The notes under the pieces were generated by a model. That model made no database searches. It was not told the origin of the DNA and saw nothing but the letters and a program-made list of their open reading frames with translations. 64,000 nt of DNA, taken from Bullera alba (Eukaryota > Basidiomycota > Tremellomycetes > Tremellales > Bulleraceae). The translations under genes and the position numbers were made by a program. Where the stretch lies: positions 372,001 through 436,000 of the forward strand of contig BCIX01000002.1 in assembly GCA_001600095.1 (NCBI GenBank), written 5' to 3'. This document shows, one piece after another, positions 1 to 64,000 of this stretch. Positions within the stretch are counted from its first letter, which is position 1, and each line of letters starts with the position of its first letter.

Positions 1-1892
1 TCTCAAGAGATGGAGGTATTGGCAGGATCTCATGGGTTTAGGTGCACCAAGAGGTGAATAGGCTGGAGGGGGAAGGCCGTCGAATAGTCAAGTTCAGCAT
101 AGTAAGTTTACAGCGATACGGATTCTGTCTCTTCCCAAAGGTGACGCTGAGGCTTATATGAGTAGACGGGCTACTCGATGGGAGGACGTGAGTGACTCGC
201 TGGATCGAGATCGGAATCGATGTCAGCGATGCTGATTGTTGTTTAGTGATCTCGCGATATCTACTGGGATTGCTACACTCTGAGACACCGTCGTTCTTCG
301 AGAGGTATCCATCTGGCTCGTTCTCCACCATAGCCACTCCTGTAAGTAAAACTCCCAATGTGTATCAAGCACCAGCTGACTGCAAGCGACAATCCAGCAC
401 ATCGGGCTGCCGAAGTATAGTGCGTACTAGCTGGAGGCTGTCCAAGCTCCAAGCCCAGGTGCAACGACTGACCTTAGACATCTGACAGACACGTACAAGT
501 CGGAGATCCTGACATGGCTGGGAGGCAAGCTGATGGCCCGAGCCGGTCAGCAGCTCTGGAACGTGGACAGCTTCTCGGAAGATGACCCTCGGCCTCTACT
601 GGAAGTCATGGCTGATCCCGGTACGTCGATCTTGTCAATCTTGGCTTCGCCCTTCTCCTCATGATACTGACCGACGTCCCCCTCAGAGTCAGTGTTTATG
701 CACGCCCTTGAGCAATTCCCTCTTATCCAGATATTCGCCAATGCGTGAGTCCACGACAGTGTCTGATAAAGGCGACATCTTACAGAGCTACTGCAGGGTG
801 AATGATCGTGCGGTGCCGTATCCGACTGGGGCGATAGAGACCGAAGACCACTTTGCCGGATGGGCAGAAAGGGGCCTCGAGGTCGAAATCGACGAGAGCA
901 ATATCATCAAGTCATGGTCCGGACCCAGCTCGATCAAGACTTCTCAGGCGCAGGTCAGAGTGAAACATAAGCCAGTGAAGCAATCGTTCGGTCTTGGCCC
1001 TGTGATGGGTTACAACTTTCCCTTGAACTATGTCAGTGAAGAAAGCACTGTCGATGCAAGTATGCTGATTGAAAGGCCAGCTTGTTCTCCTCTTGACACC
1101 TCTCCTAGCACCAATCATGTTCATCATGCTGTGAGTGGAGACAGGCTCGTCATACCCGATCCCAATTTGGTTTGACGATTTGCAGGGCTGTTCGATTCAA
1201 GCTTGCCGATCGACGGTCGTGAGTCGTCACATAGGGAATGACCCTTGTGAACGGAATACTAAGCCACCTTGACCTCACAGTCAGCGCCGTTTGGATCATC
1301 TTTCGCAGCAGGGCAACGACCCTCATCCCCGAGGTTTATCGATATCCGCCGCTCAGAAAGCTATACGTCGGATGGAGCGACGTATCGAGAATGACGTACT
1401 GGGCAACATGGACGGGTCTGGCTCTGCATCTCAATCCCTCACGGGATCTAGCTTTACCTCCCAGTCCAGTAGCTTTAGTTCTGCCACACCCTCACGGTCA
1501 TCCGCTAGGTCTCGCACTGGAGGCTCAAAGCGAGCAGTACCAGACGATCGGCACATCACCACCGGTAGCTCGCCCACACACTTCCCCGTAAATGACCCGG
1601 AACATCGACCGAGCCACTCGAATATGGTCATACCCCCTTCAAAGCTCAAAGTCGTCCTAAGCGACAAACAGCTCAGAATGGCTCGCTGGCTGAACGCACT
1701 TCCGATCAAGAAATACGTGCTTTGGTACCCCGACTCGCCTAGTACCCACGGAGTGATCCTCGTTAGGTGAACACGAATCTTTTAAAAGATCACCCCTTTA
1801 CTGACTTACTTGCCAGGGACCGCTCGTTGCCGGGCGACGAGAAAGGTAGGCCGGGGATCAAGGTCTGGGCCAAGGCAGTCGCTTCCGCTTAG
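1..1892 (+). CDS. DUF676-family lipid hydrolase (ROG1/LPL1-like), 5' truncated by the window edge
   Basis: Alpha/beta-hydrolase of the fungal DUF676 serine esterase/lipase family, whose members hydrolyse acylglycerols or phospholipids, often at lipid droplets. The nucleophile elbow GYSMGG is at 169-186. An intron at 188-246 follows, and the next exon reads LISRYLLGLLHSE, then SFSTIATP and, after another intron, HIGLPKYS. Later exons read FMHALEQFPLIQIFANA and then VNDRAVPYPTGAIE (about 800-840), the family's conserved block with an Asp. A Ser-rich insert lies at about 1400-1600. The C-terminal THGVILVRD (about 1750 into the last exon) is the likely catalytic-His region. The last exon starts after an intron at about 1768-1816 and ends with TAG at 1890-1892. 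At least five introns were inferred from frame continuity. The start codon lies upstream of the window. Family call is confident; substrate is unknown. Confidence 0.85.
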
Positions 1893-2289
1893 ATCTGCAA
1901 TTGAGACTTATAGAGGTAAGACGGGCAGTGGAACGACAAGTCACTTTGCATGTATCGATACAGCACAACATCAATCAGACGAGACCGCACAGCAAGTAAC
2001 AACAACATGCGACTCTACTGATACCAAAACAACGAACCGAAACACCGATGTACAAAGTGAGAAACACGATCTCATCGTCCCAATCGTCCGCTCATACCCG
2101 TTTAGTGTCACACTACACGATGAGACAACCGCCTTCGCCTCGCTTCAGCCACTGTTATGACTGTGTCAGCTGCTAGTGGGTCGGGCGCGCAAGCTAGCAG
2201 TACTCACTCATCAACTTTGATTCCATGGTCAGCTCTGTGGAAGAGACTTTGGTCTGTTGAGACAATATATGGCCGAGTGCTGTTTCCCG
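1893..2289. other. Intergenic region between convergent gene ends
   Basis: About 400 bp between the stop of the lipid hydrolase (+) and the inferred stop of the next gene (-). It holds AC-rich sequence, probably 3' UTRs and terminators. I see no convincing ORF, RNA gene or repeat. Confidence 0.5.
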
Positions 2290-4809
2290 TCAGCACCACC
2301 TCGTCCATCTTTCCTCACTCTTTATAGGGGTCACTGGCGCGCCAGCACTCCTATTCGGGGCCCCAAACTCCCTATCACGCTCCTATCACCCATCAGCATC
2401 CGATTTCTCGGTGAGGATGATGTGCAGAGGTACTCACACTGATAGCCTTCTGTTCGAACATCTCGACCGTCTGACGAATCTTATCACCCGTCCTCGTCGG
2501 CTTCAATGCCTTTCTCAATCGCTCCACATCGGGTGGACCGCCTGTATGCGCTTTGAACAGCTGCGGCGGTCCATGGACTGTTGATTGAGGCGAGGCGTGT
2601 TTGCGTACCGGCTCGAACGATCTTCCGGACGGAAAGAATCTCTCGGGGTCCACGCAAGTCGATCGCTTCAGTGTGTCGAGGGCACCGTGGCTTTGGGTCC
2701 TCTTTGATGGGTCCAGTTGGGTCGGCTGGGTTTTGGGTACTGGAGTCGAAGATTCGGAGCGAGTGATGGTCTTGGGGAAGTCCTGGGGAGGGATGCTGGG
2801 ATTGATGCTGTCTGGGGAGAAGGTGATTGAACTAGAGAACAGCGGAGTCGTTTCGATCTGCACCTTGACGGATTTCGCATGGGCAAGGTTGGCAGAGCTG
2901 ACAAGGTGGTTCCTTCGACTGTAGTTGGCCGAGCCGATATCCGTCTCCGGCACTCGAACGGGATGTCTCTCCGCTGATGCCCTCAACTTCGCCTTCCAAT
3001 CATCGTTGCTCCTGTCTCGCACAGGTGCCGATACCTTGGGCGCGGGACCCTGCATCGGTGCAGTAGGCTTTGGCATGATCTTCTGCAACTCGCCAAACTT
3101 GTTCAGATCCCTCAGTAGCTCGTCGAATTGCTCGGAAAGACGATCGACCTGACCTTGACCGATTTCTGGGGATCGATAACCTCGAACCGGCCTTGGAGTC
3201 ATGGGGGACGGCGTAGGTGCTCTGCTGGACTCTTCCGATTTCGGAGTAGAAACGTAAACCAACTGCGAGATCGTCAGCTGATTAGCTGGAAGACTGGCGT
3301 GATAGCTGGTCGTACTCACATCCAAGGATGCTTCGACGCGGGTCATGTCCACTCCTCGCACCTTGACCGCATCTTCCAGCTCTTCATACAGGGTCCTCTG
3401 CCTCCGAGGACTGGTGATATTCTTCCTATCGGTGTCCAATTTCGGAGTCCTGCTCTTTGGCGTTCGGGGACTGGGTGTCGATTCTGCCCCAAGCTTGAGG
3501 AAGTCCGCAACTTCCTGGACCTTCAGACCTCGTTCTTGATACTTGGAAAGATCTCCCCTCCTGGTTTGGCGCGGAGTGGAAGTGGCCTTGACAAATGTAT
3601 CTGACCAGTCCGAGCTGTCGGTGTCCAGTGGCACAATGTCGAGGGGAGAGGGTACGGACTTGCGCTTTGTCACTCTCGGTGAGGATCGCAACTTGCCGAA
3701 GACCGAGGTGGTGGCAGAGGGTGGCAGCGGAGGAAGAGGCCGCTCCGGCTGAGGTAGTTGTATTGGCGAGACCTTGGGAGGAGTACGGTGTTCTTTGGGC
3801 GGTTCAACCTTCTTCAGCTCTACGAGCTCCTTACTTGGCGTTGTGATGCTAATCGGTGGGTACGCCAGGTTCCCATATTTCATCTGTTTGGCCGGTGTCT
3901 TCAGACCAGCAGGATTGACTGAGTGCTGGTCCACGAAGCGGATTTGTCTGGTGGCTGAAGAGCCTGCTGGTGGGTCGTACTTGGGAGAAGTGGATTTGTT
4001 GGTCTGAGGCGTATCCTTCCTAGTGGAAAGGGGGTTGATCTGCCGATGCTCGTGACGAGGTGACTTTGGTGGGACAGGCGGAACATTCACCTCTTTCCTG
4101 GCTCCATGGCTCGTACTACCTCGCCTGGGGATCAATTGACGTGGACCTGATACTTTGCTGAAGTTGGCGACCTGGCTTCGAGACAACTTTGTCTTGGCTC
4201 CGTACTTTTGCTCTGCGCTGGCTCCTGAGGAAGGTTTAGCTGGTGTTGGAGTTGGCCTGAGGGGGACCAGTCGGTCTAGGCTGGAGTCGACGGTGATCAT
4301 GGTGGAGTTGTTTGAGGCATCTACCCAGACTAAAGCTCAGGGATCAGTTCATGCCCGTTATCCAGCATGAGGCAGCACTCACGATCATCGTCTAAATCGT
4401 TCGAAGCTGACTTGTCCCCAAACTCGCCTATCTTCCTATCTGCTCCAATCTTGCCTGGCCGCTTGACGTTCCTTGGCGAAACCATCACAAATGACTCTTC
4501 AGATACCCCTCTCATCCTACCAGGCTCACTGGACCCAGATGGGCGTCTCGTCCGAGGGTTGAGTGAGGACTCGCTAGTTCGTCTTGGTTGAACGACCCTT
4601 TCCCTTTGCTTGGTCAAGGAGAGGATCCGAGAGAATGAGGATTTTCGCTTGGGCGAGAAGTGTCCTATGCCCCTGGTGTAGTCGATGGGAACGTCGGAGG
4701 TTTCCTCTTCGTGGGGAGTGAAGGTGGCGGGAGGCCAGGAAGGTGGGTTACTTGGAGCACCGGAGTATGGCGGCGGATCGAGGGAAGGATGAAGTTTATG
4801 CTTGGTCAT
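2290..4809 (-). CDS. Large low-complexity Pro/Ser/Thr-rich protein of unknown function
   Basis: Not recognised. The first exon starts at ATG 4809 (MTKHKLHPSLDPPPYSG). An intron at about 4330-4379 joins it to a long second exon in the same frame (reading LWVDASNNSTMITV across the junction). A small in-frame intron sits near 3270-3325, between EASLD and LVYVST. A 3' intron after MFEQKAIS (near 2440) leads to a short last exon ending with TGA at about 2290; this terminal exon is the least certain part. The product, about 780 residues, is dominated by Pro, Ser, Thr, Lys and Arg with many S/T-P sites. A Pro-rich stretch RPLPPLPPS could bind SH3 or WW domains. Short likely helical segments such as RLSEQFDELLRDLNKFGEL are the only ordered-looking parts. 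It resembles disordered cytoskeletal or polarity scaffold proteins, but that is only an impression. It is transcribed in the same direction as the ABC transporter upstream. Confidence 0.6.
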
Positions 4810-5099
4810 GGTGTCAAATGGTTTCTGGTGAATGTGGGCTCAGTATCAAATGCTGATGGGATCCCAGGGGGGCGAGAAAGGGATGAGAGGGCTCGGAAGA
4901 TGGTGCGGGTGGTCGGAAGGGAGGGTTGTTCAACGTTGAAAGAGGTGGACACGCCGCATAGACATGTAACCGGCAGCCAAAAATTGATCCCGTCGCTCTA
5001 TTCACCGTGTACAAAGAGGCTATCAATACAAGCACGACGACCCACTGATTCCTGATCCCAGACGCATCTAGCACAGCCTTTACACCCTCGCCGCTCCTT

Positions 5100-8000
5100 C
5101 TATGCACTTGTGATCTCCATGTCATCGATCGCGCCATTCTCTTTGGCCAATCGACGGAAATGGCCATTCTCCCTCCTGAGCAGTACCTCCGGTTTGCCAA
5201 TCTCGACCACCCTTCCTGCCTCCATCACCACGATCAGATCGTAGTCGATCACAGTGGAGATCCTGTGTGCAATGGTGAGCACTGTGCAATCGTTGAAGCA
5301 ATCCCTGATTGTTTCCTGGATCGCCGCGTCGGTGTTGACATCAATTGAAGACGTGGCCTCTGACGGCGGAAAGTACGGTCAGCTAACTGGGCGTGAAATC
5401 CTCGAACGGAAGCTAAACTCACCGTCTAGAGCGAGGATCCTTCGTTGACGTAACATTGCTCGAGCCAGTGCAAGGAGCTGACGTTGACCGCGGGAGAAAC
5501 TGCCTCCGTTGCCGGTAATCACCTCGTCTAATTTACCTGGAAGGCTTTCCACATGGGCTTTCAATTGGGATCGGTCCAAAGCTTCCCATATCTCGGCATC
5601 GGTCTTCTGACCTTCGGGATCGAGGTTCTCCCGCAAAGTCATCTCAAGAAGCATCGGGTCTAACAGTACCCATATGTCAGTGTCGGATCACCCAATGAAG
5701 ACCAAAGCATTTGACTCACCCTGCGGAATGATGGACAGGGCGGATCGGTACACCTCCAATGGGACATCCTCGATATCCACATCATCGACAAAGATATCTC
5801 CCTCGTCCAAATCAATGAGTCGCCAGAGTACTCCGAGGAGGGTGCTTTTGCCGGAGCCACTTCTGCCGCAAATACCGACCCGCTGTCCGGCCTTGGCGAC
5901 AAAGGATACATCGGTGAGTGCGGGCGGGAGGTCTGGTCGATATCGCGCCGTGACGTTGGAGAAGTGGACAGAACCTCTGGACGGCCAGTCTTTCTTCATG
6001 GCGTAGTTGTGGATGGCAGACGCGTTGGTTTCTTGTGGCGGTAGCTCGACGTATTCTTGGATACGCTCAACAGACGTGATACACATTTCCACCTCTACAC
6101 GCCTAAGTCAGTGATGATCGAGCGGCCGGAGATCGTACTTACTGGTCCACTCGATGATGAATTGACTGAGGTAGTTGTTGAGACTGGCGCCTTGAGACAA
6201 GGCAACGGCCAGGATACCAGGGGAGATTGAATTCCTTGTTGTGACGGCGATGACCACGAGCAGGGTGTTGACGAACAAGACACAAAAGTTGAGGGCCAGT
6301 TCCAGCCAGACTTGTACCACAGTAATAAGCCCTAGTAGCGCAGTCAGCTTTGCGTTCGGTCAAGGGTCCCTGGCTTGACTCACAGACAGGGTGCTGGGAC
6401 GCAGTAGCCAGTCTGGTGTTGAGCTCTCTGCACACAGTCTGCTTCTGCATCGCCCGGATTGTTCTCAAGCCATCCAAGTCGATCCTGATCGCACGTCATC
6501 AGTACAAGAAAATGGTACCAGACTCAAAGTGACTCACGTTTCCGAGAACAAAGTGTAGATACTGCAGACATCAGCAAGAACCAGATGGCTGACACTCACG
6601 GTGACCGCGAGACCAGGTCAAGACGACGCAGCTCTCTTGCTGCCCTGACATAGAAGCGCTGCAAGACTATCATCGCACCTCCACATCCTGCCAGAACAGC
6701 AGCCATCTGTAAAGCGCTTCAGCGGCCAGAAATACCTGAAATATCGAGATCACTCACGTAAGGTCCTGCAACGATCATCAGGATTGCAGCGCCGACAATC
6801 TGAGCACCGACGCTCATTGCGTTGACAGCAGCGTTGGGCAGTTCGAAGTCGACTACAAGGTGTCAGTGTAGCTCGCTAGCCTTTGTGCATGCAGCAGACG
6901 TACCGGAGAAGAGGTCGGAATTGAAGCGATTCACCATCTCGCCAATAGGTCTGCTGTCAAAGAAAGAGAGGCTAGTTCTACGAAGCGATGAGTGTCTGTT
7001 ATACTGAACCGTACTGATAAGCTAGAGACTCACCCAAGTAGACCACGAATTTGCCATGAGTGCAATTGTCGACTTGCCCGTACATGAGTGTACGAGAAGC
7101 AATGGATGATCGCCCAAGCGAAACAGATCAGGTAGCCAATTTGCATCCCGGCGTATCCACCAAGGAAGGCGCCATATCTCGAGTTTGGCGATCCCGGCAA
7201 GTTTGTCGTCCAACCTTGAAGGTAAACGTCCATCGAAGTCAAGATTGCAGCGGTGACAACGACCAAGCTGACCCATACGACGGCATGTTGATAGCTCATA
7301 CTCTTGAGATATACGAGATAGGTCGACCATTTGACGGTACCCTGAGTGACTTTCTCCTGACCGGCTTGCACTTCATTCCGAGCTTCGGACGCCGCGTCGT
7401 TGTCGACCACTTGTTCTGCAAGGACTTTGCTCGGTCCTCCTTCATTTGCAAGTTTTGTCGCCCCGGCCTCTCCGACAAGAGATCGGAGAATGCCGTCCTC
7501 CTGGATCAGCTCTTCGTAGCTGCCTTGTTGAGAGATCGAGTTGCAGTCCATGACTGTCACCAGCGAGGCGGAAGAGAGGCGGTACACCTGGTTCGTGGCG
7601 ACGACCACCATTTTACCCCGTAGAAGACCTTGCTCGCCAAAGAGGGCTTTGAAGACATGCGCCTCGGTATCCGCATCCAAAGCTGAGAACACGTCATCAA
7701 GGACCAGTGCGGGGTATCGTCCATAAACCGCTCGGGCCAAGGCAACTCTGCAGAAGCTGTCAGTATCCGCACATCCACCTCTCGTTACAGTACCACGACT
7801 TACCTTTGTCGCTGTCCGCCAGAGAGACTGCCGACGAGGGTCGAATCTCCCTCGGATATGGTGTTGAAGTCGATGTCCAGGGCCATACTCTTGATGACTT
7901 CCTTGTACCAAGCCCTGTCGTATGGTTGCTCGAAGAGGATGTTGTCCCTGATCGTACCACCCGTCCGTAACCACGGATCCTGACAGCAGAAACCGACACG

Positions 8001-10147
8001 ACCCATGTTGACAGATGCGCTACCGCCGAAAACGTCCAGCTCTCCCAGGAGAGCTTGAAGCATCAAGCTCTTTCCTGAACCCACTCGGCCGGTAATCATC
8101 CACAAGCATTCGCCCTGGACCTTCACGTTGATATTCTTGAGCAGCTCGAGCGGCGTTTCACCAGTGATACCGAAAGTCGTCTCGGTCAGGTCAATCGAAA
8201 GATCCTCCACTTTGGCGTCAGCTGTGATTGCGGTTTCGACGTTGATCTCTTGTTTCTCGGCACAGAGTAGGAACTCTTCGATGCGTTTGAAACTGGCCCA
8301 AGCCTGGATAATATTTCCGACCTGCTGACCCAGCATCAGAAGCGGGTCGGAGATCAGAGTGATAGTTGTGATAACGGTAAAGATCTTGGCTGTAGTCACC
8401 GCATCGCCTCCTTGGTCCGAGTAGAGCGAGACCACGGTGAATGTGATGACGGTGACCAAAGCGAGGAAGTTGCCAAGCCAGTTGGTAGCGATACTGACTT
8501 TGAGCGCTTGAACCACAAACTTGATATACCCCGCGAGCTCTTTCTCCCGCAATCCTTCTGCCTTACCAATCACAAATCGCTCGTATGCCGATAGTTTGAT
8601 GGCTTTGACATGTCGAAGGACGGAAGACATGAACTGGACTCGACCGTCGGTCGCTTCCGCCCATCCCTTTCGACTACCGGCAATCTTTCTTGTCAAAGGC
8701 TGCAGCGAGGCGAAGAAGATCAAAGCTCCGATGACACTAGCGAGCTGCACAAAGCGCACGTCAATATATGCAATTGGGTGGTTCTTAAGCAACTCACGAA
8801 AGACCACCTAATTTGCGTCCAAATGATATACAGACCCAGCCCAGTCTGGACTATAGCTGTCCAGCTTTGATGAATGGCGAAGATGGTGCGTTGGACATTA
8901 TCGACATCCACGCTCATGAGGTTGCTTGCCTTGGCAGCACCTAGCTGGTTTGCCATCTCAGTCGTGATCACCAGAGTTTTTCGGTAAATCCCTTCCAGGA
9001 ATGCACCTCGCAATACTAAAGCAGATCGCTGGACGGCGACCTTGGAGAGGACTAGTGCCACTGCGAAGACGGCGTAGGTGAGGAAAGTACCTCCGACCAG
9101 ACCCCATCCGTTGGCGATCGGCTCGGAATCACCGTTACTCGTGTGGGACTGGACAAAATTGACAGCGTGAAGCACCAGCAGAGGACGTGCCATTGACACC
9201 ACGGAGTAGATGAAAGCTGGAAGGATAGGCGCAAGAAGAAGGCCCGTGAACGCATTGTAGCAAGCCCAGATGAGGGGCTGTTTAGTCTGACCGTCGGCCA
9301 GACGCTGTTGCTGTTTTTCCCATGCAACGCGGAACGCGTTCCAGGTCGCGGTGGAATGGAGGCTTTGGTCAATCTCTCCGAGGTCGTCCATAACCAACGG
9401 CTTTCTCCATCCTCGAAGCAGAAGTGGCAGGAGCCATGCTGCGCTGTATCGAGAGATCAGACCTGCAGTGTCGGCGGGAGGTAGATGAGCACCGTTCTTG
9501 AGGGATGTTCGAGTCGAGAATTGCAGAGCCAGGCAGAGGGCGACACGAGCTGCTAGCGAGACTACGAGACATCTCGATGTCGTGGTGGATCCAACGAGGT
9601 ATGCCGTACGCACTCTCGAAGCGACCAACAAAGTGGTGACTAGCAGGTATAAAGCTGGAGGTTGGGATGAGCGGGCACATCGGAAGAACTCCAGTGTGAC
9701 AACAGCAATCAGGGCGGTCTGTCTCGTCAGTTGATGAACTGTGTGCATAACTCACTGCTGCGAGGATGTCCGTAACATATGCTGCACGAGCGGACCAATC
9801 GGTGGGCAAGTACTGGTCTTTACTCCAGAGTATCGGTGTTGCTATGCTGGCGGCAAACAGGAGCAGAGAGGTGGTCACTCTTGAGACCAATATAGCCCAT
9901 CCCGCCCAAGGTATCTCAGAGACCGGTAGTAGCTTGTTCTTCTTGTGTACGAGTCGCCATAGTCGAGATACTGCGAGAATGCCAAATATCAGGGCAGGTA
10001 CGAACGAGAGGAAGCTGAGTTGGTCAGGACGAGTTCACGATAGGATCACGTTGCTATCTTCACTCACATGTTCGAGAAGAATAGCGTGAAGTCCAATGTT
10101 CGACACTGAGCGCCTGGGCCGAAACTCAAGTCATTGCCACACAACAT
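5100..10147 (-). CDS. ABCC/MRP-type ABC transporter with an N-terminal TMD0-like domain
   Basis: Full-size ATP-driven exporter of the multidrug-resistance-associated subfamily, expected in plasma or vacuolar membrane. ATG 10147 (MLCGNDLSFGPG) opens a hydrophobic N-terminal region with several membrane spans (about 9370-10090), like TMD0. TMD1 follows (about 8700-9370). NBD1 lies at about 7560-8200, with Walker A GRVGSGKS, signature LSGGQRQR and Walker B ALVLDD. TMD2 spans about 6100-7350. NBD2 is at about 5100-5960, with Walker A GRSGSGKST, a variant signature GSFSRGQRQ, Walker B ILALDEATSSID and H-loop TIAHR. NBD1 has Asp for the catalytic Glu (LDD) and Asn for the H-loop His (ATNQ), so only the second composite site may lack this degeneracy, as is usual for ABCC proteins. 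There are about 14 short introns. The stop is at 5100-5102. Substrate cannot be told from sequence. Confidence 0.92.
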
Positions 10148-10960
10148 CTCGCCAGTGAACTGCCGTCCAGTCTTGGAGAGAGGTTGTCAGTAGCCTGGAG
10201 GTGAGATCTGAAAGACGTCCCTTCTACAGCTTTACTGTTCTCTTGGGCGTTCGACGCGCAACCGTCCTCACAGAGCACATCGCCGAGTCACGAATTATCC
10301 CTCCTGCGTGGCACATGATACCAGGAGGTCCAGGAATAAGTTGACGCCATTTTCTTCGGGCCTGTCATATCTTGCCAGACCCGAGCCACCATGTGGACCG
10401 CAAAATCAGTTGCGAGATTGCGGAATGTAACTCGGCTTTGTCCACCTAATTAGACCGCCTGGCTCTGCCAGGCTTCCCCTTTCCAGCGCGACATTACGAT
10501 ATGCCAGCAGCCTCTTCGGTAGGCGGCAGAGCGAAGCAAGCTGACTAGTTGCCGTTGGTATTCCTAATCAGTCAGAGTCAGTCCTAATCGGTCCTGATCG
10601 GTTTCTAAACCATGGGAAGAAGTGGGATGAGGCTACCTCGCTTCTCCCCTTATCAGCTTTGCTGCTTTTTGCAAATTGATACGACCCATGCGCTCCCATG
10701 CGCTCCCATATTAAATTGCGGATCCTAGTGTAGTGATCCGCGGGGCTCCCTCCAATTGCGGAGATGCACCCCCCACTCCGTCATCGCGATCGAGCGGCCG
10801 CTCGATCTGGTCTCGTAACGTTCGGGTGATCGGGTGAGCTGGTGAGTGAAGCCCGGTGTCTTCTGTATGGACAGCGAGGCCTCTACAACAAGACAGGAGC
10901 CCGCTGGTCGACTCTCCCAGACACGACTAATCCAACGCGCTCGCTGGAACGGATGTCAGA
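10148..10960. promoter_or_regulatory. Divergent promoter region between ABC transporter (-) and J-protein (+)
   Basis: About 810 bp shared upstream sequence. It contains imperfect repeats of the CAGTCAGAGTCAG / CTAATCGGTCCTGATCGG type (about 10565-10605), a direct repeat CCCATGCGCT (about 10687-10706) and a perfect 20-bp palindrome (10788-10807). No coding exon was convincing. An upstream in-frame ATG at 10846 is possible, but the ATG at 10961 gives a mitochondrial presequence. Confidence 0.5.
10788..10807. repeat. Perfect 20-bp GC-rich palindrome
   Basis: GATCGAGCGGCCGCTCGATC is exactly its own reverse complement. It lies about 155-175 bp upstream of the J-protein start, inside a divergent promoter. 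It could be a binding site for a dimeric regulator or simply chance. Confidence 0.6.
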
Positions 10961-12034
10961 ATGCCGTTCAACCTCGCGCGACCGCTTGTGATCGTTCGAA
11001 CGGCTCGATCGTCATCGTATTTGCAGTATCGGACAGCTCAGACGGCTCGTCAACCGCAAGATGATCCAGAGCCAAGTCACGAGGCGTCAAACTCTCCCTC
11101 AGCATCGTCTTCCAGCAGGCAGATGCCAGATCGCAAGGGAAAGGGACGGGCAGATCCAGCAGTGGACGGATATCGCTTTCCCGAGAGGGGACGGAATGGA
11201 GGAGTACCAGATCCCTTCGAGGTCCTTGCTCTGGAACGCAGTGCTTCCCAAGCCCAAGTGAAACAGCAGTGTGAGCTCGAATGTGCATTATCAACAGCAC
11301 ACCTCAACTAAACTCCTGCCAGACTACCGCCTAGCACTCATACTCCACCCGGATTCGACGCATCCGTCCTCTTCACCCGCTCACTTCGCAACGCTCAACC
11401 GTGCCTACACACTCTTGTCCTCGCCAAGCTCTCGCAATGACTATCTGACTTTCGGACAAGGCTGGGGATCCAGCGAGGGGACATATTATGATCCTGCCTA
11501 CGCAGCGATGAGAGCAGAGGTCATGCGTCGTGGACGAGCTCGCGCAAGTCGTGGAGTTCGGGCTGCCAGTGCCGAAAGTCAACCGGGATGGGACGGTGGC
11601 TATGGTGTCGATGGGGAATGGTACAAGTATCCAAATAGAACCGAACAAGAACCCAGGTATATGAGCCATCGTCGATTTGTGGGCTTCATTCTAGCAGGCG
11701 TGAGTGATGAAGGTGTCAATTGTCCATCTTCTCATCTAATCCCGCATTTGGTGTAGTCTGCGATTATCGGATGGGCGCAATATATCCGGGTTGAGCAGGT
11801 CAATGAGAATAGGAGGATGGTCCTCGATGCCAGTCATATGGAGTGAGTTCATCCAGTCTCGTCAGACACCTTGCTGACAGGAGCCGTAGCGCATCGCATG
11901 CTCTCGCGGCGGCTAGGGAAGAGGCCAGGGCCAACGGAAGGGCGAGGCGCGAGCAGATTAGGCGCAAAGTCAACGAATCAAAGTATCTGAGGGAGATTGA
12001 TAAAGTGGAGCAAGAAGGAGGTGGAACGACGTGA
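10961..12034 (+). CDS. J-domain (DnaJ-like) protein, probably mitochondrial, with one membrane segment
   Basis: Hsp40-type co-chaperone that would stimulate an Hsp70 ATPase. ATG 10961 gives an Arg/Ser-rich presequence without acidic residues (MPFNLARPLVIVRTARSS), typical of mitochondrial import; this decided the start. The J-domain (about residues 85-150) begins PDPFEVLAL, carries the invariant HPD motif (ILHPDST) and helix IV-like FATLNRAYTLL. Introns lie at 11271-11322, 11700-11756 and about 11840-11880. The second splits a predicted membrane helix (FVGFILAG, then SAIIGWAQYI), after which a basic, Ala-rich tail follows. The stop is TGA at 12032-12034. A J-domain near the N-terminus plus a single TM suggests an inner-membrane or organellar co-chaperone. 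The exact orthologue is not assigned. Confidence 0.8.
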
Positions 12035-12287
12035 TGCGGGGCGCAATGTCTCATCCAGTGAGCAGGTTATGCTGATCGGTATCCATGCATCGGATGATAT
12101 GGAGATTGTTTTCTAACCCAGGTGAGATGATCTCAAGCGACCAATGAAAAGCAGAAAGGAGCCACCAAGACTGCGATAATCAAGCCAGTAGTCGGTCTGA
12201 TCGAACTGAGCTTGCGTCGACTACCTCCAGTGAACTGGCCCGAACTTCCAATAGTGAAATTGCAAGGTGTACTGAAAGAGCGCATCA

Positions 12288-14453
12288 TCAGCGGTTGCTT
12301 TTCCGTATCAGAAGAGCCCCACACTCACCCATGCGGTTTAGCCGTGATAGGCGTTGGAATCCAGCCTGACACTCGTCAGCGACCCTCAATACCGCTGATC
12401 GTGCTGAAGCCAGTAACACTGACCATACGTAATGCCCTGCTGCATCGACCAGTCTGCAGCTCGCTCCGTCTTCCAGGTCCACATGATCCATCTGTCTGAG
12501 TAAGTGCGAAGTGACCATAAGTAGCTCGCAGACTGACCCAGACTATAGCGAGATCAGCTCGTGCCACTAGCAACTCTGTCCCAGAGGCTTAGAGACTCAC
12601 CGCTTGCTCGTACACCCAAGTTTGTGTCTCGAACGATCTTGCCAGATGATCGATATAGTCTGCCCCGAAATTCGTCCCGTCACCCGTCTTCTCGTCACAC
12701 TTTCCAGGGAATTGGATGCTATGGTAGGTGAAGTTGGGTCAGCACGGGAAATCACGAATTCGAAATGACGATCTACTTACGGTGCCGAGCTGTTCAAGGT
12801 GTTGTCATACCGAGCCCCTCGCCCCTTACCGTTCAGCCAAAAAGCGCAGTCGGTATGAGCGGCTGCAGCGCATCAGCTCAAAGAGTTTGACTTTTCAGGC
12901 GTAGGGCATGTACGAGTGAACTCTCCAACGATAGTCCAGTGTTGCTGATTGGACTCGATGAGAGCAGGAAGTTGCGAGCAAGTCCATTCGAGGTTCTGAT
13001 TATATCCCATGGACAACAAGTTGTTATCGAACCTGAGTCGCCGGTCAGCCTATCCTTCAGATTCTGTTTGATGACCTACATCGCGTAGATATGCTGAAAC
13101 GGGTAGGCATCGTGCATCAGCTATTTTCACCAACGCAGGGCCATCAAGCACTTACATCGTCTAATGCAACGTTGTGAAATTGTGGCTCTGTCATGAACCC
13201 GTCCCAAGCATCTAAACCCTGGAAGGCAGCATCGATGGCCACGACCATAGTCCCATGTCCATCCTCTCTTGCAGCATCGACTGCCGAGTATGCCGATTGG
13301 TAGAATTGCTTCACGGTATTCAGCTCGTCTGCCGTCCATGGAAACGGCTCGTTGATCAGCTCTATCGTTTGGACGGTATTTCCATATATACTCCTAGTGA
13401 ACTCGGAGGTGAGAGCGGTAAGAGCGTTAAGTGTGCGATCGATGTTGGTTTGGTTCCAGAACCATTCTCTCCGTCCCCGTATACCGCTGATGATAAGTGA
13501 GGTCAGTTCCTCGCGCAAGCGGTGGTTTTGGAATGAAGCCGCTCGACATACGAGTTATCAAAGCCATTCTGACTGCCAGGTGCACCGTGTAGGTCGATCA
13601 TAACCTGGGAATTGTGATGAGCACAGATACGAACCCTTTTATCACTGTCATCAGAGTACGGAACGCCTGACCGACCTTCAAGTTGAGGCTCTGAGCCCAC
13701 GTCACCGCCAGCTTGAGGTAATCGTACGCCCCTGCCCGGTGAGCTGAAGCCCTCCTGCAATGCGCACTTACCGACCAAGAAGGGCTCATCGTTCTCCAAA
13801 GGTATCACAGCCCAGTCTATCATCAGCACAAGATAAACGATGACGGGACTCACACCCGATCTGTATCCGAATCGTATTGAGTCCTACCCTGGCGATGCTG
13901 CATCCAGGTCAGTCTTGCTTTTCTCCCAAGGCTCTCTGTCCTCAGTAAGGTTGGGGATGACCTACTTCTCGAGCTGGTCGAACTGAAACCAAGTATTCCA
14001 ATGCTGTCGAATCTCTCGCATGGTATCGCTCTCGAGCGCATATATGCCCCATAGGTCCATTCGTCCACCACCCAATCTGGCTTGTTCTCGAACAAAGACG
14101 GTGTTATCCATGGCTAGTAGAGGTCAGCGGGGGTCATCGTATCTCTGCGTCGTGATTATGATATTACCATACCTCCAAGACCAACCTGAATGAAAGCATC
14201 AGCATTCGGTTCGCTTGGTAAGATGCAGAGCAAGAAGGCCTCGACCGACTCACCATCCACCTATGTTCACACCTCGCATGGGTTCCGACCCCCATGTGAA
14301 CCCCGGCGCCTGAACCCTGCCGCTCTGCCGCTTCTCCTCATCTGGCCTGAGCGAGAATGCTGTCCGCCTCCTGTTTTGGACTGGGCTTGCGGTGGTGAGG
14401 CATATAGCAAGGACGAGGCTGAGGACGTATTCCGCTCGCATGAGTATTGCCAA
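12288..14453 (-). CDS. Secreted GH5 exo-beta-1,3-glucanase (EXG1-like)
   Basis: Cell-wall glucan hydrolase releasing glucose from beta-1,3-glucan ends. ATG 14453 gives a signal peptide (hydrophobic YVLSLVLAICLTTASP). The mature enzyme has MRGVNIGGW followed by LVLE, the family's N-terminal hallmark, with LVLE carried by a 13-nt microexon at 14173-14185. PWITPSLF follows. The acid/base Glu is in ELINEPFPW (about 13330-13350) and the nucleophile Glu in TIVGEFT (about 12920). A second microexon of 14 nt (13080-13093) encodes HIYAM. Near the C-terminus are MWTWKTE and GITYGWIP. The last splice is uncertain: reading through stops at 12288, while a further intron could move the end to about 12180. 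The stop region is near the J-protein end, so these two genes are convergent. Confidence 0.88.
13080..13093 (-). other. 14-nt microexon of the GH5 gene
   Basis: On the minus strand CATATCTACGCGAT is preceded by TTTCAG and followed by GTAGGT. In frame it gives HIYAM and joins to FDNNLL, matching the conserved His-Tyr block of GH5_9 enzymes. Confidence 0.7.
14173..14185 (-). other. 13-nt microexon of the GH5 gene
   Basis: On the minus strand the 13 nt GTTGGTCTTGGAG are flanked by CATTCAG on the 5' side and GTATGG on the 3' side. Joined in phase they supply the conserved LVLE after GGW and before PWITPS. Confidence 0.75.
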
Positions 14454-14988
14454 ATGATGGTGTGTAGAGTTGGGTAGCTGTGATGATTGACAAGTTCTGA
14501 TTGAAGCACTTTCACCTGTGATGTGGTGAGAGTCGCTCGACAGATATCAGGATGTCTGTAGTAGGACTCGAGCTAGGGATCGAGGCGAATGTCGAAGTCA
14601 CGAATCAGCTCCGACATTAGCGACATTAGACAATAGACAATGTGCATTGGACACCATAGGGATCGGCGATCCAACCCTCGACGGCGTGTCCAAGAATTCT
14701 CCGATCAGCATGTGGACAACAAGCGGACAAGTTGTGTGCAAGTTGGAGCAGGGTTGAAAAGGGTTGAAAGGGGTCGGATGAGGTCGAAACTGAGTACTGA
14801 ACGTGGACCGTTGAACAAAAAGAGAAGAATCGGGCCGCGGCCATACTCTATAGCTTCAGGCTTCATCTAAAGATGTTGGACAAAGCAAATTTGGTCCAGC
14901 AGCCCTGCTACTTCAAGATATGTAAGGTCGAGCAAATGCATGTTCTTCTCTAAACTACTCTATGCTCTTATCCTCTCGAGGAACGTAG
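14454..14988. other. Intergenic: GH5 promoter and kelch-gene 3' flank
   Basis: About 530 bp between the GH5 start and the kelch stop, both genes on the minus strand. I see no supported ORF and no clear regulatory motif. Confidence 0.4.
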
Positions 14989-16126
14989 CTACGCTGGGGA
15001 CAGGATCCAGCCATCCGGGAGTCTCTCATTCTTCCCATTGAGCCCTCCCCAGATAATGACGCCGTCACCGGCGACGTCCGAGGCGAACCAGCCTCTCTCT
15101 TCCGGCGCAGGACCTTCTGGCTTCACCTCGCTCCATTCGCCATTGGTAGGATCAAAAGCCCAGATGTCGGGCCAGAAGTTGCCAGCGGAATCGTGTCCGC
15201 CGGTGGGCGAAGGTTTGCCCTCGCCAAAGATCGTGACGAGTTTGCCTGCCAGAGGCAAGAGTGTGTGCACTGATCTCGCGCCTGGACCTTCTGTGTTGGC
15301 CTGAGGGGTAGCGTCATCGCCTCGACCGAGTCCAGTATTCTGTCCAAAAGTCACAGTCTCCCAAGTTCCCTCGGCCGCAGCTTTCGGTGATGAGGTATCC
15401 AGCGTAAGATAATCAATGGAGCCTCCAACTTCAGTCTTCCCGTTGAAACCTCCGTTTCGCCATATCCTTCCGTCGACATGACAGATAGCTGTGCCGCCTC
15501 GTGGATCACCGGGGGCATCTGCAAGCTGTGTCCATGTTGTGGATGAAGGGTCGAAAATCCAGACATCCTTCAGTCGACCGGTGGAAGCATCACCACATCC
15601 AGCGTGAACTATAAGAGAAGTTGGCGTTGCAGTGGCACAATGGTATGACCTGGGAGCTGGGAAGTCTGCACCCTTGGGCTCGATCTTGGTCCAGGTCGAG
15701 GTTGCTGGGTCGAAAGCGAATACTGCGCCGGACTCCGCTAGAGGGGTCATGTTAGGTCCCCCTCGCTGCGAGACATCAGCACTGACTACAAGACTCAGTG
15801 CAAGGGTTCACTCACCCCGCCGAAGACATAGATCTTTCCGTCGATACTGGCGGCAACATGACCAACTCGTGGCTCGGGGATATCCCCTTTGGCGTCGACT
15901 CGTTGGTAAGCACCAGTTTTGATATCGATAGAGTGTACGGCGTTATCCACTGGTTCTCTGGGGTTGATCTCCCTGCAGGTGGTGGATCAGCGACATTTGA
16001 TCTCCGAGACTCAGGGCACACTCACCCTCCGAAGATGTAGGCTTTTCCGTTGATCACAGTAATCGATTGAGAGGATCGAGGGAACGCTTCGTTTGGGACT
16101 TTAGTCCATGTCAGGCTGACAGGCAT
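14989..16126 (-). CDS. Kelch-repeat beta-propeller protein
   Basis: A protein of about 340 residues built almost wholly of kelch repeats, a fold used for protein binding and, in some families, small-molecule enzymes. ATG 16126 (MPVSLTWTKVPN) was chosen because repeats start at once. Each blade shows the pattern of paired Gly (YIFGG, IYVFGG, IIWGG) and spaced Trp (TWTKI, TWTQL, EWSEV). Introns fall after KAYIFGG (about 15970-16025) and after KIYVFGG (about 15760-15815), so exon edges match blade edges. The terminal exon ends with TAA at 14989. No BTB, F-box or membrane segment is visible, so it may be a stand-alone propeller. The closest general resemblance is to cytosolic kelch proteins of the nitrile-specifier/acyl-CoA-binding type. 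Function is not assigned. Confidence 0.82.
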
Positions 16127-16632
16127 GTTGGGCAGGCGAGCTGTGGCTTGCGTTGAGTCTACTACTGCACCCTGCGTTGTTCGTTGGCGGAATGAAGGAA
16201 GTCGACAATTCTCCTCCCTTGCCCTCAAGCTCCCCGGTATTTGTGTGCCGCAAAGTCCTCGCAGAGTGCGGATTGTGCGGTCACGATGTGGTTACGATTA
16301 TTGAGTGTGTTGGTCGAGATTCGAGCCTCGTTTTGGTATGCTGATATGAGTCTTTGAAAGTCAACAGGACAGAGGTCGCCGGTTGCCGATGATGTACGTG
16401 CGGAAGGGTCAGGAGACCTCATACATTCTTCGAGCTTGTCCTCTCTCGATGTCAATCATGCTCACGAAGCTCACAGCACGAGAAGGAGCGAAGTGTGGTA
16501 TTTGATTAGGCGTTTGACACGGTGCCACACTGGGATTCACATGCATGCCGATCGCGGTCGGCGTCGGGGCTGCGAGCGGCCGAGCAGACGGGATCAAATC
16601 TATTCGCCACCCATCTGCCGTACTTGCTCGTG

Positions 16633-16647
16633 CCTTCCACGTCGACA
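16633..16647 (+). promoter_or_regulatory. ACGTC element, copy 1
   Basis: CCTTCCACGTCGACA. The reverse strand reads CGACGTGG, one base from the mammalian UPRE core TGACGTGG. Confidence 0.5.
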
Positions 16648-16710
16648 ACTTCACCGCTTTCGTGTCGTCTTCCACCTGCAATCATTTCCTTCTCCTTTCG
16701 TATACCCAGA

Positions 16711-16725
16711 CCTTACACGTCGACA
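16711..16725 (+). promoter_or_regulatory. ACGTC element, copy 2
   Basis: CCTTACACGTCGACA, the second copy of the same 15-bp element. It differs from copy 1 at one position. Confidence 0.5.
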
Positions 16726-16815
16726 GACTCGTTCCGGTTCATTTCTCGCTCCGCCTTTTCTTACCTTCATTTCGCTGTCTGCTCTTTGCCTTTCTTTCCT
16801 CCACAAATACTTTTT

Positions 16816-16830
16816 CCTTCCACGTCAACA
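16816..16830 (+). promoter_or_regulatory. ACGTC element, copy 3, with a perfect UPRE core
   Basis: CCTTCCACGTCAACA. The reverse strand contains TGACGTGG, an exact match to the unfolded-protein-response element core bound by Hac1/XBP1/ATF6-type bZIP factors. It lies 36 nt before the bZIP ATG. Confidence 0.55.
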
Positions 16831-16866
16831 GACCTTCCGCTACAACCTATCAACTCACAACAAAGG

Positions 16867-18181
16867 ATGGCCAATGCTATTGCTTCGTCGTCTCAAGCGG
16901 TCAAACGGTCGTCACCCAACACTACCGGCTCTTCATCTGCCAAGCGAGCCAGGCAGTCATCGACCAAGCATGACGACTTTGATGATGATGAGGATATAGA
17001 TGAGGACGGCGCGGAGCTGGATCAATCCGCAAAAGCCAAGGCCGAGCGTAAAGCCGCCAGAGTGAGTGTCCTTCGGCAGTCTCCCACGCTGCAGCCATTG
17101 ACAATCGCCTGCAATAGATCATTCGCAACCGAGAATCAGCACAGCGCTCGCGTAACCAACGCAAACAGCACCTTGCATGGCTCGAATCACGAGTCATCGA
17201 GTTGGAGCGAGAGAATCGCGCTCTACGGTCTGGCGACACCCCTTCGCTTTCGTCCAGCTCGTCAGCTAGAGAAAGCTCTCCTTCGCAAAGCGTCGCTTCG
17301 TTCGCCAGCGATCTTGGTATTCCACCCGAGGTAGTCAACTCTTCCGGTGGCGTCAATCTGGCCAACGTAGCACCGCCACCCTCGGACTTGGATGTCAAGC
17401 CGGTCGTCGAGCAACCTTTCAACACCGTAGAAATCGTTCAAACTTCCGACTTGGAGATGGAGAACGCCGCCCTCAGGGAGCGAGTCAGTCTCTTGGAGAA
17501 TCTGGTGAAACAAGTCGTCGCACTGTCGAATCTCGGTAGCGTACCGCCTGCAACGTCTCAATCTTCGCTGGCCACGCCCACTACCTCTGCAAACCCCGCC
17601 ATGGACTGGGAAGCACTCAATCATCTGACTGTGCCAAGCACTCGGAGCGGTGGAGTCACCCTGTCACCAGCCATGTACCACGCCACACCCCTGACCGCCA
17701 CTTCCGACGACTCAATGACCAACCCTACCGCATCACTCTTCGATAACGAATCGGTTCACGGACAGAATTCCGGACTGGACCTCACTTGCCATCCAGCAGC
17801 GATGGTGACCTCTTCCCTTGCGGAAGCGGCCCTGCAGCGGGTGAGGACCCCTTCAGTCTCGGTATCTTTGGAAATGAATTCGGCTCGTTTGCGAACAGTG
17901 GCTCGAGTAGTGGTGGCTCTGGCCAAAGTCAAGGGTTCGACCAAACCAACTTCGCCATGGAACAGACAGGATCATACTCGGCGCAGTCGGTGGATGTCCA
18001 GGTGTGGGGCCAGGGATCAGTGGGCGACGAAGACTGGGATGAGGGGATGAGACAACTTTTGGAGGATCTGGAGGGGCGCGGAGTAGGAGGAGGAAATGTA
18101 CAGGAAAGCAACGTGGAAGTGACACGGAGTCAGGGAATAGAGTGGGACTGGCAGAAAACATCGAGCGGAGTGACAGTGTGA
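16867..18181 (+). CDS. bZIP unfolded-protein-response factor (Hac1/Xbp1/Hxl1-like) with a predicted Ire1-type intron
   Basis: ATG 16867 begins exon 1 (16867-17061). A normal GT-AG intron (17062-17117) splits the basic region, giving ERKAAR then IIRNRESAQRSRNQRKQH. The zipper LAWLESRVIELERENRAL follows with Leu every seven residues. A second coiled segment (LEMENAALRERVSLLENLV) lies about 85 residues downstream. The frame from exon 2 runs to a stop at 18050 (375 aa) with a basic, ragged tail. A different frame is open from 17786 to 18181. Removing 17800-17837 (38 nt, both cuts at CNGCAG^C) joins them into a 406-residue protein whose tail is acidic and Trp-rich (DEDWDEGMRQLLEDLEG, IEWDWQ), a plausible activation domain. 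This is how HAC1, XBP1 and cryptococcal HXL1 work: cytoplasmic splicing by the ER sensor Ire1. Orthology to HXL1 is inferred, not tested. The factor may regulate itself through the three upstream ACGTC elements. Confidence 0.85.
17800..17837 (+). other. Predicted non-spliceosomal 38-nt intron (Ire1-type)
   Basis: The 5' site is CAGCAG^C (794-799 of the 17 kb block, cut after 17799). It sits in a 7-nt loop closed by CCATC/GATGG (17789-17793 with 17801-17805), and the stem extends three more pairs including two G-U wobbles. The 3' site is CTGCAG^C (17832-17837), with a weaker, mismatched stem. Both loops match CNGCAG^C, the Ire1 consensus. The excised segment starts with C and ends with G, so it is not GT-AG. 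Its length is 2 modulo 3, which makes the frame switch. Confidence 0.75.
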
Positions 18182-19298
18182 GATGGCGATAGTATTTGGA
18201 ATCAAGTTCGACAACCCTCGACACCTCCACCACTAATACAGCAATACCGATCCGCTTCCGTCCATTGTCCAGTCTGGTTTACGCCCGAGGTTGGCTTTGA
18301 ACTGTGTCGATCCTCCGAAATCTCTGCTCCAACGTCTTCACCCAGACCCGATCCGCGTCAACCCGCTCGCCGAGAGGCTAGAGCCGTTGACGCGTGAGCG
18401 GCCGCGGTGGTGACGGCTGGACTGCGGTAGAGGTCGATCATGCGGGGAAGAGCTGACTTCAGCGAGACTGAGCCGTGATCTTGGCGAGGCGATCTTCAAG
18501 CTGGACTTCGGGGGTCTCTTCGGATACATACCGCTACCGCGCATCGTCCGACGTATAGAGGGAGTTTGAGTCGAGTCAATGGAGTAGTCAGTAGTTGTAG
18601 ATAGTATATACAGCGTCTATGATGCATCAATCAGTAGTGACAGTCTAGCCATTGTACAGACAGGTCATTGGTGGGTCCAATACCATGACGTGTCATCACT
18701 GACGCTGATAAGCCTGGATGGGATTGACTGTAACTTAGCTGTTTTGAGCATCGACTTCGATGTGTCTAGCTTTGGTCTTGCTCCTTTCTCTGTCTCTGAT
18801 TTGCTGTTCGATGAAGACACGGGACAGATCTTTGGCACCGCACGGCGCTGGCCTCGATATCGAGTTCCTCTTGCACAGCATTGTCCACCACTGACAAGTC
18901 AACTCCACCAGGCATTCAGGCCCAGCCCGTCAGTGAGTCCAGTCTGCGACTTCGAGCAGGAAACCCACATGGTGTTCCGGAAAGACTACATGTTCCGGGA
19001 ATACTACACCTCTGATCATGAGAAACTGCGAGACCCGCTTCCGGGCTTCGCTCTGCGTCATGATCAGCATCTGCCACATCAAGAGGGCTAGATTGAACGG
19101 AGGGTCTTGACTTATACCCTTTGTCGCCTTTCCCCGTTATTCTTCCACTCTACGACGCTACATGTCTCACCCACTTGGCCAACGGCTTCTGATCTGCGCT
19201 GTTTCTGGGCATATAACAAGCCGCCTCGAGCCACCATCTCATCCTCGCAACTTTTCTCGTCAACACCGACAACTGAGCAACATACACGATTTCACAAC
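18182..19298. other. Intergenic after the bZIP gene
   Basis: About 1.1 kb. An ATG lies one base after the bZIP stop (18183), and a set of short open stretches up to 18569 could be joined by two small introns, but no family is recognised. The open frame at 18690-19091 has no recognisable features. A pyrimidine-rich stretch at about 19105-19300 precedes the next gene and looks like its promoter and leader. Confidence 0.4.
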
Positions 19299-19799
19299 AT
19301 GGCCACTACAACGCCTAATGATTGGAACACATTGGTATCGACTTACCACACCCAGTTCAACTCCCGTTTGAGCCAGGCCTCTGGGAAAGCCGAGTTGGAC
19401 GTCGGAACGACCGGTCAAGACCTTCTTGAAACTCACAACCAAGTTGTAGCCCACGGGAACAGCGTGATATTAGCATTCCAAGCTACGGCTCCAGGGGGAC
19501 CGAGCTGGCCGACCAACTTGAACACAGCAGTGTCAAATGCGAAGGGATATATCGACACAGTGGAAGGTACCATCAGCAACATCAAAGCGTCAAGTGAGCG
19601 TTCCTCCTTTACAAGAGCCTTCAAGAAAGTACTCCGGGACGAGCTCAGTCAGAGTAAGCAAGGCGACTTGAGTGACAATTTCATGATGGCTGTGGCCCAA
19701 ATCCAGCAAGCAATCGACGGGATGCAACTGAGCATTAGGAGGAGTCAGCGGGAAGCCGACATCGTAGCGGGCTCGATAGATGAAGGATACCAAGATTAA
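19299..19799 (+). CDS. Small orphan protein, tandem family 1, member A
   Basis: Intronless 166-residue protein, not recognised. ATG 19299 is preceded by ACAAC and a pyrimidine-rich leader. The N-terminus (TPNDWNTLVSTYHTQFNSRL) aligns with those of the genes at 20701 and 22465, which share W-x2-L-x2-x-Y-x2-QF-x-x-RL. A later ETHNQVV matches ATHQSV and ATHNQV. No signal peptide or membrane segment. Predicted to be mostly helical and soluble. It is the most divergent member, lacks the Asp/Glu-rich linker of member C, and its C-terminus (IQQAIDGMQLSI) parallels the VTIIDDAI ending of the others. Confidence 0.65.
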   Translation: MATTTPNDWNTLVSTYHTQFNSRLSQASGKAELDVGTTGQDLLETHNQVVAHGNSVILAFQATAPGGPSWPTNLNTAVSNAKGYIDTVEGTISNIKASSERSSFTRAFKKVLRDELSQSKQGDLSDNFMMAVAQIQQAIDGMQLSIRRSQREADIVAGSIDEGYQD

Positions 19800-20700
19800 G
19801 ATACTCGATGGCGTTTGCTCATCTTATCCAAGCTCGGTTGGGGGTCCGCTATATGCTACATGGAGTATGACCGCATCGTGAGACCCTCGTATCTGCATGG
19901 GTCGTGGACGACCGTTGACATTTGATGATGTGATGGTCTGTGCACGTTATATCAGACGTCCTGAACGTTTTTACTGACGATATCGCTCGTAATCCGTCTC
20001 CCCTCAAGATATGCAGAGGCCAAGCTAGGCTCGGCTCATTCTCGTACTCTGCTTCAGCTAGTCGCAGCATTGAAGTTCTGAGCTCTCAGAGCGCTCAAGA
20101 TATGGCAGTCTCCTGCCGCTGTTGTGTAGCTGACGCACCTCGCCAACCAGACATCCTTAGGCCTTCGCAGGTCTTGTCCTTCGCGGAGTTGAACTGTTCA
20201 AGTCCAACCAGTCCAACCAGCCTTAGGTGACATAGCTCCATAGTTCCCATAGTCACTTGGTAAAGGTCATTGGTAAGTGTGGGAGGGTCAACAGGATGTG
20301 TGTTGGTAGTGCTGCTGCCCGAAATCCGAATTCAAGATCGACGATCGAACTATAGTATATACTACACCGTTCCCATTACGGTATCAGACAACAACATGCG
20401 TCATCTGCTCTGCATCGTGGTGGCGTTCGCGTGGGATAGGATGGTTGGGTGGAGGATCCTTTGTGTCAGCTATCTCCTGGTCGTGAGCTATCAAGGGAGG
20501 TTCTGTGGCGAAGGGTGACATCGATCATCCTGCGAACTGCAGCTGTACCCTGCAGTTGTCTGCCGTGCAGCTTCAGTTTCGCCTTCTTGCGTTGCACTCT
20601 CATTGCTTACGCTCTGATCCTCCTATCAACTACAAGTACGAGCTTATCTTGAGCCTTGCCTCCTGCCTAGCTGTTTGGAGAACACCACTGACCATCGATT
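19800..20700. other. Intergenic, with a segment duplicated upstream of the third family member
   Basis: From about 20228 to 20500 the sequence resembles about 21818-22030: shared CATAGTCACTTGG, then AGGTCATT, and GAGGATCCTTTGT followed by TCAGCTAT. This is the upstream flank of member B. No supported gene here. Confidence 0.5.
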
Positions 20701-21168
20701 ATGTCATCTGAAGATAAGGAAGCCTCCAACGTCTCTTCAACGGGCGTCTCCTGGAATGTACTCAAAGACCAGTACATCGACCAATTCATCGATCGATTGC
20801 ATGTCGCTAGCGGTATTTCGAGGGCCGATCTTGCCAGCGCTGAAGACCTCGCTGCCACTCACCAATCAGTCTTTCAGTACAGGTTAGAAACCGGTACCAA
20901 CTGCAAGTCGAAGGCCACTAAAGACCACTGGGGGAAACCATCCGCAAGCGCCTGGGCCACATCCGACAGATTGATCAAAGAGCTGGAGCAAAGAATTTCC
21001 GACTTGACCAATACCGATCACATCGAAGAACCTGCAGCCGGGACGATCGCGGAGGCTCCCCGACCTCCGGCTCCGTTCAATGTTAACGAAAAGACTGAGA
21101 TCCTGGACGAGTTCTCAGCTCAGGTGACCACCATTGATCTTGCCATCCTCATGATGAGCCGGAGATAG
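20701..21168 (+). CDS. Small orphan protein, tandem family 1, member B
   Basis: Intronless 155-residue protein of unknown function. ATG 20701 (MSSEDKEASNVSS). Contains GVSWNVLKDQYIDQFIDRL, then SAEDLAATHQSV, a W-rich middle (DHWGKPSASAW) and a C-terminal EILDEFSAQVTTIDLAI. Nearly every block has a counterpart in member C at 22465 (NVSWEDLKDGYTKQFIDRL, SSEALAATHNQV, EFSAQVT versus DFSAHVT). No targeting signal. The 3' flank (GCTTCGCGAAG just after the stop) is also shared with member C, so the duplication included flanking DNA. Confidence 0.7.
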   Translation: MSSEDKEASNVSSTGVSWNVLKDQYIDQFIDRLHVASGISRADLASAEDLAATHQSVFQYRLETGTNCKSKATKDHWGKPSASAWATSDRLIKELEQRISDLTNTDHIEEPAAGTIAEAPRPPAPFNVNEKTEILDEFSAQVTTIDLAILMMSRR

Positions 21169-22464
21169 CTTCGCGAAGATCATGCCGTTCGGACTTCGGT
21201 AGCTTCGGTCGCCACGATTGGTCGAAAGTCGGGGGTTTGCGTGGGATAGGAGGGGTGGTAGGGATGAGGAGTTCAGATGTCATGCAAATTGCAAACCCAC
21301 AGGTAGTGGGTTCATTACTACACTCAGCATTCTCCAGCCTCGAGCAGGTAACGGCGTAACGTAGTGGCAAGCATGCGACTGAGCGTCAGGACTCAGTACT
21401 CAGGAGGAGTCAGCAAGCAGCTTACAGACCAAGACTACTGGAGGATTACGGATGCGCGGAGTCCGGACCGCGGACTGCGAACTGCCCGGAACCTGGTTGT
21501 CGTCATCACGACGATGTCGCTCGACCTCGTAATTCGTGAACCGAGTTCCTAAGTCACCAGACGTCCCGAAATCAAGTCCGGTGTCTTGGTGTACGGTCAT
21601 AGCCCATCGTAGCACGCGAGGCCTGACCTCTCGATGTCTCATAGCTCTCAGACCATGGCGGGCTCTGTTCTGACCCCCTTCGTCAAGCACAGTAGCAGAG
21701 ATTCCCAATGCCCCAAGCCTTCCGCTTCGAGCCTCTTTCATCTCGCGACAGGTGGGGACTGTGGCCGTCGAGTCGAAGTCTTATCAGCTCGTCCGATCTT
21801 AGCTGATCTTAGGCGCACATGCTCCCATAGCTCATAGTCACTTGGTGAAGGTCATTCACATGGAGCGCGAAGGTGTCCTGCTTCCTAAATTCGAATTCGA
21901 CCCGCAGTCCTGCTCACCGGACCATACGGTGTTAGAAGACGACGTGCAATTCTTGCTCTAGAGCAAAGTCATGACCTTCGTGTGGGCTAGGCTGGATGGG
22001 TCGAGGATCCTTTGTATCAGCTATTTCATACTTGTGGCCTTCGTGAGTCTTCGTAAGCGATTAATGGACATCCAGAGGCGAATGGTGACAACATCCATTT
22101 CATGATTGCGAGCCTTCGTGATCTTCGTGAGTCTTTGTGAGTCTTCGTTAGTCTTCGTTAGTCTTCGTTAGTCTTCGTTAGTCTTCGTTAGTCTTCGTGA
22201 GTCTTCGTCTGCCTTCTTAAGCCGTTAATGGAGATCCGGTGGCGGATGGTGACATTGATAAGTCGACAAAGTATAAAGTCCAGCTCGACCAACCCTCCTC
22301 ACGTTGTGTTACCGACAAGTCACCGACTATACGACTACAGCTTCAGCTTTGCAGTCTTCTGTTCCAATCTCACTACCTGATCCACTCACGCTGCCAGTGC
22401 CCACTACTTCCTCCCACTTCCTCCCTTCTACTTGTACACTACTTTTCCAATCAGTTCAAGGACA
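21169..22464. other. Intergenic with duplicated flanks and a minisatellite
   Basis: Holds the 3' flank of member B, a stretch resembling 20228-20500 (from about 21818) and a 10-bp tandem repeat ending at about 22210. The promoter and pyrimidine-rich leader of member C occupy about 22260-22464. Several short open frames here look like noise. Confidence 0.5.
22111..22210 (+). repeat. 10-bp minisatellite, unit GTCTTCGTTA
   Basis: Five exact copies of GTCTTCGTTA at 22141-22190, flanked by variant copies GTCTTTGTGA, GTCTTCGTGA and GTCTTCGTCT. Scattered related words (CCTTCGTGAG) continue upstream to about 22040. Confidence 0.9.
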
Positions 22465-22893
22465 ATGTCATCGACGAACGTCTCCTGGGAAGACCTCAAA
22501 GACGGGTACACCAAACAATTCATCGATCGCTTGATGCTCGCCAGCAGGGTTCGAAGAAACAACTGTGCCAGCTCTGAGGCCCTTGCCGCCACTCACAATC
22601 AGGTGTCCCAAAGGCTGAAGACCGATACAAGCTCTGCATCGGCGACTTCCAAGAAGGAATGGGAAGAAAAATCCGTCAGTGCTTGGAGTGAACGCGGCGT
22701 TCTCATTCAAGACGTCAAAGCGAAGATCTCCAAGATTACCGGCGGGGCTACAGACGGTGGTGGAGAGGATGCTGCGGGAACGGCCGGCGATGTTTCTGAG
22801 ACCCCATACGACCTTGAGGAACAGGCCAAAATCATCGGAGACTTCTCGGCTCATGTGACCATCATTGACGATGCGATCAAGGAGTTGAGCTAA
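22465..22893 (+). CDS. Small orphan protein, tandem family 1, member C
   Basis: Intronless 142-residue protein. ATG 22465 (MSSTNVSWEDLKDG), chosen because the alignment with member B starts here and a typical leader precedes it. Helical and charged, with a Gly/Asp-rich linker (about residues 95-115) and C-terminal DFSAHVTIIDDAIKEL. No signal peptide or TM. Function unknown. Same orientation and similar flanks as member B. Confidence 0.7.
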   Translation: MSSTNVSWEDLKDGYTKQFIDRLMLASRVRRNNCASSEALAATHNQVSQRLKTDTSSASATSKKEWEEKSVSAWSERGVLIQDVKAKISKITGGATDGGGEDAAGTAGDVSETPYDLEEQAKIIGDFSAHVTIIDDAIKELS

Positions 22894-23719
22894 GATGGCT
22901 TCGCGAAGAGCGTGCCCACGGGTCGGATAGTTGCCCGTTTGCGTGGAATAGCAGGGATGCGAGGGGTGATCGATGAGGGTCCTAGACGTTAAGCAGAGTC
23001 GTAGGCCGTTGGTTGATGACCATCATGCAGATATGCCGAATGATCGGGTGAACTGAGAGCTGTTGCATGAAGCCGCCGGTGTATTGTGAGGGCGATATAT
23101 GGCATCCCCCCGTGGTCCGTGACTGTAACGCATAGGAGCCAGTTAGCGATGCACCACAAGTTCACGCGAGGATGGCGTCGCACTATGTCGCCTAAACCCA
23201 GGACTTGCCTACGCTTGACTTCACCTAGTTCAGTGGCTGCTCCAAGGATTTCACAGTATTGTTCGTCCGCAATCAGTCCCAGTCTTGCATCTGGTGGCTT
23301 GAATTTAGTAATCGATACCGACGAGTCAGAATCTGCGCCAAGAAATGCATGAGGTGACAATGATGGTCAGTCCATGCAGATGCGTCGATACAGCATCCTT
23401 CAATGCACTCCGTCCTACTACGTTTGCTTCTACCATCTTAATGCTGTATTTGCGTGTTGAGAAAGAAATGTCGTGAAATTTAGGCAGTTGATGCCTTTTT
23501 GACTACCGAGAAACCAAGAGTGAATCATGCAAGTGTCGTATCAAGGGTATTGAGGATGGAGTGTATCGTGAGCATCGAGGTCGAGCTTGAGGGTACTACT
23601 GGAACAACGGGGGCGAAATTTCTAAACGGGCGGGGGAGGAACAGAAAGAGGTCCGATATTGGCTAACGCAAGACGGATACAGGGCTTCCAGTAGGCAGTT
23701 GAGGCCAAAAGAGAAACGC
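22894..23719. other. Intergenic between orphan gene and SAH hydrolase 3' end
   Basis: About 830 bp. The first 100 bp resemble the flank after 21168. Open frames on both strands at 23000-23360 have no recognisable features. No RNA gene seen. Confidence 0.4.
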
Positions 23720-25860
<2,141 letters not shown>

Positions 25861-28420
25861 ATGGACGAAGAAGCTGATCTGGCGCTCCTTGTGAGTCTTC
25901 ACACTGTTACCGGTCCTGACATTTGATAGGACCAGCATCTGCTGAAGACCAATGCTCTGAGTCAGCGTATGACCAGTCAGTAGCTTCATCCGTCCATCTG
26001 AGCACGGAGAACTGCAAACTCACGCAGCTTGTATAGGCATCTTATCTCAGCTGGACACCCGATTGTCAAGATTAGACAAGAGCATCGCTCCTTTAGGCCT
26101 ACAGCCTCTGACCAGGAAAGCTGCGAGTGGGTAATCACGATTACGACTTTTCGTGGAAATTGTCGCTGACTTGGCCTCATCAGATATTGACGCTGCAATC
26201 GCTTCGCTATCTCCCAAGCCAGCTTCAACTCCCACAACTCAGACTCAACCTCCACTGCCTTTGGCTCGACCGCTGCCTCACTCCCGAACCGCATCTAGCA
26301 CATCCAGCAATGCTGCGCCTGTCAAGGGATACTCGCTGGAACCGATCCCAAAAGTTCCGGTGACATCTGCGTTAGGCAGTACCAGCGGGGTAGCCACCGG
26401 TACAGCGACGCCCGCAGATGAGACTGCCATCTTAACCAGAGGACCGGACATCATGGCGTTGGGCGAATACTTTAACGCTCTCGACGGGGTGATAGGCGAT
26501 CTGGAGCGCATGTGGAAAGGTCTAACAGAGGGAAGAGGCGGTGCTAGAGAGGCGGGCATCAAAGACCTCGTGAGTTGCATGTCCTAGTGGGTCACTGCTC
26601 AGCTAACGAAGATCTAGTCAAAATTAGTGGAGGTTGGTTTTGAGGGGCTCGTGCAGCTATTCCTAAAAATGAGTAAGGATGGAGCAGGAAGAACCTTTGA
26701 CCCTGATCAATTGCTGGAAAGTGGTGAGTAGGGTTTTCACCTGATTGACGTTGTACTCAAATGGTGTCTAGGTCCTCCGACACCACCCAACTACCTTCCC
26801 GCGCATAATGCCTTGCTCCCACTTACCACAAGGATAGACAAGCTGCTAGGTCCAGCAACACCCACACCCAAGACAGAGTCCGTAATCATCCCCATGTTCG
26901 AAAACGCCCTTTCGGAATACGGAACGCAGCGAGGGGAGTGGATTTGCAGTAGTTTGGAGGGTATGGTGTCGAGAGTTGAGGAGATTGATGAAGGAGGGAT
27001 CTGGGAGGCAGGTAGGGGCAAAGAGAAGGTCAAGGGCCTTGTTGGCCTATGGGATGTCCTTCTTGTGGTCACAGAGGTGAGACTTATCTGTATGCTGATC
27101 GACGCTTTGCTGATGACTTGCAGGCCGAGACGTTGCTTATCGACAGCTTTCACCCAAACCAGCCTCCGCCGTTCCTCCTCTCGCTCGTAATGAGTAGACC
27201 TTTAGCACTCGTACAGACAACTCTGCAGCCTACGTTCAACACAATCAAGAGAGCCATCTCATCCCATACCTTCGTTGCTCTGGATCTCTACCAATCTCTT
27301 TTGCGGGTACAAACGAGATGGGATACGGCTATCAACAAATGTCTCTCCATGACACAAGCGGTGACCGATACTCCAGACGCTAGGAACCTGCAGTTGGCGC
27401 TGAACACCCCTATCACCACTCTGCGGGGTCTGGTATCTCGATCTTTCCCGGAATTCCTGGTGGACATCCGCACTGCAAGAAGTGGCGGAGGGGCTACGTC
27501 AGCAATAAGCGAGACCACAAATTCCACTCTGACTTTCCTGGAGAACGTACCGGTGTACGAGAAGACGATCGAGGGCGTGCTGAGCAGAAGTCAGAGTGAG
27601 AGGAGTTGGCTCATGGGAGCGAAGGATCCTCCATGTCCGGCTCGCAATGCTGCGGAGGAGGGCGGTATAGTTAATCTATACGTTGGTAAGTTCAATCACA
27701 CGGACCCGTTCCGCAGCCAAATGTTGACCCACCGTAGCCGATGTTCTGGGCACACTGCTTCTCTTCCTAGACGGGCGAGCTCGGCCGATGAGGCGTCCCA
27801 TAGGACAGGCGTTCCTTCTGAATAACTGTAAGCTCACCCACGCCTTGATCGATTGCCGCAACTCGACTGACAATTACGCAGTGTCTCATATCCGCAACAC
27901 TACCTCTTCTTTCAATTCCGATATCATAGGGCCTGGCGCCGAGGACATGTTGAACAAAGCATTCAGAAGTGCAAAGAAGTGAGTCACAACTAATCACCAA
28001 CCTGAGCCCCGCTCAATCTAATTCCAGTGACTACCTTGCGGAATGGACGCACCTGGTCAGCCTGTTGCAGACCACGCACACTCCACGATTCGGTGCCAAC
28101 CCACTTGGGTCCTCTGACCGTGCCAACCTGAAAGAAGGAGCAACTGCCTTTTTCGACCGTCTGACAGAGATGGAGCGTCTATGTGCGGAACACCCTCTGA
28201 ACAGGCAGGATCCCGACATGAGAGACAGAGTCGCGAAGGAGGTTGAGGATCTCGTGACAGCAGGTTACCGGCCTTTCTGGAACAAGGGACAGGGGAAAGG
28301 TCTGGAGAAGTGTGAGTGCACACCGGCCCTTCAGCGTGTGGTCCTACTAATTGTGCGAGCACAGATCTGCGAGGGTCACCTGACGACGTTGCAAGACGAA
28401 TACACGCTGCATTCAGATGA
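25861..28420 (+). CDS. EXO70: Exocyst complex subunit EXO70
   Basis: Tethers secretory vesicles to the plasma membrane by binding PI(4,5)P2 and Rho GTPases. ATG 25861 (MDEEADLALL), an intron, then DQHLLKTNALSQRM, an intron, and ILSQLDTRLSRLDKSIAPL, the classic N-terminal coiled segment. A Pro/Ser/Thr-rich linker follows (about 26215-26420). Then come the helical rods: DIMALGEYFNALDGVI, VGFEGLVQLFLKM, MFENALSEYGTQRGEWI, SRPLALVQTTLQPTFNTI and HTFVALDLYQSL, then VSHIRNTT and DYLAEWTHLVSLL. The last exon gives YLRGSPDDVARRIHAAF and ends with TGA at 28418-28420, matching the conserved terminal helix. About nine introns. Length is near the family's usual 620-650 residues. Its 3' end lies 24 bp from a convergent pseudogene. 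Confidence 0.9.
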
Positions 28421-28444
28421 TGCATCAACGCCACGGCATTGACA

Positions 28445-29032
28445 TCACGAAACCGTCAGGCGAAAGTCCTCATCATCGTCCGGGTTCTCAGGATCCTCAT
28501 TGACCTGGACAATCGCCCACTTGGCAATTGGACTGCTCCTCACCTCCGTCAGGAGCATTGGCTCTCGGAGCGGATCTGAAGGTGATTCTCGACATCTGAT
28601 CGGGCTGTCCTGGGATCTTGTATTCGGCCGCGAGCTTTGTCATCACAGTCGAACCAGAGATCAAGGATGCGACTCGCCTGAACTCCTCATTGTGCCTCGG
28701 GCCATCGTGATCGTCATCCTCTGAACGGTCTTCCTGCTCATCCTCTCCATCCTCTTCGTCGTCATCATCCTCGCCAACTGTGTCCGATAGAGTGGTGCCC
28801 TTGAGGCCACTCCTGATGTGGCCCATGATGGACGGCCGGAGGACCTCTTGGATCTGTTCGACCTTGTCAGTCTCGGCCTCATGGTCAGTCTTGGTCCTGA
28901 CGTGAGCTTTGTATTCCTTGGCGAGCTCAGCAAGGTAGAAGGTCAACAGCTCTGTCTTCGACTGATTAGTCGACTTCAGAGACTGACTTGGAGCAGTGGT
29001 GGGATTGGCTTGTTGGCTGTTGCTGAACTCAT
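28445..29032 (-). pseudogene. Frameshifted copy of small orphan family 2
   Basis: Related to the intact gene at 30174-30740. An ATG at 29032 opens MSSATANKP, but the homologous KSTNQSK..LLTFYLAEL segment is in another frame. The central part (EYKAHVRTKTDHEAETDKV to IPGQPDQMSRITFRS) stays open in that second frame, with no ATG at its start. A second shift, one extra base relative to the paralogue between ITFRS and KWAI, moves the C-terminus (AKWAIVQVNEDPENPDDD) to a third frame ending at 28445. No intron of credible length restores either break: the first would need 26 nt. So the locus is probably decayed, unless the assembly has two small errors. Confidence 0.55.
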
Positions 29033-30173
29033 ATTTAGAACTCTTTGCTTGGCTGGTATACCTGGTGGTGTGGAATTGTGAGTGGATTACAAGGCTGACT
29101 TCGCAGGCAGTCCGGTGCGCTACTTATAGCCTTATAGGGGCTCGGTCATCCAGCAGCAGAGACCTCGCCACCCGCCGCTCTGACTGCTTGCAAACGCGTC
29201 GGAGGTAGTCATACATGAAAGGACGGCGGGTACCCGCCCAGCTTCAGTCCACTCCCCCATTTCGCAGGTGGTCATCGACGTCAGAGCATCCAGCTCATGG
29301 GGACGAGTTGACAAAGGTACGTCTACATCTCCGACCGCTGATACTCATACCTTCTGTAAGTCTACTCCATGCTACGGCCACATGGGTCAGCACAAGCTCG
29401 CAAGATCGACGTCCTCTACAATCCGCGGTAGATAGTACCGATGTCACGTGGGTCACTCGCATTTCACACCAGTTCAGCAGCTATTGATACAATGTAGGAT
29501 TAGCGCTTCCAATCTAGTCTGGAAATCCCAAACGTCGGATACTCATGTCGCCTTCAATGTTTTGCATGACTCTCTATCGACATTTCAGCTCGGCTTTTAC
29601 TCTTTCGACTGGTTCACCGCTTGGATCACGGATCACGCCCCTCGAAACCCAATCGCCTCCCGGATCACCTCACGAAAATTCGCCTCAACGCAATCACATC
29701 CCTACTGTTGATCTGCCATACTATCGATCTGCCATTCTACTGTCGGGTTGAAAGATAGCACATCACCTATGCGTCCCGTACTGCCGAAGTAGACTTCGGC
29801 TCCTCTGTGACTGGCGACGACAAAGGGAAAAGCCTTCTTGAGCTCCACGACGTCATTCAACACCCATTCGATCGCGCCAAGTGCCGGCCGTCACGCCGTA
29901 AACGATCAGTTCAAACCAGAGTCCGGACCCCAGCCCCTGCTCGCCGATGTTGTGCAAGTGTGCAACGCAATGGGATTCTTGTAAAGAGAGCGCGCGTCAA
30001 CGACAAGCTCTTCTTGCAGACCCATAACGACACCATTTCGATATTGGCTGATGCAGCCCTTCTCGACCCAGACTACGTCACCACGACGCTACTGGTTCCA
30101 GGTGATACATCTCGACCATCAAGATTGGCTGGATGCCCATGGTATACTGATCTGGGTTAATCTACGACACCGG
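29033..30173. other. Intergenic in the orphan-gene block
   Basis: About 1.1 kb with short open frames on the plus strand (29448-29711, 29807-30160) that lack recognisable features. No repeat or RNA gene seen. Confidence 0.35.
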
Positions 30174-30740
30174 TCACATCTGCAGCTGGAGAGCATAGTC
30201 CTCTTCACAATCATCACTCTCCGGGTCGCCATTATGTATGGTGATCGCCCATTTGGTCATTGGACTGCTCCTCACATCGGCTGATGCGCTGACTGTGGGG
30301 TCTGACCGGAACGTGATGCTCGAAATCTGATCCGCTTGTCCAGGGATTTCGAATTGGGGCTCGAAAGAGGTCAACACTGTACTTGTGCTGATGGCTGCCG
30401 CAATTTGCCTGAATTGCGCGTTGTGCTGGGGATCATCAGTATCGTCTCCCTCATTGGTGACCCATCCACCAGCATCCTCGCTGTCGTCGATCGTGTCGAC
30501 TTCCTCGCCTCTGGCATCCGCCAGACCAGCCTCGATCTTGGTCTTGATGGAAGACTCGAAGAGGGCTCGTAACTCCTCGATCTTGTCCGATTCGACATCA
30601 TGGCCAATCTTCGCCTTGACGGTAGCCATGTAGCCAGCTTGCAGCTGGTCAAGGTAAAAGCTCAGAACCGCTTCCTTGGAATCGTTGGTCGACCTCAGTC
30701 GAGAGGACGTTCCGTTGGTCTGGATGGTTGTCGAGCTCAT
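30174..30740 (-). CDS. Small orphan protein, family 2, intact member
   Basis: Intronless protein of 188 residues starting at ATG 30740 (MSSTTIQTNG). An upstream in-frame extension would need a TTG start and was not used. Contains VLSFYLDQLQAGYMATVKAK, DKIEELRALFESSI, an acidic stretch (DDSEDAGG..EGDDTDD), then QFEIPGQADQISSITFRSD and KWAITIHNGDPESDD. No signal peptide or membrane helix. Unknown function. It is paralogous to the frameshifted locus at 28445-29032 and more distantly to 31802-32212, which shares the SFY..(6)..GY spacing. Confidence 0.65.
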   Translation of the reverse strand: MSSTTIQTNGTSSRLRSTNDSKEAVLSFYLDQLQAGYMATVKAKIGHDVESDKIEELRALFESSIKTKIEAGLADARGEEVDTIDDSEDAGGWVTNEGDDTDDPQHNAQFRQIAAAISTSTVLTSFEPQFEIPGQADQISSITFRSDPTVSASADVRSSPMTKWAITIHNGDPESDDCEEDYALQLQM

Positions 30741-31801
30741 GTTGGAGATAATCTGCAAGTATCAACGAGTGGCCTTTGGTGATCGAAATCCGGTTAACGA
30801 CTTGGTGTGAGTTGACTGAGCAGTTGTGAAAGTGACTGGATACTTGCTGGCGTCTTTATCCAGCTGACTTCTTATACCTTTAGCAATTCTCAGCACCTGC
30901 CCGACTACGGCATCGGTAATCCGGGCTGAGGGATTCTAACGCCGGTCCTTGTTCTGAAACGTAACACATACCGACAGGCATAAAGGTGCAACTACGAGGA
31001 TCAAGCTGATGCAGATTCACTCAACTTCGTGACAGCCATTTACACTGGGGTAAACCGAATCGCCGACATGCCGAAACGCCGAGTCCCAAAATGACACCGA
31101 GGGACCGAAACGCCAAGATATTGCGATGGCGATGAAGGCAAAACAATCGCCTACCGCTGGACGACCGCTACGCAACGTACTGGAGTCCTGTGATATGATG
31201 ATATTGGCCCGCCCTTGACCACCCTGGGTAGTGGGTTCAAGAGGACTCACAATCGATTCTATGATCTACCTCGAAGTGGTTCTGACGTCGGTGAGTCGCT
31301 TGCTCTCTCAATGCTGAATGTCCAAAACGAACGAGACAGACGTAAGTCATGGGCGAACGAGATAGAATTAGGGCGGAGTACTGGTTCTTGGGCGTTGAAG
31401 ACAGTATCCGTCGTCTGCAGGGCAATGGCGATCGGGCCCGTCCGTCTTCCACAAGTCCAGTTCAACTGTAGACATTATTGCCATAGCAGAGCGCGGGACT
31501 GCGAAAGGAAGAACAAGACTCTTTCGCCTTCCATCATCCCCTACGTGGGAATACTCTGTTTCAGACCACCTCAACAACTACGTCAAGGCTCAAGCTTCCT
31601 TAAGAGATAGACATGCGTCAGTACGCTTCTACGATCGAGGTCACTATCACCATTACGTTTCATCACAGCTGTACTTCCATCATGCACACTTCCCCCTGTG
31701 CTTCTATAGAACGAACATCATAGCCTTATCCCTCCGCAACAGCTTCTGCGAACACGAAAACACAGCCACTACCACCCGCCATCGCCATCGGACCACTCTT
31801 C
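30741..31801. other. Intergenic in the orphan-gene block
   Basis: About 1.06 kb. Open frames on both strands between 31215 and 31610 overlap each other and have no recognisable domain. The first 150 bp are probably the promoter of the gene at 30740. Confidence 0.35.
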
Positions 31802-32212
31802 CTAGTATCCCGGCCACTGTGGGTTCTCCTCCTGGTCCTGCTGCAAGAGAGCGTGAGCGTCTTGAGCGAAATTCTCGTTGCTGATCTGCCAATTGACGAC
31901 GGCGTTGAAGCCCAAAACCCTCTCGGTGACGCCAGTGCTGCTGAAGTGCAAGGCTCCTGTCTGATCGGCCGTGTTGATGACGGTAAAATACACCTTGACG
32001 GTATCGTTGCTGACATTGGTGCCGGCTTGGATCACGTCGTCCGGTCGGGTGGTCTTGTCGTTTTGCAATCGGTCCCAGATGCTCTGCAGGAGCTTGCCTC
32101 GAAGGACATCCGCGCCAGAAATCTGAGAGTAGCGGTTGTTGTAGCCGTCATCGACGTGCGAGACATAGAAGGAGTTGAGGGCAGAGACCGCTTCATCAAG
32201 GGAGAGAGACAT
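31802..32212 (-). CDS. Small orphan protein, likely distant member of family 2
   Basis: Intronless 136-residue protein, ATG 32212 (MSLSLDEAVSALNSFYVSH). The first helix (AVSALNSFYVSHVDDGY) aligns with the 30740 gene (AVLSFYLDQLQAGY), and L-x6-SI-x2-RL follows at similar spacing. The second half is beta-rich (TVKVYFTVINTADQTGALHF, VVNWQIS). No targeting signal. A pyrimidine-rich leader precedes it on its coding strand. Function unknown, and membership of family 2 is tentative. Confidence 0.55.
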   Translation of the reverse strand: MSLSLDEAVSALNSFYVSHVDDGYNNRYSQISGADVLRGKLLQSIWDRLQNDKTTRPDDVIQAGTNVSNDTVKVYFTVINTADQTGALHFSSTGVTERVLGFNAVVNWQISNENFAQDAHALLQQDQEENPQWPGY

Positions 32213-32714
32213 GTCGCTTGGTCACTTGTGGTATGGCTAAAGTTGGGTGTATGTGGTGGGGGAAGTAAACGAGAGGTGGCAAGTAAAGTTGAGGAGTATG
32301 ATCCAGTGACTTGATGGTCCATCTTATACTTGTTCCGCCAACGAGCCGATCAACAAGGAGATGATCGAGGCGAGATGCCCATTCGTGCGAGCTAAAAGGA
32401 AACGGCAACATGGCTCGGGTCAGAAATGTTTCAATGAATTGCCCCACCCGATCGAGCGAAGGGTTTCACGAGGATCACAAAACACAAATATGCTCCACCT
32501 CCCCGAACCCTTCATTCGGCAGAATTCGTACGTCAGTCGCAATGCAAATGTGAGATACGTTCAGCCTCGATCAGCTTTGCACGTCTCTCGTTCGGAGGAT
32601 TTAGCTCGAGGGTTGTACATATATGTACCGACTATAGTCCTCCGGATCTTCGTGGGCTCAATGTAAATGGTGATGAGCAATATGTCAGTCCTTCTTGAGT
32701 TTGACTTGCACTCC
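32213..32714. other. Intergenic
   Basis: About 500 bp between two minus-strand genes. It contains a 14-bp palindrome GTACATATATGTAC at 32614-32627. No gene supported. Confidence 0.4.
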
Positions 32715-33430
32715 TCACGAAGCAGCGACAGCGTCGACAAAGTTGACCTTCGGTATATGGATGTCAGCATGTCAACATGCTTCGCGATCGACACACATGC
32801 TCACCATGACTTTCTGTGTGTCAGCATGAACACCTCGCCGTCGTCGTTGGTCAATTGGGGAAAAGACACCTGTGCGATCGGCTCAGCGGACAACTCTACT
32901 GACACTCTGATGTGGAACGGCATGACTTGCCTCCAATGTGTTGCCGTTGCTTGGCCGAGGGGTGTTTGCCGGTTGGTGTATGACCACCTACGAGAAATCA
33001 ACACCACATGTCGTTTTGCTAAGTCCCAACTCACCGGCAGCTCTTCGTCGCCCGCGAGGACGGAGACAAAGTTGGCCTCGGCGTGCATGTTCTCTAACAC
33101 GAACTGCTTGCCCGTGATACTCTCCATGTTTGTCATGTTGCTGCCGAGCACAATAATTGCGGTCATATCAACCAGCAGGCAAAGCCTAAAGCGTCTAGTG
33201 GACAGTGGACAAGTGCATCCTTTGTACCATACAACACAATGGAAGTGTCCTTGTCGGGCGAGAGGTGTGCCACAAAGCCATCCAAGTCCCCTCGTACATC
33301 CTGATGCTCTGGATTAGCTGCATCTCCGATCGCCTACATGATGCTACTCACAATCTTATTCCCGAGCAGTCTCATCACGACGTGCAGTGTCGGAAGCAGG
33401 TGTCCCCAAAAGTTGCCCAAAAGCTAGGCT
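32715..33430 (-). CDS. Possible SnoaL-fold small protein, multi-exon, ends uncertain
   Basis: Minus-strand exons were pieced together by frame. One reads NFWGHLLPTLHVVMRLLGNK, followed by an intron, then DVRGDLDGFVAHLSPDKDTSIVL, an intron, IIVLGSNMTNMESITGKQFVLENMHAEANFV (in parts) and a 3' portion with PFHIRVSVELSAE, SFPQLTNDDGEVF and, after an intron, VNFVDAVAAS with TGA at 32715-32717. The order helix, strand, G-x2-M-x5-GK-x2-VLENM, beta strands, xFVD is typical of SnoaL-like proteins (small cone-shaped cyclase, isomerase or binding folds). The exact start and two splice junctions could not be fixed. A 216-residue open frame on the other strand (32667-33317) is taken as its shadow. Confidence 0.35.
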
Positions 33431-34226
33431 TAAGCAAGCCATTGAACAGTAGGGTGCGCCTCTTTCGATGTAGACTCTCGATCGGACGTAAGAGTATTTG
33501 TTGGGCCTGCTCTCGAACTCTTTCCGTGGAAGAGCAACTCCGCAATCGGAAAGAATGAACTCAAGCTCGAAATGAGCTTACAGTTACTTGCGAGTTGCAA
33601 GTTGCAGTGGTTGCAGTGCGACGAGTTGGATCGCGGATCGATGTCTCGATGTGATACCTCCAGCCAATTTGAAATCGTCTGACTGAAATTAGATCTCGAG
33701 ATTTCCTAATGGCTTAGCGTCCCTGCAGCAAAAGGACGCTAATCCCTGCTAATCCGTGCCTGAAAAGTCTTCTAAAGTCCTAAAAAAAGTCTGGCAACGT
33801 CATCGGCGATTCGGGCGACCAGTTCAACGACGACGGGAAGATGGCGACGACTGTCGACTGTCAGCGATGGGAACTTGGAAGAGGCCTACAGCCCGGATTA
33901 ACCTCGCATCCAACCCACTCCTACCCGGGTCTGTGCACATCATCTGAGCAGCACGTTCAGTGACTTCAACAGGCTCAGCAAACAAGCCAATCAATCCCGG
34001 ACAATCTATATCTGGGCTGGGGTGCTGCGGGTGCTGCGGGAACCGCTAGCTGCAGCATAGGTCGTAACACAGGTGAAACGGTTGTCCACTAGGCGAATAA
34101 CTGCTGGCGAGGTGTATCAGTTCACGATCAAGATCAGTAACACCAACTCTGCGACCATACGGCCGTACACTATATCGAGATCAGCACACACCATCCATTC
34201 ATGGACGCCTATCGAGCAGACACACC
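33431..34226. other. Intergenic upstream of the mannosyltransferase gene
   Basis: About 800 bp with short direct repeats (CTAATCCCTGCTAATCCGTG near 33740; GGGTGCTGCGGGTGCTGCGG near 34018). No coding exon supported. Confidence 0.4.
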
Positions 34227-36708
34227 ATGAAACCCTCTGGTATTCGACTTCCACCATCAGCCTTGTTTTCATCGCCATATAGACCATCAAACGACAGTCA
34301 GCTATCACCATTACCAGACAACGAGAAGGAGGTCCTATCCGGCTCATCCACTTCAACCAGTACAACATCAGATCCTACTACCCCCCTTCTCACACCTACA
34401 CCCGCTGCGATGGAGAAAGGCCGCGAGAGTTACCCTTTCCCAGGGGGCCAAAGTGGTCTATGGCGGAGATCCAAGCTAGCCTTCTCGTCTCTCCACTCAT
34501 CACACAGAGGAGCTGGCAGGAGGATCGCATATGGCACCTTGCTCATTCTCGTCTTTGTCGCAATATACAAGGTGAGCCCATCAAGAACTAAGGATTTGTG
34601 ACACGACTGTGCTATGGGACTGACGATCTTCGTTTCTTCCCAGATGTCACCAGAGTCATCAGGTCGTTATCCTCCATCCGCGGAGCAGAAATCTGGATCT
34701 TTATGGCATATACCGCTCCTCCCGTCCCGACCTTCAGGGATATATCGACCCAATGCCACACAGAGGGAGATCGACTTCAGCTCGGAAGCATTGCCAGTGG
34801 AGGCTTCTCTGCGAGAACGACTTGACGTGTGGAAAAATGCGCCAGGCGGTCGAGGAGAGGTGCCGGGAGAGATCGAGATGGGCGGTTTCGTTCAATGGAA
34901 CCTAGAGGTGAGCTATTGTTGCTGTGAGCGCCCGTATACTAGCTGACGATGTTCCAAGCAATGTGATACTATTCATGAACAGCATAACACCCACATGATC
35001 CAGAAATCGGCCAATGTCTGGGCTACAATGAACCGAACCAGTCTACACGATAATCGCATGATGCTCATTAATCACATGGAACATGTCCTGGAGAAAAATC
35101 TCACGGGGAAATACGGCTCAGGCAGGGGTATAGTCATGGTGGCAGGGAATGCGGACACGCTACAGAGAGTCAAGTGGAGTTTGAAGATGTTGAGGTCTTA
35201 TGGCAGTTCACTGCCAGTCCAAATTGTGAGCCCTCCCCTTCGCACCCGGTATGGCACTGTTATTTACTTATTCTGCGTTAGTGGCACTTCCCTAGCGAAA
35301 GCCCAGATCCTGGCGATGGAATCATTGCCGAACTCGCTGAGCTGGGCGCCGAGCTGGTGTCTGCGGTCGGATACGAGAAGGACAAGGGGAAGAACAAGTC
35401 TTACCATCTCAAGGCCATAGCTGTGGTTCAGTGTCCTTGGCAAGAGGTTCTCTACCTCGTGCGTGATACATTTCCCTCAATCAAGTTTGGTTCGCTGACA
35501 TACATTTTAGGACTCCGACTCAATACCCACACGCGACCCGGAATACATGTTTGAAGCGCCAAATTACAAGCGGCTTGGGCTTTGGGCCACTCCGGACTAC
35601 TGGAAGACATCGGCGAATAATCCCATCTGGGCTATCATGGGTGTGAAATGCCGGAATGAGTGGGAGATGGAGACTGGACAAATGTTCATCGACAAGAAAC
35701 TTCACCTAGACGTGTTCCTCCTAATCCAATACATGTTAGAGAATCACGATTGGGTGAGTGGAGACCACTGTCTGTGGCGGGTGATATTGACGGTGGTCTG
35801 CTACAGTGGTTCTACTTCTCCGATGGAGACAAGGATATCTTCCGGTGGGCGATGCTCGCTCTACGGAAGCGATGGGGCGTTCCAGGCCGATGGGTTGGCG
35901 CTGCAGCCCTGCCCTCTGGGACTGCATCCGGTGATTTCTGCGCCCATACCATGCTCCAACATGATTCATGGGGAGAACCCCTGTTTGTCCACTACAACTT
36001 GTTGAAGCAGATCCCGTCCGGAGTTGGAAGGGGATACTCGTGGGGTCGGACGAAACAGCTTCCCCTTTTCAATCTTTGGCCAGCGACACCATCAACTGCG
36101 AGATTGCACGAACCTTTGGAGAAACCACTAGATGAGGGGCTGAGCGGACTAGGCGATGTCGATTGTGATATGTTAGCCGATGCGGATGAGGAAGGTGTTG
36201 CGAGATCACCAGCCAAAGAGATGATCAGGCGGCGTGCCACCAGGGAACAGGGCGTCAAAGTCAGATATCACGGTGGTTGGATCTCAGCCTTGTGGTGAGT
36301 CAACCGATCACACCTTGAAAGACTAATTCTGGAGCTGACGGTCATTCAGCATTGACATAGATTACATAGATCCTAGACACGAAGATCGGAAAGAGTCGGA
36401 TGCCGAGGTGAAAAAGGCCAAAGAGGCCGAAAAGAAAGTCAGAGAAGAGGCCTGGCAGAAACAAGTGGAGTTGGCGAAAGCCGAAGGACTGGGAGAGCCC
36501 GTCAAACCGGATGAACCCAAGGAGTGGCCCGTGAAACCAGATTGGGAGCAGAGTCCCCTCGAGGTGGGTCGGAAGTCGATTGTGACAAACTGTGAAAGCA
36601 TACTGACCAAGTATATAGGTTGTGCTCTGGCGAGACGACCCCAATTTGACAGGGTTCGAGAAGAAGATCTATGATCATGGCTTCAAGCCCAATGGTAAAG
36701 GGTTCTAG
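34227..36708 (+). CDS. Golgi alpha-mannosyltransferase, Mannosyl_trans3 (MNN1/MNN2) family
   Basis: Type II membrane glycosyltransferase that would extend N- or O-mannan in the Golgi. ATG 34227 (MKPSGIRLPPS), a Ser/Thr/Pro-rich cytosolic tail of about 90 residues, then one TM helix (IAYGTLLILVFVAIYK). The lumenal part includes MLINHMEHVLEKNLTGKY, GIVMVAGN and VKWSLKMLRSYGSSLPVQI, then SYHLKAIAVVQCPWQEVLYL and the metal-binding DSDSIP (about 35515). YMFEAPNYKRLGLWATPDYW, WEMETGQMFIDK and YFSDGDKDIFRWAMLALRK follow; all are family blocks. The C-terminal Lys/Glu-rich segment (about 36400-36510) is unusual for the family and may be a coiled extension. About eight introns. The stop is TAG at 36706-36708. 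Confidence 0.87.
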
Positions 36709-37243
36709 ATCGATCTTTATGAGCGGTAGCTGTTGTAAATCTCTGTCTCCATGCATCGGGTTAGAGCTGTCCCGACCATGTCCTGACCACGGTTGCGGCT
36801 TGAGAGCATGATATGAGTCAACTCAGAGTCCGCCTCAGTCAGGCGGTGGCATGTATTTTAGGTTGTTCGTTAACGTCACCGAATCCTTATCTTATCAGCC
36901 GGGCGAAACTTTGGGGGACAGCGACAGCAGGGCAATGCGAATCACTTGACCGAGGGCGTCTCGGGGCGTTGTGGGATCTGGACTATGGATGAAGAGGAGC
37001 CGTACGACGATGATGTCCTCTTGCTAGACCTGGGGAAGGCCCAGGAGGTGAATGTGATCGCTTGGCGGCGCGGAAGGACTTGACTCGAATCGGAGATCCG
37101 AAGCCGAAAAACGGAAAGATCTGAATCATCTGATGGCGTTGACCGACTCGGCGAGGACTATCAGACATCGGCGTCAATTTCTCCAAGGTCGTCTTTTGTG
37201 AGCAGTCTGCCTCTATCTAGGTCGAGCGACGACCACACCCCGA
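36709..37243. other. Intergenic and promoter of the FAD oxidoreductase
   Basis: About 530 bp between two plus-strand genes. No supported ORF or repeat. Confidence 0.4.
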
Positions 37244-39356
37244 TGAGGATAGCCATCGTGGGCTCCGGAATCTCGGGCCTCTCTGCGTTATGGGTGGGTA
37301 GAAGCGGGTACACATCAAGACGATGAAGCTGATGGGAAGTTTCGACTCTTGTAGGCGTTGAATGAGCATACAGATCACGAGGTGCATCTGTTCGAGAAGG
37401 AGAGCAGACTAGGTGGACATGCCTGTACCGTCCCGTTTCAGTGTGAGTGACCCTAAAAGGCTTGAGTGCAATCACGATCCATAGCCATGCCGAGCTAACT
37501 GATTTTCCCACTCGATCAGTACCAGGCAAAACACCCTGTCAAGTAGACACGTAAGCCCAAGCTCATCTGTGAACAGTCCACCATCACTGACTTAAAGGGC
37601 CCACTAAGAGCATTTGTGAGCCTCGATTCCCGACCCTTACAACACTGCCGGACAGCTGACGAACATCGGCAGCTATTGATCAATCAGAGGGGATGGCCAA
37701 ACTTCTTTAAATTCTTGCAGAAGCTAGGCGTACCCATCTCTCCTTCCTCCGCTACGCTATCGGTCTCTGCTCGAGGCGGGAAGTTCGAATGGTCTTCGGC
37801 GACAAACTTCTCTATCTTCTCATCATGGCGAAGCGTGTGAGCATACAGATGGGGCCTACCCAGGTTTGGCTCTAGAGAGCTGAAGGGAACCTAGATTCGA
37901 CCCAGTATTATGGCGCATGGTCTTCGATATTTTGAGGTTCAATCACTTCGCCCTTGACCTGCTGAGAGACAAAGACAACTCTGAGGGACTGACAGTGAGG
38001 GAATACGTTTTAAGGGAGGGATACAGCCCCGTATTCCGAGACTTCTACTTAGTCGTGAGTGCAGTGCAGCCCGGCGAGACTCAAGACTTACACAACAGCA
38101 CCAGCCTCTGGCGGCTTCGATATGGTCGATACCGCTCGACACTGTACTGAACGACATGCCTATGGTGACCTTGATCCAGTCCTTCCATAACCAGGATCTG
38201 CTTAGGGTCTTCAATCAGCCTCAATGGTACACCATCTCCGGGGGATCGTACGTATCTGATGTCAGATGAGTATACCGCAGAGTGGTGATGCTGACATACG
38301 GCATACCCCAGGCATAGCTATGTTCAGGCTATAGCCATCAACATAGCTTCCGAGCATATTCATTCGGGTGAAGCAGTAGAATTGGTCACTCCCGTTATAG
38401 GCGGTGTTCAGGTGAGAATGTCAAACGGGTCTGAGGAGAAGTTCGATCATGTGATCCTAGCGTGAGTAGCTGAACTCAATCGATATCGTCTTGTCGTACT
38501 GACATCTGCCTCCCGCAGCACTCATACTTATGTCACACGTGCTCTACTTGACACAGGGGTCTGCTTGACGCCCGGTCTGGGCACAGCGCTGTCGGCAACG
38601 AAATGGACACGGCTGGAGATCGTGATTCACGGCGACTCCAATCTTATGCCAAATAACAAAAGGATGTGGGCAGGTGAGCTATTTCACCCTCTTCTGGATT
38701 CGTCCAGTAGGAACAGTCTTTGACCGAATGATCATAGCCTGGAATGACCATCTGCCCGAAGGCTGGGGTCAGAGCCCTGGCGACCTCGAAAGCCGGAGTC
38801 TCACTGGGAGCGAGGGCAAAAGCGTCATCGGTCAAGGTGACGAAGTAGGCAAGGAGTTTGTATCCGTGTAAGTCGGATTTTCACTCTACCCTCATCTCCG
38901 TACTGTCTCTCAGCCTTCGGAAAACTGGCAGCTCATTGTGGCCTACCTAGGACGTTCGACCTGAACTTGATGCAGAACTACCCAATCACCGACCACGGTC
39001 ATATCCTTGCTACACTCAACCCCCAGATCCCTATAGACCCCGCCCTCATCATCTCCAGACACGAGCATCACCAGCCAATCCTCAACAACGCTCATATAGC
39101 CTCACAATCCCTATTCGCCGATGATACCTGGCTTAGGCAGCATTTACCACGAGGCATCAGCATAGTTGGCGCTTGGACGGGCTTGGGGTTCCACGAAGAT
39201 GGGTTCGTAAGTGGGCTCAAGGCCGCGCAGGCGTTGGGCGTCCCTCAGCTAGATTGGATGGTCCCACGCCATCACCCATTAGAATGCGCGGGAGTATTGT
39301 CGCTGGAGTACTGGACAAAGAGCGTGCTGGGCCTCGTGGCTCGGTTTCTCAACTAG
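37244..39356 (+). CDS. FAD/NAD(P)-binding oxidoreductase (COG2907, amine-oxidase superfamily)
   Basis: ATG 37244 starts directly at a dinucleotide-binding fold (MRIAIVGSGISGLSALW), then EVHLFEKESRLGGHA, an FAD ribityl/adenine signature. After introns: QVDTAFVS, NFFKFLQKLGVPISP, VSARGGKFEW, FRFNHFALDLL-like and FRDFYLV. Then PLAASIWSIPL, TLIQSFHNQDLL, QWYTISGGS and SYVQAI (typical of this family), HTYVTRALL, TLNPQIPID, and finally GAWTGLGFHEDGF with a C-terminal helix. About ten introns; all junctions read in phase with no break. Bacterial and fungal members are often near cyclopropane/methyl fatty-acid genes, but no such neighbour is present here. Substrate is unknown. The stop is at 39354-39356. 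Confidence 0.8.
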
Positions 39357-39585
39357 AATCACGAGGCGGTGTCCAGAGGCTGAGGAGCAGTCGATAGAGA
39401 ATAGACGGTATCCTATGCATATTATCTGATACGGGGCAAGAGGTCATGTTACAGGTGGGGGAATGAGGTGATGGGAATAAGGTTATCCGTGTGCGAGTGG
39501 GTCATAGCAAATGGTATTTCTGTTTTCTTCTTTCTTCTTACGGGTCACGCCCTCCCTCCAAAACCAACTGTCGATCCAACATCAT

Positions 39586-42500
39586 CTACTGTCCAGCAAG
39601 CTTGGAGAAGAAGTGGAAGAAGTCGACGTTGGAAGCGGTCATCGAGCATTGGTAGATGTAATTTGAGCTGACCCAAGCTGACCATACGGCTCGTTGGTAC
39701 TGCGTATTTTGATCAGCGCGAGTCACCCTATCTCTTTCAGCACGTCACTCACCTGCTCTGGCAGTCGCTCCATCAAGGCGTCGAGGCCAACCTTGTCGAT
39801 GAGCGTCTTGGGGAATGCCCTCGCGAGCACAGTCTTCCTCGAAGCGACGTTTTCGTAAAGGTCCGACTTCTCCAGCTCGTTCTGCAGGTCGTTGAGCGTG
39901 GACGAGAGCTGGTCCGAGATGGTCGTTCGGTACTTGCTTCCCTTGTTTCGCTGCCACTCTTTGGCAATGCTGCGGGGAGTCAGTATATGCTACGATCCAG
40001 TCTGGCGCGAAATGCTCACCAAGAGTACTCCGCTGCGGCGTTCTCGCAGATCTTTTGCTGAATGTCCTTGACGTAGTGCTGGTCTGTCACAAAGTCAGCT
40101 TGACCCAGCGCGCTCGCTTGACAAGAGTCTACTCACAGAATGGAGACGGTTGACCGTTCTTGAAGATCATGTTCGCAATGTACTCCTCGTCCGTCAGACC
40201 CAAGCCGGCCAACACTTCGAGTGAAGACGACGTGACACCACCCTTGTTCGTGCTCGAGTCCTTGAAAAGCACCACGCCCTTCTTCTCGAGGTAGAATCGT
40301 GCTTGTTGCGTGAAGAACAGGTTGGCGCCTTCGACCACGTACTTGAAATTTGGCTTGCCCTCGCCGTCGACCAACCTCGACACGTTGGAGATGTTGACGG
40401 CTTCAGGTCGTCCACCACATGGCACGAACAGATCCGCCTTGACTCGGAAGTGGAACGAGTTTCGGAACTCGGTACCGTCGGGCACAATCTCTCCACTTGG
40501 CAATCGGACGTCCTGCTCGTCGACAAGCACCTTGTAGCCCTCTGGGCCCAGCTTCTCCTTGGCGAACTCGACAATGGGCTTTCTTGCCTTGGCCAGTCGG
40601 ATGAGCTCGGGTCGGTCCAAACCAGCCGGATCATAGATGATACCTGAGCCGTCGATGATCGCCACAGTCTTGTCCTTGGACAGAAGGATCTCGTTCGAAC
40701 CGAGGTCCCCATCGGGACCACCAGTCTGGAACTTGGTGACATCCTTCTCGTTGAGGCCGTGGGCTTTGAGGACACCGATGATGTATTGTCGGACTGACAA
40801 ACTGGTCATACCGTACGTGTCGTGGGGAATACCACCGAGCAGCTCGGCGGATTTACCAGTGGTGAACGACTTCCACCATGGAGCCGACCTGGCTCGGGCG
40901 TGCTGAGCAGCCCAGTCCATAAGATCGGCGGTGTTCTGCCGGTGTCAGTTACAGCACTCCAACGACAGCTTGAAGCCAACTCACCTCATCAGGGCCGAAG
41001 AAGAGGATCTCGGGGTCGGTTCTTCCACTGACGTCGACGATTGGTCCCTTGATACCTGGCGTCTTGCCTGGAATGAGTAGGTCGATGATAGACTATAGAG
41101 TCAGCGATCGTTTTCCAACCTTCACTCACATCGACGTATTTCTCGAAGCACTGGGCGTAGTTCGCATCAAGTGCAGGCAGGATGGTTCCCTTGGCACCTC
41201 CTTCTGGGATATCCTTGTTCTTCAAGTTTTGCGTCGCGGCCAGGGCGTAATTCTCGTCGAAAAGCGTTCGGACGTTGGAGTTGTAGTTCTCCTTGCCTCG
41301 CGATCGGATGATTCGAATACCACCTCGAGCGACGTCTCTGAATCGGACGTGGAATCCTCGGAACTCGGCGCCGATGACGAAGAACATTCCGAAGGGCTTC
41401 TTGGGGTACTCGATCTCCGGCAGGAAACCTGGGTCGAGTCGGAACGACAGAGCGACCTTTGTTGGCTGGTAGAAGTTGCACTTGAGGACGTGCTTGTTGA
41501 ACACCAATAGCGCCTCCAATATGGACGAGGCGTGCTGGTTGGCGGCTGTCTTCTTGATCTTGAGGTATAGATCCTGGTCGGACAATGGCTGCTCCGTCTT
41601 TAGTCGCTGGAAAGACAGGGTTGGGGTGAGCTGAGAGGCCTCGTCGGCGGCGGGGTAGTGGGTCATGGCAAAGTTGATGTAGAGCATCCTGATGAGCTCA
41701 GGGTGCGATTGGATCACCTCTCGAATGGACTCTCGGGTGAAAGTCTCCTCTCTGAATCGCCTCTTGATGTTGTTGAGCACCTCCGCGTGGTCTGGGTTGC
41801 TGTCATCGAGTACCTGCTTGAGAGACAGGTATGCCTGACCCAAACGGTTGCAGAAATGCTGGGCAAAGATCCATCCACAGTATGCGTAGGTGGCCTCTTG
41901 GACGGCGTGCGAGCTATCGCTGTCCCGACCGACGGTGAAGAATGGGTTGTCTGGTAGACAGTAGAGCAGAGACGCTTCTCGGACGACTTGGTGAATCGAG
42001 TGCTCGATGGGTGGCGCTCGGGTGTTTGGCACGGGGTTGAGGTACATCGAGATGATGGTCACACCGTTGGCGAACTGCTCGACGTATTTTCGAGCCGAGT
42101 AAAGGCCGTAGAAGTGGTATAGGTCGGACAACGCAGAGAAGAACTTTCGGGTACCTCCGGATCTAATTGTCAGCAGCTGTCATAGCGACTAAACTCACTT
42201 GTAACCGATGACGACTCGTCGCTCTCTACTGTCCTCGACCTCGAACAGCTCAATGACGGGGCCATCTCGTCTCTCAACCTCGCTGAGGACCGCCTGGTAG
42301 ATGTCGAGGGTGTTCTCGCTGGCCTTCTCCAAGAAGCTGGCATCGGAGACGGACTTGATGTCGGTCGTGCCGTCGGCTGTCTTGGTGGCAGGTGACGTTG
42401 GGAACTCGCACCTGGAGACAAAGTAGCATCGGAGCTGTTGAGAGATGGTCGAGGAGATTGCTCCTGCCGATCGGTACGTCTCCAGTCGGTAAGCCTTGTT

Positions 42501-43224
42501 TGGGTTCGAGTTGTCAAGGTAGAGAGAGTCGATTCTGCAAAGGTCAGTAGGCGTTTGAACGACTATCGCTCACCTCTTCTCGACTGTAGCTCCTGGACCC
42601 TCGGTCATGGTGACACCGGCCTTGCTGGTGTGAATCCAGACAGCGCCTTCTCTGCCCTTGGTGACCTCGCCCTCATCGGTGATCTTCTCGAGGTCGATGA
42701 CGAGCTTTTCTGGGTCGTGCTTGGTGTAAGCGAGAAGTTTGGCCGAGTAGAGAGCGAGCACATGATCCGCGATGGCCTCTGGCGACTCGGAGAGGAAGTA
42801 GGTGTTGTCTGTCGGGTTAGCTCGGTTGATTCGGTTTGAACTCACCGATACCAAGGTGATTGTAGAACCAGTCGACCTCTCCTGGGACAAGCTCCTGGGG
42901 CATAAATCCGCCCTCGGCAAGGATCCGCGCAACGGCAGACTGTTGAGACGCTTTCAAGGGGAATGGCGATGATTTGTAGCCACTGGAATTCGTGTCAGCT
43001 TTGGCTGATTTCTCACACTCACATCGTGTCCTTGCGTATCCTGTTGCTGTTGTCGGCTCCATTTCGACCGAGGCCTGGAGTGCCGAGGGTCGCACCGTTG
43101 ATCAGGTTTGCGACCTGTGCTGGCATCGGTGGTTGGACCTGCGAGTCAGGATCAGCTCGAGCCTACTTGGTTTCGTCACGACACTGCTCACCGCTTCAGC
43201 ATTCTCTCTGAGTGGGGTGGACAT
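39586..43224 (-). CDS. GDH2: NAD-specific glutamate dehydrogenase
   Basis: Catabolic enzyme oxidising glutamate to 2-oxoglutarate and ammonia, of the large (about 115 kDa) fungal class. ATG 43224 (MSTPLRENAEA), then introns. N-terminal ACT-like and helical regions include FLSESPEAIADHVLALYSAK and TRKFFSALSDLYHFYGLYS. The catalytic domain has FRLDPGFLPE, GFHVRFRDVARGGIR, the conserved GGAKGTI and DVSGRTDPEILFFGPDE. It continues with IPHDTYGMTSLSVRQYI, TGGPDGDLGSNEIL, DLFVPCGGRPEAVN, VEGANLFFT and GVTSSSLEVLAGL. The terminal exon gives YQRAVWSAWVSSNYIY and ends TAG at 39586-39588. All key blocks are present. About nine introns. Confidence 0.96.
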
Positions 43225-44607
43225 TGTAATGGTGATTCAAGATATAGTGTAGCTAAGAACGGTAGTTAGCGACCAGCCTTTGTACTCTTCCTTCTTTCAG
43301 TCTTTTGAAGACATTCGAGTCATCTGACGGGGAAAGTGGTCACGAGGTCTTTGCTCAACCCCATCCCTTGGAGACCCGTGTTTGGGCTCCCTCGACTCGA
43401 ACACTCACGCGCAAGGGTGTGGGGAATTGCGAGTGAGAGGTGACCCTCGCGGGTCACGGCATTTATACACAACGCGAGAGCTTTGAGATGATAAGGAGTT
43501 ATGAAGGCAAGGAGGGGCTGATAAGGACTCGTCACGGCCCAACGCGGAGGTCGGACAGGGGATCCGGTAGATGGCCGGGGAGATCGTTGAAGATCAAACG
43601 CGTTGGACGAAGGCGGATTATGAGTGGGGAAATCTAAGGAAGGAGAGATGGGGATGCTAGCTTATCGCTATCAGAGATAGCGACAACGCTGGAGGATACG
43701 ATACTTTCAAAGGAGGAAGGGATAATAACGCGGACAACTCGGCAAGAGGTTGATACGGGTCGACGTTTCAGCTAGGCCACTCACCAGTTTGAGGCGATTG
43801 CCTATCTGCTCGTTATCGCTCGAGCGGAGTTGAGCAGGATGCGTATCTTAAGTGTTACAGATGACCTTCCTCTACACGCTGTGGCATGAAGCAGGAATGA
43901 GAACCAGTGGGAGAAGGCCAACAAGAGTCGGTTGTGAACGCAATATGCGAGGTATGAGGTGGATGATGAATGCGGGGTAAAGAGGCAACTCGGGTAAGTC
44001 GAGATGAATGGGTTTTGTACTGGATCTTCAACGCGACCTTTACTCTGACGATACGAATGAAAAGACAGGATTCGAAATTGAGGATGCAGATGATGACCTG
44101 GTCCCTCTTCGGACACATGCATGACACTGATGACTGGGCAATTGACTCATCTCGCCATGATCATCGCTCTCCAGCTCGTTGCCCCGCCCGCTTTCCCCTC
44201 GTCTTACCCCAGGTCCTCTTGCTTGCTCGGCTATTTTCGAATAGTCAAAATCTAAGCGAGGCGTACGCGGTACTGCAACTCGCTCATTCGAAAACAAGAC
44301 CTGGACATGGGATATCTCTCTCGCCATGATTTCCCATCCAACCCTCCCACCTCCTCCTGCGCACGTAGACACCAGGCTAGGATTCGAAAATGCATGTGGA
44401 AGATCGACCATCAAGAGCGACAAAGCCGTCATCTTCCCTTGCTTCTCCCCGCGCCCGGAGTCCCACCCATGCTCGACGCGCGGCCGGAACCTACTTGTCC
44501 GACTTGCCGGGCCCGGGACAACGTGGCGCTTCCGTCTTGCGTCAATTGCTGAGGTCGATTGACCACATGACCTCGACGAGAGTGAAAAGTCGTCTACTGT
44601 CTCAAGT
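43225..44607. other. Long intergenic region
   Basis: About 1.38 kb, upstream of GDH2 and downstream of the next minus-strand gene. Overlapping open frames on both strands near 43800-44130 and 44300-44670 lack features and contradict each other. The GDH2 promoter lies at the left end. No RNA gene or repeat seen. Confidence 0.4.
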
Positions 44608-46525
44608 TCAACGCAGTTCTTCGATGCCCCAAATCCGCTCAGCCTTGTTGTAAACGAGGTAAACATGCGCACCGCTTTCCCCGCCTGTGCTCAACAACGT
44701 CGCCTTTGGATATCCTTGGCGTTGGATCTGATCGGCCGATACCAGAGCTTGATTCCCAATCTGCGCAATGTCGACGATCACCCGTCTCACGATGCCATCA
44801 CATACGCCAAAGAGGTTGACGTGGTCGTCGCTAATCGTCGAGCTGATAGAGGATGGAGGAGAGGGCCAATGGACTTGAGTAGCGGACGAGAGTATTGCTC
44901 CGGAGTCGACTGGGCTCTGCAGCAAGTCACTGTCAGTACTGGAGGCCAGTGCCGTGCTGCTTCTACCCACCCTCACGATGAAGCTAGTTGCGCCTTTGGT
45001 GACCACTGATAGATTTTGTTGTCGATATTTTAGCGATTGGGCCGGCGACCACACCCCTGATACCTGCTCCCCTCCAACTTCGGTCACCGACGCGTCGCCC
45101 ATGTTGATTATACACGCTCGACCACGGGGGAACGACACGAATGCAGCGTGCTGTGATGGCCGTCGCAGGAGCGGGTTGGCTGAAGTCTCGTTGACCTTCA
45201 GTAAGGATACTGTGACAGGCGCTGACGGTAGACAGAACACCTTTGCTGATCCGAGCGACAATTCTCCTCGTTCTCCAGAACCCGCCCGGTGGACGACCAA
45301 AGAGGTGGACATCAACATTGCGATCACCACCTGATCTCCGTCGGACATCGCAGCGACCGACAAGATCTTCGAGCTCGATGACGGGTCACCTGGTAGGGCA
45401 GTGTAATCCTCTGACCAGCGCTTGGCCAGATCTATCCCGGTTGGCTCGACATGCGAGGTGACCCTGGTGAAGCCAGCCATGGAGTTGGTCCTGCCGAGCG
45501 TACTTCCAAGCACGCCCCTCAACGATCGCCTATCCCCCTTCAACCTCCCTGGATCCAGCTCGAGACCAGGGTAGGACGCATCCTGGCCCATTGTCCACTG
45601 GACCAGACTTGACAGACTGGCAAGATCGTACAATCGCACTTCGCCGCCTTTTGTCGGTCCGCCAGTCTTGCTTGCCCCTACGCCCCCGCACCAGAGTTGT
45701 ATGGTGCCGCTGGGAATAGTCCTTCCTGCTTCCGGTACCCGAAGCGACACAGTGGTCATCTGCCAGACAGACACGCCAGTCCAGATTGGTCTGGCCAGAG
45801 AGTCACCGGGCCGGATTGCGGAGAGACCGTCGACACTTCCGACCAGAGTGAAGCCAGTGGGTAGCACCAGTATCGAGGTCGGGCAAGAACGTGCATATCC
45901 GGATAGACATGCGCCGTATCTCACGGACGATGCGGTCGCTGGAGTGTCTGGCGAGAGTGTGGAGGTGGGATCGACTGCTGGACTGGTTGGGACATCTGAT
46001 CCGGGTATCCGTACGCGGTGGGCCATGGCCACAGCCGCATGCTCGTCGACTATCGAAGAGGATGATTGGACCGAGTCCCTAGACTTGACACTGGAGTTGT
46101 ACGAAGGCGGTCGAAGGATATGTTGCCGAGGAGGGATCACCTTGTAGAGTTGTACAGAATCGTTGGTAGACTGTGTTGTCAGAAAAGCACTTTCAGCTCG
46201 AGCTTACCACTTGGCTGGCACGTATTTTTCCCCCTTGGTGCAACAGCTTGTCTTCAGGTCCCATCGCCGATGCGGATGCAGACGTCGGTCCTGGTCCTGC
46301 CTGCATTCTCGCCCATAGTGCCTGTTTCTCATCTACCACACCCTCAGCACCGACCTCGATCGCTACCATGCTCGACCCACCTGATCTGTCGAGCGTGTGA
46401 GAGTTGTTGCTACCAGAGGCCACTCGAGCATCTTCATATGTCGGTAATCCCATATCTTCGCCTCGAGCCTCGTTGACCATGTTCGCGATCGTCCCTCTTC
46501 GGAGAACATGATTCTGAGCGCGCAT
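44608..46525 (-). CDS. Unknown protein, beta-rich, probably propeller-like
   Basis: ATG 46525 (MRAQNHVLRRGTIANM). One intron (about 46147-46209) joins IRASQV to VIPPRQHILRPPSY. About 616 residues, ending with TGA at 44608. Residues 1-170 are Ser/Pro-rich. The rest has regularly spaced hydrophobic strands with Gly/Asp turns (FTLVGSVDGLSAI, GTIQLWCGGVG, GEVRLYDLASLSSLVQW, LFGVCDGIVRRVIVD, AHVYLVYNKAERIWGI). This pattern suggests a WD40- or CNH-like beta-propeller, but no diagnostic motif is clear. No signal peptide or TM. The WSPAQSLKYRQQNLSVVT region resembles propeller blades. Function is not assigned. Confidence 0.65.
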
Positions 46526-46901
46526 GTTCTATACAGGTAGTGCTAGTTCGAAGGCATGTAGGGAGCAAAGACTGAGAGAATCAAGTTTCACTTGGCAGAC
46601 AGTGAAGACAGGATAGGACAGGATGAAGATGGCGATGGCCAACATCAATGACCACTGCCCCACAGCATTTGTCAGTGCGGTTGTCAAGGAGACTGACTTG
46701 ACAGAACCGTCGCAAGGTCACCTTGGAATCGAATGGTCGTCTCGTTGTTCAGCAACAGATCACAGCTTGAATGGTCCGTTGTCCTTGACTACCGATTATA
46801 CTTCCTACATACATCACGACGTTACCAGTAAGCTCACTCGTGCTGGACGATCATTATAAATGATACAACATAGGCATTGTAATAGATCAGCCCGGCTTCG
46901 C
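46526..46901. other. Intergenic
   Basis: About 375 bp between two minus-strand genes. Nothing recognisable apart from the likely promoter of the 46525 gene. Confidence 0.4.
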
Positions 46902-47959
<1,058 letters not shown>

Positions 47960-48307
47960 GGGGGCGAGAGGTGGTGGAGGCTCGGCGGGGAAGGTCACAT
48001 CTACATGAAGCCGAACTCACTAATCCCTGAGTCAGAGTCAGCATTAGATACCACAGAGCACATAGTGCTCAGCTCACCATGTCATAGGGTCCATGTTGAC
48101 AGAACACGAAGAGTGGCCGCTGTGAGTCGTCAACAGACAAAGATGGTCATGCAATGTTCTCGACTTCCCGCTTTCCCGGCCAAAACGCGATCATTTGCCG
48201 CCCAAACATGCATCGTGGTTGTGCTATCCGTTTCACTTCATGCTTCATGACTCATGACCAAGTGTATGTCTACTGCAGCATTGCTATAACTTCTTACGCC
48301 TGCACTT
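47960..48307. other. Intergenic
   Basis: About 350 bp, the promoter side of the Rab gene and 3' flank of the adenylate kinase gene. Nothing else seen. Confidence 0.4.
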
Positions 48308-49740
48308 CTAGCTCGCCCGCGACTTTTCCTTCTCCCTCTCCGCTGGATCTGCCAGATCATCCGCATCCTTCCTGACTTCGCTCACGCCCTCCTTCGGTAT
48401 CGGTTTCGATCGTCGTCGGAGTCCGAAAGGCTCTACAAGTTCCTGCAACTGGGGCCAAAGCTGGTCCAGGGCGGAATTATCGTCAGGCACCGTCGCTTTA
48501 TCAGAAGAGGAGGAGGGTGAAGGTGGAGATTTGAGACCGGCAGCGATAAGTACCTCGTCGGATGATGATCCACTCAGCGATTTTAGAGAATCGGGATATG
48601 CCTGGGAGAAGTACTACAGGTGCGATGGATTTAGCATCTCTCTTCGGAATTGCTTAGATGTGATTTACCTCTAGTAATGGAGCCGTCGATTCATAGTACG
48701 CCTGCAAACGCTTCGAGAAGGTTGCCTGGGAATAGTCAGTTCAGACCCGTAAAGTCTCACTCACAGGAGTGTCGTCTGGACGTTTGCTCAAAGGCTCGCC
48801 TGTGATATCATCTTTACCCTCGACTTTAGGGGCAGAGTAAGTGCTATTGTAGACACGTCCACTGGGTAGGTGGACCCATCGGGCTGATTGTCAATTGCGT
48901 CAGTAACCCCAGAGTCGCGTTCCGTGCTCCGCCCTACCCGCTATCCGGCCCATGATGACCGAGTCTGGGACGTTGAGGTGGACGATCATATTCAATGGTC
49001 TCCCCTGTGTGGTGTCAGCCTGCGAATGTCGATCAATCAGCAAGCCTACCTCTTTGTTGAGTACTTGATCCAATAGCTCGCCCTGATGCAGCGTGCGAGG
49101 GAATCCATCTACGATCCAGCTCTACCCATAAGCGAAGTCCCGCAGCAGTCAACCCACCTTCCCTCTCAGCCGGTCTAGCTCGGCCATGACAATCTCAAGC
49201 ATCAATTCGTCCGAGACGAGGCCTAAACGTCAGTCCATACACAATCCTGTGAGACTCACCTCCACTGGCAACGACCTCTTCCGCTTTCTTCCCTACGTCC
49301 GACTTTGACATGATTTCCTTTCGCAGTACGTCGCCCGTTGAGACGAAAGAAATGTCATACTGCTCGACCAGCCTATTCCATCAGGATGATTCCAAATGCA
49401 TCACATACCTAGCACTAAGAGTGCCCTGCGCCCATTGTTAGCTACGAACTATGGGTACTTGACTCCCACTTACCTTCCCACTACCCGGCTTGCCAAATAC
49501 CAACATCCTCAACCCTTCTTCTGCCACACCTTCATACTGCTCGGGATGGGCGTCTGGCCCTTCTTTCATGACCTTTTTAAGGTTCCCCAGCATCTCACTG
49601 ATCGTGTCGCTTACAGCTGGTTCGGAGCGCTTCGAAGTGGTTGATAGCGGTCGAGAGGGTTGAACATGGCGTTGAGTTCTCCCCAGAGCAGGTAAACATC
49701 GACGTGTACCGACCCTGCTGACGGATGACCTCACAAACAT
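48308..49740 (-). CDS. Mitochondrial adenylate kinase (AK3/ADK2-like)
   Basis: Nucleoside-phosphate transferase (GTP or ATP with AMP). ATG 49740 gives a strongly basic presequence ([14 protein letters not shown] and [16 protein letters not shown]), typical of mitochondrial import. The P-loop is GKPGSGKGT (a Lys replaces the usual Pro of GPPGSGKGT). Further blocks are [42 protein letters not shown] and the lid [13 protein letters not shown], then [23 protein letters not shown]. The lid has no zinc Cys set, as in AK3 enzymes. A C-terminal extension of about 80 Ser/Lys-rich residues follows the core. About eight introns. The stop is at 48308-48310. Whether it uses GTP or ATP cannot be read from sequence. 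Confidence 0.85.
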
Positions 49741-50170
49741 GTTGGCAATGGATCAATCGCCCACCACGGAGGCTGAGGGAGGTCGCACCGAGAGACTGAG
49801 CACTCTACCAACGCTTCCAACCGCCTATTGACCGCCTATAAGGTGCACGTCAACGATGGGGGAGCCGGTAAGTCGTCGACGTTACGTTACCGCCGCGTGC
49901 CGCCCGGTTGACTTGACTCAGCTGTTAGCTGTTAGCGGTTAAGAGGTGTGAAAGCTCGCGGATGGCGCTTAGGTCCGGTGTTTTGGAAAGTCGAAGTCGA
50001 TGACCACTGACCAGGTCCACCAGGAGCAAACCAGGAGCTTTCAACGCTCAACACTTAGCAGTATAGCTTCGACAATTGTATTTCTCTCACGCCCTAGCCG
50101 AGCGACACCAAAAGGGAATATCACTTCGATTCCCTGAGCTTTCCAAAACGCCCGCTGTGTCTCCTGCAAC
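49741..50170. promoter_or_regulatory. Divergent promoter of adenylate kinase (-) and THO3 (+)
   Basis: About 430 bp. No clear motif beyond a short direct repeat CTGTTAGCTGTTAGCGGTTA near 49921. Confidence 0.4.
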
Positions 50171-51952
50171 AATGTCCACAGCTCCGGAATCCATCAATCG
50201 CTCCGACTACTTGTCCTACAATCAATTTCCTGCTCGAGACTTGACGGTAGGTCGGATGCCCACGACGCCTCGATGCCCATGGTCTTAGAAAGCTCATTGG
50301 CATCAGGCGCCCAAGTTTGGACGAACTCAAACTGTTACAGGAGGTGTTAGCAAGGTAGTGAGGAGTATAGCGTGGTCATGCGATGGAAAGAAGGTAGCCA
50401 CGGGGACAGAGTTCATGGGTTTGCGGATATGGGATTGCAAGTCGACAGTGAGCTATACTTATTGCCCTTTTGCACTAGGGCTATGGGACGTTGTACTGAT
50501 GTCTGGTGGCCTGTAAGATGGATGCTGCCTCATCATCGTCATTACCGTCTTCATCATCAAGACCCAGTCCGCATAATGGCCATATCAGTGGGTATCGCTT
50601 AATCTTGAGTGAGAGTATATGCTGAACACCCGACAACCTAGCGGCCCTCGCATTTTCCCCTGTGGACCCTGATGTTCTAGTATCGGGCTGCAGATCGGCT
50701 TCTTCCGGTGGCTCTGTCGCCGTTTGGAACTTGAAGAGTAGGTCTACGCCTTGTTAATTTTGACCCGTCACTGACCACAATTTGCAGCGCCGAAAGAAGC
50801 CGTAGCCACGTTCAAGGTGAACGGTGATGTGATACACATGGCTTTCCACCCATCAGGCAGGCAATTTGCTGCCGTGTGTCCCCGGTCGAGACGGGACGAG
50901 GTGCTCTTCTTCCACCTGGTCGAATCAGGGGGAAAGGAGGTTTGGGCCAAGAGGGAGGATGTAGATATTGGCGGACTGCCAGTCGGTGCGGAAGCACCCT
51001 TCGACGAGGTAGGTCTCGGAACAAGGGTGTTGATACTGATGGAAAGGTCAACTCTCTTAGATTCACGAATAGTGGGAAGATGGTCTGTGCGGTCTCGAAC
51101 GACGGCTCGTTGAATGGCTGGGTGTACCCAATTCAACCTCGGCCGTTCGTCATGCCCGCTCATTTGGCCCAGGATCCCATTTCAACCGCCGAAGAAGCAG
51201 CGCCTCCCGAAGAGACAACAGCGGACGATGATGTAGATATGTCCGAGTCAAAAGACGCGACCGATGTGGTGTCAGACAGCAAAGACGAGGACACGCCAGT
51301 GAAAAATACCCAGGAGAGTCTCAAGATCGACACAGCCCCTCCCAGTAGGATCCCCACGCCACCGCATGTCGACGCGGACAAGGCTAGGGAGAAGGAATTG
51401 CTGGATGAGCGAAGGCGGCAGAAACAACTGATAAAGTTGCGGCATTCGGTGTGTCATAGTGCTTCGCTGTTAGCACTCGCCTTCGATCCACTAGGAAGGT
51501 GAGTACACTTCTTAAAGCCTATTCTGATCTCGACTCAGGTTTCTGGCTGTGGGCGGTCAAGAAGCTTTGTTGAGTCTGTTCGACACGAGGAACTGGATCT
51601 GCCAACGGACATTCGATGTGTGCCAGTGAGTCATAGCAAGGCTGCATTGAAGTGGGCTGATGAGTCTAGGGGCGCAATTCGCCATATTGACTTCTCCCCA
51701 GATGGCGAGCTGATCGCTATTGGCGGTGACGACAACTTCATTGCTATCGTGGGTAACATAGTTTTCACATCCCAGACTGGGAAGTACTAACGGTCTTGCA
51801 GGTCTCGGTATTCACCTCGGCGACTGTGGCTCAGATACCAGTGACGGGGACGGTCAACTCGCTAGCTTGGCACCCTGTGCACAATTGGCTGTCGTGGAGT
51901 ACATCTTCGAAAAGCACAACACCGGTGTGGTACATCGTGCAGCAGGAGTAGA
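50171..51952 (+). CDS. WD40 protein, THO complex subunit 3 (Tex1/THOC3-like)
   Basis: THO/TREX links transcription to mRNA export. ATG 50171 (MSTAPESINRSDYL). After introns: TQTVTGGVSKVVRSIAWS, GTEFMGLRIWDCK, GHIS, then ALAFSPVDPDVLVSG, SVAVWNLKS, VNGDVIHMAFHPSGRQFAAV, RDEVLFFHLVE, VNSLRFTNSGKMV, FLAVGGQEALLSLFDTRNW, AIRHIDFSPDGELIAIGGDDNF and finally VNSLAWHPVHNWLSW. The Asp/Glu/Ser-rich insert of about 80 residues (51170-51420) with a Lys/Arg-rich helix (DKAREKELLDERRRQKQ) interrupts the propeller and is typical of fungal Tex1. About nine introns. The stop is TAG at 51950-51952. Confidence 0.8.
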
Positions 51953-52354
51953 AGCACCCAGTCCTCAATTGCTAGCCAATGTGAGGGACGGAGGACTCAG
52001 GTGACGCCATCCGTACACGTTGTCGAGACACCAAATGCACAGAGGAAGAAGGTACATGCATGCCATATTTCCTCGACTCTCTGGAGCGACTATGATTGTT
52101 CCCATAGATGGATCATGCCGATGCCTGTTCTTGCACTTTGAGTTGTGATCAGTGACTAGTGATGACCGGGAAGCCCGAGCTATCGGGTGATGCCATGCTC
52201 TCGGATCTGAATATTGAATCTGAAACACGAACCCGATGTCAGAAATCTACTACTTCCAATATAGTCGTGGATAGCTTGAACGCTTGAGACTCAAAGACAG
52301 TTCGCCAGCTTACGCCTCCGCTATAGTGGCTAGTCCAGCAGACTCGGGCATAGT
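51953..52354. other. Intergenic
   Basis: About 400 bp between two plus-strand genes. It holds the THO3 3' UTR and CPD1 promoter. No ORF supported. Confidence 0.4.
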
Positions 52355-52998
52355 ATGAGCAAAGGACCCTCGCTGAACGGTGGGATCATCATTATCTCGA
52401 CTTTGAAACGTAGCTGAGCTAGGTGGTAGGTTTCGGCCTATGGCTCATTCCGACCCATACGGCAAGCGACACCATCCAACGGATAATCAATGAACTTGCG
52501 GCTTCGGAAGAGGGGTCACCTACCTTCGCTCCCCATATCACCCTGTATCATCCCATCCCTCTAACGGTCCCCCTTGACGATATCGTCACGTCGATTCGTG
52601 AGATCGTACGATCGCTCAAACTGGACCCGGAACGCCTAGACCTTTCAGTCGGCCCAGCTCAGAAAGGATCGAAGTACCATCAGTCGGTTCTCGCATCCAT
52701 CTCACCCAATGCCGCTCTCACAGAGCTGAGACAGGCCGTAGAGGAGAAGTATGGCCTGGCGGTAGATGAGACTGGAGAGTCGAAGGTTTATTTCCCCCAT
52801 TTGAGCCTCCAATATGGCGATACTTCCCCCTCGCGCCGGGATGAGCTGGTCGAAGTGGTCAATAGCAGGTCGGGAGGGGATCGCCTTCCTGATAAGGTGG
52901 TGGTGGAGAGTATAGCAATCGTGAGGCTTCAAGGCACAACGGAGGAGTGGATCGAAGAAGCCAGGGTGTCGCTGAGAGGACAGGACTCATCCGGATAG
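52355..52998 (+). CDS. CPD1: 2',3'-cyclic-nucleotide 3'-phosphodiesterase (CPD1-like, 2H family)
   Basis: Opens ADP-ribose 1'',2''-cyclic phosphate formed in tRNA splicing. A 25-nt first exon (ATG 52355, MSKGPSLN) joins by an intron at 52380-52429 to FGLWLIPTHTASD; the second exon alone has only a GTG at its beginning, so this splice decides the start. Two catalytic H-x-T/S motifs are present: PHITLYH (about residue 40) and PHLSLQYGD (about residue 130). Length is about 198 residues, somewhat under the yeast enzyme at about 240. The stop is TAG at 52996-52998. No signal peptide. Confidence 0.85.
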
Positions 52999-53462
52999 GG
53001 GGTATGCATTCGGTATAGACACTGACACTGAGCCTTCACATGATGCCCGGACTGAGCTCTTTTGCGCCCTTGAAGCAATCTCGCGGCGAGAACAGTCGAG
53101 CAGCACCTGCACCGGTCATCAAGAGGATCTCGGCCAGGCGGCACAAACCGGCAAGTCAACCGGTCAACAGCCAAAATTCCGAGGACGCGAAAGAAGTACC
53201 GAGTACGATCATCTAACCATCTCATCGTTGTTATCCTCACCCTCAACCGCCATCTTGTGCATATCTCAGGACACTGTGTATAGTATTCACCTCGCTGTCC
53301 AGGACCTCGACATTTGCTTGCCGGTACAAGCTCAAGTGCATCTTCACCACAACATCCTACAATAAATCCGAGTATATCGGAGTTGATACCATCGACGCGA
53401 TCCACCATTTGTCGGTATCGATATCGCTATCAGAACGCCTTACACCGACCGACGTACGAGTC
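52999..53462. other. Intergenic
   Basis: About 460 bp: CPD1 3' flank and the allantoinase promoter. No ORF or motif supported. Confidence 0.4.
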
Positions 53463-55057
53463 ATGGCTCCAGCAAAGCTAGTGTTCCTAGCCCCTAGCGC
53501 GATCTTGCCTGGCAAAGATGCCGCTCAACCAGCTACTGTCGAAGTAGACCTGTCGAATGGAACTATCTCGGCTGTTCACAGTGAGCTGAGAGATAAGGAT
53601 GCCTACGGGTCGGAAGTCGAGGTTCTGTCGCTGGACAAGGACAAGGTCCTGCTACCTGGATTGATCGAGTGGGTGAGATCGTTGCAGGTTGTCTATCGCT
53701 CTACTGACGTCGAATCCTTCACCTCTCCTCTCGACGCTCACCTGACAGCTGCCACGTCCACCTGAATCAGCCCGGTAGAACAGCATGGGAGGGCTTCCAA
53801 ACGGGGACCCTCGCCGCGATCTCTGGAGGAGTCACGACACTCATTGACATGCCACTCAACTCGATTCCCCCTTCGACGACGATAGCGAACTTGAACGTGA
53901 AGAGGAACGAGGCGCGCAACGTCGGTGTCAACTGTGACGTCGGGTTCTGGGGCGGCATCATACCCGGCAATGCAGGGGATCTCAAGGGCCTATTGGAGCA
54001 AGGCGTCAAGGGCTTCAAGTGCTTCATGATAGAGTCGGGCGTCGATGTGAGTGCGATGATATATCATGCGACTGACGTGTTTAGGAGTTCCCAATGGTCA
54101 CGGAGAAGGACCTGGTTGAAGCATGTGACGCCCTAGAGGTGAGTGCCTTCTAACATATTGTTGGACTCTGCGTCAGCTGAGACTTGCATGTAGGGGACAT
54201 CTGCGCTCATCCTCTTCCACGCGGAGATGGGGAACATGGACGACCATACCCCCTCGGATCCGCACTCGCACTACTCTGCCTTCCTCGACTCGCGGCCCGA
54301 ATCTCTCGAGCTGGACGCACTCTCACTCATTCTCTCACTTTGCCGGCGGTATCCAAAGCTCAAATTCCACATTGTCCACTTATCAGCCTCCTCTGCCCTT
54401 CCCATCATCCGACAAGCTCGTTCCGAAGGGGTCTCCAACTTGACGGTCGAGACGTGCTTTCACTATCTCACCCTAAAAGCTGAGGAGATTCCGGAAAACG
54501 CCACGCAGTTCAAATGCTGTCCTCCCATCCGCGATGGGAAGAACAGGAAACTCCTCCTAGAAGCCGTCGTGGACGGAACGATTGACTATGTCGTTTCGGA
54601 CCATAGCCCCTGTATCCCCGAATTGAAAAAGGGGGATTTCATGTCCGCCTGGGGAGGTATCTCCGGTCTGGGTCTTGGTCTCCAGCTGCTATGGACCGAG
54701 CTGGGCGGGAAGGTTGAGCTGGGCAGGATCGTCACTTGGCTAGGATCCACACAAGCAAAGCAGGTCGGATTGCTTGGTCAAAAGGGTGAAATCAAGGTCG
54801 GCGCTCAAGCCGACTTTGTCGTCTTCGACCCGAACGCAGAGAGGACCATCAGTCAAGTGAGTTCCACGTCTAGCCACAGCTCGCTAGAGTCGTCAGAGGA
54901 ACTAACACGTTGCCAGGACTCTCTGCAGTTCAAGAACAAAATCTCGCCGTACGTGGGTAAAACACTCAAAGGCGTTGTAGAGTCGACCTGGATCCGAGGG
55001 CAGAAAGTCTGGGATGGGCATAACATCGTCAAGGAGTCATCGGGACAATTGCTCTAA
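53463..55057 (+). CDS. DAL1: Allantoinase
   Basis: Zinc amidohydrolase opening the allantoin ring to allantoate in purine degradation. ATG 53463 ([17 protein letters not shown]). An intron at about 53672-53735 leads into the metal-binding [12 protein letters not shown], then [41 protein letters not shown] (metal-bridging Lys), ILFHAEMG and [33 protein letters not shown] and YVVSDHSPC (metal/substrate Asp) follow; these match allantoinase rather than dihydroorotase. About four introns. The stop is at 55055-55057. It is convergent with the Zn2Cys6 regulator, 138 bp away, which may or may not regulate it. Confidence 0.92.
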
Positions 55058-55195
55058 TGCTGAAGTTATTCACACATCGTACTCTACATCTTGCATGGAC
55101 CATCTAGGCATCTATATTAAAGTATACACAAAGTTCGTCCCAAGTCCAGTACTCATACATATCACGCTCCCTGAGGTACACACCTAGACCTGACG

Positions 55196-58100
55196 CTATA
55201 CCCATCGCTTGTCAGACTCCACCATGGCCACCTTCCAGTCGGCCACTGGCATCGCCCGCAGCTGATCAATCATCTTTGTGTTCAAGGCCGCAATATCGAC
55301 TGCCTCAACAGCCTCGAAGACTAGAACCGACGTCCGGCCTTTCAGCACCGTCGTCACCTTGTCCAGTGCCGCGTTGATCGAGTCGAACGCTGGGAAGCCT
55401 GGTCAGCTGTTGTACCCGCAATATCTCCACGTCGCTTTGTGCTCACTTGTTTGTTGTTCATTTGTCAAGAACGAGTCTAGAGACACTACCTCCAACCTCT
55501 TGACCTCTCTTAACAGTACCATGGCTACCCAATTCCAACTAGCCGAAGATCAGCACCTGTCCCTCAACACGCTATGGGGTACTCTGGACCACTCACAGGC
55601 AGACGATGAAAGCGTCATAACCGCGCAGCAAGGTTTCCTCGATATATACTCCGATCACCGCCGCCGCTCTTCGAGCGATGAGCAGTGCGGTACGATTATC
55701 AGATGAAAGTGACCGTACATTCCAGAGCGTAAGGTACGCATTAGCCATGATGAACCACTATCGGGCAAACCCCTTGTCAGACGGCTTCTCCCTGTCATCC
55801 AGAACGAGCACTCACCAGGATCGCGACAAACTTGTTGACTTTTTGAATCACAGCATCGGGGTCGAACTCCCCTTCATCCCATCGTTCCCAAGGTAGTCGT
55901 TGTTCCTTCGGCATTCGGTCCCACAGCGCGTCTAGCGACTTCTTGATGTGTGCACATGTCTTTGGATGTGTTTCGAAGGCCTGCTTGCAGTACCGTCCCG
56001 GCATTGGTATCTGATATTGCGGATCACAAGGCCGGACATCTTCCCCCGGTGAATGCATCAGGCGAGTCGCTTGGCAAAGGTACGTTGACGCGAGGACTCG
56101 GAGTGATAACACGCTGTCCACAGCCCGATAAGGCTTTCCAGCGTCATGATGCGGGTCGTCCAGAATGACAGGTAAGCGGATGTCATCTGCGTCCGAAACG
56201 AGGCCCTAGAGTGCGAGATAAGCGTCGAGTTGTTATTCCTTCTTTCTCGCTTACCAAGGCGTAGTCTTCCAAATTTCTAGGGAGAGGAGTCATGATCGTA
56301 TTCATGTCGAAACCTGGATCCCACATATAGGCAATCGACGTACACACGTCGACCTCGTAAACCGCCCAGCTGATATTATCAACGAAGGCGATTCGACTAA
56401 GACTCACAAGGTGTGAATCCGCTCTCCGAGCTCCAATGCATCCTCGGGAGGAGGCAAGGCGTATCCTCCCGTCCTCAAAGTGAAATGCACCGCCGCGTTG
56501 AACTTGTATGAGTTCTGTGTTGGCGTCGAGGCTGGAATCCTGTGCAGTCCGCAGGAGATTGCCAACCGGATAGCCATACCGGCCGTCGTGTAGCCGAGAT
56601 TGAACCACTCCTTAGATACTTGATAGCCCGTGAGCATGACCAGAGCCCTGATCAAATCCAACATCCGGTCGCCATCTTTGATGCCTGCCTGGATGCGCGC
56701 CTGGGCGATCTCATAGAAACGCCCTTCGAGAGCCCTGAGTGCTGGCTGGGTGGACTGACGAGCGCCGAATACGTACATCATGTACATCAATCCTTGGTGC
56801 GGTCTCTTGCTGGGTGCCAGGGTGAGTCGGGTATAGAATCGAGGGACGCTCATACTAGCAGAGTAGGTAATACCGACAGAGCTGAAATGAAGATCAAGCC
56901 TATAGGGTCAGCTTCGGGTATAGACTGTGCAGACCCACAAGTGATCTCGGACTGAGGACGGTACATCGTCAGGGTCGAACCAACCGCCTACAAGCCCATT
57001 GTTGATATCTGATCGTGGGCTGGGTCCATGTTGAGCGTCGCCTTGCAGGGCAACTGTGGTGATGTTGCCTGTGTGAGATGGAGTGCCTGCTCGATACTGT
57101 GCCGCCAACTTGGGTCTCAGTCTTATGAAAGGGTTCTCCTGGGCCATCTCATCCACCAACTCCTGGTCGTAGTCGTAGAAATCGGCCATTGAGCCGGCTC
57201 GACCAGACGATGGAGTTTGTGAGGATCCAGCACTCGTTATTGGATTGGAACCAGCCGGCGGGACTGAAGGCTCAGTATTACTGCTGTTGAAGATATCGAA
57301 AGCTGAGGCAAGGTCCATCATGCTCGGGTCTAAGAGGCTGAAGTCGAATTGGAAGTTTGGATCGGGTGCTTGGGTCGGACGGGGGTTACTGCTCTGGTAG
57401 GGATAAGCTTGATGGCTTTGGCTTTCGTGCGCGATTTGAAAACCTTGTTGTAGCATTCTGAGGTCCGGGTGCATACTGAGTCCGTTGCACGGAGGTGCCG
57501 TTGGCATTGGATGATGCGGAGGTGGGAAATTCGACAATGGTCTGCCAAAGGCAGGTTGCGTGAAGGTTCCATTCTGAGACTGTTCGAATGGATTGAAGTC
57601 GAACGACATATCCGCATTCGTTGCGGTGCTTGGGGTCTGTAGCTCGCGGTCCTCGGGGAGGAGATCCGATGAGCTGCTTATCCGAGGAGTGGATCCTTCC
57701 CCATTCACACTCGAGATGTGCTCTTCCAATTCAGCTGAGTAGCGGTCAGCTCATCCGTACTGGGGCCATAGAGAAGCCTGCCAATCTCACCTATACGTCC
57801 TTTGAGCTTGGCTATCCTGCTCGGAGGCTTGACTGTCTCGTACAAGCACTCTTTACCCAGCCTCGAACATGTTGTGCAAGCTGGTTTCTCCGCTCCACAT
57901 TTCTGGTTGCAAGTTAGCATCTGGGTTAAAGTGCGCATGTGATTCAGTGCGCCTACCCACTATTCTGCGCTTTCGACAGGCCAGACAAGCATCGCCCCTA
58001 CCGCAGTATCAGCAACTCATCATGACTTCCTCATCAAGTCGGCCTTCTCGGGCATGTAAGTAGTCGGTTGGCAGAGTACGACCGGCGCGATGGCGTATGA

Positions 58101-58247
58101 CGGACATCGCGTCCAGTGACAAGAGAGGACACGTACCGCTTCAGAGCTATCGCACGGATTCAGCGACGAGTCATGGCTGATTCCTGCGTACTCACTTCGC
58201 TGTGCCCCAGCAAGACTCTCGCTCTGGTCTTCCATGTCCGATGTCAT
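55196..58247 (-). CDS. Zn2Cys6 fungal transcription factor
   Basis: The DNA-binding cluster is split by an intron: ACLACRKRRI (57961-57998) joins KCGAEKPACTTCSRLGKECLYE (about 57840-57900). This gives the C-x2-C-x6-C-x6-C-x2-C-x6-C binuclear zinc pattern. A linker helix SRIAKLKGRIGEI follows. The Gln/Asn/Pro-rich middle (about 57250-57620) is a likely activation segment. The fungal_trans domain spans about 56300-56850 (RPHQGLMYMMYVFGARQS, KEWFNLGYTTAGMAIRLAISCGLHRI). The last exon ends in DWKVAMVESDKRWV with stop at 55196. The N-terminal exon could not be fixed: ATG 58247 (MTSDMEDQSES) is a candidate, but its splice phase does not fit cleanly. Target genes are unknown; the allantoinase gene next door suggests a nitrogen link only by position. 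Confidence 0.8.
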
Positions 58248-59087
58248 TCGAGGAGACAGGAAGTCAAGGTGTTGGCCCAGGCTAGCCGCGCCTGCATAGG
58301 TTCCGACTAGGGCCTCTGGAAGAATCAGAGAGTATCGATATCAGTGCAGCTTCGCAGCCTTCATTGCAGTGTAGAGTCACTCGACACGAACACAAAGTAT
58401 TGCTGGACCTAAGGCCTCATCTCCGACGATTCAATATTCAGTAATAGCCTCTCGGCCATAGACAATAACAAGTGCGGAGATCACCGACGCGGTCAGTTCA
58501 TGACCGCGCGAGGTTAACATCGGGCACGTGAGCCTATATCAGTCCCGGGGCGGTCTGTCGTGCGCAGACCTGCTCTGAATAAGACGGTAGGCTTCTCAAA
58601 ACGGCCCCTTGTATGAAAAAAAAGTGTTAGTAGCCGGAATCAAATGTTAGTAGCCGGAAGCAAATCTCTCATCCATCTCAGCCTATCTCGGCGCTGGCCG
58701 CACTCGTGCGCAAGCGCTTGAGGCTTCTGCTCAAGCGCTCAAGGCAGGTCGGGCCTGGTCGGCAGCATCAACAACAACGCTGGTCGCTGTCCCGACTAAG
58801 CGCAACACACGCCCTCAGGGTCGTTCTCCCAATTCAGGCCTCAGGCTTCACCGTCAACGACACAGTCGGGGCTGTGTCGACCTTAGTCTCAACTGCAAGT
58901 CTTTTTCACCTCTCAACTCCGCTCGATATCCAGTCCTGCTCATTCTCTCGACACAATCATAATCCATGAAGATGCTGAGCAGAAGATGTGATATGTGACA
59001 GAGATCGTCCTGAAGGGGACTACTTGCACATAGCAGCGGCAGCAACCACTTGAATAATTTGTAAAATAGCACCTTATATCCATTGTC
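58248..59087. other. Intergenic with a short tandem duplication
   Basis: About 840 bp. It contains an A8 tract and a 20-bp unit repeated twice (58625-58664). Open frames at 58706-58969 have no features. Confidence 0.4.
58625..58664 (+). repeat. 20-bp tandem duplication
   Basis: TGTTAGTAGCCGGAATCAAA is followed directly by TGTTAGTAGCCGGAAGCAAA, with one mismatch (T/G at unit position 16). Confidence 0.85.
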
Positions 59088-60057
59088 CTATAATTCCTTC
59101 TTGGGAGGAAGCTGGGATTGCACCGAGGAGACCGGTGTCGCGCTTGGCAGATCGTCTCTATGACCGAAGAAGTGCTCCTCGATCTTCTCGAAAGAGTAGT
59201 CCACAACATGCTCGACCTGTTGATCAAGCGATCTCAGCACAATCCTCATCATGCTCTCAGTAGGATCGAACTACTCACCGGCTCGTCAAACATGTAAGGC
59301 AGGAATGGCACGATTCCAATGCCCACCGCCGTAGGTCCCCACCGCCTCAAAGTGACGTTGGAACTTTTGGCGAACTGCCTGCCTGCATACTTGACCGCGG
59401 AATGGATGGTGAACGCGGGAAGGGCCATACTGGCTACGCCCTGGAACACAGCTCGCTTCACGGTGATTAACCCTAGTCGAGTCGGTTCGCTCATTTTCGA
59501 GGCCTCCCAAGCGGTAGGTCCTTGTTGCTGAGCTTTGTAGCTTGTGAAGCCGACATCTCCTATCAGGTACGCCCAAGATATACCATACGCCGCGGTGACT
59601 ACACATCGAGTCAGCAACTGCTCGAGCTGGCATGGTTTTGACACTGACCGACAGCGGGAGGAACTACGGGTCTGAAGGCTTCTCCAATGTCGCTAGCTGT
59701 TGTGAATCAGCGGGTGTGGCAGGTGCCGGATAGGTGTGCCTCACTATAAGCGGTGTACCGCGAGCCGGCTCGGACGATATCTCTAGCTCGTCTGAGGTAC
59801 GCAGCTGAGCGAACGACAATTAGCTCTCCTCCTAGACACAGGCAGCTTAAAACATACCGTATCGCACATTAGAGTCGGTCGAGTCGGCTGAGAGGGCGAG
59901 GAGTTAGCTGCATGTTGATGCTTGCGGCCCTAGACAGCTCACCGTTCTCATCTACAAGCTCTTCTAGCTGATCGCCTGCCATATCCGCTACGCCTTGAGA
60001 TTGAGGCTTTGGCGGCGTGGGCGTGGCCCTGTCCAGGCCTTTGAGAGGAGTTGACAT
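59088..60057 (-). CDS. MTP18/MTFP1-like mitochondrial inner-membrane protein
   Basis: Homologue of mitochondrial fission process protein 1, an inner-membrane protein needed for fission and cristae shape in animals. ATG 60057 (MSTPLKGLDRATPTPPKP). After introns, the central exon reads VVTAAYGISWAYLIGDVGF, RLGLITVKRAVFQGVASMALPAFTIHSAV and RRWGPTAVGIGIVPFLPYMFDEPV, followed by VEHVVDYSFEKIEE. This is the family's arrangement of several hydrophobic spans with the F-x4-S-x-A-x-PAFTI and W-x-P-T-A-x-G patterns. The C-terminus PPKKEL ends at 59088 (TAG). About five introns. Fungal function is inferred only from the family. Confidence 0.8.
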
Positions 60058-61050
60058 TATGGAGGTAGTTCAGGTGGAGTTGACGGGGTGCGGTAGGGTA
60101 GGTGAACAGCAAATGCTAGTTGGAACCTCGAGAGATTCTCCGCTATGTGTCGTCAGTAAGACTTTGAGAAGTGAGATATCAACAGCTGTGACTTTCAGAG
60201 ATGACGCACATCTCACCACTCGGCCGGAGTCGGCACTCGGCAGCTTGCGTTGGCCTCAGAAGTGCCACACTCAGAACAGAAAGCGGTCGTCGCCGCAAGG
60301 CACCATTCTCTTGGGTTCTTCAGGGTCCAGATCCAAAGGGGGAACCGGTTTCCAAATCGTCTCTGTGACACAACAACAAAAAGCTTAGCGCTCCCTCCTC
60401 GTCTTCTCATCATCATCATTCACCTCGTTCACGTCACCTTCGACCTCATCTTCATCATCTTTCACTCTTGCGACCTTTGCGCGACACCAGTCACCTCGCT
60501 CAGTCGACACGACAATCAGTAAACAAGCCATCTACACGGCGTACACCCAGTCACTCTTTCACTTCATCAACCCTTGCGCTCGGACACTGCGTGTTCGACT
60601 GTCAGGACCTTTACTTCGAAGAAAGCGAACAAGACTTCCTCGCGCGCGTAGACAACTCTCCAAGCGTCTTATTGCCATAGTAGAATGAGTTGTGAGTAAT
60701 GTTTGATCTCATGATCATTTCCAACAATCGAGCCCAAAGGCCATGGCTGTACTAGGCGCGTCGTCAGAGTGGGCTCGCGATCAGTCGATCCGATTAATAG
60801 CGTCACGTCAAGGGACCAGTGCGAGGAAACAACATCTTGAACTACCGCGTATTATCACTCCCACTCTCCCCTCTCAACGTCGATCCCAATCTCTCAAACT
60901 CCTCATAGAGTCGTCCTTTGGGAATCGACCCTTTGTCCAACCGACCCGGTACCAGCTCTACTCCGGGATTTGAGCTCAAGCCTTGTCGTGATTGTGTGCT
61001 GATGTATATTGGTCTCCTCTTGCTATCGATCTACTATCTCTCCTCGTGCC
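60058..61050. other. Intergenic, divergent promoters
   Basis: About 1 kb between the MTP18-like start (-) and the mucin-like protein start (+). Pyrimidine-rich stretch at about 60405-60560. Several short open frames of low-complexity sequence are not supported as genes. A short frame at about 61000-61060 encodes a signal-like hydrophobic run but is out of frame with the gene. Confidence 0.4.
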
Positions 61051-62392
61051 ATGTCCTCCACACGACGTTCCACCAACCGCCCTACCTCAACAGCTGCCGC
61101 GCCAGTAGATCCAGTCTCCGAGACGCCGGCGCCAGAGCCCAGCTCTCAGGCCCCTGAACCGTCCTCGCCCCAACCTACCACACCCCCTCCGCAATCCTCT
61201 GTTGAGCCAACCACCCCGCCGGCCCAGTCCTCTCAACCTCCTGCTGAATCGAGCCAGCCTCCTGCTCCTTCAAGTCAGCAGCCGACCACCCAACCGCCTG
61301 CCAGTTCCCAGCAAACCGAGGCGCCAAGTCCGACTCCCTCTCCTACACCCTCCCCATCGTGAGTACCTTCATTTGGTCGAAATGGCCTGCTGATCTTTCC
61401 ACAGTCCCGAAGCCTCGCAACAACCTACAACCCCACCAGCGTCGTCCGTGCAACAGCAGTCGGCTGCGCCAAGCCCGACGCCTTCCGTCGCAGTTAGCGC
61501 ATCTGCTCAAGACATCACCTCAGCGATCCCAGATGTGACCACGACGGATGCCCAAGGATCGACCATTACTTCTCGACCAGCCTACATCACGAAAGAAATC
61601 ACAAGCGTTGACGGCAACGGCCGAGTGCTCACAGTCACCCAGATTGTGCACAATCCAAACGGTGGAAATGACGGCGGCAGTGCCAATCTGAGCGGCTCGG
61701 ACGCATTTTTCGACAATACTGGCGCCGTGGCCGGTACATTCGTCGTCGTCGGTCTCGCTGTGACTGCCGGTATCATGGCTTTCATCTTCTTCATGCTCAA
61801 GCGAAGGAGGCGTCAGAGACTAGACCGAGACGTCGCTGCTGCTGCTGCCGCCGCCACTGCCGCTCACCGATCCGGCTTTGACGATGACGACATGGACGAG
61901 AAACACAACTCTGCTGGGTACTACGGCGCCGCAACTGATATTCACGGCGAGCCACAACCCAACATGGCTCAGTACGACTACGAAGATCCTGCCGGAGGCT
62001 ACGACCACTATGCCACTTCGATGCCAATTGCCGGAGACCGATCGTCGACTGCTACCGCTGCTGGTCTCGCTGGCTTCGGGGCACAGTCTGCCCAGCACGG
62101 TTACGAGAGTCAGAACGGTCTAGCCTACGTCCCAGAGGAATACGAGAATCTCGCCGATCAGCCGCACCAATCGCAAGGAGGCTACAACGCTGTGACTCGG
62201 GCCGAAGGACCCAACGATGGTTCCAATGGCGGCTACTACTTTGATCCCAAAGAGGCCAGTGCATTCTACGCCGAGGAGTCATACGGTGGTTACGAGGAGC
62301 ACCCTCGACCCGCTCACAACCGATCCGATAGTCATGGAAGTGTTGCTCGGGATCAAGGAGAGGAGCGAGGTCTGAAGATTACGAATGTCTAG
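61051..62392 (+). CDS. Mucin-like single-pass membrane protein (WSC/Mid2/Msb2-like architecture)
   Basis: ATG 61051 (MSSTRRSTNRPTS). Residues about 20-150 are a Pro/Ser/Thr/Gln stem (EPSSPQPTTPPPQSS and similar), a likely O-mannosylated ectodomain. One intron at about 61359-61404 joins PTPSPS to PEASQQPTT. A conserved-looking patch TSRPAYITKEITSVDGNGRV precedes one TM helix (TFVVVGLAVTAGIMAFIFFML) and a stop-transfer KRRRRQR. The cytosolic part has an Ala run, DDDDMDEK and repeated Tyr-containing motifs (EEYENL, GGYYFDPKEASAFY). The stop is TAG at 62390-62392. No N-terminal signal peptide is seen at this start, so it is either a signal-anchor protein or lacks its first exon. A cell-wall sensor role is inferred only from architecture. 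Confidence 0.75.
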
Positions 62393-63287
62393 GGCCAATT
62401 AAGCTGGTCTGTGGGTCTACGGATTGTTGTCTTTGGTATATAGATAGGATGGTTACTTCCGTTGGACACTTGTTTCCCGCCGTGTTTTGTTACTCTAGGT
62501 ATATCGCAACGTCGTTCAAGTTAGTAATGCTTCGGAGGGTTTCAGCTGGATGTATCGTATCTTATGGCTCTAGTTGCCAATTTGGCCCCGAGCATTGATT
62601 GACTATGGGGCTGCGGAGTGGCTTCAGACTCTATAATAAAACCTAATAAGACTCTCTACAATGAAGGAAGGCCGACTCTCGCGGGAGGTAGTACTAGTAT
62701 GCCCTGTCGAGCCCCGTCCACGAGCCCTCAGGCCTCAGGCCCCACGAGCCACTCTGGAGTAGTCTTGAGTACTCTGAGACAAGGCATGCATGCTGACATC
62801 TGCTGACGTTGTCGTAGATCAGTCGTAGGTAGATGTAACCTTCATAGCTAACCCGTTGTACAGCAGTTTAAAATGTACGCCATAAATGCCATTGATTTGT
62901 CTCCGAGCGACCCCAGGTGCAGTTTCCGGAAAGGGTCACTAGTATGTGCAGAAGGAGATAGCTGGTTGCACAGCAACGATGCGTCTCCGGGATCTGGTGG
63001 CGTTCTCCATGCCATTGCACGCTAGTGCACGACGATGAGCCATGCTCTATCAGGCTGCCTGGATACGCCTGGACGGGTGTATCGCAAACATGACTACCGT
63101 CGGGGACTAATGTCAAGGCGAAGTATCAAGTTGAGGCATTTTCAGTCGACGTGCTGCTCAAGAGACCGACTCAAGATGCTATATATGCCTCTGGGTCTGT
63201 CTACCTTGGAGAACTCATACCATCTCCCGCCCAACCTCGACTTAACGCCTCACCTACAAAAAGCCTACCGCTCACACCCAAGTTACC
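62393..63287. other. Intergenic
   Basis: About 890 bp. A C-rich stretch with CCTCAGGCCTCAGGCCCC near 62728. No ORF with recognisable features and no RNA gene seen. Confidence 0.4.
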
Positions 63288-64000
63288 ATGCTCTCCTTGA
63301 CGACGCTTCTGTATCTCGCCCTAGCGGCCTCTTCTTCATTTGCGGCCACTATTACCGTCAATGTCGGATCCGGGGGAGCCCTCGTGAGTTTGCCCAGCTA
63401 TGTAGCCCCTCGTCCCAAGCTTATGTCTGGGTGATGCGATAGAAATACGACCCGGAAACAGTAACCGCGGCTATTGGCGATGTCGTCAAGTGAGTTCAGA
63501 CTGCTACATGATGTTGTGAGCGAGTGACTGACTGGTCTTCGTAGCTTCAACTTTTTGGGCGGAGCTCACACCGCTTCACAATCGACTTTCGCGGCGCCAT
63601 GCGTTAATGCCGGCTTCAACTCTGGTCCAAAGCCCGCCTCTGGTACCAACACCACAGTAAGTGCAGTTTTACCAGATGTCAATCGTACCCTACGCTAATG
63701 ACCATTCAGTTCTCCATCATGGTGAACAGCACAACTCCAATCTGGGTTTACTGTGCCACGGGTCAGCATTGCCAAGCAGGTATGGTCATGGCGTGAGTAC
63801 CACTGGCATTAATCAGGACTGTCAGAAGCTGATAAGTGGGACCAATAGGATCAACCCTCCAACTACTGGCAACACCTTCTCAGCCTTCCAAGCAGCTGCG
63901 ATGGGCAATGCCGCTCCGTAAGGCCATTCTCCGAAATTGCGAATATCTACGCTGACCGTTCCGTAGCGCCGGTGCCACCGCAGGCGCATCTGCATCCATC
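63288..64000 (+). CDS. Secreted cupredoxin-domain protein, 3' truncated by the window edge
   Basis: ATG 63288 gives a clear signal peptide (MLSLTTLLYLALAASSSFA). The mature part begins ATITVNVGSGGAL and, across introns, KYDPETVTAAIGDVV, FNFLGGAHTASQSTFAAPC, then FSIMVNSTTPIWVYC and ATGQHCQAGMVMA. His in GAHT and the Cys-x5-His-x4-Met set are type-1 copper ligands in the right spacing. Fungal members of this family are often GPI-anchored wall proteins with a Ser/Ala-rich tail; the last bases (AGATAGASAS) suggest that tail has begun. At least four introns. The end lies beyond 64000. Copper binding and anchoring are inferred. Confidence 0.85.

Follow-up and report, generated by a model that had tools for sequence, protein, structure and literature searches.

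The gene at positions 16867-18181 (+) of the analysed window, a stretch of 64,000 nucleotides of Bullera alba DNA, very probably codes for an unfolded protein response (UPR) regulator of the HAC1/XBP1/HXL1 type, whose mRNA carries a predicted Ire1 intron of 38 nt. All features of the gene described here lie on the forward strand. Coding exon 1 (16867-17061) provides the first 65 aa with the N-terminus and the start of the basic region, and is followed by a conventional GT-AG intron of 56 nt located within the basic region (17062-17117). Exon 2 (17118-17796) codes for most of the bZIP domain and extends to the 5' Ire1 cut, the predicted Ire1 intron covers 17797-17834, and exon 3 (17835-18181, stop codon at 18179-18181) continues in a shifted frame. 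The predicted proteins contain 375 aa in the unspliced and 406 aa in the spliced form, as already proposed in a previous sequence-only reading of this DNA and reproduced here by frame arithmetic, and share 293 aa. The bZIP domain of the spliced protein was recognised by the Pfam models PF07716 (6.4e-9) and PF00170 (1.4e-8), both over the cut-off.

The two proteins differ in their C-terminal tails. Without splicing, translation runs through the retained intron into a tail of 82 aa (17802-18050, stop codon at 18048-18050), which is basic (16 KR and 4 DE residues, net charge +12), in agreement with the earlier description of a bZIP frame ending at 18050 with a basic tail. The tail specific for the spliced form consists of 113 aa and is acidic (4 KR and 18 DE residues, net charge −14). 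The open stretch of the second frame extends from 17747 to 18181; its end had been placed correctly before, whereas its start had been given as 17786. Deleting the 38 nt fuses both frames exactly. The unspliced tail also contains a mildly hydrophobic stretch at 17880-17924 (SARLRTVARVVVALA, mean Kyte-Doolittle value 1.1), and it is pure speculation that this might play a part comparable to the membrane-targeting region in the unspliced form of mammalian XBP1. The gene as a recent copy was rejected, as its DNA matched only itself in the genome at E<=0.001, a comparison which is blind to a diverged paralogue, and no relatives of the bZIP gene were found in the viral contigs searched. A Kelch-repeat gene (14992-15807 (-), Pfam PF24681) is probably divergent from the bZIP gene, and a partial gene for an NAD-specific glutamate dehydrogenase is present farther along the window (40992-42179 (-)).

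The borders of the predicted intron are marked by two CNGCAGC sites, CAGCAGC at 17794-17800 and CTGCAGC at 17832-17838, which had been recognised before as bracketing 38 nt whose removal joins the frames. The 5' site forms a hairpin at 17786-17808 with the 7-nt loop CAG|CAGC, and its stem, earlier described as a perfect CCATC/GATGG helix extendable to eight pairs, indeed consists of five Watson-Crick pairs adjoining the loop (17789-17793/17801-17805) and reaches eight pairs, two of them G-U, in its extended form (17786-17793/17801-17808). At the 3' site, the 7-nt loop CUG|CAGC (17832-17838) is closed by two pairs in a hairpin at 17830-17840. Both cut motifs thus lie in 7-nt loops, on a strong stem at the 5' site and on a weak one at the 3' site. 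Mammalian Ire1alpha cuts the sequence CUG|CAG (PMC6037481), and by reading, the 3' loop CUGCAGC is identical to the one in the 3' substrate from human XBP1 that the same paper quotes. Because the cuts are expected within the loops, CAG|CAGC and CUG|CAGC, the intron is best written as 17797-17834 instead of 17800-17837, as given previously; both versions produce an identical mRNA, because CAG is repeated at both intron ends.

We surveyed how often such sites occur by chance on both strands of the 64-kb window and of 20 further stretches of 10 kb, amounting to 264 kb or 528,000 bases of strand. A CNGCAGC site was present 234 times, a Watson-Crick stem of at least five pairs in 2 of the 234 cases, and two such sites spaced by 15-150 nt, with stem lengths of at least four and at least two pairs, were found together at this locus alone. 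Another CNGCAGC 7-nt loop with a perfect stem of seven pairs was observed elsewhere in the genome (L017:4855 (+)), which possibly represents a lone Ire1 cleavage site or a chance occurrence.

The region 17773-17858 was also matched over the full length (1-72 of 72 positions) by the Rfam covariance model RF04247 (bZIP non canonical Hac1/Xbp1 intron), with both loops of the locus in register with those of the family. The score of 31.5 bits falls under the curated gathering value of 41, and the match is therefore sub-threshold; the locus lacks three of the five pairs that the model has in the 3' stem. The E-values were 0.0006 and 0.0019 in searches of 0.7 and 2.2 kb, respectively, and 0.0039 in a scan of the 19.4-Mb genome, which reported this single match at E<=10 with 73 of 1267 first-look candidates scored. 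Because some match to RF04247 at E<=10 was also obtained in 7 of 14 prokaryotic control genomes, none over the cut-off, it is the E-value that carries weight rather than the mere presence of a match. Further bZIP genes are present in the genome, as seen from 11 matches to PF00170 and 8 to PF07716 at E<=0.01 in overlapping lists, and RF04247 was reported for this bZIP locus alone among the candidates scored.

Downstream codon usage favours the spliced frame. Codon frequencies were derived from 34 ORFs with a minimum length of 300 aa (41.7 kb, bZIP gene excluded). Over 17835-18047, they gave the spliced frame a likelihood of 13.9 nats, compared with 1.4 in the frame of the bZIP domain and −10.4 in the remaining one. 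In-frame stretches of 69 codons from the training ORFs averaged 9.1 (sd 5.3), and off-frame stretches −5.7 (sd 6.0) with a 99th percentile of 8.9. Over the entire downstream region (17835-18178), the totals were 16.0 nats for the spliced frame vs. 2.9, although the difference was small over 17841-17965 (9.2 vs. 7.5 nats) and 18051-18178 (2.5 vs. 1.6 nats). The best change points at 17783-17785 and 17834-17836 flank the intron, but all positions from 17771 to 17953 score within 2 nats, so the codon signal locates the frame switch only roughly.

The genome also codes for the enzymes expected to process such an intron. The ribonuclease domain PF06479 matched one genomic place, spread over two exons, which represents the IRE1 gene (C4). 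A gene model with eight introns, built by eye, predicts a protein of 1086 aa with a kinase domain (motifs VAVKR, HRDIKPQN and DFG), the Ribonuc_2-5A domain PF06479 and, likewise judged by eye, an N-terminal hydrophobic stretch and a transmembrane-like segment. The kinase-RNase part (441 aa) matched IRE1 chains in the PDB, the best being 2rio_A (1.1e-109), which we take to be the yeast protein, and the RNase motif YRKY...RNKxHH, presumably comprising catalytic residues, is kept in the alignment to the PDB chain. The TRL1 model (C1, by eye) predicts a complete fungal tRNA ligase of 942 aa with ligase, kinase and phosphodiesterase domains. Three HSP70 places were also judged by eye: one at C2:1417933 ends in EEVD and is SSA-like, one at C1:1602470 looks mitochondrial, and one at C1:930933 looks SSB-like. 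The 19.4-Mb assembly consists of seven contigs, one of them of 8.0 Mb, one thought being that this contig may reflect a chromosome fusion of the kind seen in some Kwoniella species.

In folding calculations, the exon parts flanking the intron paired with each other. The predicted exon-exon helix connects 17780-17789 with 17837-17846, its six outer pairs having probabilities of 0.91-0.97 and its four inner "zipper" pairs 0.71-0.80. A third hairpin, CC.CUUCC/GGAAG.GG, was predicted inside the intron (17809-17829) with pair probabilities of 0.88-0.94. The 5', middle and 3' hairpins follow each other with zero unpaired bases between the helices, and the exon arms 17780-17785/17841-17846 close the structure from outside. 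Among folds with both loops enforced, this closed four-way junction scored best (−30.5 kcal/mol). Enforcing the 5' loop alone gave −31.7 kcal/mol, and the minimum-energy fold (−33.0 kcal/mol) lacks both splice-site hairpins and has an exon-exon helix lengthened to ten pairs. Without constraints, the 3' hairpin had a probability of 0.02, and for the inner part of the 5' stem the pair probabilities were 0.41-0.43. The stability of the fold is ordinary (z −1.35, 48 of 500 shuffled sequences equally low). Pairing between the flanks 17760-17796 and 17835-17870 persists once the intron is taken out (−30.4 kcal/mol), which resembles the "zipper" cited for XBP1 in PMC6037481. In the folding model, a linker-free four-way junction close in energy to the exon-exon "zipper" is possible. 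A tentative and rather doubtful extension of this model is that the RNA is pre-zippered into such a junction. The 3' site with its two pairs would then not be stable as a lone hairpin and would become accessible to Ire1 only as part of the junction, or only once the 5' site has been cut, which would impose an order on cutting. If true, the locus would be a compact natural cassette for splicing whose recognition rule differs from that of XBP1 and HAC1 with their two independent hairpins.

Joining of the two frames by an ordinary spliceosomal intron has to be weighed against these features, since 77 frame-fusing GT-AG choices of 26-160 nt exist, e.g., 17805-17845 (41 nt) or 17841-17965 (125 nt). 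We regard this explanation as highly unlikely. The branch motif CT[AG]A[CT] occurs in none of the 77 choices (GT donors only), on which basis a GT-AG intron was rejected, and a GT[AG]AG donor is available in two of them, leading from 17841 to either 17965 or 17986 (125 and 146 nt). The 13 conventional introns assigned locally (eight in IRE1, four in TRL1, one in the bZIP gene) are 49-64 nt long; 12 of them start with GT[AG]AG and 11 contain CT[AG]A[CT], which is missing from intron 1 of the bZIP gene and from one TRL1 intron, and these frequencies come from introns placed by eye, which may bias toward such borders. The 41-nt choice, previously noted as a frame-changing version with a poor TGAG acceptor, does end in TGAG and is shorter than all 13 local introns. 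The alternatives of 125 and 146 nt have about twice the usual length, and their removal would cost sequence whose coding signal is positive in both frames. A 33-nt GT-AG reading (17805-17837) leaves the frame unchanged, just as stated before.

An error in base calling or assembly near 17790-17850 could likewise split one continuous frame without any intron being involved, and indels are able to cause such frame switches, in line with the broad change point of the codon usage. Such an indel would not, however, produce two 7-nt CNGCAGC loops, a stem of eight pairs and an exon-exon helix in the register of RF04247, which makes the error extremely improbable as an explanation. Ire1 is also described to cut stem-loops in decay substrates (PMC6037481), and the weak 3' hairpin could reduce the efficiency of splicing, which raises the question of whether the locus is a RIDD-like site that is cleaved without ligation, leaving the second frame untranslated. 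We give hardly any credence to this case, since a coding signal and an acidic tail are seen in the downstream frame, the exon arms can pair with each other, as expected of splicing but not of decay, and a complete Trl1 is encoded in the genome. The assignment as a UPR factor with an Ire1 intron, as first suggested by the sequence-only reading, is well supported at the sequence level by the in-register RF04247 match, the codon bias, the change from a basic to an acidic tail, the lack of a credible GT-AG joiner and the presence of IRE1 and TRL1, these lines of support being partly interdependent.

From the preferred reading of a 38-nt Ire1 intron, we infer cutting, ligation, stress dependence, target genes and autoregulation as follows. 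The nuclear transcript would lose the conventional 56-nt intron and be exported with the 38-nt segment retained. In the absence of stress, this mRNA would be translated to the 375-aa bZIP protein with its basic tail of 82 aa. ER stress would activate Ire1, and its RNase would cut both 7-nt loops, at 17796/17797 and 17834/17835. The exon-exon helix of up to ten pairs (17780-17789/17837-17846) may then hold the flanking exons while the intron is freed, and Trl1, the fungal tRNA ligase, would join the exons and thereby shift the frame. The resulting product of 406 aa would gain the acidic, activation-type tail of 113 aa and may drive UPR genes, perhaps including its own. A yeast-type HAC1 translation block by pairing of the 5' UTR with the intron was rejected, as the longest exact complement to 16300-16866, the region taken as putative 5' UTR, amounts to 7 nt.

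Three putative UPRE-like sequences were found upstream of the ATG, CCACGTCGACA at 16637-16647, ACACGTCGACA at 16715-16725 and CCACGTCAACA at 16820-16830, the first of which resembles the U. maydis UPRE TGCCACGTCG. The pattern [CA]CACGTC[GA]ACA occurs six times in the 528 kb of strand surveyed, three of them at this locus (16637, 16715 and 16820). In the entire genome, CCACGTCGACA is present 33 times, one copy being at this locus, compared to 15 occurrences of the pattern read backwards, and the longer form CTTNCACGTCNACAGAC was found twice, both times within 16637-16830 of the window. This distribution shows a local repeat, whose regulatory role is putative. In U. maydis, the UPRE TGCCACGTCG in the pit1/2 promoter is bound by Cib1, and the same motif occurs in the cib1 promoter (PMC4836707). 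Because of this precedent and the UPRE-like copies observed here, autoregulation of the bZIP gene via these sites would be a reasonable guess, but no more.

Among known systems, the gene resembles HXL1 of C. neoformans (CNAG_06134), a bZIP gene that, like the one described here, combines a conventional intron of roughly 55 nt with a short unconventional one, which lies downstream of the bZIP domain and is bordered by CAG on both sides (PMC3154848). The conventional HXL1 intron of 55 nt is described as lying upstream of the bZIP domain, and splicing of the unconventional one of 56 nt depends on Ire1 (PMC3154848). Protein sizes are also similar, with 406 and 426 aa for the unspliced and spliced forms in C. 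gattii and 375 and 406 aa here, whereas the unconventional intron differs in length, 38 nt here vs. 56 nt in HXL1, as judged from the published description of HXL1 (PMC3154848). The earlier remark that the short intron is unlike those of other basidiomycetes holds for Cryptococcus (56 nt). The unconventional intron of Ustilago cib1 has a length of 65 nt. Published HAC1 introns measure between 19 nt (C. albicans) and almost 850 nt (L. elongisporus; PMC6222058), so that 38 nt falls inside the known range. Among the open-licence papers covered by our search, the basidiomycete ones concerned C. neoformans and Ustilago, apart from one Pycnoporus genome paper, and none was obtained on Kwoniella HXL1; because of this scope, the 38-nt length is not shown to be unpublished.

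The likeness to U. maydis cib1, compared by description, lies in the unconventional intron of a basidiomycete HAC1-like gene (PMC4836707, PMC6918084, PMC6988420) and in the UPRE TGCCACGTCG of its own promoter, to which the upstream sites found here are similar (PMC4836707). With XBP1 and HAC1 as represented by RF04247, the locus shares two 7-nt loops with cut motifs, an outer exon-exon helix and a frame-shifting removal of the intron, but it differs from the family model by retaining two of five pairs in the 3' stem and by an extra hairpin between the sites. An intron of this kind changes the reading frame of the central UPR regulator and easily escapes annotation, in which case the active protein is described incorrectly. 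One such case is told in PMC6222058. The type of switch is already known, and this locus is a compact new predicted example of it, supplying a predicted spliced coding sequence and a candidate Ire1 intron of 38 nt. Its 2-pair 3' hairpin and the possible linker-free four-way junction are unusual and make it a small natural cassette for studying the minimum of 3' hairpin that Ire1 requires and the way in which the exons are kept together for ligation.
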